A stretch of 64,000 nucleotides of DNA, taken from the NCBI RefSeq assembly GCF_037975245.1, contig NC_092565.1, positions 5,715,999-5,779,998 of the forward strand, given 5' to 3'. Both the position numbers and the translations under genes were made by a program. The notes beneath the pieces were generated by a model. That model was given only the letters and a program-made list of their open reading frames with translations. It made no database searches and was not told the DNA's origin. Positions 1 to 64,000 of this stretch are shown piece after piece. Every line of letters starts with the position of its first letter. Position 1 is the stretch's first letter. The DNA comes from Apostichopus japonicus (taxonomy: Eukaryota; Echinodermata; Holothuroidea; Aspidochirotida; Stichopodidae).

Positions 1-3000
1 GTTTAGAATGTTAAATGGAGATTTTCTTGATTGTTGACAGGGGACTGTTCTCCGAGTCAACAATACGCATGCGTCTTAATAAAAGCACTTACTTTCCTGA
101 ATGTACATGTATGTTATCGTCCAAACTAATGTTGTGTAAACAAAGACACTCATCTTCTCTAAGATGTGAACGCATACATGCGTCTACTGATATCAGACAT
201 TACTGCCAATTATTGTTGTGAACTCACAAGCCTTATTTCATTGGACAGCGAGTTCTTGTTACCTTACATATCAGGTACCATTTGACCTTTATATTTCAAT
301 GTCCAAAAATAAACAGCAGTAATGAAAGTTTGATACCGTAACCTTTTTGCCTGATCATTTTTTTCTTTTCCATCCTGTCTCTAGTCATTTCCGGGCAAAT
401 TGTTGGAGCGGTGCCAGCGGTGGTGCTCTTTTCAGAGTTTCATTAAACTACAGTTATCCTTATCATAAGCCTTTCCAGTCTACAACAGTCATTTTATATC
501 TAGTCAGGTTTAACCTTGAATAATCTAGGTCTATTATTTAGCCTTTTAGAGTGTATACGTATCTGGCATCCCCTAAACCATAATCTGACAGATCCAGTAA
601 AGCTCAAACAGCTCTGTTGATTTCTTCAATAGCTTTAAAATAAGGACTTAAAATATTAATAATCGATGAATTTCCGATGTCACGTCGGCTTTATCGATGG
701 TGAAGAAAGATGGCGCAGGTAGGAAAGGCAAATGTAATTCAAATGGAAGAACCTAGGTTTTGGATATAAAACGGGGTTGGGGAGAAGAGGAGGAGGAGGA
801 AAGGGGGGGGGGGGAATCCGGAAAAAAATCCAGAGCGGGGTGGGGGCAGGAAGCTTCGAGCTTGTGATAATCGGTTAACAGTTCATAGATTGGGTAAAAT
901 CAATTCCTGGCCAAAAATTAACCGCGTTTTGCCATCCACAGACTTGAACGTTTATCATGAAAGAGACCTTGTAAACATAACTGAAGAGAAAGTATAGTTA
1001 CCTACTGATGAAAAAAGCTGCCCTGTTGTTATTATATTATTTGGGAGGGGGGGGGGGGCTTTTCGATAAGATTTAGCAATAAATCCCATAACATTGTAGT
1101 GACTAGTCATGTTACATCTCAAATTAAGAAAAAGAAGAGAAATAAACAAGTTTTGGAAATGTCTCATTTTCATTTTTTAATAAAATTATGAAAAAAGAAA
1201 GGATACATATACCATGAATTCGTTAGTATATAATTTGAGTTACCATTCATAAGGTTACACCAATTAATGAAATGCATAATTAGTTTCATTAATTCCAGTC
1301 TTAGTGTGCATGAGTAACCATAATTTGGGAAGATAATTACCAGACGAAGTGATGTAACGAACTTAAAAAGTAAAATGGTTATTTATAACACTTACCTGAT
1401 GTGGATTTTACGAACTACAATCTCAGTACTAAAAAAAAAAGTTCGGAAAAAAAACAACTGGTTTTACCAGAGGGCGGTAGACAGGAATAGGTTGGTCACA
1501 GAGAGTGAATAGTTCTATTAAAGCTCACCAAGTGCTGTAGGGACGACTGGGCAGTTGTTGTGGATAGACAAAAATGCAGAAATTTTAATTCAACACAAAA
1601 CAGAACTCAACGATTGCATAATGTAAGGATATAAATTTATTTTTAAACATAATTTATAATATAACAATTTGAAGGAGATACTGCTGTGCACTAATTAACA
1701 GAAAGAACAGAGAAATTAAACAAGGTGCGACAACATTGCAAAGAAAACAGATCTATGATATATCTATTTTACATAACACGCAATGTGACAAAGCATATAT
1801 TATCAGCAATACTAAAATATAATAAATCACAAATGTAAAGCAGATAATCACCAACATCACACACACATACCAAAAAATCCAGAAAAAAACAAAAGAAATA
1901 TCAAACAAACAAACAAATCATAGCATACTTAAACTGACTTTCCCTTTGCGGGTTAAAAGCTGTACTTTGTGTCACAGATTTATTTCGCTCCTTGCTTACC
2001 TGTCTCAGTTCTACATTTGCACTCTCTCATCTACCTAAGACTACTAGAACCACAGACTAGTGTTTTTTATTATTCCATTGGTTTTTTTTTTCAATCTTTT
2101 GTGAAGCAAATCATCGGTATACTAACTTTGTGAGATTCTCTGTTTTTACTTAAACAATAATCCCGCTTTATGTTGGCAGTAACGAAGCTGGTATTAATTT
2201 CAATATAGTGAAAATGAGGGGCACAATGTCATGAAACAACGACTAAATTCATTCACAACTTTAAAGGATTCATTCAAAACTTGCCAAATAAAATAAAAAT
2301 ATAAACTGGGTCGGGGGGGGGGGTGGGGGGTGGAAAGATTTCCACGATAACTGTAGTAGGCACAAAGTCAATCATATTGATATATATATTTAATTCACAA
2401 GTGAGAAGATACGTTTCTTATTTGTAGGAATGGCTGCATATATGTTTGTATTACTGTATGTGTATCGCAGTCTATTGATACTTACACTATTGCTTCTTCT
2501 CTTTTTTTTCGTTTACGACCTGTGTAAACCGAATTTCGGAATGTGGACAATAAATTCAATTCAATTCATTCAACTTAAGAACCATTGCTATCTGTCCAGG
2601 TTGTACTTCTACAAAATGATTAATTATTGAAAAATGACCCCCCTTTAAATATCAGATGTACATCAATCAAAGTGGCTGGACTACCAAGTCTAGCATACAG
2701 ATCATTAGGTCAGCTCTTCAGAGCAATACCAAACTAAACAGGAAAAAAATAAAAGGAATTTTATTGACTCAAATAACATGGTAACCGATCAACACAGTAC
2801 TGTATATTGTGCCTCTTCACAAACTGAACATCTTAAAACAAAGCTGAATAAAATCTTGACTGAACACATTTTGTTTATTGAACAAAAAAGGAATGATTGA
2901 ATAATTGGTAAATATTGCTTTCAAAAACTTTAAATGACCTTTGACCTCCACCGACGCCAATAACAATTGCAAACAGGGAATGGAGCATCTACATACAGTA

Positions 3001-3253
3001 TGGGATTCATGTAAGGCTGACCTTACCCTGTTTTATTTGTTATTACCCGGTTTCATATGGCTTTTTTTTTTACCACAATGCTGACATTACATGAGCATTG
3101 GACCTTCACATTAACCCAAAATTTATTAAATCAACTTTCTTGAGTAAATTTTGATGAACAGCATCTAAACACTCTCTCAAATACTGAGGGGGGAGGGGGA
3201 AAGGGGGGAGGGTGGGGAAGGGGGTGATAAGGCACAACAATTGTATCTCAATG
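1..3253. other. 3' flank of LHPP, no gene seen
   Basis: No convincing coding exon in this stretch. It should contain the LHPP 3' untranslated region, read leftwards from 3253. Minus-strand AATAAA-type signals (TTTATT on the plus strand) occur near 2760, 2875 and 1628, but which one is used cannot be told. Two long G runs lie at 803-814 and 1047-1058. A retroposon-like tail is listed separately. Confidence 0.5.
2390..2570 (+). repeat. retroposon-like 3' tail ending in ATTCA repeats
   Basis: The stretch ends with AATAAATTCAATTCAATTC near 2550-2568, a short (ATTCA)n microsatellite. It follows a TTTCGGAATGTGGAC block. Such tails are typical of 3' ends of CR1/L2-like LINEs and the SINEs that use them. 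No coding part is visible, so the family is not resolved. Confidence 0.35.
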
Positions 3254-6200
3254 TCAAGATGATGAACAGGACAGCAGACGGTTTACTGCATCAGAGAGGT
3301 CATCCACATAACAGTCTGGTTTGACCTCTGGGTGGTTCTCATCGGAAGGCCTGCAGAGGGAATGAGAAAGAAAAAAGATTGACGTTTACTATTAACTGTT
3401 GCCAGATGCTTCGTTGGCCTGATGTGTTGTCTTCAAACACCCAGTGTCTAACCCAACGCCAGCTGAGGGCTGACAGCACGACATATTGATTTGTCGATTT
3501 TATAGTTGCCGTCAACTTTTCTTCCCCTCCCCAACCTATTGGACCCCCCCCTTCCCCTCATATGAAACAGTTATTGTGCTAACTGAAGTGGATTCACTAG
3601 ACAAAAAGATTTTCAAAATGTCCAGAGTACGAGAACAATTGAGGCCGACAATACGATTACAGGCAATACCGATAGAATTGTGGAACGGTAAAAATTAGGT
3701 GTCTCGACTCGACACAAGTCCGCCAAGTGTGCAGAAGAACTGCAGTGCATTGCCTTAGTCAATCCTAGTTAACAAGCCACAATGACTCATTCATATAGCC
3801 ACACAGACAGGATAGGACATACACATCTGAACTTTCAATAGATTCTGTAAAAGCTTCTGGGTAATGAATCCAAACAATATTGACTGTTAAAGCTTCCCTG
3901 AGTGAGAGTGGACAAAAAAAAAGGGTTCTCTTTTCACCAATTTATTCCTAGCGGTCTTGTAAATAGTATTTTTTTCTTTAACCGTATATCACTAGGATGG
4001 AATTTCACATGGACCAGTTTTGTTTTACTTTCAGTACCTTCCCATATATATATGTTCACTGACAACACTATTTATTTTAGGAGGAATAGCTTGAATTTAC
4101 CCTAAATTCTGTCTTTCCGAAGAAAGTAGACGCTTGTCAATATTGATTAGCTTCGCAGACGAAGACAAATGGGACCAAAGGTCGATGGACATTTGCTCTG
4201 CGTTGTCAACAGACAGGAACATTTTATTACCAGAGCAAAAAGGTATCTACTTTATTTCTTCACTTTTTATCCATTTTTGGGAGGTTTCACTGGAGAAAAG
4301 TAGACTGATGTCACAAAATTGGTTGATTTCACAGACAGTGATCTGTACAAAACCAGACCCACTCAGAAAAAGGGGTTCAGAAGTCAAAGCCACCAAGACC
4401 CCCAAAAAACACAAAGAAAAGCATGGAAAGTTTGAAATGAAGACAGAACTGCAAAACTTAATGTTCAATGTAAACATTGTTCTTTTTAACAAAATAGTCA
4501 AAAGAGAAAAAAAACATTGAAAAAAGCCAATTTACATAAACAAATAGCTCTGTGTGGGAACTACGGGAAATATCTTAATATACTGTACATTATATTCCTC
4601 AAATACAACCCGTTGTCACAGGGTCCTTTAAATCGTTAAGTACCTAAACTGGACGATCCCAGCTATGGTACTCTTGGGACTCAACTGACTATGAATGTCC
4701 TACATTATATGGGCAACTGGGAAGATAGATACACTGAACAAAACCTAGTTCAGTGATCTCTTTATCTAGTAATTTCCTTTCGGAAAAAAGAGTACGATGG
4801 AAAAAGAGTACGATCGGCACACGGAGGAATTGTAAATCAGCACCGATGGTAAAAGGAGGTCAAACATTTGCGACGTGAAAAAATTGGGAAAGAAAGTGCG
4901 AAATTGGTTTGCTTAAAAGAAAACCTCTTTCTCCTAACTCATCCTCTCCAATCCCCACCCCCCCCCCCCCCATCTTGCTAGAGTCCAATGCATGCTGTCC
5001 TTAGCAGTTCATGCATTGTTTTGCTCAAATCACATAGAAATTCAGCCAATAAGTTAGTTCAGCCCATGAGATGACCAAGAGAAATAATCAAACGTGGCAA
5101 GTTTTAGTTTGTATCTATCCTTGAATAGGACATACTCATTAGTAAACATATAGAGATTCTAGACTGAAATTTTTTTATATTTTTTTACAACTTTAGAATG
5201 GAATCACAAATACCTAGCTACTGAACTTTATGTTCATTTGAGGAAACAAAAATTCACAAGGAAATCTTAGATTGATAGATTTTTAAGATTCAATTCAGTC
5301 ATTTTTCTCCAACAGATTTTTGGGAGTTAGTGACTTCCAGTGCAGGACGAAACAATTCTGTGTTGCACACATTTTAATGTAATCTATTTTCGTCCCATTT
5401 TTGGCAAACCTTTTGAATGTTTATGTCGTTTAATACTTTGTCTTCCTGGTGGGATTTTGAAAGACTACAGTAAAAAATTTTTCTTTTTTTCAAGTCCCTA
5501 AAATTTTCTTTCTAAATGGTTGCATAAATTTGTGACTAAAAATCTTGATCGTAAGCCGCACTACATTCTGTGACCTTGTTTTGTTTCTTTAAGTTACAAT
5601 CACAGATAAAAATGCTCGTAAGATTTCCAATTTATCCTTTCCCTTCTCTCCTTATCTCTTCTTTTATCCTTCCTTAAATTCATCCATTCAGAGATTACAA
5701 CCATTAATCAAACATCTTATCAAAAGCACAAACATTTTCTTTGCAGGAATACTCATTATCCACAACAACCCTTTACATATTACCCTTATTTGTTACACAA
5801 ACTAATTTTAACAGATCACTGAAGAGTTGTAAGCTAACCTGACAAGCATAATTAGAAATGTTTAGAGAAATATTTAGCAGCATTTGAAGTGCTTCATCAA
5901 AATTCACTCGAAACTATGTCGACAAAAATGTCTGGATGAACTTTCCATCCATGGGCTAAAAGTTTATAAATTTGTTTGCATTTCCAATAGAATATATCAA
6001 TTTGATTATTTTATAGGGTAGGTAGGTAAGTACTTGCACTGGGAAACAATAATATTGAACCAGTTGGCTGCAAATGCAATTACTTGTCATATAATTTGCT
6101 CAAAATTCTACATATCTGACTTATGCCTTGTGCAAGGAATCAAAAAGGTTATTAGATGAACAACAGCATTGAGAGGAAACCATAATGTTTGTTCCTTATA

Positions 6201-9200
6201 TTTGTCTGAACCTTAATCACTTCAACTCACAAACGTTGGTGATTATTTACATTAAGGCAGCTTTTAGAATTGACTTGATCAATTTTTTTATGCTAGCCAA
6301 TAGTAAACTTCTTTTATGTTGCCTATTGTGGTAATTAAAAGCACTTGAAACTATGTCGGACAAAGGGGAGAAGAGAAAAAACCCCAGAAGGAAATGAAAT
6401 ATTCCACTGTTTTTCCTAGATTTTGCGCATTTCTTAAAATTTCAACTTCCCAGACAATTTTGTGACCATTAACATCATGGCAGCTTCTTGAGTTGAATTA
6501 TATCGAGTTTCTATACTAGTCAATAGTAAAAAAAAAAAAAACCCATTTACTATGCAGATTATAGTTTAGATCGATTAATCAAGTTTTGTTACAGCAAAGA
6601 AGAAATAAAATAATATTTTGGGAAACTGTTTATTTGCACTTTTGCACCTGATCCTCACTAATGAAAACAAAGCCTCCATGTGATAAAACATTAGCACCCA
6701 ATTGATGGACTCATTAATTATTCGAAAAGGAATAAATTATTTGGTGATTAGTATTCAAAGTATGCAAATATCGACACCAGTGTCCAATCTTGATTGATCG
6801 CCATTCTGCTCAGAGTGAAAAACTGGCGAACACATGTGAAAGACGCTGCTTTGATGCACAAAACATTGTTCCTGGCAAAGAATGACACACAGGATCGACT
6901 AATAGTGTCCTACATTAAGAGACTATCTTTTACGAAACATGTTCTTCGATGTAGAAACCGGAAAGCATAAAAGGAGAGACATTTCAAAGAATTGATACGA
7001 GAAAAATAAAAAAGACAGATGATATATAGTTTGAATTAAACTTGCCTGGAGGTATACAGTTTTCGATTGAAGGTGATTTTTTTCTTTTTTTACTCTCCTT
7101 TTGGCCGAGAGAGCTTCCGTTACGGGCACATTGTACGAAAGCTATCGAGCAGTCACCCAAAGCTACTCATTACAGACATCAACAGATGTCTATCAACTAA
7201 CATCTGATATGTCATACAAATTTAAACCTACTCCAATACCCTAGAAACATGATATCTTAAAGTGGTACCATCATCCATAAGATTGATTATCTCCAATATT
7301 TCGCTATTTGACCGATGCTGTGTAGGCAGGGATTATGTCATTTTCCTGATGACAATCAGTTCATTTATGCAAAAATTAAAATAAGGGGGAGGGGGGGGGC
7401 AGGGTTATCTTTGCTACTCAAGCAGTCATGAGTAAACCCTTCAATATGGCATAATTAGATGACATCATCGGAGGAACTCGGAGCATACATGTCACTTCAC
7501 AAAAACACACAACTCTGAAGGGAATGATCTTAGTTGCAACAGCACTTTAACAACAACTTTTCAAACCACTTTTTCCTCACTTAATCAACATAATTTGGCT
7601 CTTCGCAAGAAAATGTGCCAAATTTTCTTTCAGGAACGAAAGGAAATATGGTTTCTAAAAGACAAAATGTAGCCCACTCCTCTATACATACATTCTAAAT
7701 CCATGAAGTCTTTTGTCACATGACAAGACTTAATCCTTGTTACTGTGGTAACACAATGCAAGCAATGTGAGTGCTTGGACCCTACAATTTCGCCGATTCT
7801 GTGCGATTGAAAAGGGTAAACACACGACAATGACGTAGATGACAACTTGTACATGTTCATGATCAACAATCATAAACTTCCTTTGAGTTCCTTACACCGC
7901 CCCCCCCTCCCCCACCCCCCAATCTATGGAAAAATAATTCAATATTTTGATGTTCCTACTGAGAACATTTAACAATGTCTACATTGTATGGTATTTAACG
8001 CATTGTTTCACTTTAACACCAAATGAAAGCCAAAGTGTGTCATGTCAACACTTTATACTGATGATCAAGGGAGCATGCTACCTCTCACCAATGCCCTATA
8101 GGTATTACAGTTTTACTATGCACCCCTAGCAAGAATTTCATCATCAATGGTAGACAACTCTTTGCAATAATGTAGTCGAGAAATAAGAGAAAGAACAAAA
8201 TATGTCTCCTTCCCTACTGGGTAACTTCTGTTAGCCTCCTCTGAGGATCCGCGGTAAAAAATATAAAAACGGTGATTTCTGACTCATATTGACATCTAAT
8301 GAGGCTTTGAAGAGTGTTTAAGTTTTGATAAAGAGATTTGTCAAGGAGCATGTTTACTGGCTGTTTAATGTCTCACATTAGTCTCGATAGAATTTAACTT
8401 TACATGAATATCCTGAGACTGTAACAAAAAAAAGAGTTAAAAACTTTACTTTTAGAAATATTGTACACTCATCAACAGAGACAAAAATATTATCCAGAGA
8501 TTTACATGGAAATCTGAGGGCAGGAATATGACAAGCTAAAGGATTCCAGCATCTTTTTAAGACTTTCAGATGTCAGTCAAACAAGATATTTCTCATTTTG
8601 GCACTCCAGGAAAATGTTGCATGGAGCAATCATAAGCGATAATTTGATACCGTGGAGTGAATGAGTTATATCATATGGTTTTGCACCTGCCCATCAAACA
8701 TAGGGCGTTGACATGAAATTTGTTGGCAAACAGAAGACCAGAGATCGTGCTGAATTGCCAAATAATGGCATCTTCAATGATTTGGTCTGAAAGTAATAGT
8801 TTTAGACATTCAGCAAAATTCTTAAAGAAAGTCTGAGGTGCACTGAATTTCACAAGTAAAACTTTGCAACAGAAGGATAGCTTACGTGCAATGATGGATA
8901 AATGTTACATTTCTATGATGTATGACGTGAAGTATTGTCGCTGTTGTGTAATAACATATGCCAAAAATACTTTATGAGACATGTCACATAATGTGATGCT
9001 ACAGTACATTACTCTGACCCATGATGCGATGTAATAGTATAATGTGATAACAAATACAGTGATACCTTATGAGACATGTAACATAATGTGACTATGATGT
9101 GATGTGACATGTAGTACCTTATGAGACATGTCACATAATGTGATGCTATATGACTCCGACCCATGATGTGATGTAAAAGTATAACGTGATAACGTGATAA

Positions 9201-12200
9201 CACATACAGTAATACCTTATGAGACACGTTACATAATGTAATGTAATATGACTATGATGTGATGTGAAGTATTTCATGATAACACATGAAGTAAGTACCT
9301 TATGAGACAATCATAACACATACAGTATTACCATATGAGACATGTAACATAATGTGATGCAACATGACTATGACACATGATGTGATTTAAAGTTTATGTG
9401 ATAACACATACAGTCATACCTTATGAGACATGTAACATAATGTGATGCAACATGACTATGACACATGATGTGATTTAAAGTTTATGTGATAACACATACA
9501 GTCATACCTTATGAGACATGTAACATAATGTGATGCAACATGACTATGACACATGATGTGATTTAAAGTTTATGTGATAACACATACAGTCATACCTTAT
9601 GAGACATGTAACATAATGTGATGCAACATGACTATGACACATGATGTGATTTAAAGTTTATGTGATAACACATACAGTCATACCTTATGAGACATGTCAC
9701 ATAATGTGATGTAACATGACTATGACACATGATGTGATTTGAAGTTTATGTGATAACACATACGGTATTACCTTATGAGACATGTAACATAATGTGATGC
9801 TATATGACTATAATGCATGATGAGATGTGAGTATTACATGATCACACATGAAGTAGTACTTTATATGAAACATCATGTGATGTGAAGCATTGTGTGATAT
9901 CATACGACATAGCACCGTAGGTGATGTCTAACCTAGTGTGATGCAACATGATATCTGATGTGGTGAGAACAATATATAATTACTGTATGACATTTTGTCT
10001 GATGGGATGTATGACATGTGATATATCTTGTGATGTGAGATGCCATATTGTGACATGTTGTAACTAATCTGATCACAACAACATTCCCTTTCAGCTTCTT
10101 CTCAACAAAGGCTCTACAAGTTTGACTGCAACTTAAATTCTATCGGATGTTTACTAAGTGCTGTTGATCCACGATTTTAAGAGATTTAAGAGCAAAATTC
10201 ATGAACTACAAATGACCCATGTTCATAATAGCTACCAATGTTTTGCCCTCAGGAAGTTTGCTCCATATGCTACAACACGATTAAAACTTCAAAAGCAACC
10301 ATTTACTTCCCCAATCTTTGTGGAACATCTTAAACGCTGTCAATATAATTCTCAAACAGACATTGCAGTTTTTGTCCAATATTTGAGAGTAACGGAAGTT
10401 TTATGTTAAGCTAGAAGCTATAAATAGGAATGTGAAAGACAAAAACAGCTGTCTTTCTTCAAAAGTGTGAGGGTTGAAAAACCTGCCAGATCATACTGAA
10501 ACACTTTTGATGTCATTTATTTTGGGACGACTTTCTTCAGTACATTTTCTCTAGCACTACAAGACAATACTGGGCTATGTGTTTATTTTCTAGACCTGTT
10601 GCTGGGCGAAAAAGTGAAACTAAAAACTGGTCATTGGCTTAGTTTTACACAGATAGCATACTTTTTTTAATTAATTAATCTATATAATATCCACTCATTC
10701 ACTGTCATATTAATACTGGAACTACTATTCATGTTTGTTCACTTGACCACTGGTCAACTGTCACAACAAGTGTCACAACAACTGTCACAAATTTGTCACA
10801 GATAAGCAGAGTGACAGTAAACCATTTCTCACCCCACATCATTCAACACTCTCTCCTATTAAAAGTTCAAGGGCTCGTTCAATCAATGACACCAAACCTT
10901 TGCCCTACTATCCCCCAAAGCCTTTGCCCCTGGCCACCCTGGTAAGCTTCTACTCTGATATACTGAATTGCATTTTTTCTTGATCGCATTAGCTTTGTAG
11001 GGAATATCTCTTTTTAAAAACATTTCCAACACTGTCAGTAATAATTTGTATAACAGCTAATATCACAAGCAAAGCACAATTTAATTTTTATTTTTTTTTA
11101 TCATTTTCCTCTCACCTGAACTTTCCCGTTCTGACCTGGATACCCCGCATCCCACATTTCTGGGCACCTCCGACATCGTTGACTATATCGTCACCAATCA
11201 TAATTGCCTGAAGAAACGAGAAAGAGAGGGAAATGAAGGGGCAGGCTTGTCATGCTTGTGGTTACAGAATTATTAAGACAGCACGATATATTCTACGGTT
11301 CTAAGCATGGATCCTACTTTCAATTTATAACAGCAACATACATAAAAAATAAAGAAAGGAAAATATATTTCCTTGATATTTATGTGATTCCTCAAGGGAA
11401 TCAACGATAGAGAACAGTAAATTATTCAAATTTTTGTAGCATTTTAGTTGTACATAACTTTGCTTTACATAAAATGCTGATGATAGTATATTCTACATAA
11501 CAATGCAACTTTGCAGATTTGTGTAATGAGCATATTTTTATGGGTCGCTAAAAGATGATTTACTGAACGTTTAACATAATTTAAGCAGCTGTTATTTCGG
11601 CAACCCAAACATTTTGTGTGATTGTATAGGTATACAACTATATACCTTCACTAGTGTCAAGAAAATCTGAAAATTTTCAGAAAAACTGACTCAATTCTCA
11701 TATCAATCCATGCCATAGGGGGTGTGATAGAAATTGCAAAAATCTCTGTGGCAGGTTCTAGGATGTTTACAATGCATGTGATTATTTGATGATGAAAAGC
11801 AAACAGACTATCTCTTGGTCTTACATCTAAACAAGTATATTTAATTTGTAGAAATACCTACAGTATATGTACAAACTGGGAATACAGTAAACCGTACCAA
11901 ACCCTTTAGGCATATGTGGGACTGACTTTCCTCACCTTAGATGAATCTACGCCCATGTCTTTCAAGGCTGCCTGAAAGAAAGACGGCGAGGGCTTGCCAA
12001 CGATCTCTGCTTTACAATCAGCTGCATACTGAAACAAAGCAGTTACAAAAGAATACTAAAATATGTAAAAAGGGTTTGTTCAAACATAACACATGAAGAA
12101 TTCAACACAATGAACAAAAATAAAACAAAATAATATTGTATACATAATTCTGTTTGACAATACATTTGTATTGATACTGTACTGCATATTATGTCAATGT

Positions 12201-15200
12201 GAGCATTATGGTCATGGAGACATTTCTTGGCTCTGTCAGAAACCATGTCATGTCAATAAAAACCCCTCTTTTTTCAGGAAAGTGTACAACTCCCAGGAAA
12301 GAAAAAACAAACCAAACCAAACCAAACAACATCGCTTTCTCAGAAATTGTCTTACTTGATTAAATTGTGCTTTAATTTTGCAAATATGTAATAGCTGCTT
12401 TCAAAACAGAGGAATATAATGCCTACAAAGTGTTCTTATTCCTACAAAGTGTTGGCATTCCTAAAAAGTGTTGTCATTCCTAGAAAATGTTCTAATTCCT
12501 ACAAAGTGTTCTCATTCCTAGAAAGGCCTCTCATTCCCAGAAAGTGTTGTCATTCCTACAAAGTGTTCTCATTCCTAGGAAGTGTTGTCATTCCTCATAA
12601 GTGTTCTCATTCGCAGAAAGTGTTCTCATTCCTAGAGAGTGTTGTCATTCCCAGAAAGAGTTCTTATTCCTACATAGAGTTGTCATTCCTATAAAGTCCT
12701 CTCATTTCCAGAAAGTGTTCTCATTCCTACAAAGTGTTCTCATACCTACAAAGTGTTCTCATTACTAGAAAGTGACGTCATTCCTCGAAAACTGTTGTCA
12801 TTGCTCATAAGTGTTCTCATTCCTAATCTACAAAGCTCTTTACTTTTGTTTTTTTTAAAGTGATCTCATTCTTAAAGCTTATACTCTTAACTCTTACATT
12901 TATTCTATTTATTATTATTATTATTATTCATAAATCATAGTTTAGCTAAGCATTCCCATTCTCATTCAAAAATGCTGTCATTTTGGAAAGTTTTGAAACA
13001 GTACTGTACCACACTTTCATGAAGTAACATTAATATGGGAAATAAACATTTCATCTGAGCTCGTGCATTTGCTCATCTTCCAATATTAAAGTACTTTTTA
13101 ATTTTACTTTAACAACAGATATTTCATCGTCCATTTAATAGTCATGGAAGGCAAAGAGATTTCATCTCACATTTTTAAAAAAAATTAGACTCGAATCAAG
13201 AATTTGACACAACATTCATTGACAAAAAAAATACATAAACAGAAAGACAAAAAAACAGAGCTGAGCAGATGTTGATGAATTGAACACTATAGTTTCTGAG
13301 ACAATTCATCGTTAAAGGTTCCTCTAAAAGTTATGTCTGCAGCATGTTAAGTTATCATTACCAACTCCTTGTTGACATGACGATAATAGGACATTTTGTT
13401 TAAACATCCAAAATAATTTATTGTGTCTTATTTGTCATCTCCACGGTCACACTGCTGACGAATTTGAGGATATCATCTCAATTTAGGATTTCTTACTGGC
13501 CCAGCAGGAATTAACAAATATGAAAAACATATCCATGCCTGGATTTAGTTTATTTTGAGTTTTCCACATTAGTCAATCTTCTTTGTGACTCTCCCTCCCT
13601 TTGTTTTTCAAGAGACAACTTCAAACATTTCTGTTTGATTCCTAGTTTATTTTTTTTTCACTTGGTTTCCTTTATCTATTTCCTTCTTTGTAAAGCGCTT
13701 TGAAACACTGTATTAAGCGCTATATTAATGAAATTTATTATCATTATTATTATAATTAAGAAAGATACCCTGCTAAATATAATCCAGGTTGTGTACTCCC
13801 CTGTTGACACCAATCTTGAAGAGAACAGTGAATGAAACCAACAAACTCCCCGGTGCTCGAGAAACACATCCTGCGAGCAGCCCATGTAATCGCTAGGCAC
13901 ATACTGTACTCCCAACATAATGAATAGTAAATTTTCTTTTTTTTCCCCCAGCTGCCAGATGCTATAGACAGTTGACGTTTCAATGACATTTCGTTCATCG
14001 GGAAAATTGATCCAGAAAGTTCTGCTCCCCGAAGATAATTGTGACAGACGATCAATGAAGAAATTTATGACGTTTGCGACAATTTTTCGTTTTTCTACGA
14101 GTCAAACGCGTCGGATATTCTCAAGGACTTTTTTCTTCTGTCCCCGAGAGGGGAATCATACTTTCGCTTTTAATAGACTGTGGGAATGTTTCCATTTGCT
14201 AGTGTAACCGTTTTTGAAAGGACAACCACACATTCTGCTTTTTCTAAAATATTGTAGAAAAAACTTTCCACCCAACTATATAATATGAGTCTACATATTT
14301 GTTTTCTTTTTTTTCAACAGATATTGACTCGTATGTAAATATGTGAACAAAAATGCTTGAGGCTTAAGGCCAGAGACAGTCAGAAAACAGAGAAATTTAC
14401 ATAAATGCCAGACGCAAAAAAAAGTATCTATTATTAATTTAAGCAGATGTACTTTGAAGTATGTCAAGCTGGGTTTCGTAACGACCGACTCTTGATTCTG
14501 ATCAGTGATTGATAAAAAGAAAATATCAATACATATTAAAGTCATTGTATTTTGTGAAAAGATAAGTTGTAAACAGATTGCAAAAAGATAATTTAATGGA
14601 AAATAATTCAAATCACCCTCGACTGATTTAATCGTGAAACATGGGGAAAATCCCAATGAGGCATTCCTTACTTTTATGTTTCATAATAGACACCTGTACA
14701 AAAGACACCTCAGTGCTGTATTTCAATAAGGACAAAAATCAACAACATTGTATTGGGGAATAATAGATTTTAGAGAGGAATTTTATAAACTTTTTTTTAT
14801 ATCGAGGTATTGCAATGTGAAAAAAAAATGGGAAATCTTGAAAATAGGTTTAAGGAAAAATATAGTGTATCAGGATTCCACAAAATTATAGAAATAAATT
14901 GAAAAGCTGTTGTTTACAGCAAGACTTCTATTTTAGGATATTTATATCAAATTAAAGCTGCTAATCATTCTTTAATTTCTGATGATTTGCATATATTTGA
15001 GAATCCTTATTCCTGCCATAGTAGATAGTGGAAACCATCGGTCACTTAAAGCAGCATGCTGTGCTTTGCAACTTACTTCCTCTCACCATGTCGCTATTTG
15101 GAGTAGACACTGTCTTGTGTAAGGTTGTTGTATTTGAAATGTCACACAACGAATTAAAATTTATTTGTTGCTTTTCAGAACAAAAACTGACCATTTCGTC

Positions 15201-18200
15201 TAATCCCACCAAAGTTTCCTAGATGGGCGAGCCGAACCTTCATTACATATCAGAATTGAGGCTGAAGGATTCGCTATCATTATCTGTGGAGGTTGACTAC
15301 AGCTTAATATTGTCCTTTTTTTGGACAAAAGAGACAACTTTATACAGTAGACAAACGAAATGTGGTTATGAGACTTAAAAAGTGTATCTTTGTGCTATTC
15401 TTTGTTCTCCAAACTAGAAATGGCTTCAAATCTGCATTTTGCTTTAACCAATTAACCTTGTCACAGTCTGATAGCAAAAGGTATAAGACTGCATCAGGAA
15501 GTATAAGATACCTGTACTTTAGTCCAACACAAACAATGAAGTTAAGTATAATGTTCAAATCATCGCATAGATTTCGTGTAAGAGGAATTGACGCTACACA
15601 ATATGGGCGGATGCTTGCCTCCCATGGACTAACAAAATGTTGAAGTTATGCCAAGACATGTTGCTCATTCAATGCTAATTATTATTCTTTCAAATTCAAA
15701 AACATTTTCTTCTAGTTCAATAACTTGAATCTTGTATAATAATATTATATTTGCATTCATCTTGGGATTGATCAGCACTAATTGACTTTGTGTTATTAGA
15801 AGCAGAGAATTGAGATCTGAACATACCACAGCTTACTTTTTATATCATGATGTCATATATTACATGATTATTATTCACTGAGATAACTTTATAAACACAT
15901 CCCAGTATAGCCAACTGAACCAGAACTTTGGGCATGTGAGAACAAACCAGTGATTCGTACAGCACAAATGTGTTGCTGCTTGCGTACAGTGTATGTGAGA
16001 GAAATCTTCACCTTGCGTTCTCCTTTCAGCCTACCACGTTCTATACTGCATGCATACTCAGCCTAGCCATCAAAGACCAAATAATATATACATACCTCCA
16101 ATGCTTTTGTAAATGGGCCTACATCCATCATTAGTTCACCAGACTCTCTATAGTACTTCCTACAAAAAAAAATGAAAAAGTTTAAGATGGCTATCCTTCA
16201 ACAGTTAAAACTGTAACATTTGAAGGCTTAGATATGCTTTTCACTACACAGAAGTTAAATAACTCTTAATTTAGGTACAAAGCTACGTGTGATCAGTATT
16301 CGTTTCTTCTTTTCTAATGTCACAAGAGAGATTTCATAACTTCTGTAAGTCCATCTGTAGATATTTTATTTGTCTAACACTTTCACATGATATATATGCT
16401 TCACTGGTATTCAGCACTCACTAATATAGGATCTATTTAAACTGGCAGCTAACGTTTTCAACTTCTCTAAACTTCTCATCACACTTGCAAATATAATATT
16501 AAAAGAGGAGCCAACTATCTACACCTCTACAATTCATTGCTACTCTTCAGAGAAATTTATCTTTAGTGTAACCTCCTCAACGAGACTTAAATGGACTAAA
16601 TATTTCATGGATTATTTTAATCAATTTTTAGTTTTAATTAGTAGCAGGTTTTACTCTTTCATTTTTCATTTTGCTTTCTACGAAAATGAATTTCTAGCCA
16701 TGAAATGTTATTAACCTTTTCCTGATATATTTCTCTCCTTATTAAGGAAGGGCATCGCTCCTTATCTTGTCTTGTTCTATTTTGTTTAGTTTTTTTTTCT
16801 TGCCTCATAATTTATTTTGTACCAACTGAACTTGTCCTTTCTTGTCTTATTCACCAATTTTTGAAAAGACACAGAAAATAGAGACTTAAATGAGATTCCA
16901 TGTAGTGACCTCATGATCTGCTCTCGACCAACTGAACCATCCAGCAATCGGTAGCAATCACCGCTCTTTTGAAAAGCTTTAGCACAGATCAAATTCTAGG
17001 ATGTCCACAGGACAGCATTCAACATTGCTTTCTTACAGGAAAGAACTTTTCTATACACTTACCCACAGGGGTTAGGAAGCTTCCAAAAAGTGAAGGGAGG
17101 GGGGAACAACATCAGAGGGGCACTTTCTCATTCCACAACCACCACTCGTTATGCTATCAACCGATACACCGGCCATATCACTTAAATATATATGATGTGT
17201 TAGTATGCCTATCAATACTATTTATTGAGATTGTTCATTGTTAACCTTGCTACAAACAGATATGGGATGCCATTTTAGAAATAGCATGTCCAGACTCAAA
17301 ATAAATAATTAAAATAAAATATTAAACTTAACAAAGACTTAAGATATCCAAAATAAGGTTTTCATCAAAGGGGCACATTTTATTTGCCAGTAGGGCACAT
17401 TTGCTATTTTGGAAAAAGTGGGGGGGGGGGCACATTCTCCCAGTTCCCCCTGGCTCCTACCCCTGCTTACCCAATGCCTAGAGTTATTAGGAGGGGTTCT
17501 TCACTGGCAATTAAAACTCTAAATGCATCATTCAGGGTCTGATACGTAAATCTTTCCACTGCATCGCCGATGACGACACAGTTGGGGGTTTTCCCTTCAT
17601 CATCCTTGAAAGCATCAAATTCAGGAAGGATTTCTATGACCATGAAGAAAAAAGAAAGAGAAAATATTTAGGTGTCATCTTAAGTTCTTTTATTTTGGTC
17701 TTAATAAGTTCTGAACAACTTTCATGAAACATGATAAGTCATTCATTGTGAGGGCTAGTCAAATATCTTTTATTCCTTGTTTAGAAAGATACAAAGAGAT
17801 ACAAGTATTGTAGGGTGACATTCTTTGCCTGTCAATGTGGACCTTTTTTTGGCACAATTATTCTTAAACAATGCCACCTTCTCCTTCTTTTCTTATACTG
17901 TAAGTTGTTTCTTAGTTCCAGCTGTACATACTTTAAGCAAGCATATTTCCTGGTCTGGTCAAGTGATACAAGTACAGTACACAAATTACCACATACAGCC
18001 TGAGGAGAGGTGGGTGGAGTGGGGGGGGGGGGATTCTGAGGGCTATATGGGATATTGAGCAAGTTTTCTAATTGTCAAAATATACTTAAGGAATAATGAA
18101 GACTTCAAAAAGGGGGCAATGTAACAAAATTGTCCTTATGACTGACCTAACCTTCTGTGTACAAAAATATAAGTTGATACTATTTTAACTTTCACCCATA

Positions 18201-19236
18201 AATTTGTATAGCAGTTTGGCCATTTTTCCATCAATTTTCACAGGAAATACACCAGGAAGTAGTAATGTCTGTTCTGTATTACCATCATCCAAAACAGAAG
18301 TACTGTATGCTTACTTTTATGAATTAACTTACTGTCATCTACTAAGAGATGAGGAACAAGGCCTCTGTCTTTAACCAATTGGCAAGCTGCCGGTGCAGGT
18401 GAAAACACTTCGTGAGCTTCGACATCAAACCCAAGTCCTTGTAGCCTCTGGACCAGATGAGATCTTATGTGCTGAGATTCGTTAGTGCAAAATCGGACCT
18501 TCAAGTGAGAAGCTTTCAACCTGAAAACAAAAGTTGTTAACCATTTGGAATAACTTCAAAATGAGTCGGCTGTACGATGAAATGAGATTCCTACCGAGGG
18601 ATCACCGGTAGGAGAAAGATTATGAGCAGGATGGACGACCCAATCTGAACTCGTTATTGCCTTCATATGAACACCAATTACTTTTTCTAGTTCCTGAAAG
18701 GCATAGGGTATGATATTCCTTGTAAGGATGTCAGCATTGATTGGTTTTGTAAGGCTTTCAACAGAATTAGCTTGATTCCTTGATATAACTCCCTATATTT
18801 GAGACTTACTAGTTTCTTCATGGTAAATCCGATTGAATAAATGTATGACTATACTGTACTGTATATAGTAAATGAAAGGGAGGAAAATATTACTTTTTTG
18901 TACTTTGTAGGAAAGTCTTGTTGTGTTCTACTGTACCTGTCTGGTCAATTGTAATGTGTTCTCACATCAATACAAGGATAGTACTTAGTTACCATGTATA
19001 CCCAACTACACAAACATTTCCCAATGTACAGTATCTGCACGCAGTTCAGTTGAACAGACAGACATCATTAAGATCTAGACAAAAAAATACATATATGCAA
19101 AATACCTTTTCACAGCTTCTACTGAGCCAGCTATTGCTTTGCCTCCAGAAGCATCACTATTGTAAAGAACTCCGGATATATCCAGAAGGACTCCCTCAAT
19201 ATTCTTGTTTAACGAAAACCAATCAGTGACCGACAT
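3254..19236 (-). CDS. LHPP: LHPP: phospholysine phosphohistidine inorganic pyrophosphate phosphatase
   Basis: HAD-superfamily phosphatase; the family hydrolyses phosphohistidine, phospholysine and pyrophosphate in the cytosol. Seven coding exons on the minus strand: 19106-19236, 18333-18520, 17471-17633, 16096-16159, 11936-12028, 11116-11207 and 3254-3350. All have GT-AG borders, and the phases join into 275 aa plus TGA, close to the roughly 270 aa of vertebrate LHPP. HAD motifs in order: [10 protein letters not shown] with Asp19, CTNES with Thr56, GKPSPSFF with Lys194, and [12 protein letters not shown] with Asp219/Asp220. The cap-region stretch [20 protein letters not shown] also fits LHPP. 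The start is the only ATG before the first motif. An acceptor (TTTTCAG) sits 4 nt upstream of it, so a non-coding first exon probably exists. Introns total about 15 kb; the last (3351-11115) is the longest. No damage is seen. Confidence 0.95.
8960..9900. repeat. 88-bp tandem repeat (satellite) in LHPP intron 6
   Basis: The phrase TATGAGACATG recurs at 9422, 9510, 9598, 9686 and 9774, exactly 88 bp apart. More diverged copies extend to about 8960 and 9900. Each unit carries the near-palindrome TATGTGATAACACATA and several CATGATGTGAT-type blocks. The central copies are almost identical, which indicates recent homogenisation. The open frames across it are by-products of the repeat. Confidence 0.9.
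12419..12830. repeat. 19-bp minisatellite in LHPP intron 4
   Basis: About 21 imperfect copies of a 19-bp unit resembling GTGTTCTCATTCCTACAAA. Unit starts at 12422, 12441 and 12460 show the 19-bp spacing. The plus-strand frame through it is open only because the unit lacks stops, so it is not a gene. A short (TTA)n run follows near 12910. Confidence 0.88.
13560..13757 (+). mobile_element. LINE-type 3' end (RT C-terminal remnant plus tail)
   Basis: The block TGTAAAGCGCTTTGAAACAC near 13690, followed by AAGCGCTATATTAATG and an (ATT)n tail, is a 3' terminal pattern very common in marine invertebrate retroposons. Just upstream, around 13605-13645, a decayed frame resembles the end of a reverse-transcriptase ORF. 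The element is 5'-truncated and inactive. Family (CR1/L2-like) is an inference. Confidence 0.5.
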
Positions 19237-19369
19237 CTCACTGAAAATGGACTCAAATTTCAGGTAATATCTAGTCAGTTCCTATGCAAAGTGCAATATA
19301 AGAATACAGAATTTACAAGCTAACATATAGTTTTACAGATGTTTCAAGTTGTAATATACCTACAGTATT

Positions 19370-19725
19370 TTAAAGGGTGTGAAGATGCCCACACAAAGAA
19401 ACGCCGGTAATCTGACCTAGTTTCGATGAGGTGTAACAGAAGTGTTAGACACCACCATCGATCCCAGCAAATACACACACAGCTTGCTACCGTCGGTAAT
19501 TAGACACTAGTGTACAATCAATACATACAGCTGCGGTCAATACCCACAACACAGTGTACATAGCAGCATGGACATCTCAGGTCTAGATAAAAGATAACAA
19601 GGTATCACGTTTCATTATTGTCTGCATTTTGTAGCGACAAGAAGAAAACGTCATTTGCAAGCAACAGATAGTTAACTTTTGCAGAGCGCGGCACGCAGTT
19701 TGGGGCGAGTCTTCAATGCCTTTAA
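19370..19725. mobile_element. TTAA-flanked MITE, copy 1 (Kolobok-like)
   Basis: A 348-bp element (19374-19721) lies between two TTAA tetranucleotides. Its ends are inverted repeats: AGGGTGTGAAGA at the left and AGGCATTGAAGACTCG read inward from the right. Its inside matches, in reverse orientation, the element at 47989-49606. TTAA targets occur in both the piggyBac and Kolobok superfamilies; the AGG start favours Kolobok. It starts 138 bp upstream of the LHPP ATG, probably within a 5' intron. Confidence 0.8.
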
Positions 19726-21366
19726 GTGCTATTATTTAGATCATTTACAAATAGTGGTGCCACTTTGGTCTGTGCCAAATATTGTTTTTTTGCCATCATT
19801 GTATTGTTTGTGGCTTTCATTTCTTTCTATGGTCTAGATGATAAACAATGGGTGCCTTCACTTCCCTCAGTATTTGAAAATGTGGTCAGACATGCTGTTC
19901 ACTTTTATCTGGCGTATGATATGGATATCATGGGCAGGAATGGCAAGTGCAGGGAATAGGCTTGGTACAGAATATAAGCAGACCTCATCCAAGATCATTA
20001 AGTTAGATTGGGTTTTCAATTAAAAGTTTTTTGGCTTAACCCTTAGGACATACTAAACTGAACAGTAAATGAAAATTCTAGATGTACTACTGTCTCGTGT
20101 AAAAATTTACATACATATTCACAACAGTGTTATACACAGCCTACGGAATGACAATAGGAAAAATAAGCATACAGTGTGTCTTTCTCTCTCTCTGTCTCTC
20201 TATATAAGCAGGGCATAATTGATAGCTTTGCCAAGGTAACTAAGAGGGAAATGGCTGAAATGTACCCGAAAATGTTGCTGAGTAACAGTTCTGTCAAACG
20301 GGATAAGAAATACTTCAATTTTTTATCCTTTTTGTATTCTAATTTTTTCTTAGCTCTAACAGTTGTGCATATTAATGACTTAATTAGTCCCGCCGCTCCC
20401 TTTGTATAATGGAAACATTGCCTTGCATTTTAGAAAGCATGTCCTATCATGACCAATGGTACGTAAGGAACTTAAAAGTTAAATCTTGACGTGCCAATGG
20501 CATAGTGTTAGTCGTTCGATATCGCAGAACTAGACCACAATCGTGATAATGTGCCTAAGACTAATGTAAGAAGAATCCCTCTCAAGATTACGCTAAAGCT
20601 TATCAAAAAACAACGTTACAGAAAGTTTTAAAGAAAATATGCACAAAAATGAGATCAGAGTGTATACCACCCAGCCAAAACTTACGTTGAACGGTGTCCT
20701 AACTATCTCTGCAGCAACTAGTAAAGGAATTGTTTACCTTTTTTCAAGCACGAATTACTGTGGTTGGGGTTCCCAGTTAGGTATATTGAATAACTGCCAA
20801 ACTATACCTATCATTCGGTCACATTTTGGTATTCTAGTGCCAAGCGGTATGGAGGGCCCACAGCAATTGATATGGGCGGGCCATTACGGCGGGCCATCAG
20901 TCTCAAATCGTGGGAGATCGACTTAAACCGATTTAAATGGTATTATTAAACAGATGAAAAGCATTAAAAGGTTGGAATTTATTTATAGGAAGGAATGGAA
21001 AATATATACTACTTGTATACGATACATAGCGTAGGCTAGTCAGGGCTAGGCCGTAACTTCGTAAGTAGCTCGTGAACTAGTAGTAGTAGTGGGAACTTTT
21101 CGCAAACCACCACACTAGAGACAATGGTGGATGTGCAATAAACGATGCACAATTAGGCTAAGCCTAAGGTATGTTTAATGTATGTGAGTTGCATCACACT
21201 GGCCTAATTCGAGTTAACGTCTATGGGCAGTGCGGGTTGAAGTCACTTTTCGGCAGTCACCAGATTTTTGCCGGTGAGCACACACCAATCTACAGTGTAT
21301 TTCTGTTACTTGTTAAAACCCCTCACGGGTATCACAAAGAGGATGTTGTTACGCAGGGCAGCGGTG
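19726..21366. other. Spacer between MITE and LINE remnant, no gene seen
   Basis: No exon with convincing splice sites or protein similarity. Short open frames here lack any recognisable domain. A (TC)n stretch occurs near 20180-20210. Promoter and first non-coding exon of LHPP may lie in the left part, but no motif settles it. Confidence 0.4.
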
Positions 21367-22305
21367 CTAGTAACACTTACAAACAATGAGTGGGCAGTCT
21401 AGTTTAACCGTTTTAAACACCTCAAGACTAGGGCTCTCCGTATCGGCCAAGGATTGCGTATTCCAGTCTTTTATAGTCCTAGGATAGAAACTATACTGAA
21501 TAGCATGATGATTATTTGGAATTTGAATATCGCGGCCACGTCTCCCTGGTTTCAAGAAGGGATTAGTCTCCTTTGGGACTGCAACTAGGTCATTAATAAT
21601 TTGGTACAATTATAGAATACAGGGCCATTCATTAACTCTTCCCAGCATCCGGATGCGCGGTGTGTCTGTACATGCCCGTACACGTATGACGCCCGCTAAA
21701 ATTCCATCACGTATTTCATTTTGACTCCGCATCAGCGCATCCACCACGGGAGTACTATAGAAAGGACTTAAATGTTATTTGAAAGTTTCCCTATATACCA
21801 TCACGTATGTCATTTTGACTCCGCATCCGCGCATCCACCCCGGGAGTACTAGGAATGGACTTAAATAATTTTCGACAAGTTTCAACCTATATGCCATTAC
21901 CATCACGTATTTCCAATACGGAAAGTCCCGTACGTACGAAGATATTCCACATCAATAGTGTGACGTTCTTAAAAGGCATCCGTACATGTGCGACGCCCTC
22001 TAAAATCCCACCACAGAAGTACTAGGAAAGGACTTAGGAAATTTTTGACTCCGCATCCACACATCCGCGCATCCACTCAAAAAGTAAGAACTTGGACTTT
22101 GACATTTTTTACTCACATACGTACTAGGGTGAGACTGAGCATCCGCGCATCCGGATGCTCAGATAGTATCATCGAGTGGCCCTGTATTCTATAATTACTC
22201 TGGACAATAATTTGATAAAAAAGCATGAGTCTGGCCCTTTTCCTTCTTTCTATGAGGGGTTCCAAATCTGAGCTGCATATTCAAGAGTAGAAGGACACAT
22301 AGACA
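21367..22305 (-). mobile_element. Non-LTR retrotransposon remnant (RT C-terminal part), interrupted
   Basis: Reading the minus strand from 22305, the fragment CPSTLEYAAQIWNP is followed after a gap by a frame ending LMLFYQII. The frame resumes left of an inserted MITE as NDLVAVPKETNPF, with the closing block FYPRTIKDWN and a Ser-Leu-Phe-Lys-type end. This order is typical of the C-terminus of LINE reverse-transcriptase ORFs. A stop, a frameshift and an internal deletion show it is dead. The exact clade is not resolvable here. Confidence 0.75.
21595..22214. mobile_element. Mutator-type MITE with 9-bp target duplication, inserted in the LINE
   Basis: The direct repeat AATAATTTG occurs at 21595-21603 and 22206-22214. 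Between them the ends are inverted, sharing AATTATAGAATACAGGGCCA (21608-21627, and its complement at 22177-22196). Removing the insert and one repeat restores the RT frame across the junction. A 9-bp duplication is characteristic of Mutator-like elements. The interior has several diverged GCATCCGCGCATCCAC sub-repeats and is much richer in CpG than the surroundings. No transposase is present. Confidence 0.85.
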
Positions 22306-22559
22306 TATAGGCCAATTCATGTATATATCAATGTGTCGTAATAGTGTAGATAACGTACAGATAATGGCTCTAGCTAGTAAAAAGAGGTTTCTTGGCTTAC
22401 TTGTTTCTCAAACGATTAGTGTTTAGTAGCAAATAACAACTACACAATTATTTGAAGTTTAAACTTTTGAATAAGAGTATTTTAGCTCTGGCGATCAAGC
22501 TAGACCATAGTACTTAGTGAATGTATCTATCGTTTGTTTTCATTGGCTGATACGGCTGG

Positions 22560-23800
22560 TTGGGTACAAATGTCCTGTAGGGCTACAGTGAGAGCTAGCG
22601 AGGCTAATGTCTATCCTCAACTAAAAATGTCCTGCAATAAAATGGTCCAATGACAAATTTTGTCTTAACTGTACGTTGGTGCATGCTCATGATCTACATT
22701 CCATTCATTCAGCTATATGCCTTTCTTTAACATATGTCCCCCTATTGTTGCCTATGTGTAAGTTGACACATAATGTTTAATTTGATATATGACGGTGGAA
22801 GCAATGTGTGTACATGATAATTCCTAAAACATGTACACACGTCTTCAATGGGTCTCTCCTACTCAGTAGCCCCCTCCCCTTCCAAACACACAAATCCATG
22901 TTGATTGTACATTGTGGGACCCTGTACAGAATGTAGTATATGGAATATGTATTCAAAGGTCATGGACACATAGGGCTACAGTGATCTAGGTAAACGTTTA
23001 GCATACTCAACTATAAATTCCCTGACAAAAGATGGACCAGTAACAAACTTTGTCTTACAGTACATGGCTGCTTGCTGAATGGCCTACCTACTACAGTATT
23101 CATTTAGCTGTATGTCTTTAACATATAAGGAATGTGGATTTAAGATGTCCCCCTAATGTTGTGTATTTGTAAGGTGACAAAAAATATTTCATTTTATATT
23201 TGAGAAGTGGAGGCCACATGTGTTCATGACACACACAAGTCTATGTTCATTCTATGTATAGCAGGAATTCTTTAGTCTATATGAGGTACAGTGGTGTATG
23301 GAAGATGTTTACAAAACATTCAAAGTTTGTGTAGTGCTTCAATAAGAGCTAGACAGGTTTATCATCCTTAACTAATAATTTCCCGAAATAAGATGGACCA
23401 GTAACAAGTGTCTCACCCTCATGTGTGAATGGTTGTATGCTGAATGTCCTACTTACCATTTATTGATCAGGTATAATTTCAACATTTCAATATTTTGAGG
23501 TATTGGAAATTTTGAATATCCAAATGTTACTAAAATGTTATGTTCGGTCTACCTAATGTTACTATATATGTAAAGGTGACACAAAATATTGTTTAAGATA
23601 GTGGAAATCACATGTATACCACCTCCTATTTGTTCATGTACATGTCTTCTCTCTGGTGGTAGATCCATAACTATATGAACTCCCAGGAATAAGATGGACC
23701 AGTGACAAGTGTCCTTCTATGCACATGCATGGATGGCTGCATGCTGGGTGTCATATGTACAACATTCAGTTTGTTGTAATTGCTGTATTTTCTTCAACAT
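22560..23800. repeat. Degenerate 300-390-bp tandem repeat
   Basis: Four diverged units. The anchor ATGGWCCARTRACAA recurs at 22642, 23032, 23393 and 23694 (spacings 390, 361 and 301). Other shared blocks are a GTCCCCCTAATGTTG-type segment and a CATTYAGCTRTATG segment. A detached piece of the same repeat lies at 27393-27560. No coding capacity is seen. Confidence 0.75.
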
Positions 23801-23847
23801 GTTGCAAATTTTGATTATGTCTTGCATGCAAAAACTCCAAGTAAGAT

Positions 23848-23943
23848 CAGTGGCATAGTGAGCATTATCAGCACCCAGGGGCAGGGGGCCATATACCCTG
23901 CGCCTTGGGGAAAGTTCCCCTTGCTCTCCTCACTATGCCACTG
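23848..23943. mobile_element. 96-bp hAT-type miniature element
   Basis: Perfect 15-bp inverted ends, CAGTGGCATAGTGAG and its complement, enclose a 66-bp interior that can itself fold. CAGTGGC ends are typical of hAT elements. The 8-bp flanks do not match, so the target duplication has decayed or the ends were rearranged. Confidence 0.75.
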
Positions 23944-24314
23944 CAAAAAATAAAGGGTAGTTAAAAAAGTGTGCTTACTAAATCATTCTGAACAACACAT
24001 GTGTTGAATGACATAATAGTGAGGTGTCCAACAGTACATGGCTATGGGCTGAATATTGTAGATGGACTGATTAGCCTACAGTACAGTCCATGTAAGTCTA
24101 CCATTAGGGCTACTAGTCAGAAGAAATCACACTGTTGTAAATTAATTATTAGAATACAATATTTGTAGTAAATGTTCTTAAATATGGAGTCAAAGGATAC
24201 CTGAAATTCTTACATGCCAAACCATCAATATCTACCTATCAATTTCATGTTGAAAGAATTAATTTCATACTTTTAAAATTAAATTGTACATGGTTCTTTT
24301 ATTTTGGTTTGCAG

Positions 24315-24421
24315 GTACCCTGGATGAAGATAGTGAAAGTAGCGATCTTGACCAAGCATGTTCTTCCAGATCAACCCCAAAGAGAGTTTTTCCAACAAGG
24401 CCAAAAGCAAGATGTTGCTTG
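24315..24421 (+). other. Possible exon of unknown gene
   Basis: A good acceptor (TTTGCAG) precedes 24315 and a GTAAGG donor follows 24421. The frame between encodes a Ser/Asp-rich segment beginning TLDEDSESSDLDQACSS. It could be an alternative or 5' untranslated exon of the gene starting at 25741. Joined to the next acceptor at 25716, its frame stops soon after, so it does not extend that protein. Confidence 0.3.
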
Positions 24422-24599
24422 GTAAGGAAAATTATTATCCTTAAGCCAGGGACATACTGTATGCAGGGGTCCCCAAACGAAGTCAAATCTGAAAAAGGTC
24501 TCCTTTTGCGCTAATGGCACGCACACAGTCCCACACATTGCTGGACCTCTGTTGACCGCACATGGCCTTTGACTGCAAAAAAACTAATAGAAATAATTC

Positions 24600-24870
24600 A
24601 CTCACTATGGGGCATGGTGGCTTAGTGCTTTGTGCATTTGACTCGCAACACACAGGTTGTGAGTCTGAGTCCCACACGTGGCATGTTCAATAAGTTGAAT
24701 CCTTGTGCAAGACACTTTACTCCATTTGCTTCATTCCACTCATCTCTAAAATGTGTGCTAGCTTCGGCTAGGGGTTAGTTAGCAATGGATTGACGGGTTG
24801 GGGGAGTGTTTCACTCTAATTTCCCTTGCATCATGGAAACCAGGTTTAAGCACCGACCTTATGAGCCATC
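24600..24870 (+). mobile_element. tRNA-derived SINE
   Basis: The head carries an A-box-like GTGGCTTAGTGC near 24609 and a B-box-like GAGTCTGAGTCCC near 24661, at tRNA-like spacing. It is followed by a TTGTGCAAGACACTTTACTCC body typical of invertebrate SINEs. The 3' border is not clear because another repeat begins close by. Confidence 0.65.
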
Positions 24871-24889
24871 TGGCACAGAAGAAAGCATA

Positions 24890-25370
24890 CCTACCTTCTC
24901 ACTATGGGTAAACTACCCACCAAGTACTGTATAAGCTCAATTGAATTTTACCTCATCAAGATATTGTTTACAAGGTTTTTATGTTTGACCTCTGTTAACC
25001 TCCACATAAAACAATATGGATCATACAAACACTCAAAAGAATACACATACTAAGTATGAGCTCAATTGAAGTGTGTCTTGTCAAGAGGTGTTTACAAGGT
25101 TGTCAGTGTTTGACATCTGTTGACCTTTGAGAAAAAACAATAGGGACCATGTGCTCACTATGAATAATCTACATAACAAGCATGAATTTAATTGAAGTTT
25201 GTCTCAAATTACGATGATTAAAAGATTAACAGTTTTTTTTACCTCAAATGAACTTTGACCTCAACCAAAAGCAATAGGGACCATGTACTCACAGAAAGGT
25301 ATTCTACCTACCTAGTATGAGCTCAATTGAAGTTTGCCTTAAGTATCAAGTTATTATGTTTACAAGTGGC
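24890..25370. repeat. Degenerate ~126-bp tandem repeat
   Basis: The phrase GAGCTCAATTGAAGT or a variant recurs at 24933, 25058, about 25184 and 25319. Intervening blocks with GTTTACAAGG, TTTGACCTC and AATAGGGACCATG are also shared. It directly follows the SINE. Confidence 0.7.
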
Positions 25371-25740
25371 ATCACATGCATGTCACTTACATATACACAT
25401 ATACATCCACACACACACACAAGAATGCGTGCATAGACCTGTTTCTTTTGCTTCTGCTCAAGTCATAGTTGTAGTCACACTAGAAAATACTCAGTAAAGT
25501 ACTGTATCTTAAATTGATGCTGAAGAATTAGAGATAGCTATATTGTGCTAACCACCATAGCTAGAGAAGAGCAGATTGGGATTTTTCAATACCTGCTTGC
25601 CAAAAAGATTACACTTCAGTAAAACTACTACCAGTGGCAATTCAATTACCTGTTGGGTTCATGTCTAATTCTGCAACAGATATCATTCATAGCATTTTAA
25701 TTTTTTTTGTTCCAGTTGATCTATATGAGGAGGACTAGGA

Positions 25741-28700
25741 ATGGAATCTGATACAGAGTCTTGGGAAAACAGCAACAAACAATTGAAGAGATTACACAAA
25801 TCCTTTACTACAGGTAGGTTATTTTTACAATTTATTATGGAACAGTGTGTATAAATTTATGTCATAGCCTAATTTTGTTTGTTACGTACTAAATCCCTTT
25901 TGTTTGAAAGGCTACATCAATGCATTGCCAAACCACTGTACATGCTCGTAAACAAATAAAACGTTCTTGGAAAACCCAGTCCTACACTTTTAAATAAGGT
26001 CAATTCCATGGTGATTCGCGTGACATTTTTACTAAAATTCCTCTCTATTTAATATCATTAAACAAATAAAGAAAGTACCTGGGAGAAAAGCATTCATGTA
26101 GTCAGTGAAGGTACGCCTTAATGCTTACAACAATAGACAACAAATATTTATACCTCAAGTATTGGGGGTGAAATTGGCGAAAAACTAAACGTGACTAGCG
26201 TGACAGTTACTATTAGCAAAAATCAGATTGCACACACAAATGTTTGATTTCTTATGTCTTATTCAAATTTTTCCAATGACTTTTTATAATCATATCGAAG
26301 TTGAAAAACACCTCTACCTCAATTGCTATGTATGCAACTTTGAAAATATGTTGTAATGCATGAAAATAATGATGAAGATACATTACTATTGTCTAATGCC
26401 TTGATGTCGAAAAAAAATTGAAGCTATTTAGTGAGCACTATGCTATAGCAAATATAATTAGTCCAAAAAACTGATGATACTTATGATTACTATGTACAAA
26501 TCTGCACAAAATGAAATATCACTGTATTTTTCATAACTTAGTGACTACGGGAGCCATTTGTTATTACCGACCCCATAATCAAACATGTGATGTTTCAGGG
26601 GTGAAAAAATTATTTTTAGTAACTACAAGTATTCTTTTTATTGGAAACTTATACAATTTTAATGTACAATGATTTTAAAATTTTTGGTATGATGTTGACC
26701 TTATCATGGAATTGACCATACAGTCCAACCTTCTTTATTCCAATACTAATCCCATGTTTAAAAAATACTGTATTTGGAACTTATTTCTTCTTGTAGAACA
26801 GTTATCCAAAGTGGTATTTTGTGTACATATTAATAATATTTAATATTAATAATAATTTAAGAAAAACATCTCACTAAATATATCAGCTTCCTTCGTACGC
26901 ATTCTTTTGTTGATGTTAACACTATTAGTGTCTCCTATGGATTTTTTTTTTACAAAGTTTGTCTTTTATCAGGAAGTACTTGTACTGACAGAGAATAATA
27001 GATAACAAACAAAGAGGAAATATTCATTTAATAAGGTTAGTTTTCATAACTCATACACCCAGTTCAACACCCCAAAATAAAACACAGGTAGAGACATTAA
27101 TAAAAGTTGGGTCACATAAGGAATGTAAATACCAATTTGGATCACATAAAGAATGCAGATACACCAATGATATCTAGTAGTGGAGATATAAGCTAGCAGT
27201 GGAGATTCAAACTGAGCAATTTACAAAGTTAACTTGTCCAAGAACATACACCTGCAAAGGTCATTCATTGACTCTCCACTTTTTGTCAACAGGACTTCAA
27301 TTAACAAGCGTTTGAAAAAACCTGGTGAGTATGTTATAATTCTAATTTGTCTTTTTTTAACGATCCTTTAATACATGCACATATTTCTTGAACAGGTCTC
27401 TTCTACTTAGTAGCCCCCTCCCACCACATACACAAATACATGTCCATTATAAATGTATCAGAAATTCATTTGGTCTATGTGTGTCATGTGCATATGGTTG
27501 TATGCTGAATCTCCTACCTACTATTCATTTAGCTGTATATTTTAAATATGTCCTATATGTCCTAAACCAAAAAATATGTAGACTATAATGGGACAAATTT
27601 TAAATTAGAACTATGCAGTTGTTAAGGGACAAGTTCAAAGTTCATTGTAGATCCATTCCATCTTAGAAGAGATGAGATGCCATGGATTGCCATCTTGTCT
27701 TATGTTTTAATCGTAATAGATGCTAAGATCCCATAACAAGGGAGTTTTTTAGGCAAGTTTCATTCGTTTCTGTTTTTCTCGACAGGAAAGATATGATTGA
27801 TAAAGATGGCTACCTTCAAGGTATGCAAGGAATTAAGATGACTAATGAAGCAATCCATGACAGAATGAAGGTGAGATGACAAAACTATTAATTAATGGAT
27901 CATCCAACTGTTAATTTGAGTATAGTTTCATTAGTTTAATGTAAGTTTAACTGATTAGTTCAAGGGCTTCCCTAACATTGTTGGTGTTAAATATCATTAG
28001 ATGCAATGTTACATTTCAACTAACATGCAACATCATGTAACATGTTGAAAATTTCAAGTTTCATTGCTTACACTACATTTCGTGTTTAATAGAATGCTGA
28101 GTGAAACTACCCACTGCTGTACGTGATGAAACATTTGGTGTTTAATCCGCAAGCTCCAGCTCATTCATTGTGGCTTAAATTTCAACTCCTACCCAGAGCC
28201 CAACAAAGAGAGTAAGTGACGTCTGCTCCTGTAACGCGACAATAGCATAAGAGACGGTGGTAGGAACAGACCTTATGGGGAAAAAGTTAACACATCATTT
28301 AATGAAAGTGAAAATATTCCCCATCTTGGTGGGGTGGAATTCATTTCCCCTGTGGGTTGTACAACAAAAGAAAAATCTGTAAGCAATGATTATTAATGCA
28401 TCTTTGCGTGATTGATTACTAATCCATCTTTGTGTGATTGATTACTAATCCATGTTTGCGTGATTGATTATTAATCCATCTTTCTGCTTAGACGTTGAAG
28501 GACAGCGTAGTAAATTCAGAGGATTCCGTGAAGAGACTGGTAGCAGAGATCAAGATGCTAGGTCAAAGGGTCGTTGAATCTCATAAAGCCATACAGATGG
28601 AGGAAGAGCCAGGTACATTTTCAAGTTTCTTCCATTTGGGTTTGGTACGTTGAGAGTACAAGATGGATAGGATGCTCCCATTGTATAATATTATTGGTAG

Positions 28701-31053
28701 CAGTATGCTGGAGACAATGGGTTGTCGGACTATTGTTTGCGAGAGGGTCACAGATATGGTCATGTGCGAAGAAGGTTGGAATGAATTTCAAAACTAACCA
28801 ATGAGTACAAAGATTTTACTTCGCTGCTAAATAAACCTGAGCGCGTTTAGCAGGAGTGTCAAGCATAAATCAGGGACGTTTAAATTTGGTAAGAATGTTC
28901 TATTTATGGTAGTTCGCAAGCGAAGATGTTACCTAACTTATATGGAATTGATACCCAGTTTTTGTATTGAATGAGTGCAGTTGTTAAATTTGTTGTCCCC
29001 GCCAACCCCACCCCACCCCCGGAAAGAATTATCCCTAACTGTGATGAAATATCACTTAGTAATATTCAGTCTTACCGAAGGCGAGGGAGTACAACAGAGT
29101 TGAGGAGAGTGGAATATTCCGAACGTTAAAGTATACATCAAGTTTATTTCCTTCATCCTCAGATTTAGTGTAAAGTATTGTTTTTGGTTAACTCTGTTGC
29201 TCCATTTACCCGAGCGAATCTTGCTAAGAAATTGACTGACTTTCTACACAAGTGCAAAGATATTGGGCTTTTTTTTTTTCTCCATTAACAGAAACTCTAG
29301 TATTATCATCAATATAATGATAAACAAAATGGAGAAACTTTCAGCACATGTAATCAAAATGGTAAACACTTACTTTTTGCCTCCACTCCACCCTCCACTT
29401 TAATATTCTGGCTCTGCTTTCTGATTATGGGTAGGTTGAGATGTAGTACATTTCTCCATTCGTGTTGTTGTCAGATAATGAAATGAGAATAAGAATTAAT
29501 AAAATTGTAAAAGAAATGTTTCCTTCCTCGACAGCATGACTTCATATCCGATACTTCTTCAGTATCTACCTAAATGACAAATGTAGGCTGAATTTAGGCA
29601 CAATAATGTTGTAGTCCACCAGAACAAGGTTAATTTGAGATTTTACACTCATACACTGCTGATCCAGTTTCAAGCTATTCACCATTAAAATATGCTTAAC
29701 CTCAGGTATGTTCCTTTAAAGGCTAACTTGATGATGGTATCAGCTCTTCTAGTACAGGCTTTAATGTTAATGTTAACCCATTGCTTTACATAAATTCTAA
29801 TAACTCACTTAACTAAAGCATGTTCCTTTAACTTGATATTAAAACAACAACACCCTTGCACCCATTGAATGAAAATTAAACACCATCTGTCTAAAAGTTG
29901 ACAAATTTGTACTACCACTGTAAACATGTCATTTGAGACAGGTAAAACTCTTTTTGTGATTTTGTGGTGGATCTGAGCTAAATGGTTAAAGTATTAGACT
30001 AAATAGTCTTGTCACTCTAAACCGATGAACCTCGGCAAATTAAAGTGTCGTTCCCGTAAAAAATAAAAGTGGCGTAAAAAATCCAGACTGGCCTGATAGC
30101 ACTGTTTTTCAACGGTTCACAACAAATTAACTGAGGATTGTTTCTAGAGTCATCAATGGAAAGTCGTCTTTCCATTGTAATATACTGTAGCTTGTAAATA
30201 TATTGCAACTCAAACACTTTTGGCCTTCATGTTGTAATATATTTTTTTATTTTTTGTTACATTTTATAATATTCTGTAACTACTGTAGTTGATACAACAA
30301 TACTAGACAGTTTACTAGTAAATGGGTTATAAATGATTTTTTTTGTTGTTGACATTTCTGACATTACATAAGTTAGGGAAATCATTAAATGTTCTTACAT
30401 CTCTGTCTGTGGCACTGACCCCCTCCCACCAAGAAAGTGATACTCCCCCACCCCCTCCCATCACCCAAAGCAATCTGTGTTCGCCCTTAAAATTATTGGC
30501 TATCGTTGACTCATTCGAGTCTTCAAATGTAACATGCATGATCTACACTTTATGCAGAGTACTTTTGTCTACATGGCTTGTGTATTACTATCTAGTAATT
30601 TTCTTTCATACTCTTTTTTTGACAGAAACACCTATGGTGTCCACCACGGAACAGCTCCCTGAGAGACCTCCAGAAGACTTACATTTGGAAGAGACTTTGA
30701 AAGATAACGTAACATCAGACAGAGACAATAAATTGGAATCCCAAGCCCCTGTAGCCGATAGTCTCATTATGGACATGAAAGCCTCCATCTCATCTCCGAG
30801 TAAAGTACGGTCTAACTCAGAACAGATCAGGAAAGGCTTACCAGACGATAACCTCCTGAAGGCAGAAGAAGACAGAGGGATTAGAAATAGGACTAAAGTT
30901 GAAGAATCGGAAAGTGATTCGATCCAGCTAGTCCTGCCTGTCTCGAACTTTCAGGATCACAAACTTTTTGAGCCACTGATGTTGCAGCTTCTTAAAAGAT
31001 ATATGTATATATATTATATATATATATATGCAAGCTTTTCTACTTTTGTATGA
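25741..31053 (+). CDS. Unrecognised 240-aa protein, probably coiled-coil
   Basis: Model of five coding exons: 25741-25813, 27309-27324 (16 nt), 27786-27870, 28492-28612 and 30626-31053. Phases join to 240 aa plus TGA. I do not recognise the family. Residues 1-100 are rich in Lys, Glu, Met and Ile with heptad-like spacing (for example EDSVKRLVAEIKMLGQRVVE), suggesting a helical coiled coil. Residues about 100-210 are polar and acidic (Pro, Ser, Glu, Asp) and probably disordered. The last 20 or so residues are read through a (TA)n microsatellite (31000-31030), so the true C-terminus may differ through a missed splice or read-through. The start is the first ATG after the acceptor at 25716. The 16-nt exon rests on frame continuity: the stronger CAG acceptor 16 nt upstream would force an early stop. 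No signal peptide or membrane segment is evident before the tail. Confidence 0.5.
25995..26720. mobile_element. TA-flanked MITE in intron 1 of the 240-aa gene
   Basis: Inverted ends GGTCAATTCCATG (25998-26010) and CATGGAATTGACC (26705-26717) are each one base inside a TA dinucleotide. This fits a Tc1/mariner-type non-autonomous element of about 722 bp. The sub-motif GCGTGAC appears twice in the left half (about 26018 and 26197). No transposase frame. Confidence 0.65.
27393..27560 (+). repeat. Dispersed piece of the 22.6-23.8 kb repeat
   Basis: Shares the GGTCTCTYCTACTYAGTAGC block, the CCCCTCC block and a CATTTAGCTGTAT segment with 22850-23120. It is a single partial copy within an intron of the 240-aa gene. 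Confidence 0.65.
28385..28490. repeat. 26-bp minisatellite abutting a splice acceptor
   Basis: About four copies of a 26-bp unit containing GTGATTGATTACTAATCCAT, with TGATTG anchors at 28409, 28435 and 28461. The array ends at the acceptor of the exon starting at 28492. Each unit contributes a branch-point-like TACTAAT or similar string. Confidence 0.8.
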
Positions 31054-32235
31054 CCATGTGTGTAAATATTGAAGCACTAAGGATATGCAGTTTTTTGAAA
31101 GGTCAATTGAGGTCATCAGTGGCCAAAATACATAAAACCTTGTAGTCAAGTTTAGTGAACATCTGTAGCATCGGTAAAATGTCATAGTTAGGTGGTAGCT
31201 CCCCCTCACTGAGCATTACACTTTGAGCAGTTCTGTTAAGAGGTCAAATGTAAATTGGAGTCATCAGCTGCCAAAAGCCTGAAATTCTTGTCGACATATT
31301 TAGCTTCAAAATCAAAGCTGTGATTATCCACATGCTCAGAAATGTACAAGAACTGAATGTTCTATGAAGAGGGCAAAGGTCACTTAGGGTCAAATTCTGA
31401 CCACCTCGATAACTCCAAAAGTTAAGGTCGGATGAATAGCACACCTGGTATGATGGTGCCCCCACTGTGAGTTCTCCATTGCAATCATTTCCTTTTGGTG
31501 AACATAATTTGGTCAACTTCAGTTTTAGTTTGTGAAGTGGCTCAAGGTACAGATAGGTCTGAAGTAACCTTGAACAATGCATAAACAGTCAATCAGGTAA
31601 ATGATATCTGCTTCAGAAGTGATAATCATGTGTTGGATGATCTTGAAACACACCTCAAGTGATCCCTGGCAGTTGTCACTAGTTGAGTCTCAAGGGGGTA
31701 AACAGGCTGTCTGAAAAGTTGCCTTCTTCTGTGTAGTCTATATATACTAGATGGCTCTGGTATTAAAAATATTTTAGTGTATTGAAGGGGTAGGTTGGTG
31801 GCAGAGCTGATTTGCTAACTCAAAATGTCCATTTGCTCATACATATTCAACATCCATGGGTCTATATTTCACATAAAAGGAAGACTGTTCTTTCTGGATT
31901 TAATCCATTTGTGGCCATAAAATGTGCTGTAAAAACGTCATCAGTGACTGAATAGGTTGATTTCCAAAGAGTATTGACATATTGTGGTTATTTTTTTTTA
32001 CTTGTAAGCTGCAAAACAAGATGTGAAAAATCGGCGGCAAGTTTTTTTTTTTACTTGAGCTTTCACTGGAAGAATAAAAAGAAGAGCATGAGCTGAAATT
32101 GAACCAGGAACCTTGTGATGCCTATTTTTTTTTATCTACCATTAGACCATAAGGTGAGATGCTACAGGAAGATGCATTTCAAATATTTAAAGATCTAGTT
32201 GTTGGGACTTGGGTGTTTTATAAAATATTTTCTCC
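31054..32235. other. Downstream of the 240-aa gene, no gene seen
   Basis: Probably 3' untranslated and intergenic sequence. An AATAAA occurs near 32073. Open frames here on either strand have no recognisable features. Confidence 0.4.
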
Positions 32236-32239
32236 TCCT

Positions 32240-32412
32240 CTGAGCCTTGTCAGGGTGAGGGGTAGTAGCCAACTCGCTTCACCTGCTTGGGAACCTTGTC
32301 AGGGAGAGGGGCGGCGGACAGCTTGAGTACCGCTTGGGAACCTTGTTAGATAGAGGGAGGCTGCGCAGCTCGCATGCCGCTTGGGAACCTTGTCAGGGGG
32401 AGGGGTGCCGGC
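32240..32412. repeat. 47-bp tandem repeat, four units
   Basis: CTTGGGAACCTTGTCAGGG-type blocks start at 32286, 32333 and 32380, 47 bp apart, with a diverged first unit near 32243. Each is followed by a GAGGGG and a GC-rich segment. It sits directly upstream of a SINE head whose first bases (complement of TTGGTTCCCAA) resemble the repeat. Confidence 0.8.
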
Positions 32413-32439
32413 GAACTCCTTTTACAGAATTCACTCACT

Positions 32440-32520
32440 CACCCACCCAGGGCTTGAACCGAGCTGCTCAGTATCACCGCAGACGGAACTACCCATTACA
32501 CCATTTTGGTTCCCAATGAA
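32440..32520 (-). mobile_element. tRNA-like SINE head
   Basis: Read on the minus strand, it has TGGTGTAATGGGTAGT (A-box-like) and GGTTCAAGCCC (B-box-like) at tRNA-like spacing. The body beyond the head is not clear. It borders the 152-bp array, whose unit also contains a different tRNA-like head. Confidence 0.6.
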
Positions 32521-32539
32521 ATAACCTTCGTTTCTTACC

Positions 32540-33475
32540 TTTATACTTCCACCTGCTTCAAAGAACAGAAAAGTAAAAGGCTCTGGTGGGGTCTTGAACT
32601 CATGACAGTGTGTTTGTCTGTCTCTCTTAGTGCAGAGCACTAACCACTGCGCCACAGCAACTGTTGAGAAATAATGCTCGTTTCTAATATTTCAACTTCA
32701 GAATGGATGGAGGAAATGGCAAAAGATCAAAATGTTCTCTGGGTTTTGAACTCATGACAGTGTGTTTGTCTGTCTCTCTCAGTCCAAAGCACTAACCACT
32801 GCGCCACAGCAACTGTTGAGAAATAATGCTCGTTTCTAATATTTCAACTTCAGAATGGATGGAGGAAATGGCAAAAGATCAAAATGTTCTCTGGGTTTTG
32901 AACTCATGACAGTGTGTTTGTCAGTCTCTCTCAGTCCAGAGCACTAACCACTGCGCCACAGCAACTGTTGAGAAATAATGCTCGTTTCTAATATTTCAAC
33001 CTCAGAATGGATGGAGGAAATTGCAAAAGATCAAAACGTTGTCTGGGGATCGAACTCATGACAGTGTGTTTGTCTGTCTCTCTCAGTCCAGAGCACTAAC
33101 CACTGCGCCACAGCAACTGTTGAGAAATAATGCTCGTTTCTAATATTTCAACCTCAGAATGGATGGAGGAAATTGCAAAAGATCAAAACGTTGTCTGGGG
33201 ATCGAACTCATGACAGTGTGTTTGTCTGTCTCTCTCAGTCCAGAGCACTAACCACTGCGCCACAGCAACTGTTGAGAAATAATGCTCGTTTCTAATATTT
33301 CAACCTCAGAATGGATGGAGGAAATTGCAAAAGATCAAAACGTTGTCTGGGGATCGAACTCATGACAGTGTGTTTGTCTGTCTCTCTCAGTCCAAAGCAC
33401 TAACCACTGCGCCACATCAACACTTGAGAAATAATGCTCGTTTCTAATATTTCAACCTCAGAATGGAAGTTTGGA
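32540..33475 (-). repeat. 152-bp tandem array of tRNA-like SINE heads
   Basis: The phrase TTGAGAAATAATGCTCG starts a unit at 32661, 32813, 32965, 33117, 33269 and 33421 (marker positions), exactly 152 bp apart. Partial units lie at both ends. On the minus strand each unit contains TGGCGCAGTGGTTAGTGC (A box) and GAGTTCGATCC (B box), about 50 bp apart, as in a tRNA-derived RNA polymerase III promoter. Units differ by few bases. No coding function. Confidence 0.9.
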
Positions 33476-33479
33476 ATTG

Positions 33480-35540
33480 GGTGTTGTGTGGGGGCGTGTA
33501 GGGCGGCAAAAAATCTGATTTATGAAAAAAATAGAAATCATATAGACAAAAAGCCTTTCTCGGTCAAATAATTACACGAAATTGGTGTACAACAAAGACA
33601 AGAGTGTCTTCTACTTCACGTCTAAGTTTAATGTCGATGGGTGTTTCAGAGAGGACAAGAGAGGGGCTGAAAAGAGGGGGTTTTCCAAATTGTGCACTTA
33701 TAAAGAACACGTATTTCTATCTTGTACTTTGGGACCACGTATCTCCCGAACGGAAGCAGATATGGACCTGGGAGTTGCAAATTTGGGCTCCTGAGCATCG
33801 ATTACTCCCGGTTACGTCATTTGGGCGAAATCGATTTGGGGTAAATTTTGGCAAACACAGGTTTGGAAAAAAACAGACAAAAATCAGGTTTTTTGCCTCC
33901 TACGCCCCCACACAACACCCAATTCCAAAATAAACTTCAGATTCGTAATCAGCGTGTCGCGAACTACCAGAAAAGATACACATTTATCGCTTTTGCGACA
34001 ACAATTTTTTTCACCTCGATCAAGAAAAATGAAGAGCGAAAAACTTTTACGACGAACAAAGGGCTTAAACCTTTTGTTGTCCCGAAAAGTTTTTCGCTTT
34101 TCTATTGTTCCTCTGAAGTTGCAAACAGAGCGAAAAAAGCCTTTCCCGGTCAGATAATTACACGAAATTGGTGTATAACAAAGACAAGGGTGTCTTCTAC
34201 TTCACGTCTAATTTTAATGTCGATGGGTGTTTCAGAGAGGACAAGAGAGGGGCTGAAAAGATGGGGTTTTCCAAATTGTGCACTTATAAAGAACACGTAT
34301 TTCTATCTTGTACTTTGGGACCACGTATCTCCCGAACGGAAGCAGATATGGACCTGGGAGTTGCAGATTTGGGCTCCTGAGCATCGATTACTCCCTATTA
34401 CGTCTTTTGGGCTAAATCTATTTTGGGTCAATTTTTATTTGCGCCAAAAATAGGTTTTTTGTCTGAAAAGTTAAAAAAGTACCTCTTTTTGGTACCCAAT
34501 TCCAAAATAAACTTCAGATTCGTAATCAGCGTGTCGCGAACTACCAGAAAAGATACACATTTATCGACTTTGCGACAACAATTTTTTTCACCTCAAACTT
34601 GAAAAAGTAAGACGGAAAAACTTTTACGACGAACAAAGGTTTAAAATCCTTTGTTGTCCCTCAAAGTTTTTCGCTTTTCTATTGTTCCTCTGAAAAGTTG
34701 CAAACTGAGCGAAATAAAAGGGCGCTCGACGCATCTTGCCAGTGATACGTGATTTCAAAGCAGTCAAATCAAACCTCTGTTTGTCATCTTGAGTTTAATC
34801 TTGACATTTAGGAATAAATGGGTCAAATTTTGGCAAAAATTTTGGCAAAAACTGCTTACGGTTTTTTTAGGTGAAAAAAACTTTTTGTCGCAAAGGCGAT
34901 AAATGTGTATCTTTTCTGGTAGTTCGCGACACGCTGATTACGAATCTGAAGTTTATTTTGGAATTGGGTGTTGTGTGTGGGCGTTGGTGGGAGGGGGAGA
35001 CAAAAAATCTGATTTATGAAGAAAATGGAAATCATATAGACAAAAAGCCTTTCTCGGTCAAATAATTACACGAAATTGGTGTATAACAAAGACAAGAGTG
35101 TCTTCTACTTCACGTTTAATTTTAATGTCGATGGGTGTTTCAGAGAGGACAAGAGAGGGGCTGAAAAGAGGGGGTTTTCCAAATTGTGCACTTATAAAGA
35201 ACACGTATTTCTATCTTGTACTTTGGGACCACGTATCTCCCGAACGGAAGCAGATATGGACCTGGGAGTTGCAGATTTGGGCTCCTGAGCATCGATTACT
35301 CCCTGTTACGTCTTTTGGGCTAAATCTATTTTGGGTCAATTTTTGGTCAGTTTTGGAAAAACTGCAAATCCGCTTCCCCCCCCCCTCACGCCCCCACAAA
35401 CCTTCTGTTGTCCCTAAAAGTTTTTCGGTCGTCTATTGTTCCTCTGAAGTTGCAAACTGAGCAAAAGAAGTGTCATTAGAGAGGACGCTCGAGGCATAAT
35501 GCCAGTGATACCTGATTTCAAAGTAGTCAAATCAAACCTA
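33480..35540. repeat. Composite repeat with three copies of a ~0.6-0.9-kb unit
   Basis: The block CCTTTCYCGGTCARATAATT starts near 33557, 34141 and 35050. It is followed each time by about 280 nearly identical bases. A second block, from CCAATTCCAAAATAAAC to a TTTGCGACAACA end, occurs directly at about 33918 and 34497 and inverted at 34880-34970. Two overlapping plus-strand frames are open across each copy, but they drift in step with the DNA. I do not see selection for a protein. Likely a mobile repeat of unknown class. Confidence 0.75.
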
Positions 35541-36251
35541 TCTTGATTTTTGTTTTGTTTATAAGGTTCTAATTCTTGACAAAATTGTTCTACTGAAAGG
35601 TGGGCTGTGTTGTATTATGCATTACAAAACACATTACAGAATGTTTCAATAGGCTTAAAAGGTGTAGTAGACCTATTGTTTTAGTAACAAGGCCGTTCAA
35701 AGGGCAAAACGATTATTGAGAAATATCATCTAGCTTTCATATCGACTGCAATATCCTGTCTTGTCAAAACAATTTTTTGGGCAAACTAGTCTGTCAGATT
35801 ATTCATAACATCCTGTTATATATATACGATATATGGGGATGTTAAGCCAGGTCAACTTCAAGACACATTTTTAAGGACCAGACAAGTTCTCAAATCGCTC
35901 TCTGTTTTTTCTTCTACACACTAGAAATGAGAGAGAGAGAGAGACAAGAAATAAATACGGAAAGAAAAGGAATTTCAGGACTGCCTGTTTATTTTTCCAC
36001 TTCTTTTGGGACACGATATTGCAACGTTATTATATAAGCAAAAGTGCAAAGAACCACATGTGTGAATCGCATACATAAAAAGGCAGTTGCCATGGAGACA
36101 ATGAGTACACAATAGAAACCAGTGGTTCCTGCAATTATTGAACGTGCATTGAAAATTGTACAGAGCTTCGTGTACTGTGATAGAAACGCTTCACCCCTTC
36201 TGCAAAAAACGTGACGAGACGTCGCGATGTCGGAGTGTCCCCTCCCATGTT

Positions 36252-36632
36252 GTACCTATCAAGGGCGTAGGAACCGGGGGCTGGGGGGCGCCAGCCCCCC
36301 AGTGAAAAATATGGGGGCGGAAGTATCGTTCCGCCCCCCCCCGCTCCGCAAGTCAGAAAACCTCTTTTTCATTTCCAAATGAGAAAAAAAATCTCATTTG
36401 AAGCACCAAATTGCATCTAAGGCCAGGTGAAAATGCAAAATTCTTTACAAAATGGAGTGGGTGTTGAAGTGTGCTATATTGCACCAAATTGCATCTGAGG
36501 CCACCTGGAAATGCAAAAAAATTCCAAAGGGGAGGGGGACACCCCCTCCCCTTAGACCCCTCCCCCAGGCCGGCCATCAGTCTTCAGCCCCCCCCCCACT
36601 CAAAAGTACCTTCCTACGCCACTGGTACCTAT
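36252..36632. mobile_element. hAT-type MITE with perfect 8-bp target duplication
   Basis: GTACCTAT is duplicated at 36252-36259 and 36625-36632. The 365-bp element between has inverted ends: CAAGGGCGTAGGAA at the left and CAGTGGCGTAGGAA read inward from the right. Eight-bp duplications and CA..GGCGTAG ends are standard for hAT elements. The interior contains C and G runs and two copies of a GCACCAAATTGCATCTRAGG block. No transposase. Confidence 0.92.
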
Positions 36633-39231
36633 GTAGAGGTTACTTACAACAACGATGACATGGCGTGGGTGTTATCTGTGGTACAGGACTATGCGTATTG
36701 ACTAAAGCACCTAAAGAAGCCATTCCAATCCCACAAGCAATGATCAAGCCACATTATCTATAGTAAAGAAAGGAAACATATGCAAATGACTAAAAGGAAA
36801 GAAAAATCAGTATATATATAATCATTCCCCCATGCATTATGTTATTATGTTTGGTTTCCACTGGAACAAAATGTGTCAAGATTCTTTTACCCCCCCCCCC
36901 ACACCATTTTTGATTGAAAATTAATTCCGAGTTTAGAAAGGCTAGGGTAACAGTACCTTTTGTCCGAAAACTATAAATATTGGAAAAGAGAAGACCCTGT
37001 CACTCCCCTGCCTGGGATTAAGAATCGATCCAAAGTCTACTCTTCCAACCAACTAACCACTTCACAAAACAGAACCTCTTTTCTGAAAAGGAAAAAAAAA
37101 ACACTTCAGATCGACCTGGGTGATCTTGCCGTACAAATACAACGTCACGATTAATACCATGGCAATTTCTTTACAGCGTTTCTGACCGTCATCATTCACT
37201 CTTCGATAACCACTTATAGGTTTGTTATATCAATATTCACATTTGGTTACATAACACTAATTAACTATCATACAGGACATAAATTCAACTTTTTATCTCA
37301 ATTTAAACTTTTTACGAACTTTGTATCATTTTACAGCCTTGCAGTTATACCTCGCCTCACCTTCCAAATTTTTTTTGAGTCCATTCAAGAACTAAAATTA
37401 AAAAAAGTATGTATAAAAAGTGACGTTTGTGCTCCAATGTAATAAGATTACGAACGAGTGGCTTTCTCTCGATCATGAAGGCAGTTTGTATATGTCAAAG
37501 AGCTGTAGTTATCATGATTTCTATCACTGTGACCTGGCCTCGAAACAGAAACAAAAGACAAACTTTCTCTTCACAACATGCATGATATTAACAACAATGC
37601 AAACATTCAGATAGGTTAAAAAAAATACAAATGAGAATAACATTTCAGGGAAATACACAAACCGAACTGACACGTGGTCCGGTTACGGAAACCCGGGCAT
37701 GCAAGAAGGAAGGAAGGAGCCTTTATGTGCGCCATTCTCATTCATATCTACACAAAATACTAACCGAGGAAATTGATACGACTCCAATGCTTAAAATCTG
37801 TTCCGACAAATACATGATATTATATACTATACAAAAAAAGTTACATTATGCGACTGGAGTAAATAGACCGTGTACGCTCTGCAATCCTGTTAGCCTAAAA
37901 TTTAACAGAAAAGTAAGGGGGGAAAAAATAAAGAGAGGGAGAAAACTTCCCCTGGAACATAATGCTGATCCAGTCTGAGGTTAATTTCACTATTTTACAA
38001 TAACCCAATAAACTTATATAACGGAAGCCAACAAAAAAACACAAAAAAATCCGGACTTTTTATACCGTTGACCTCTGCCCTGACTACTTCCCGTCGCAAA
38101 CAATCCTTCAAAGACAATAATAGAGACAATGATTATTTCCAAAACAGTTTAATTTGTTTTCTGTTTTTTAATAGCTGGCCTACTCTTTCACATTCACATT
38201 TTTCAATCTCTGCTATGTCATTAAATCAATCAAGTTACAATAATTGATGAAAACAGTTTTTAGAAAATGTTAGTTTTTGATATCATTTGATTATACATTT
38301 CTGCAATACCACTGTAGTTTAAAACTGACCATGTTTGAAGACATCCAATGTAAAGCAAGTTAACATATCATATCAATAAATCAATCAATCAATCAAAGGA
38401 AGACAATAATCATATTAATCAGTTACATCAGTACAGTTGTGACAAGTCAAGTTAGATCGTCGAGTCTATCCAGTGACACCAATAACTGTACTATATATCT
38501 CTACCAGAAACACTCCATAATGTCATGCAAGTCTCTTGTCTTTTTGATGAATATGAGAAATTGTAAGGTAAACTTAGTCTTATAGCACTGAAAATTTAAC
38601 TCAATAGGCATGAGTAATATAAACATTAATATTATACACTACATTAGAGTTTGTAAATAATATAATTGAAAGAGATATTGAATTAAAAAAAAATGGTTCC
38701 ATGGAGAGAGAAGAAAAAATGGTTTATTGATATTAACTCTGTTCATTTCACAGTTACAGCTTCCCAAATTTTTCTTTGTATCATCATAATGCCCTTTGTT
38801 CAAACCTCAAGAAACCTCCTACTACTAGATTCTGTAATATTTCTAGTAGTTATGTAAGCAACAACATTAACATTAATCTTTCTGAAATTTATCTATTGTC
38901 CGATACTCTACTTTAGGATAAATAGCATACCACATGGAGAATGGACAGGGCTTAAAAATGGCATTTCATTTAACTGTAAAATAGAACTTCCAATAACTTT
39001 GTTATATGTTGCATGCCAGTTCAAACATCTCCAGCATAAGACACTTGTTGAACATAACAAACCAGCAGAGTCATACAGAATCAGAGTGTAAATCAATTCA
39101 CGTTGTTACATTGCAAGATAACTTAGCCACACTCTTATAGTTTACACTCTCTTCAAATCTTTTATGTAATATCTCTCAATCCTGCCCGAGAAAGCACTGG
39201 GTGTTAAGTAAACCTTATTAAAACAATACCC
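36633..39231. other. Spacer upstream of the SIL1 3' end, no gene seen
   Basis: No convincing exon. The 115-codon plus-strand frame near 37631-37978 has no domain and no splice context. The right part should hold the SIL1 3' untranslated region; a minus-strand AATAAA-type signal (TTTATT) is near 38722. Confidence 0.4.
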
Positions 39232-42200
39232 TCATGATGAAATGTGACTCAAGATATTATCGACTAACAATGAGAGTTCGTACATATATGATTCGTCCAC
39301 GTCTCCACTCTCTTCCTGAACTAAATGATCTAGATTTGCTTTCAGCGTGGAGAGTCTTTCGACGACTGTCAGATCTCGACTGAAACGTTGACAGGGCTCT
39401 AAGAGAAACTCCATAGCGTGTAGCACCTTCTCTTGCACGTCACCGTCTGGGACGTCGAGTAAAGTAGGAACCAGATGGCACCAGTCCTGATCCAGCATTC
39501 TGGACAGGAGGTCAACTCTATGAGAAGAGAAGGCGTTAAGATTTAAATGACTTTTTCACAAAATAACCGTGTACAGAGATATACATTTTCTTATCTACTA
39601 TAAAGAGGTGTAATAGTGATAGAATGTGTTTAGTCCTTTCTAGCAAGATCTTATCTAGAGATTGAATCTGAAGTAAGATCCTGTTAGGCTCAAACTTTCG
39701 GGATTTGTAACTTCTATAGATCTGTCATAAAATCTATTAAATATAAGTATTCCTATCTGATTTCTGATTTTTTTTTGTGTGTGCGTCTTTTCTTCATACT
39801 GTATTAATTCATGTTTTGAACAAACAAAATATACAAAAGAAGAGAGCTACAGATGAAAAGGGAGAAAAACAAATCAAGCTTGCAGTTAGTTAGAAAGGCT
39901 TACATGTTTCAACTGAGGTAACTGAGGGAAGCTATATTTTTAACCCTTCATATTATTTTGACGAAAATCAGTCGGGTCTTTATTGATCGTATAGGGCTCC
40001 TGGATGGCAAAACCAGTCAGGACTCAAACCAGAAAGGCCTTAATGCCCTCTAAGCACAAGTTTATAATTACAAAATTATGTTTTCAGATTATGGCTACTA
40101 AATTAATACAGCTTTTTGACAACAAGGCCAGTATTTTAAACTTGACCATAAATGATTTTTATCAGTGGTATAACTTGAAATTAGATAGAGGGAATTGGAG
40201 GGCGAGGGGTCGGGTGAGTCAGGCCACTTTTACGTACTGATGGTTTACATTATGTGCCAATTAGAGTGGCCACTCTCTGATTTTGGCTGGGGAGATTGTG
40301 ATATTAATCTCACCTTCCATATTGCTGTTTTCTCATCTGATGAACAGTGTCTTCTTCATCGTCATACTCAATAGTGTTAGACTGAAGGCAAAGAATAAAA
40401 CAAAAGCTGTCACTGTCATACTCATTAAGTCATTATGATGCACCATCGGAAGAGATGAATGTAAAGTGTATAATTAACTTGCCTCATTATTTACCATTAA
40501 ATTGTTTCTTTCTAATAGACAATGTATTACTTCGACTGCTCAATGTGAAACATACTTCGACTATAAGTATAAGTATTAATAAATGAGATATTATGTCAAC
40601 CGCTACAAGAATTAAGTGGCATACAAACCTTTTCGACTAGAAGGTCATGGAGTAAGGTCACGGCTTTGACTTTAAGAGTTACTCCACTTGAATCCGTCTC
40701 TCTAAATAGACCAGAGAAGGTGCTCAGTCCACCCAGGTCTAAAAACTTCAGCTGGGCTTACGGAAACATTCGTAGCAGGCTGGATATCGCGTACATGGCC
40801 TTTTTTCGTAGAGGGGCTGACGTAGATGTGCTTAACAGCTGTAGTAAAGACTGTAGTGCCCCTCCGTCGATAGCTTTAACCTGGACATGTGGATTGCTTT
40901 GAGAGACAAAATTAAATGTTAGATAGAATTAGAAATGAAAAAAAAAAAAAACAGGGTTATGTACTTGTAGGACCATTATAAGTTATGTACATTTTAACTT
41001 GACATTTTAACAAGAGGCACGAAAGTGTTCTTGTAAGCTGAATTTTGTGCTGGATCTCAACATCCTGTAATTCTTTATGTCCGAAAATAGATTTTGACGA
41101 CATACCTCTAATTTACTGAAGAAATCTCTCTTTCATCCACTACAGAGATTTTGTGTCCTACAAATTTAATATTTCAGTATATAGATATTGCTTGATTTAC
41201 TTTGCAAACCTTTTAGGTTGATGGCTTATCTTTTTAAGTTATTTTGTTTAAATGAAAGAAATCCTTAGATAACTGAAAGGTTTCATAAAATATTGCTGAA
41301 GGAAAACAATACTTAACTGGAATTTTTTTTTTTTAATTTTTTTTAACTTTTTTGTGTAAATTGGCTAGGTATATTTTTAAGAGAAATTTTTTTAAGCTAA
41401 AATTTCAATTGGCCACAGGACAAACACTTATGTCAAAATTGGCTTAATTTTCTTACAACTTGGGAAGTCACAAACCTTTGAACTGCAGAACCCAAGACAA
41501 ATGCAGCCTCTAACTTGATTTCATCTTGTGTACTATTCAGGGCATCAATGAGCAGCTGTAAGCCTCCTGTCGTTGCTAAGTCCTTAGCATTATCAATCTT
41601 TCCAAAGGAACGAAATGGAAGATAAAAAAGAGAAGAACATTTTAAAAGAGAGAAAATATAGAAAACAGGAACTACAATAAGACTTCACGTTTGTCCCATT
41701 GTATTGCTGACTCACCATGATTTATATGTAAAATAAAACTGTTAGCAAACTGCTTATCCACTAGAGACCCTGTGTAAGAGAATGTGTAAAAGTAAGTTGG
41801 CCTGACGTTTCGATCCTAGCAGGATCTTCTTCAGAGGCTAAATGACAACATAATTCATCTACTGGTAGTTAGAGAAAAATATTATATGATATTAAAATAT
41901 CAAAATAAAATAAAACTGCTGGCAAACTGCTTATCCACTAGAGAGCCTGTGTAAGAGAATGAGTAAAAGTAAGTTGGCCTGACATTTCGATCCTAGCAGG
42001 ATCTCTTCAGAGGCTAAATGACAAGCAACAGTAAATGACAAGTAACAGTTTGTCCCTTCTGTTACTGTTACTTGTCATTTAGCCTCTAAAGAAGATCCTG
42101 CTAGGATCGAAACGCCAGGCCAACTTACTTTTACACATGATTTATATGGTGAGAAATGTGGATGGGGGAGATGGCACCTCCCCCCCCCCCCACAGTTATA

Positions 42201-45200
42201 TATGCAACCCATTGTATCTAGTTGACATGATCTGGAAAGTATCATAGACTTGAGACTGACTGTTAGTAACATGAAAAAACCTGTTCTGATGGCAGAAAAT
42301 AGGGGAACAAATTTACATCCATCATAAACACAAAGTTTACAGAGAATTGCAAAGAGGAAGATAGAAGAAAATCCTACTCTTTTAGCAGTCTTCTTACATC
42401 CTCTCAAATCTCTGCAAGGGGGCTGTCAAGGTCACCCACCAATATGTTAGAGTTAAAGCATGATATGGAGGGGGGGGGGGTCACAGACTCACAGACAGAA
42501 TTATCGTTGTATATCCTGCTTAAAAACTTCTGTAATCAGTCGCCATAACCACCAATGACACACAAGTAGACAAGAGACTTTTATAGTTTAGTCCAGTATA
42601 AAGTACTCAGTGAGAACTGCACCTGCAACATTGCAGCAGTGTTGCACGAGCAAGAGAGGGTGCATGGAATTTATATTAATTCTCCTTAAAGCCTGCTGCA
42701 GGATTTAAGTACTTGTCGTTGCTATGCAATCTACTTAATCAAGTAGATTCTTTCATCATCGACCCAAATACCTACCTGATGTACGTAATACTCCAAGTCA
42801 CGTAACGCCAAAGTCTTATCTTCCAACGTGGATTCCGTACTGTTGTACGTTTGTATCAGCTTGGTCATGACCTCCAGGTCAGTCTCAACATGTAAATTCA
42901 TAGCCTCATAGTCTTTCTTCAAATCTTCAATGGATCGGAAACTTTCTCGCAATTTTTTCTTAGCCTGATGATCAGAAAATGAAAAAAGCAGCCCTTTTAA
43001 TCACAATCCGCAAATTTCCACCAGAACACCCACTTGGGGTGTTAATTATCGTAATAGTCTGCTTCATAGCAGGCTATTGCCAGTTAGTTTCTTAAAAAGA
43101 GAAACAACAACAACAAATATTCTGCATCAAAATGGACAAATGGACTGAATTTTGTTTCTAACATGATATGCTTAATGCATTTGCCACCAGAATCTCTATT
43201 TTTCCATTTGATATTAATAGTGTTTTCATTCCATTCCCATGCTACAATTACTTTTAAGCCATAAAGGGGCAGGTCCAAGCTATTGTATCCCTAGAAGCCA
43301 AATTTCAAACTTTACTGAAACACCCTAAATGTGGTGTCATGTTAAAGCTGAATTATTGAAGTTTCAGATTTTCATAATTTTTTTGAATTTTTTTACCTAT
43401 TCAAACAATTACAGCCAGCTAATTTGCATAAATTCAAATTGCAGTGTGACGTACGGGACATTTGGAATCCTATTTCACTGCCAGCAATATGAACTTATTG
43501 AATATAAGTTATGTGGGACATAATGCACCCTTCCTTCCAATAATTTTGACATATTATGTTTGGGGGTTCATCAATTAAATATGCTAATTAGCTAGTGTCC
43601 AAATACTGATGTCCCGTACGTCACAATTTTCAGCACTTTTTTCAAGTTTTGATATGGAGGAACAATTTTTTTTTTGTGATATTCTATAAAGTTCTAATTA
43701 AGAACATTGCTCAACAATATCCATCCCAAAAAAATTGAAATAATATTCACTGCAAATCTAATTATCAAATTTAAAAATGTGACGTACGGGACAAAATGTG
43801 ACGTACGGGACATAGTGTGGTGGAAACCCTGTATAATAAACATGCATGGGCTCCAATGGAGACCACTACTGGAAACCTTCCAATGCTTACAAGTTTATTT
43901 TGTTGAAAGCTGGTAGTTGCAACTTATAATCTCTGCATGCCTGAAGAGCACATCATGGCACCATATAAACTATTGACTGATGACCACCAACAGCCCGGGT
44001 GTTGTTTGACTATTGGGAAGTCAATTGTGCGTGTGGGGGATACAGAATCATCTACGATGCTATTCAACATTGACATTGAATGAGGACGACTTCAAGAATG
44101 TTGAGTTTGCATTTCAAAATTTCGTAGGCCTATTGTGAAGTGTGACTATGATAATGTGCAACTATGTTCTTGTTTCCTGAACTTAGATAGTTGACATTGA
44201 GATTTTTAGTTACAAGTGTAGAGTTTCGCTCGCCCAATTTTTGCATAGGACAATCACTCATGAGTTTGTTCAATAACCAGTATTAGGTCTATAGAGTTTT
44301 CTTTGTTGAACTATGTAGTTTCATAGATGGACATTACGTGGCATTACTGTGGACATTTTGGTATGTTTTGAATGGGATGGATCATATTTCAACTTCAGGG
44401 TCATTAGTGGGGAGTATGATACAGTGTTGTACAGTATACATACCAAAACAGTTTTGCACCAAAACTTTGCATCTTGAATCATTTGTGGTCTAACCAAGCA
44501 AGAATTGATGTTCTGATTATTTGGTCTGGTAACCAGTATTAGGTCTATAGAGTTTTCTTTGTTGTACTAGTTTCATAGATGGACATTACGTGGCATTACT
44601 GTGGACATTTTGGTATATTTTGAATGGGATGGATCATATTTCAACTTCAGGGTCAATAGTGGGGAGTATGATACAGTGTTGTACAGTATACATACCAAAA
44701 CAGTTTTGCACCAAAACTTTGCATCTTGAATCATTTGTGGATAACAAAGCAAGAATTGATGTTCTGACTATTTGGTCTGGTAACCAGTATTAGGTCTATA
44801 GAGTTTTCTTTGTTGTACTAGTTTCATAGATGGACATTACGTGGCATTACTGTGGACAGTTTGGTATATTTGAATGGGATGGATCATATTTCAACTTCAG
44901 GGTCAATAGTGGGGAGTATGATACAGTGTTATACAGTATACATACCAACACAGTTTTGCACCAAAACTTTGCATCTTGAATCATTTGTGGTCTAAAAAAG
45001 CTAGAATTGATGTTATGAGTATTTGATGTATGTGTAGAGTAGATTAATACTTTACGCATTCCATGTTTTATGTGGAATGATCTCACAAGTACAGTCACTG
45101 CTCTTTTCCATATCCCAGAAAGAAGGAAATATGGCATGAAATTACCAATGACATTGTTCTGGCATATCCAAATTAATGTTTTTATGTAGAAATCAGCTTG

Positions 45201-47544
45201 TTATGGTATATTCAGGAATAAAAATATGAGTTTATATAGTCAATTTGTATATGGACAAATTGTCCCGTACTTCACATGTCCCGTACGTCACAGGACAATT
45301 TTCATTTGTGTAACCACTCTACTGGAATGGCTTCATATTTTTTTCTAATATGTTACAGCTTAGCCCTTGGAAGGTTAGGCTATTCACTAGTTATAACAGC
45401 TTGATCACTGCCCTCCTAATTTCAGAGCGGTTTCAGCTTTGCTCTTTAGTAAAAAAAACACAAAATTCTCTGGTCCCGTACGTCACACTGTACATTAATT
45501 AAGATGGGACCTAATTAAAGCAAGTGTAGGAAATTTTCATGAGTTTGTAATAAAGTAGCAGCAATAACAAATATGAAAACCTGAAAAAGTTTCTGGAAAA
45601 TAGATTTTATATAACTTTTAGACAAATTTATGTCTCTGAAATGTCCCGTACGTCACAGTGCAAATAGCTTGGACCTGCCCTCAGATGGTGCAATCAATCA
45701 ATTACCATTCTAATTATTTAAATTACAATATGACAATATCCACAGAGATTCTCACTTAAATGCAGAAATCAGCTAGGCCTGCTATGAAGTCCTTGCAGGC
45801 TACAGTAAACTGCTGGTAATTCATTTGGAAAACAAACAACTTTTTAAGGAAGCAGGTATCTTGTGTTACAAACACTCAAAAAGATAATTAACTGCTTTAA
45901 ACTGCCAATAGTTTAAGTGTGTTCACGTCTTCTAAATTGAGGAGAAATTTTACACGAGCAGCATAAAACTGTGGCATTAGACTTACTGCCTCATCCTCGA
46001 CATCGTCTTTATTTGCTCTGAAGTGTTTCATAGCCTTCTTCAATTCCTCGTGAGTAAAATATTTTTCCTTTGCATGGACGATTCCTTCCTTGTCTCCTTC
46101 TTTCCAATATTTGAAAGTGTCTGATACTTCCTGATCAAGTCCTTCTTCACAATCAGCCTGCTTAACCTCCTCACTCTGATCCAGTTTTTCATCTTGTGAT
46201 TGTTCCTCCTGAGTGGTCTCATCTTCATCCAGTAGCTTAGCTTCTCTAACGCCAGTCGTTAAATCCATTCTTACGTGGAGTCCTGCTGGAATAGCTTGTC
46301 CTGTAGAGTTTGAAATAAAGAACACAAGTCTAGCCATTGTATATAATGTTTTGTTAAATCTAAATAAGTAAGCCATGTCATTCATTCAGTTTATCTCCAC
46401 ATGCTTGTTATGAAATCTGAATTAAACAAAAAAAATGTCTGTAACAGTAATGTTAGGAACTTGACCATATCCTGAAATATCTTAATATTGTGTAGGCCTA
46501 TATCCTTTGCAATAGTTGCTTTATATACACACATTAATGTTGTGAATAAGTCTGTTTTTTTTTTTGTAAACAGATAAGATGTAAAGTCACCCATTCTAGT
46601 GCCAGAGCATTCTCAGCTGGGTGGATGGCAGGGGAAAGGAGGGAGATGGGGGTAAGAGGAAAGGAGGAAGAGAGGACCTGTAGGGGAGTCAGGTTATTTC
46701 ATAGTAATGCCCCCATATCAGACACTGCAACTGGGTGTAAGAAATAGGATAAGCCTACATCATCTCATCTCAAATTATTTCAACTAAAATCTTAAACAGT
46801 ACATTAACCCAACCATCATTTTTAAGCATATATAACACAGATCTTTATGAAGAACAGCTATCCAACAGTGGAGAAACAGTCTTGTTCCATTTGGGAGATA
46901 TCCTAGACATTTAAAAGTTGTGTCTGGGAGCTCCTTTTTTTTTCTTATTATTTTCCTTATTATGTTTTTCTTCATATTTTCAAGGCAAGTAGAATGGTTG
47001 ACACCGACAGGAATGCCGTCATTACATAATGTAAAGAGCTTCAATACAGTAGCTAAGATTCAACATTTGCAATGCTGATTTCAATACAGAAAATAAACAT
47101 TGTAATATAAAGAAAAATGTAAAAAGGTGGAGCACATGTTATTTAATGATTTTTCATATCTAGATTTGAGTCTTGAACAGTCTTGCATTGTCAAGCAACA
47201 TGAAATTGATCTCCCAAATGGATATAAGATTTTCTTTAGCTGTTTAGGGAAGTTTTTAATGACAGTTTTCTCTATCACATAGATCAATAATGATGGTTAG
47301 GTTTGTGTCTCCTTTAAACTACTTTACCTCGTTTGACAACTTGCCACTCATTAGTTGGCTGGAAGATGTCAGTGATCACCTCATAATCCTCCTCCACCTC
47401 TGTCGATATTTCACCATCTTCTTCACTAGAGTCAACAACAATTATATCCGTTGATTCTTTGCCATGGACATTTATGTAGCAAGATATCAGGAACAGGATG
47501 AGGGTAGCAGAGTGAAACAGCGTTAGTTTCTTCTTCAAATCCAT
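39232..47544 (-). CDS. SIL1: SIL1: ER nucleotide-exchange factor for BiP, with one in-frame stop
   Basis: SIL1 releases ADP from the ER Hsp70 BiP (HSPA5). Seven coding exons on the minus strand: 47328-47544, 45987-46300, 42776-42964, 41476-41597, 40629-40896, 40314-40381 and 39232-39517. Phases join to 487 codons plus TGA, near the 461 aa of human SIL1. Residues 1-28 are a signal peptide (Lys-rich start, then LILFLISCYINVHG). The conserved block FQPTNEWQVV is followed by GQAIPAGLHVRMDL, then an acidic insert, then armadillo-like repeats (RSIEDLKKDYEAMNLHVETD, DLEYYVHQIDNAKDLATTGG, NPHVQVKAIDGGALQSL). All borders are GT-AG. Codon 327, in exon 5, is TAA where relatives have Tyr or a similar residue; everything else is intact. 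No KDEL-type end is seen (ends NILSHISS). An acceptor 11 nt upstream of the ATG implies a 5' non-coding exon. Confidence 0.92.
40758..40760 (-). other. SIL1: In-frame TAA in SIL1 exon 5
   Basis: On the minus strand exon 5 reads CGA ATG TTT CCG TAA GCC CAG CTG, with the surrounding residues LLRMFP and AQLKFLDLGGL matching the family. Only one base separates TAA from a Tyr codon. The frame after the stop continues unbroken through three exons, so the gene was functional very recently or still is in other alleles. A base-call error, a null allele and stop read-through are all possible. Confidence 0.85.
41716..42148. mobile_element. Penelope-like insertion with 13-bp target duplication
   Basis: CATGATTTATATG is duplicated at 41716-41728 and 42136-42148 in SIL1 intron 3. 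Between lie three copies of a unit containing ACTTACTTTTACNCATTCTC and GATCCTGCTAGGATC: two on the minus strand (41799-41838, 41976-42014) and one inverted on the plus strand (42082-42121). Penelope-like elements carry terminal repeats with hammerhead motifs and often occur as tandem or inverted fragments. No reverse transcriptase or endonuclease remains. Confidence 0.7.
41976..42014 (-). ncRNA. Hammerhead-ribozyme-like motif
   Basis: Minus strand: a GCCT stem-I arm, core CTGAAGA, stem II GATCC-TGCTA-GGATC, core GAAA, then TGTC and the closing AGGC arm. Order and core bases match a type I hammerhead with a very short stem III, as described for Penelope-like elements. The copy at 41799-41838 has one extra A after the core. 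The copy at 42082-42121 has a changed core base (CTAAAGA) and GCC at the cleavage triplet. Confidence 0.6.
43267..45680. mobile_element. 2.4-kb TIR transposon with subterminal 15-bp repeats, SIL1 intron 2
   Basis: Perfect 18-bp inverted ends, GGGCAGGTCCAAGCTATT (43267-43284) and its complement (45663-45680). Inside, the 15-mer TGTCCCGTACGTCAC or its complement occurs eight times. Left side: 43446 (minus), 43610 (plus), 43779 (minus) and 43798 (minus). Right side, all plus: 45261 and 45472 (one mismatch each), 45277 and 45642. This mirror arrangement near both ends looks like transposase-binding subterminal repeats. No transposase frame is seen and flanking bases show no clear target duplication. 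The superfamily is unknown to me. Confidence 0.82.
44275..45020. repeat. ~253-bp tandem triplication inside the TIR element
   Basis: AACCAGTATTAGGTCTATAG starts units at 44275, 44531 and 44782 (spacing 256 and 251). Units include a GGACATTACGTGGCATTACT block and a TTTTGCACCAAAACTTTGC block and are over 90 percent alike by eye. It occupies the centre of the 43267-45680 element. Confidence 0.9.
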
Positions 47545-48127
47545 GACCTTTGTTTCTGGAAAGATTTAAAAAGGTTTAAAATATTTTACTGTTTGGAGTC
47601 TTATAATAATTATATGTTGAACAACTATTAAAAGAAATGTTCCGAAATTATTTGTCGCAATAGTAGATTTCGTTGCAAAGTTAGAAAGCTCATCTTCTTA
47701 GCCAGCTACACTGGCTGTTTTGTCCACCTTAAAAAAATCACTTGGCAACATAACCAATGATGTATTCCGACACTTTTCATAAAAAATTTACAGTATCATT
47801 CTTCAAACAATTCTATTACATCTGTCAAGTCATTTATCATGAAATTTGCTATTGATTTGATTGATTGTGAGGCCAATGTTTTGAAAGGGGTAGTTTTAAG
47901 TTAACAAGATGAGTGGTATTCTGCAGTTACTCTTCTTATTCCTATACAATGTGTATAAGTTGTATTAAAAAAGGATATTAATTCTAACTTAAAGGCATTG
48001 AAGACTCGCTCCAAACCGCATGCGGCCATCTGAAAAAGTTAACTTTCCGTTGCTTGCAAGTGACGTTTTGTTCGTGTCGCTACAAAATGCAGACAGTACA
48101 GTAATGAAAATTATGAAACGTGATACC

Positions 48128-48650
48128 TTGTTACAGACCTGTCAACCTGTTTGACCCCAAAATAGGGAGAATAACATTTTTCAGGGCCATAAAATAGGGA
48201 GATCAAGGGGAAAATAGGGGGGTTGGTAATTTTCAACTGAAATGATATAAATACTCCTAAATAAGTATAGTAAATGCAATACAGTGAGAGAATCATCCAA
48301 TCAGTGTTTCTGGTTTAGTTTACAGCAGCTCGCTTCGCTTTCTACAGGGTTTCTTTAGTAGGCTTTCATTTGAAACAGGGAACAGTGGACTCTCGGTACT
48401 GTGACTTCATGGCTAGTATGCTAGATAGAGTCCCATCAAGCATGAGACTTGACCAACTGTCTGTCTTGTTCTTGCGAACTACACTGAATAGCCTTTCCTG
48501 TTCAGCGTAGGACTAATTGTTGGGTATTTTCAGAAATGTTGCAATGATGAAACATTAAAAAACCGGGAGAATAGAATATGAAACCGGGAGATTCAGGTAA
48601 AAACCAGGAGTCTCCCGGTAAAATCGGGAGAGTTGACGGGTCTGTTGTTA
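48128..48650 (-). mobile_element. Internally deleted hAT element with transposase C-terminal remnant
   Basis: Ends CAGACCTGTCAAC and GTTGACGGGTCTG are inverted with one mismatch, flanked by TTGTTA on both sides (48128-48133, 48645-48650). On the minus strand, 48512-48366 encodes a 48-residue frame including RLFSVVRKNKTDSW and SSLMLDGTLSSILA before a stop. This matches the hAT C-terminal dimerisation region (ERxFS...NK...SS). The rest of the transposase is gone. The six-base flank match is short of the usual eight. Confidence 0.75.
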
Positions 48651-48733
48651 TCTTTAGCTGGACCTGAGATGTCCATCGCTGTATTGTTTGTACACTGTGC
48701 TGTGGGTATTGACCGCAGCTGTATGGACTGACA

Positions 48734-49456
48734 ATACACGGGTACCGTTGTTTTCCGCACACGTTACTTTCCGCTGAAACAAAACAGTGTTTTCCGCAAA
48801 CAAATTTGTCAGCGGAAAACAACGTTTTTTTCAGCGGAAAGTAACGCTTTTTTTTTTGGAGGGACAGAATCACTTACTGAATTGATTAGGCACATGGAAT
48901 GATTTAGGAAGGTGGAGAAGATAGGATTTAACTGTAACAGGATAAATCGGCCATGATTTTAGATGTAACTCGTAAGAAAGGCGGTGCAAAATGCGTGTTC
49001 GACTATTAAAACAGCCCTTACTTATACAGCCATTTCCAGCGAAAATCAAAGATACCGCCTTTTACAACTTTTTTTTTAAACTATCATTACGCCGACCGCA
49101 GTTTTAATACTTTATTAGATAGTCAATCCTTCATAACGCGGGTGTCCCTTTGCCCTTTTATCGGCCGACCACCACATACTTCTTTAATAATCCCTAATTA
49201 CACACCCCCAAGCCTCTGTATTATAAGCAGCTTAACTTTCCTGACATGAACCTAGTCTAACCATCCTTTATCGACGTTCTTTGATACTTTCTCATGTTAT
49301 TTTAATCATCCTGCCTGAATTTGGTATCCTAAAATATGCGGAAAACATAGTATACAGGAAGGTGAAAAAAAAGGTGTTATCCGCAGAAGAATTTTTCAGC
49401 GGAAAGTAATCAGCGGAAAGTAACGTATGCGGAAAACAACTGAAACCACTATACAC
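48734..49456. mobile_element. Second nested TIR element with TTTCCGC repeats
   Basis: Flanked by ATACAC (48734-48739, 49451-49456). Inverted ends share GTTGTTTTCCGCA and ACGTTACTTTCCGCTGA with small gaps. The motif TTTCCGC or its complement is repeated at least nine times within 110 bp of either end. About 711 bp, no coding frame. Superfamily not assigned. Confidence 0.75.
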
Positions 49457-49606
49457 TAGTGTCTAATTACCGATGGTAACAAGCTGTGTGTGTGTATTTT
49501 CTGCGATCGATGGTGTTGTCTAACACTTCTGTTACACTTCATTCGAAACTAGGTCAGATTACCGGCATAAGACGTTTCTTTTTGCGCGAGTCTTCACACC
49601 CTTTAA

Positions 49607-50654
49607 CACTAACAAAGACAACAACAACATATATGCACACTTACCGTCTGTCAAACGTTTTCGCTGAATTGGTACACACGATATCTGTTCAATCGAATCA
49701 AATCAGATACACCAAACATTGGCTGATAACAATGATCTAATATGTTTTAACACCAAATTTAATCACGAGAGTCTAAAATATGGAGGAAGTCACATTTAGC
49801 GGAATGAATTTATAGTTAAAGTTAGCACACGTCGGATAACAAAGTTACATCATTGCGTGCTATGATTTCGTGTTGCCTTCAAGAAGCCCACGTCAGTTTA
49901 GCGCCCCTTATTATACGTGTTCGAATTTACGGAGCTGTTATAGTGACGTTACATTTCATTATGTATAGTGGTACTGAGATTAAATATTTCAAAATAAAAA
50001 AAATTGTGAAAAGCAGCTAGTAACAATGAGCTCATCCAACAACCATGTTGATGATGTGTTCCATTATCGAGAGATTGAATTACGACAATTGATTCATGTT
50101 TTATTGGGAAAGCACGTTGCGCAATAATTTGAGCTGTCCTGTCATACATAAATAGCTGTCATACAAAACAATAATACTTCAAATTGTGTTCTTTTGTCAT
50201 ATGATTGTTTTGCAGAGGAGCACTCTACATTTGAAATCAAGGTTCAAATGTTGATTAAATAAGTCACTTGCTTGATCATGACCCCCCCCCCCCCCACTCA
50301 ATCTCCCTCAGCTCGTAATTAGAGAAAGTAGTCTATATATTCAGCTAATAGAGTTGAAAATTCGACATATATACCGAAAGACTTCCGAAATAAAATGCAG
50401 AATTTTGAGTTCATTTTAATTTGGATACCAAATGGTAGACATTTGACACAGAATGTACGGGCATTGACATATCACCTAGACTTGACTAGACTCGCCGTCT
50501 CCCAGTCAATTCCCATTATTACACCGCCACAACCTCTCAATGTGGCGAGGGGTGGGGGGGGGGGTGACCTCAGTATAGCTTGTAATATTCCCGTGCCTAC
50601 GTGACTATAATTTGCTTCTCCATCCGTCAGTAACTAGAATGAGGGGGTGGTCGG
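49607..50654. other. Spacer, no gene seen
   Basis: No exon recognised. A C run lies near 50282-50296 and a G run near 50552. Promoter or first exon of SIL1 (minus strand) may lie in this part but is not identifiable. Confidence 0.35.
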
Positions 50655-51041
50655 GTGAAGCCCATAGGAGTAGGAGCCCAATTTGATTGGGGGGGGGGGG
50701 GCCGTAACGACTTGCCGAAAAAAATAATCAACATTTTTCGCGCGTCAACATGTTAATGTCCATATCATTTAGGCATGCATCGGCTATTACATCGCATGCC
50801 AAAAATATACAATCATTTTGCCGTGTTATTACCCTTCCATATTGGTTAGAATTATTGGGTAAGTCGTTACAATAATAATGATAATAATAATATCAGTGTA
50901 AACATTGAAAAACACATTGCAAATTATTTTTCTTTCAGTAGGTGCCGAAAAATTCTCAGCACATTGCCCTAATTTTCACAATTTTTGGGGGTTGGGGGCT
51001 GCAGTCCCCAGCCCCCCGCCTCCCACGCCTATGGTGAAGCC
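50655..51041. mobile_element. hAT-type MITE with perfect 8-bp target duplication
   Basis: GTGAAGCC is duplicated at 50655-50662 and 51034-51041. The 371-bp element (50663-51033) has inverted ends CATAGGAGTAGGAG and CTCCCACGCCTATG, with two mismatches. It contains a G run of about 13 near 50689 and a short (ATA)n. The G-rich left end and C-rich right end resemble the hAT MITE at 36252-36632, so they may be related families. Confidence 0.9.
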
Positions 51042-51534
51042 TCTTCGTTCACCATATATATATCAGTAACCATCAGTCGTGCTGAGGGAGGGAGTATATC
51101 AAACTGAACGTGTGAAATTATTACGCCTAAATCCTTTGTAATCTTTCGAATTTTCCATTATTTTCTCACAATTTCGTCACCTTTGTCTGGAAAGTATTTT
51201 GTTATTTCGAATTCCAACTGATTTATCCCCAAATTTCTACAAGTTTTGGCGCTTCCTTTGGAAATTTCGACTTTCAATTGGTCCTCGAAATTTCGACTTG
51301 ACACCAATGATGTTTAGAAGAATACGGTACTGGTACGTGTTTCCGGTTTGATTGGCACATGGATTGACATGGATGTAACTACTAGTACCCACCACGCCCG
51401 CATCGTACTTGGCACACTTAATCAAACATCATTCAACCTAGCTATTAATTGATCTAATTGTGAGGACAGTAAGGCGGCAAGCATCACAGGGAAATGCGGC
51501 CATAGATTTGGAGAGACCCCCGTCAATAGTCGAC

Positions 51535-51740
51535 AAGAGTTACACGCAGGCGCACTGTTGAAGTTTGTACAAACTTCTCAAGTATTGTATAGCTCATCAC
51601 TGAAGCGTCACAACAGATCTGATGTGAATCACATTGTCCGTACACGGTTGCTAACACCCTTGGTACCTGCCGCCGCCAAAGGATTCCCTAACAATACACG
51701 GATTAGAAGAAGATTACGCAGGCGCACTGTTGAATAGGTG
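51535..51740. repeat. Direct repeat upstream of the homeobox gene
   Basis: CGCAGGCGCACTGTTGAA occurs at about 51546 and again at about 51717, roughly 171 bp apart, about 330-500 bp before the homeobox ATG. Whether it is a tandem duplicate, a transposon border or a regulatory pair cannot be decided. Confidence 0.6.
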
Positions 51741-52052
51741 TACTATGACTTATCTTCACATAGTGCCACAACCCACGAGAAATATAATGGTGAGGCAATT
51801 CCCATTGTATGGTCTCTACCGTCTGATTTCTATTATAATTTACCGACGGAGGGGCCAAAGGTCAGACTTACTAATGAGCAATGTGAATGGTATTACTGAC
51901 CAAGTTACAAATACATTTAAATTCAACTTGTCATACATCATTTAGTTCATTTCATATTATCGACGGTCAAAGTAAGTCACAAATCACACGAGTTGGATCT
52001 TACTCGTTCCCTTTTTCTGAGCCATAACATCGTACATTATACCGACTATACT

Positions 52053-54977
52053 ATGGCTATCCCAAAGTTGGAAATTGAGAGGAGCGACTGCGTACGAGAA
52101 CTGTTCCCGAAAGATCACGACGAAATGACTTTATCACATGATCACTTCCCAGAGGAACATTGGATGGAACAAAATGTCCAGTATAAGACGGAACTGGATA
52201 GTTTTATTTTCAGCTGTGAAACTGTCGAGGATTTGATACCAGAACTTTCAATCCCATGTTTCGGAGAACCTTTAATTGCATCATCACCTGTTTTTAAACA
52301 ATATGAATATTCAAGTATAGACGAGAGACCGATCAGTCCTCTCAGCATCGAGATACCGAACCAAACAGTGAAACCACCGAATGTAACAGGGGGACTTGTT
52401 TCAGTTAATTACAACTTCAGTGATGGACCATGTCCGGGCTTACTGAGGGTTGCCAACACGAGTGAATATGACAGTACTTTTAGAAGGTAAGATGAGACTT
52501 TTCTGTCCCCCTTTTTTGTAAAAAGCTAATCAAATGCAAATTTAATTTGTTATAATGTTAAATATTAAAAAAAAAAAAACGTGGAATTTCCGATAATTCT
52601 ACCAATACGTTACCGAAGGTATTGCCTGATTGTCAGTTTACTCATACCTGTTCACCCCTAAGGGCATTTCTCCATTTGGTTCTACCAATTCACACTTGAC
52701 GTGCTACCAGTTATATAACCAGTGTGACTATCTCAATATCGTCACCTTACTCAGAAACGAAACCTGTAAAATTTCAAGTTTTAATATGTTCATGTGTTCC
52801 TCTTGTCAAAAGAAACTTAGCTTAAGATGAAAAACTGACTGTAGCTGCATGGGAATATTAATGTCGGATAAATATTAGTATATAATTGTTAATGTCGTTA
52901 TGTAAAAACCGTATGTAATTACAAGCGTTTTACCACACTGATTATATATATATATATATTAATTCCCAGAATTTTCTGTATGCGTGTGAACTCAAATTGC
53001 GCGCACCGTACTTGTTTATCAGTGGGAATATTTGTAAAAGAATGTGCACATTTAGAGACACACAGTATTATGGTAATCTTTATTCCGCTTTTATAAACTC
53101 AGTTTTGCCATGGCGTCAGATTGTTTTCTTTTAAGAAAACACAAATTCTTTTTGTTGATGCTTAAAAATCTGTGTAAAAGAATGTGCAGATTATGATATC
53201 TTTTCTATGCATTTCCCTTATTTTTCGTTACAATTTTTATCTCCTTTTTTCCAGAAATAATCGACGTAGGACAAGAGCTTCGTGTGTGACTTCAGGAGGT
53301 GAGTGACTTTATGTTTATTCATTAGTATTTACTTGTTTGTGTGTGAGGAAGGTTGGTGGGGGGGGGGGGGGTGGTGGGGCGGATGATTACTTCATTTCGA
53401 TGTTGGTTTGCGAACTATAAAATTATTTTTGTAAGTAAAAATTTCTGATTTCATCTTTCTCTTGTATTAATGTTCTCAATTGTTCATAGATGATCACGTG
53501 AGTCCTTACTAAATATCTCCATTCAATTCATATGTGAGATCGAAGGTTTTTCAAATAAAAAAGTTGAGCTAATTATAAGTTCGATCAATCTTAACTTGTT
53601 TTCAGCAGTGTTTATGTAAAAAAATTGGTGGAATTGTCGAAGATTTTCTTATCATTGTAAACTTATTTCATATCTGTTAATTTTATTTTCTCATTTCAGG
53701 TCGTAGACAGAGGCGAACGGTTTACACTCAGAGTCAACTTGATGTGTTAGAGCATGTGTTTTCCTGCAATAGGTTCCTGAGCTATCAAGAGTCCGTTAGG
53801 TTGTCGTCACTTCTGGATATTTGTTCAGACAAGGTATGTCGTCTTCTCTTTGATTTGTCAGCAAATCACCCAAAATAAATCCTAGGCGTGAAGGCCCGAT
53901 AATTTGATCCACCGTAAGCTCAGACCCAGACTGTAATCACGTGATCAACACAGTAATACGTGAAGTTTATTTTTGTTGGTATACCAAGAGTCCATTCGAG
54001 AGGGAATGTTCAACACAAATTTAGGTGCTACTTTATCACCGGTCGAAGATATTTTAATCTTGATATGTCGTAATCTGAGAAAAGACTTCTGGGAATTCTG
54101 CTATGAGACGCAGCCGACGGCTCATTTGTGCAGTCTTAAAATTTTTGTCTTTAATCCATTGTTTTATAGATTATAATAATTTTACCAAAACGTATTACAA
54201 TTGAATTTCGTTCAACGCCATTGTTATTGTCAAATTTGGGTTGCGTTGTTATCATTTCACTTGAGGCCAACAAATTCTTTTGTGTTGTGTCGGAACTGAA
54301 CCAATGGGTGTGTGTGGTAGACCAGGGTCGAGCTGCTAGAGTAGCAAGTTCCTGGTTAGACTACGTAGTCCCACCACTCTTATTGTTGAGTCTCAGATGT
54401 GTAAAGGGGGGGGGGGGGGTCATCACTCAAACTTTAAACGTGGTGTAGATTCCGAAATATACAACTTGACCTGATAGAAGAGCTCTAATTTGAACCGTCT
54501 GCGATATATTAAAATTAATTTGGTGTCTAGTGTCACCCTTTAAGTCAAGTAGCAAGATCTAGGTGTCTTCAACTCATTGGTGTGTATTAAAAGGACGGCC
54601 AATTTAAAAGTTAAGCTTTGACTAACGAAAGTAGAACATATATGTTTGCTAAAAATTCTGGTGAAAGTTGCATGGAATTCCGGCATATCGTTTATCGAGA
54701 TCCTGCCGGAGGTGATTGGAATGGCCACAGTTTGTATCGTAAATAAAACTTGAAGCAAACAGAGGTATATATATGCTCCAAATGTTGTCAAGCTAATCTG
54801 CGACCATATACAATTTTTTTGACATTTTTTGTTATCCTATTTTCACAGCTCATGACCTGGTTCCAAAACCGAAGAGGGAGAGAGAAGCGGAGCGCTCGAC
54901 GCGCTGCCCAGATGTTAGACACAGCCGTAGTCAGAGGAAGTCCAACCGTAACAGCTCCTGGTTCATACTTCACTTAG
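52053..54977 (+). CDS. Divergent homeobox transcription factor
   Basis: Four coding exons: 52053-52486, 53255-53298, 53700-53833 and 54849-54977. GT-AG borders and phases join to 246 aa plus TAG. Residues 161-220 form a full 60-residue homeodomain. Arg5, Leu16, Phe20, Trp48, Phe49, Gln50, Asn51 and Arg53 are all present, and the recognition helix reads LMTWFQNRRGREKR. The first 145 residues are acidic and Ser/Pro-rich, with no known domain. A basic NNRRRTR stretch precedes the homeodomain. Only 26 residues follow it. An intron splits the homeodomain between positions 44 and 45, a site used by several ANTP-class genes, but position 47 Thr and the GREK end fit no class I know. The start ATG follows no other in-frame ATG. 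Candidate AATAAA signals lie at 55462 and 55484. Confidence 0.9.
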
Positions 54978-56581
54978 CTACAAACTCCATTGTTTAATGT
55001 CATGATAATTGCCAAAGGTCTACAAAGCATCTCTTTCTGTTCAATTGTATATATAAATGTTTGTATATATTGCGATAATTATATTATTTACGTGAATATT
55101 AGATGTAATACGATATTCTTCAAAATGACTTTTATACATGGAATTATGGTGCACAAGAAGAAAGGGCGTGTGTAGGGGGAGGGGGGGGGGGGTATTTATG
55201 AATACGTCTGCTAATCAATCGTGCATTTTTTATTTTATGTCAAGAATGCAATTATTCTAATTTGCAATGTGCGATTAATCACAAGAACCTGTATACCATT
55301 GGGATAACATTTTGATTGAGAGAGGAAGGGGTGGAGATGTGGTTGTTGCTAAAATGGGGGGGGGGGGGGTATTATCGACATGACGTGGAGGATCATGTTC
55401 ACTTTGCTGCGCATACAACCCTTGCCGACTATACTTTACCTTCAATTGTATGATAAATATAAATAAACATTGAAGTGCTGGAGAATAAACTGGAATAACT
55501 TTGATAATCTATATCTGTGTATTATGTATTTTGAACTCTCTTAGGGTAATATAAGATATAAAATGTTGCCTGATGTATTGAATTATGTCTTATATTTGAT
55601 ACAATGATGTCATCACTTATACATCATTTATATCAATACTGATAAAGTAAAACCTACATAGCTAACCGTTAATGGAGGGGTGGGTGGGGGATTGCTAATG
55701 GGACTTGTCCGGATGTCTCCCCAATTAAATTTACAACAGAAATCTATTGAACGATTGATCATTGCTTATATCATTGTGATCCTTCTTGCCACCTTTTGGT
55801 CAAAGATGATGGTTCACGTTTCGTGAATAAAATGATATGTATCTTCGATAAATGTTTAAATAATAGTCGGAGGTGGGGGACGGGGTGAAGGGGGGGGGTG
55901 ATGATGGGAGCCGAAATGGACGTTGATTCGAACGGTGTCATTATAAGTGACGTATACACTGTTATTGGTGATAGCACGAACAATAGGGGAGAGGACACAA
56001 GAGTCCCCTAGTCGCGGGGCGACTGTCATTACAAGGGGACACAGCCACATTGAGATTCATTTGCCTTTTAAACATATTTCGCGTGACAGTCCCTCGCATC
56101 TCAAGCAATACGGCAAATACAGGGATGAGCGTTCCCCAATATTGATTGTTATCTAAGTATAAGTGCTCATTGATATTTTCGGTTGGGGTGGAAATAGGGA
56201 ATTTCACAAAAGTGATACCTGAAAACATGAAACATTTCCCGACTTCTATATATTAGAATTAGGTCTATTGCAAAAAGAACTGGGCCCACTTTTCGAGAAG
56301 TTGAAGCGATTATGACGATATTATAGGGGCATGTATAGTGAACATGACGCACGGTTCCGTCAACAAATAAATTGGCTTGCCTGGTTCTGGAACAATCTCA
56401 CTGATTTATAGCAATTTCCATTGGCGATTTTATGGTCTACCACGTAGAAATGTTTGTTGAATTCGAGAAATTGCGCAATATATCTTTCCTTTCGATCCTT
56501 GCAGGTGCCTGAACCGGAGTCCCACGTGTGAAGAATCAGCACGATTTTCCCATATTTTCGAGAACGATCCATATTATCAAC
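54978..56581. other. Homeobox 3' UTR and spacer before the nucleoplasmin gene
   Basis: Contains G runs near 55180 and 55360 and two AATAAA signals (55462, 55484) about 490 nt after the homeobox stop. The nucleoplasmin-gene promoter must lie in the right part; no TATA box or initiator is clear. No other gene is seen. Confidence 0.5.
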
Positions 56582-59500
56582 ATGGCTGTCAGGGAGTATT
56601 TCTGGGGTAAGTGTAGAAGTTGCTTGTCCGAAAGTTGGTTGTTAAATCCGATTTCTGTCGAGGCTAACTTTGTATTAAGTTGGTTCATCAGGTTTCTGTT
56701 GCATCTTTTTTGGTTTCCAAACAATGTTTGAAGATAGCCTATCGTACATGCAATGTATTTTCTAAATAACACTAGGCGTAGGTCGTTTTGTGCGCACATG
56801 TTAAGTGCGGCGTACATGCATGTGGTTGTTAACTGATTGTCAATCTGTGTTGGTGCTGGTGACAAATGCAGCTGTAGGCTTAAGTTTAGGTATAATATTT
56901 CAACCTAATATCTCGCTAGGCTTGTCTTCATTTGATCATAATATCATTGAGCATTATGGAACATGATTAAGCCTCGGCCTAATGTCTTTTTGAATTCTGT
57001 GAAGAAATTGAGCTTGATTGAAGAAGCCTTCGACATGTGGGCTAAACTGCAGAATACCCCGCTACTTTAAAATATTTTTATAGATAGGCTACGAGGTACG
57101 CAGTGGACAAATATTTATAGATAGCCTACGCGTTACGCAGACCTTCATAGAAAATTTATAAACTTAAATTAAAACCTTTCCTTAAAACGTAAACCCAATA
57201 GTTGATGTTTAGTTCTTTATACTTCGAAAAATAATGTTTTTTGCTCAAATCACAGTGATCGTAACTTTACTATATACGTACCGCGTAGCAATCAATTATT
57301 TTTTTTAGATCAACCACGTACCACGTAGCCATTTATTAAACATATTATACTTCCATTGTGTACAATTAAAACAGTCACGACATACCGCGTACCACATGCA
57401 CATGATTTACATTAACCCTGATTTCACTACGTACCGCGTAGCCATCAATAAAAAATTACATTTCAACCACGTACCACGTAGCCATTTATAAAACATGTCA
57501 TATTCCCTTGTGTGCGATAATAACAGTCACGACGTACCACGTAGCCATCCAAAAAATTAATACGCTCTTAACTTGAAATCTATTCGGGCAACGTAGGCAA
57601 ATACTTTAAAATTACCCCACCAGAAAATACTCTGTCCAAGTACCACGTAGCCAAATCAAAGTACTGAATCAAAATACTGGAACATTTCCAAAAAATTTCT
57701 AAGTACAAAATAACTCTCACGCCCTCTATATAACTTACGACTGCGTACCGCGTATCCTGTTTTCACCAAAAAGGATATCCAAAAAATGGGGGGTATTCTG
57801 CAGGTACTCCGACATGTGTTAGTGAAGAACAATTGTCTATCAAGGTTAACATGAAAAACAATTACCTAGCAGCCTCTTCTACATCGCTAATTTGGCACAC
57901 CGTAGGAAATGACACAAATTTTTACATATCACCACACCACACTAGCAAAACATTGACTGTAGCCTTGTACTATATACATTACCACTGGCCCGTCGTATAT
58001 TATCAGAGTGGAAGATGAATAAGTCACAATGCACATACTCAATTATGCTTGCTGTAGGAGAGATAAATTGCTGTCTCTGAATTTATGATAAATTTCAATT
58101 TTTTGTTTTGCTATGCGACGAATAACTCACTTGAGAAAGTTTCCAAGCAAATTTTCACAAGTGAAAGAAACATGGGCTATGGTCCACCAGTTCATTTCAG
58201 TTGGTTGATGCTAAAGTTAAGAAAGTGTCTGAGTTTGACCAGTTGTTACCTCATTTGGTGTACCACACACAATTTGGAAAACCCAAATTAACAACCAGCT
58301 GCTAAAAGCTACATTTAGTGTGTTTATCATTTCTGTTCACTTTAAAAGGTATATATGTGACCTTTAAGGCAAGGAAGCAAAGTCTATCCTACATGGCCCA
58401 TGTGATCTGTGTCTGCTCTTAGCCTGCCAACAGACCTGCAGGCAACATGCTGTGTGATCTGTAGTGCAGCCTGCACAATTTTCTTTAATAGCACACACAT
58501 GTATGTACACATTTTGTACATGAATTCATGGTGAAGGACAGCAGTTTATATATTGTTTTCTTGCATCCTTAGGAGCTGAGCTGAGTGACAAGAAGAAGGA
58601 GATTGTTTGGGATCCAGACCAGGAGGACCAAGAGGATGACCTTGACACCTCTGGTCTCACTCACTTTCTGTTCCTCAAGCAGGTATGTAACTTCTCTTTG
58701 AAAGATAGTGATGTTTCTCACTGAAGGTACATGTGTCCAAGAAGAGCTCAATAATACTTAATAATACTGTTTCAATATAATGTATTCTATTGGTAGGCAA
58801 TGTACAAGTGCTGATGAGGAAGGCGACCTCATATACAACATCTCAAGGATACTGTGATTTCATATGGCTTCTATTGTTACGTGAGAATCTTGCACGGATT
58901 AAATTGGTTTCGCATTAAACAGGTTGGCTATTGCCCCTACTTGGGTAATGACTGGCCCAGGCTGCCTGGAAGGTAACAACATGGCTTGGTGGAGTAAAGG
59001 GAATCTGTCACCAGGGCTGTGACATCAGTGCAACATTTATTTTGCCCCAACTTTATAAACTAGTACTTAATATTATTAGCGAGTAACTAGACTAAGCTAC
59101 ACAAACAATACTAAGAAAGTAACAGTTATTTGCCCTACATGGAGAAAACAGAGCTGAAAACGGGGTTACGATTATTGACGGAGATTTCTCTACTCCTCAT
59201 TATAAGGCTTCGTACATTAAACTTGCTGGGTTGATTAAACAGTCCACAGTCTGTATACGCAGAAACAAGGCAAATGTCATTCAGTGAATAAATGCAATGA
59301 CAGGTCATGAAAGTCCTCCTCGTACACCAAAAATATTTGGGCGCTATTTTAGTCAGACGGGAGGGAAATTTCTAAGAAAGAGAATATTTGCAGAACAGTT
59401 AGGAGTTCTCCAATATAAAAAAAACACTCATGGAAGCAGTTGATACAAAGATCAAGATTTTAGAAATGGGGTTAGGTTGCAGTGCCTATCCTTCGGCAAA

Positions 59501-60050
59501 AGTTAATTTATTTGGAGGAAATTGAAAGAAAAGTCTACATTTCGGTGAGACAACTTTTTAAAAAAGCTATTCTGTACTGATCATGTACTGTATGGGAGTG
59601 ATGAGAAAGGATGAAACTCCTGGTCATATTTATGTTAATCTATATGACTTTTTTTCCCTCAATGTTCCCAATCTGGAATACATTTCATGTTTGTGGTCCT
59701 TTATTTCATATTTCCAAACATGAATGAAACTTCTCTGCACATTCAAAGCCGATCCATGTTCTTCAACGTTTGTTTTCCGTATTCGATACTTCCTTTGATA
59801 TTAAGAATATATCTGTAAAATGACTGTTGAGCTAGTATTCTAGTGGATGAATTGACTAACTGTACCTTACAGTATGCTAAATAGATGGTCAAAAGCTGAG
59901 TAACTTTTATGTTTGTCGTCTCGACAGGCTGTGCTGGGTGTAAAAGCCAAACCAGACGAGAGGAATGTGGTTGAAGTACAGGCAGAGGACTTTGATGGTA
60001 ACAGTGTCACTCAACCACTCTTTTCCCTGAAGTTGGGTCTGAATGAAAGT
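56582..60050 (+). CDS. Nucleoplasmin/nucleophosmin-family histone chaperone, 5' part
   Basis: Three coding exons visible: 56582-56606, 58573-58682 and 59928-60050, giving the first 86 residues. The gene continues past the window, since the last exon ends at a GTAAGC donor in phase 0. Nucleoplasmins are pentameric chaperones that bind histones and act in nucleus and nucleolus. The N-terminal core is clear: MAVREYFWGAELSDKKKEIV, then an acidic loop (DPDQEDQEDDLD), GLTHFLFLKQ and AVLGVKAKPDERNVVEVQAE, then a PLFSLKLGLNES strand. This matches the family's YFWG...LSxxxKE start and the VLGxxAKxxExNVVEV strand. Echinoderms have such a protein, the mitotic-apparatus protein p62, but the subtype cannot be set without the acidic tail. 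The ATG agrees with the family start. Confidence 0.9.
57047..57803. mobile_element. TIR element with ~10 CGTACCRCGTAGCC repeats, nucleoplasmin intron 1
   Basis: Inverted ends CTGCAGAATACCCC (57047-57060) and GGGGTATTCTGCAG (57790-57803), perfect over 14 bp. Inside, CGTACCRCGTAGCCAT or a close variant appears about ten times: around 57093, 57127, 57279, 57314, 57386, 57431, 57472, 57533, 57642 and 57743. Several are joined by similar AT-rich linkers. No transposase frame and no clear target duplication. Confidence 0.78.
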
Positions 60051-60845
60051 GTAAGCAGTTGTTAGCATTATCTTTAGAACAGTTGGTTTATTGTTTAACA
60101 AATAAGACAAACCCTACAAGAAGTAAATCATCTTGTATCACATTTTAAAGTGCTATGCAATACGGTTGAATTGCTTCATAAATTCTCAAATAATATTTAG
60201 TAGTTTTTGTAGACGGTATGGTAGAAGTTTAAGTACTTTCGATTCTTTGCCGAAGACGAAAGGCATCTATGCGATGTGTGTCTGTAATGTGATTGACACC
60301 TCGGCGAGTAAACATGATAACACGTCGTGTGTAGCTTGTATGAACCTAGCACGTAGAATGTCCATGTCCCATTTTGATTTCTTGGTTGGTAAATGTTGTG
60401 GGTGGAGGTCAAACTCTTAAGATATAGCATATTTGAAAAATTATGCAAAAATGTCAAAAACCATAATATTTAGGAAAATATTAGTAGCACTCAATGTGTT
60501 GTGTTCTGTTGTGACAATGTAATGAAGACTAGACTTTGAACTTAGTCATCCGTTGAACAGTGAAGGTCATTGCAGAATATGTGCCACTATACATATATGT
60601 AGTAGTGAAATAGCACCCTCATACATCAAATGTACAGTAGCCAGTCTGTTCCTACAGTACATGCTACCCTTCACGTTCATTCCTCCCTGCTCATCTGTCT
60701 TGTCCTCTCAGTGTTGTATGATATATTATGGTAATAGGATTATTGAGTTCAAATGATCATATCAAAAATCTTGTGTGAAATGGTGCATGCATTCACTACT
60801 TACTTAAACGGTTGTTTGCAATAACTATAAATTGCATATTAATTG
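60051..60845. other. Nucleoplasmin intron sequence, no feature seen
   Basis: AT-rich intron sequence after the donor at 60051. No further exon of the gene was found before the TTAA element that begins at 60846. Confidence 0.5.
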
Positions 60846-61206
60846 TTAAAGAGGCCATGACACGAAAAATCCAACTCATCGAGAGTAACTTCCTCTGAAT
60901 CTATGAGAAAATCTATGTTCAAAACTATCCTCAACACCTTGAAAACCTAAAGGACTAATTAGTAATTAACGTTTTAATATTCGCATCCGAAAATAGATAT
61001 CTGAGAATGCGATTTCACAACAAGACAATGATGACGTCATGTTAGGAACACACGTGCAAAGCTCAGGCATGTATCGGATGCGCGACGATCATACCGTTCC
61101 ATATACAGTACACGCACATTTACACTGAGAGAACAACCACTGTATTACGCTATATCGTTAGAAATTTCAAGTTTGTTTTACAACTGTTGTAAACTATCCG
61201 AGAGAA

Positions 61207-61412
61207 ATGCCGGTCCGTTGTGTTGTTGGGGCTGCATAAATATCATTACCCATGCAATTAGCCTTCATCCATGGCTGAAGGACGAAAAAAAACACGGCGA
61301 TTATGACCAAGTTAGTGCACAACACCAGCGCCGATTTCACTGGGCCTAGCCAGTATGCAGCTCCGAATGAAGCGAACACTTCACGGAAGCATACTACGAT
61401 CCCTCCTTTTTG
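61207..61412 (+). pseudogene. THAP-domain remnant, frameshifted
   Basis: Starts MPVRCVV, then shifts frame to a GC.NIITHAISLHPWLKD segment, a DFTGPSQYA segment in the first frame and SEHFTEAYYDPSFLL in the third. In order these resemble the THAP zinc finger (C-x2-4-C, then a basic and aromatic middle, then C-x2-H-F). An in-frame stop interrupts the frame at about residue 11, and the CSEHF motif is split by an insertion of about ten bases. Probably the N-terminus of a dead transposase. Confidence 0.6.
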
Positions 61413-63400
61413 TTATGAAATAAAACAAATGGACTTTAACGGTTCGACATAAAAGAGTCATTCTTTTGTCAAGTAATCCACAAAAAAACTACTCTGAAGA
61501 CCAGACCGGGGAACAGGAAACCTCCAATGGGGCAAGTGGCGATCCTTAGGAGGTAGCGCGCCGAGCACTAGTAGTACTATAGTATTAGCGTTACTACACT
61601 GAAGTCGCAATAGACGAAGAGATTTTACTGTATCATCTAAATTAACACCCCCTTCATTGCTCTATTGTATACTAATAAGCTATGAGGTTAGCTTCAGAAG
61701 CGATGGGTTACATCTTCAAGTGAACAAATCTCAGTGCCCCAATTTATTTCTGGAATATGCTGGATCAGTTAATTATAGCAATAATTTCTTATTCCTATTC
61801 CAGGAAAACCATTTATTATGTTGTGGAGGGAGGGGGGGTAATGGGGATGGGTCAAAATAGGTAGGTAAAAAGATTTTATTCCAAAGGTTGTTTAATTAAA
61901 TCTCAAAGCGATTTATTTTAAAGTCACAGAGCCAAAAATTCACACAACATAGTTCAAGTGTTAAATCATTGAACAAAATTTATTCAATATCAGTTCTAGA
62001 CAGTCATTCTGGTCAATCTGAACTAACATTAACAACAATCATTGTATTATATGACATAAAAGTAAAACTGTACTTTCCATAAACATTATCATTCTTAAAT
62101 TACACTAATGTAATTTGTGACATCAAAGGAGGTTAAAAGAAAACAACTTACATGAATTTTTTTGCTTTAAGCCTACAAAGCAGTTGCATGTCCATCGCTA
62201 TCAATCGTTGTTGTGACAAATTAATTAGAATAATCCAGAAGCAAATACAATACAGGGTTATTTAAACCAAGAAACACTGCACGACGCAACTCACATGCAA
62301 AAATGTTACCCACGCACGACTACACATACAACACTGATGGGCAATGTGAAACACAGCATCACACGCATTAAAACAATCGAAGACCATTAACAGGGTGTAC
62401 TGCTGAGTTTTTGAAGAAAGACTACAAAACAAACCAACTGCTGCTGAAGAAACAGTCTAAACATTCAAGAGTTCTGCTGCCTCCATTGGTCTTTATTATG
62501 ACTTTTCTGTCAAATATCATTGGTGATATGGATATTTTGGCTTCCAGATTAAAGGTACGAATCAAACGAGGTAAATGCCCCTAAAAAGGTCAATGCCCGT
62601 TCCCTTATGCACATATTATATGACATCACGGTCACGCCAATACTTGTGTCCAAATGAAAACATGCCTTTTCTTTTATTGTTGATGTTGGGTCTGGAAAAT
62701 AACCTTTTCATCCTGAATTAAAAGTCTTGAATTTCAAAATATCAACACTGAGGGAACCCTGACGGATTGATAATCCAACACAATCGTAGTTTAGAAAGGC
62801 TTCCTATACAATGAGTTTTCTCCTGGCAACTTGAATCCAGTGTAATGACCATTGGCTGGAAAATCACTTCTGATCCTTTGGACTGCACATGATGGTAGCA
62901 CAACCCTGACGTGTCTTGCTAGGAACCCCAAGTATCATTGAACCTGTTGACCGTAGGCTATGTATCTGTACTGCCTGGGAAAAAATTTATGAAAGTTCAA
63001 AATGTATTAATGTTGGCCATGATGTCCACAATAACAAGCAGGCACACAATGTACAGTTATGGTTACATTTGTTGTGATTTTACACCTTCCATGTATCATG
63101 AAACATTCTTTTGTTTCAGAAAATTGATTTGCAAAACTCCAGGCCAAAGTACTAGCCAAGTAATAATGAGTATGAAATAACACATATGCCTACCTAGCAT
63201 GGCTGCATAATGCAACTTACATCCCCGAGCCAAACTTTCAGTATGCAACCAACCCTACTAGTACTACACGCTCTACATATGGGTTGTAAGTTACCGTAAC
63301 ACAACGCACAATACGGTTTAGGGTGTTCCGCGAATTCCAACAACACATGCACAAAATGGACTGGATTTTGTTTTAAAATGCTTCGTTAATAAATTCTTAC

Positions 63401-63675
63401 CACGTTGTATGTTCCTTGCAATGGTTTCGAACGGATTTCTTCTTCGATATGTTGTGGAGCTTCAATTTCGGCTCGTTTAACAGGCTCGAACTGATACGGT
63501 TCTAACACCTCCGCTCCACCCTCAGCGTTCGGTTCAATATTGGAATGATCATCGCCTTCACTCTCTGCTTCGAATATGAGAAAGGGCACTCTAATTATAG
63601 ACCAATTTCACTGCCTAGTGAAGAACCATTATCACTTTGAACTTCGGTTGCCGCATTTGGCTCTGGATCCGCCAT
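63401..63675 (-). pseudogene. 5' exon of a second transposon-borne ORF (P2X7-C-terminal-like family?)
   Basis: Minus strand: ATG at 63675 begins MADPEPNAATEVQSDNGSS, and a GTAAGA donor follows 63401. After a frame change the acidic stretch continues to LEPYQFEPVK. An acidic leader followed by PYQFEP is typical of the many invertebrate proteins annotated as P2X purinoceptor 7-like. The cysteine-rich part that would confirm this is not found in the next 2 kb. Frame break suggests decay. Confidence 0.4.
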
Positions 63676-64000
63676 TTCACAGGAAATTTTGATTTGATAT
63701 CGCACTTGTGATCGGTGTTTTGTTTAGTAACTACTAGTGGTATGTGTACTTGTCTACTGTGTACGTGAATGGTACCGTAGCAGCGACAACAAATATGTGT
63801 TCAAAACGTGACGTCACATGACGTCATGCGAATCGGAAAATTTTCGAGTAAACAAAGTTTCAAACGCCGAAAAGGGTAAATTCATTCTCAATTTTCGACT
63901 TGAAAAATCAAGTTTTAAACTGGCAGATTGGTTGATACATGTTTTAGAGAACATTCTTTGATGGATCCCAAAAATATAGGACTTTGAAATTTTCGTGTCA

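Follow-up and report, generated by a model that had tools for sequence, protein, structure and literature searches.

The window, which is the whole 64-kb stretch of DNA that was analysed, holds a non-autonomous element of 2,414 bp that is bounded by terminal inverted repeats (TIRs) and carries eight copies of a 15-bp motif, TGTCCCGTACGTCAC. The SIL1 label of the surrounding gene is supported by one neighbouring frame, whose match to Fes1 (PF08609) is sub-threshold (E=0.001, 20.5 bits against a cut-off of 22.3). The features of the element are given below, where sites 1 to 8 are the copies of the motif and TSD stands for target-site duplication.

43263..43266, no strand: left flank AAAG at the expected 4-bp TSD, non-matching (flank comparison)
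43267..45680, no strand: whole non-autonomous element (TIR pair and 14 other full-length matches in its own genome, 93-96%, among the scored candidates)
43267..43284, + strand: left TIR, GGGCAGGTCCAAGCTATT, complementary to the right TIR at 18/18 positions
43446..43460, - strand: site 1, in the same place in 31/31 copies
43610..43624, + strand: site 2, opposite in orientation to the rest of the left side, an orientation also preserved in a sister copy
43779..43793, - strand: site 3, outer half of the left doublet (15-mer scan)
43798..43812, - strand: site 4, inner half of the left doublet, 19-bp step (15-mer and tandem-repeat scans)
44274..45025, + strand: 252-bp tandem array, three copies (tandem-repeat scan)
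45261..45275, + strand: site 5, in which the window copy has a single private mismatch, at a CpG (15-mer scan)
45277..45291, + strand: site 6, forming the right-side doublet with site 5, 16-bp step (15-mer and tandem-repeat scans)
45472..45486, + strand: site 7, family form GGTCCCGTACGTCAC (15-mer scan and family copies)
45642..45656, + strand: site 8, 24 bp inside the right end (15-mer scan and family copies)
45663..45680, - strand: right TIR, complementary to the left TIR at 18/18 positions
45681..45684, no strand: right flank TCAG at the expected 4-bp TSD, non-matching (flank comparison)

The termini of the element read GGGCAGG..CCTGCCC, giving GGG..CCC tips, and with up to three mismatches allowed no TIR was found in the 64-kb window beyond the element's own pair. 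All eight occurrences of the motif in the window (two or fewer mismatches; 0.03 expected, and 0/100 shuffles reaching eight) fall inside the element, six of them exact and those at 45261 and 45472 with one mismatch each. Three of the four sites on the left are reversed and all four on the right are forward. Moving inwards on both sides (43446-43812 and 45261-45656) the order is single, single, doublet, the steps measuring 164-195 bp and 16-19 bp; the spacing of the array is near a nucleosome repeat. The longest stop-to-stop frame within the element is 117 aa, and a Pfam scan of two frames inside it returned nothing above cut-off. The initial annotation had described eight motifs between perfect 18-bp inverted ends, mostly reversed on the left and all forward on the right, in an element without a transposase, and this description is confirmed; the three-copy 252-bp array and the missing TSD match at the window copy were absent from it. 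Other tandem arrays are present in the window at 32596-33467 (152 bp x5.7), 12422-12825 (19 bp x21.2) and 9313-9826 (88 bp x5.8), and at 33535-35460 there are three near-identical open-frame segments (..VSERTREGLKR.GFPNCALIKNTYFYLVLWDHVSPERKQ..), which look like a dispersed or tandem repeat.

Copies, ends and target sites

The element is a copy of a young, recently active and abundant non-autonomous cut-and-paste family. A DNA search of its own genome (671.6 Mb, 35 contigs) found 161 candidates; the 40 that were scored gave at least 68 matching stretches, and 15 of these, the window copy included, cover positions 1-2414 in full. Divergence between nearest copies among those aligned is as low as 0.07%. 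Copy lengths range from 2168 bp (L026) to 2975 bp (L023) and fall into classes about 250 bp apart, as if the 252-bp array were variable in the family, and this tandem array is probably the source of the length differences between family members.

With respect to the motif, the initial annotation had asked whether the 15-mer might be a scattered repeat unrelated to the ends. Genome-wide there are 213 occurrences of the TIR 14-mer and 662 of the 15-mer, against 0 for each reversed control. When the first 100 listed of the 662 sites were compared by eye with the family ends, written as GGGCAGGTCCAAGC, 83 were found between two exact ends, seven in copy L038, one end of which has a mismatch, and ten about 4 kb or less inward of a lone exact end. 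All 100 are thus inward of family ends, and on these sites the idea of a scattered repeat is rejected.

For the pairing of ends, 95/95 of the left type and 100/108 of the right type were taken, 10/213 being of neither type. A script that paired adjacent inward-facing ends returned 78 pairs (43 right-left, 30 left-right, 5 right-right and 0 left-left), of which 74 measure between 1,770 and 3,425 bp, and 39 ends remained unpaired. One of the five right-right pairs, L029, was read, and at its left end the TIR is followed by T. An alternative context for the 14-mer was ruled out, a non-T base following it at 0 sites. L044 and L049 look like truncated family ends. L048, which carries an end-like 15-mer, has at 1288-1301 (C8:17276651) an exact TIR 14-mer that may be chance or belong to another element; about 5 kb read on its inner side showed no motif and no family sequence. 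Among viral contigs the 18-mer end matched 0 stretches. A full-text literature search did not find the whole motif or end, the nearest trace being a 12-base substring that appears once in a paper on grass potassium channels; the family may still be named in Repbase or Dfam.

The initial annotation had also proposed that copies be collected, that their target duplications be defined and that a larger copy with an open reading frame between the same ends be found, and all three were achieved. The window copy and 30 fetched copies form the sample; their 4-bp flanks are identical in 29/31, the exceptions being the window copy (AAAG/TCAG) and L029 (TATA/TTAC); and a 13,166-bp copy with an 817-aa ORF is described below. 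Of three older copies, L056 has a matching TSD and L055 and L057 match at 3/4 bases. The 29 TSDs comprise 22 different 4-mers, with a preference for T or A in the first position and A in the last, and weak symmetrical preferences outside. Judged by its 18-bp TIRs and fixed 4-bp TSD, the family is a class II TIR cut-and-paste transposon. The TTAA duplication of piggyBac and Kolobok is absent among the 29 TSDs, which rules out both, and Ginger is ruled out by its 5'-TG..CA-3' termini, which are GGG..CCC here.

Conservation and variation of the array

The eight sites are present in 31/31 copies at near-constant offsets and orientations, with site 2 the one turned the other way. Of the copies read later, L055 has eight sites within one mismatch and L056 and L057 have seven within two, and there is one extra site in the right end of L047.

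How this constancy is maintained can be approached through the variants that the copies carry. Variant columns were drawn from 30 aligned copies (L029 was omitted for its inserts), a variant being shared when present in two or more copies and private when present in one, and motif columns were compared with the other subterminal columns. Shared variants occur in 0/120 motif columns against 81/909 other subterminal columns (Fisher p=4.2e-5), whereas private variants are not depleted, at 12/120 against 122/909 (p=0.39), and the shared-versus-private contrast between motif and other columns gives p=0.004; these p-values are only guides, because the copies share ancestry and the columns are not independent. 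In the TIRs shared variants occur in 2/36 columns. The absence of shared variants from the motif, together with undepleted private ones, implies that mutations strike after insertion and that copies with a mutated motif have no descendants among those aligned. On this pattern the motif is seen to be filtered at transposition, and since variants would be filtered when copies jump and not afterwards, the array appears to be required for transposition.

A diverged sister copy keeps the sites. This copy, C9:36915942-36917895 (1,954 bp, flanks without a TSD match), is 63% identical to the family outside the motifs (558/885) and 87.5% within them (105/120; p=1.8e-8), with 33/36 in the TIRs. The order and orientation of its sites are those of the family, two being exact and six differing at one to four bases. 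Further sister copies were recovered by searching the own genome (40 scored of 137 candidates), and in eight sister stretches (L058-L065) none of the frames of at least 90 aa looked by eye like the 817-aa protein. One of these, L059, has TTTT on both flanks, a low-complexity match. Beside a sister-family end in L065, at 2583-3161 (-), is a 193-aa frame that by eye is like a hAT dimerisation region, and L063 carries much the same frame of 110-124 aa, by eye retrotransposon-like, twice (2-331 and 1734-2105) beside sister-family fragments.

The sites are also rich in CpG. The eight sites hold 16/28 of the consensus CpGs, and outside the motifs the observed/expected ratio of CpG drops to 0.18, where the window as a whole has 0.57. 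Of the 12 private mutations in the motifs, nine are CpG transitions, and private CpG mutations are similarly frequent in the motifs (10/960 letters) and outside (8/684). Because CpGs are concentrated in the sites and near-absent elsewhere, and private motif mutations are mostly CpG transitions, one may entertain, as a doubtful proposal, an animal transposon that is CACTA-like, has a terminus type of its own and is gated by methylation. If true, the transposase would read the array only when it is unmethylated, and methylation would silence a new copy and later destroy its docking sites.

The 13,166-bp relative and the candidate transposase

The largest end pair, G000:C14:11920628-11933793, spans 13,166 bp between TACA/TACA flanks. 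Compared with the window copy, its ends are 95.7% (280 bp) and 95.5% (221 bp) identical. Motifs lie at 24 and 194 bp from one of the ends, and at the other they start at position 180; where the copy was read, its sites are placed as in the gene-less copies. This copy was read at both ends and through 6,001 bp (L066, 1.27-7.27 kb from one end), 6,664 bp being unread. L066 contains no sequence of the gene-less element, no sister sequence and no motif, and it holds an open frame of 817 aa. Preceding and overlapping this in another frame is a 120-aa frame that looks like C2H2 zinc fingers, its C2H2 Pfam matches being sub-threshold (best E=0.0025). Because the zinc-finger-like part is in a different frame from the 817-aa ORF, the copy may be broken or spliced, the change reflecting a splice, a frameshift in the copy or an assembly error.

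DUF4218 is a domain linked with CACTA transposases. The 817-aa frame matches it with E=0.07 and 13.4 bits over its whole length and with E=0.0085 and 16.4 bits as a fragment, under the cut-off of 27; Transposase_21 was not among the matches listed. The frame (P0001) contains, in order, the words QDAFEIVNPLG, SGDNLGSH, CRYC, HHYLLH and RYESKH, and candidate residues picked out by eye are D272, D363, C384-x2-C387, H594-x3-H598 and E618. The excerpted text of PMC12730594 gives the pattern of the CMCT clade as D-D-C(2)C-H(3-4)H-E, with the C/H pairs between the second D and the E, and by eye the residue order of the frame appears to fit. Together, the by-eye residues and the match to DUF4218, itself sub-threshold, speak for a CACTA/CMC-like transposase. 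Membership of the family in the CMCT clade is likely: the 4-bp TSD lies within the 2-5 bp of CMC/CACTA and the by-eye residues fit, but the GGGCAGG..CCTGCCC termini differ from the 5'-CA..TG-3' that the published description gives for most cases, and the Pfam cut-offs are not reached. A single-sequence AlphaFold model of the protein was unusable (mean pLDDT 35.6), no relatives were confirmed in viral contigs, genome contigs or phages, and in a comparison with PDB sequences the single match (E=0.24) was at chance level. The long copies L029, L041 and L067 were rejected as autonomous candidates, as they carry unrelated inserts and a transposase was not recognised in them.

What, then, moves the gene-less copies? 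The explanation we favour, and consider probable, is a recently active non-autonomous family, probably of CMC type, mobilised in trans through its subterminal arrays by the transposase of longer relatives. The transposase of such relatives, for instance the 13,166-bp element, would act on copies without a gene. The eight 15-bp sites would be bound by a CMC/CACTA-like protein whose N-terminal part is zinc-finger-like, or by a partner protein belonging to the element, and protein on the two mirrored arrays would bring the ends of the element together. The transposase would then cut at the GGG..CCC tips, with insertion into AT-rich sites. The initial annotation's view of a transposon with a mirrored subterminal array is supported by the fixed arrays, ends and TSDs, protein binding being a proposal.

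The sites could instead be bound by a host factor, such as a TGACG/CRE-half-site binder, serving germline transcription or nuclear positioning. The motif does contain TGACG, and the filtering test would come out the same for any protein needed in transposition. An end-recognition array, however, better explains a long conserved word that is mirrored at the two ends and whose exceptional orientation at site 2 is itself conserved; no gene for transcription is recognisable in the non-autonomous copies, and the 100 listed of the 662 genomic 15-mers are all inward of family ends, making a host factor improbable. We infer that the 817-aa ORF is the family's own transposase, with candidate catalytic residues as above. 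The gene could be a nested guest, since the gene-bearing copy is a single one, 6,664 bp of the 13,166 bp are unread and other long copies are insert-enlarged; the ORF would then come from an unrelated element within a gene-less copy, and the true transposase would be elsewhere or extinct. In keeping with this, unrelated inserts, with no transposase recognised in them, account for the size of three other long copies (5,447, 6,452 and 6,582 bp), and family sequence could resume in the two unread parts of the 13,166-bp copy, 11920908-11921899 and 11927901-11933572. Nesting is nonetheless judged rather unlikely, for the 6,001 bp run without family or sister sequence or motif, whereas the insert-bearing copies that were read resume family sequence, and the protein has a DDE-like residue pattern and a zinc-finger-like N-terminal part. 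The TACA/TACA TSD around the whole copy is compatible with an own gene and a nested gene alike.

There is also the matter of superfamily. A Sola transposase is of DDD type. An AcademX transposase is accompanied by an XPG-type nuclease, and no helicase or nuclease was among the matches listed in the Pfam scan of the two ORFs of the 13,166-bp copy. The ORF between the ends is CMC-like by eye, with its weak DUF4218 match, and a Sola- or AcademX-type transposon is therefore very unlikely, even if TSD length would suit either, at 4 bp for Sola (excerpts of PMC10741241 and PMC3627910) and 3-4 bp for AcademX (excerpt of PMC10045372).

Comparison with known transposons

Should the gene be confirmed, a GGG..CCC terminus and a 4-bp TSD would be tied to a CMC-like, zinc-finger-bearing protein, and gene-less families with such ends would therefore become classifiable. 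With its young copies and a gene-bearing relative, the system lends itself to testing.

Subterminal repeats have a role at the transposon end in Hermes, and hAT elements, of which it is one, make 8-bp TSDs. The TSD here is 4 bp and the 817-aa protein has no BED or hAT Pfam match. The likeness lies in how the end may be held, as in Hermes it is contacted through several zinc-finger BED domains (PMC10368747, in excerpt) and here a zinc-finger-like part is predicted.

The closer parallel is with the plant CACTA elements En/Spm of maize and Tgm of soybean, which in the excerpted account of PMC2613891 have, as does this family, short TIRs and subterminal arrays of a repeated motif. There the motif measures 12 bp in En-1 and 17-20 bp in Tgm and its copies run in both direct and inverted order, and in En/Spm the subterminal repeats are recognised by the element protein TNPA and are cis-determinants of excision (PMC2613891, same excerpt). 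The transposase of those elements is of DDE type, as given in that excerpt, and the residues seen by eye here form a DDE-like pattern. By analogy the family may work like a CACTA element. It differs in its termini, GGG..CCC instead of CACTA, in its TSD of 4 bp, where Tgmt* has 3 bp (PMC2613891), and in its motif, eight-site layout and animal host, and its DDE-like region comes after a zinc-finger-like sequence. For the plant CACTA elements the subterminal arrays have been studied in depth; in this family it is comparative data alone that indicate that the array is required for transposition.
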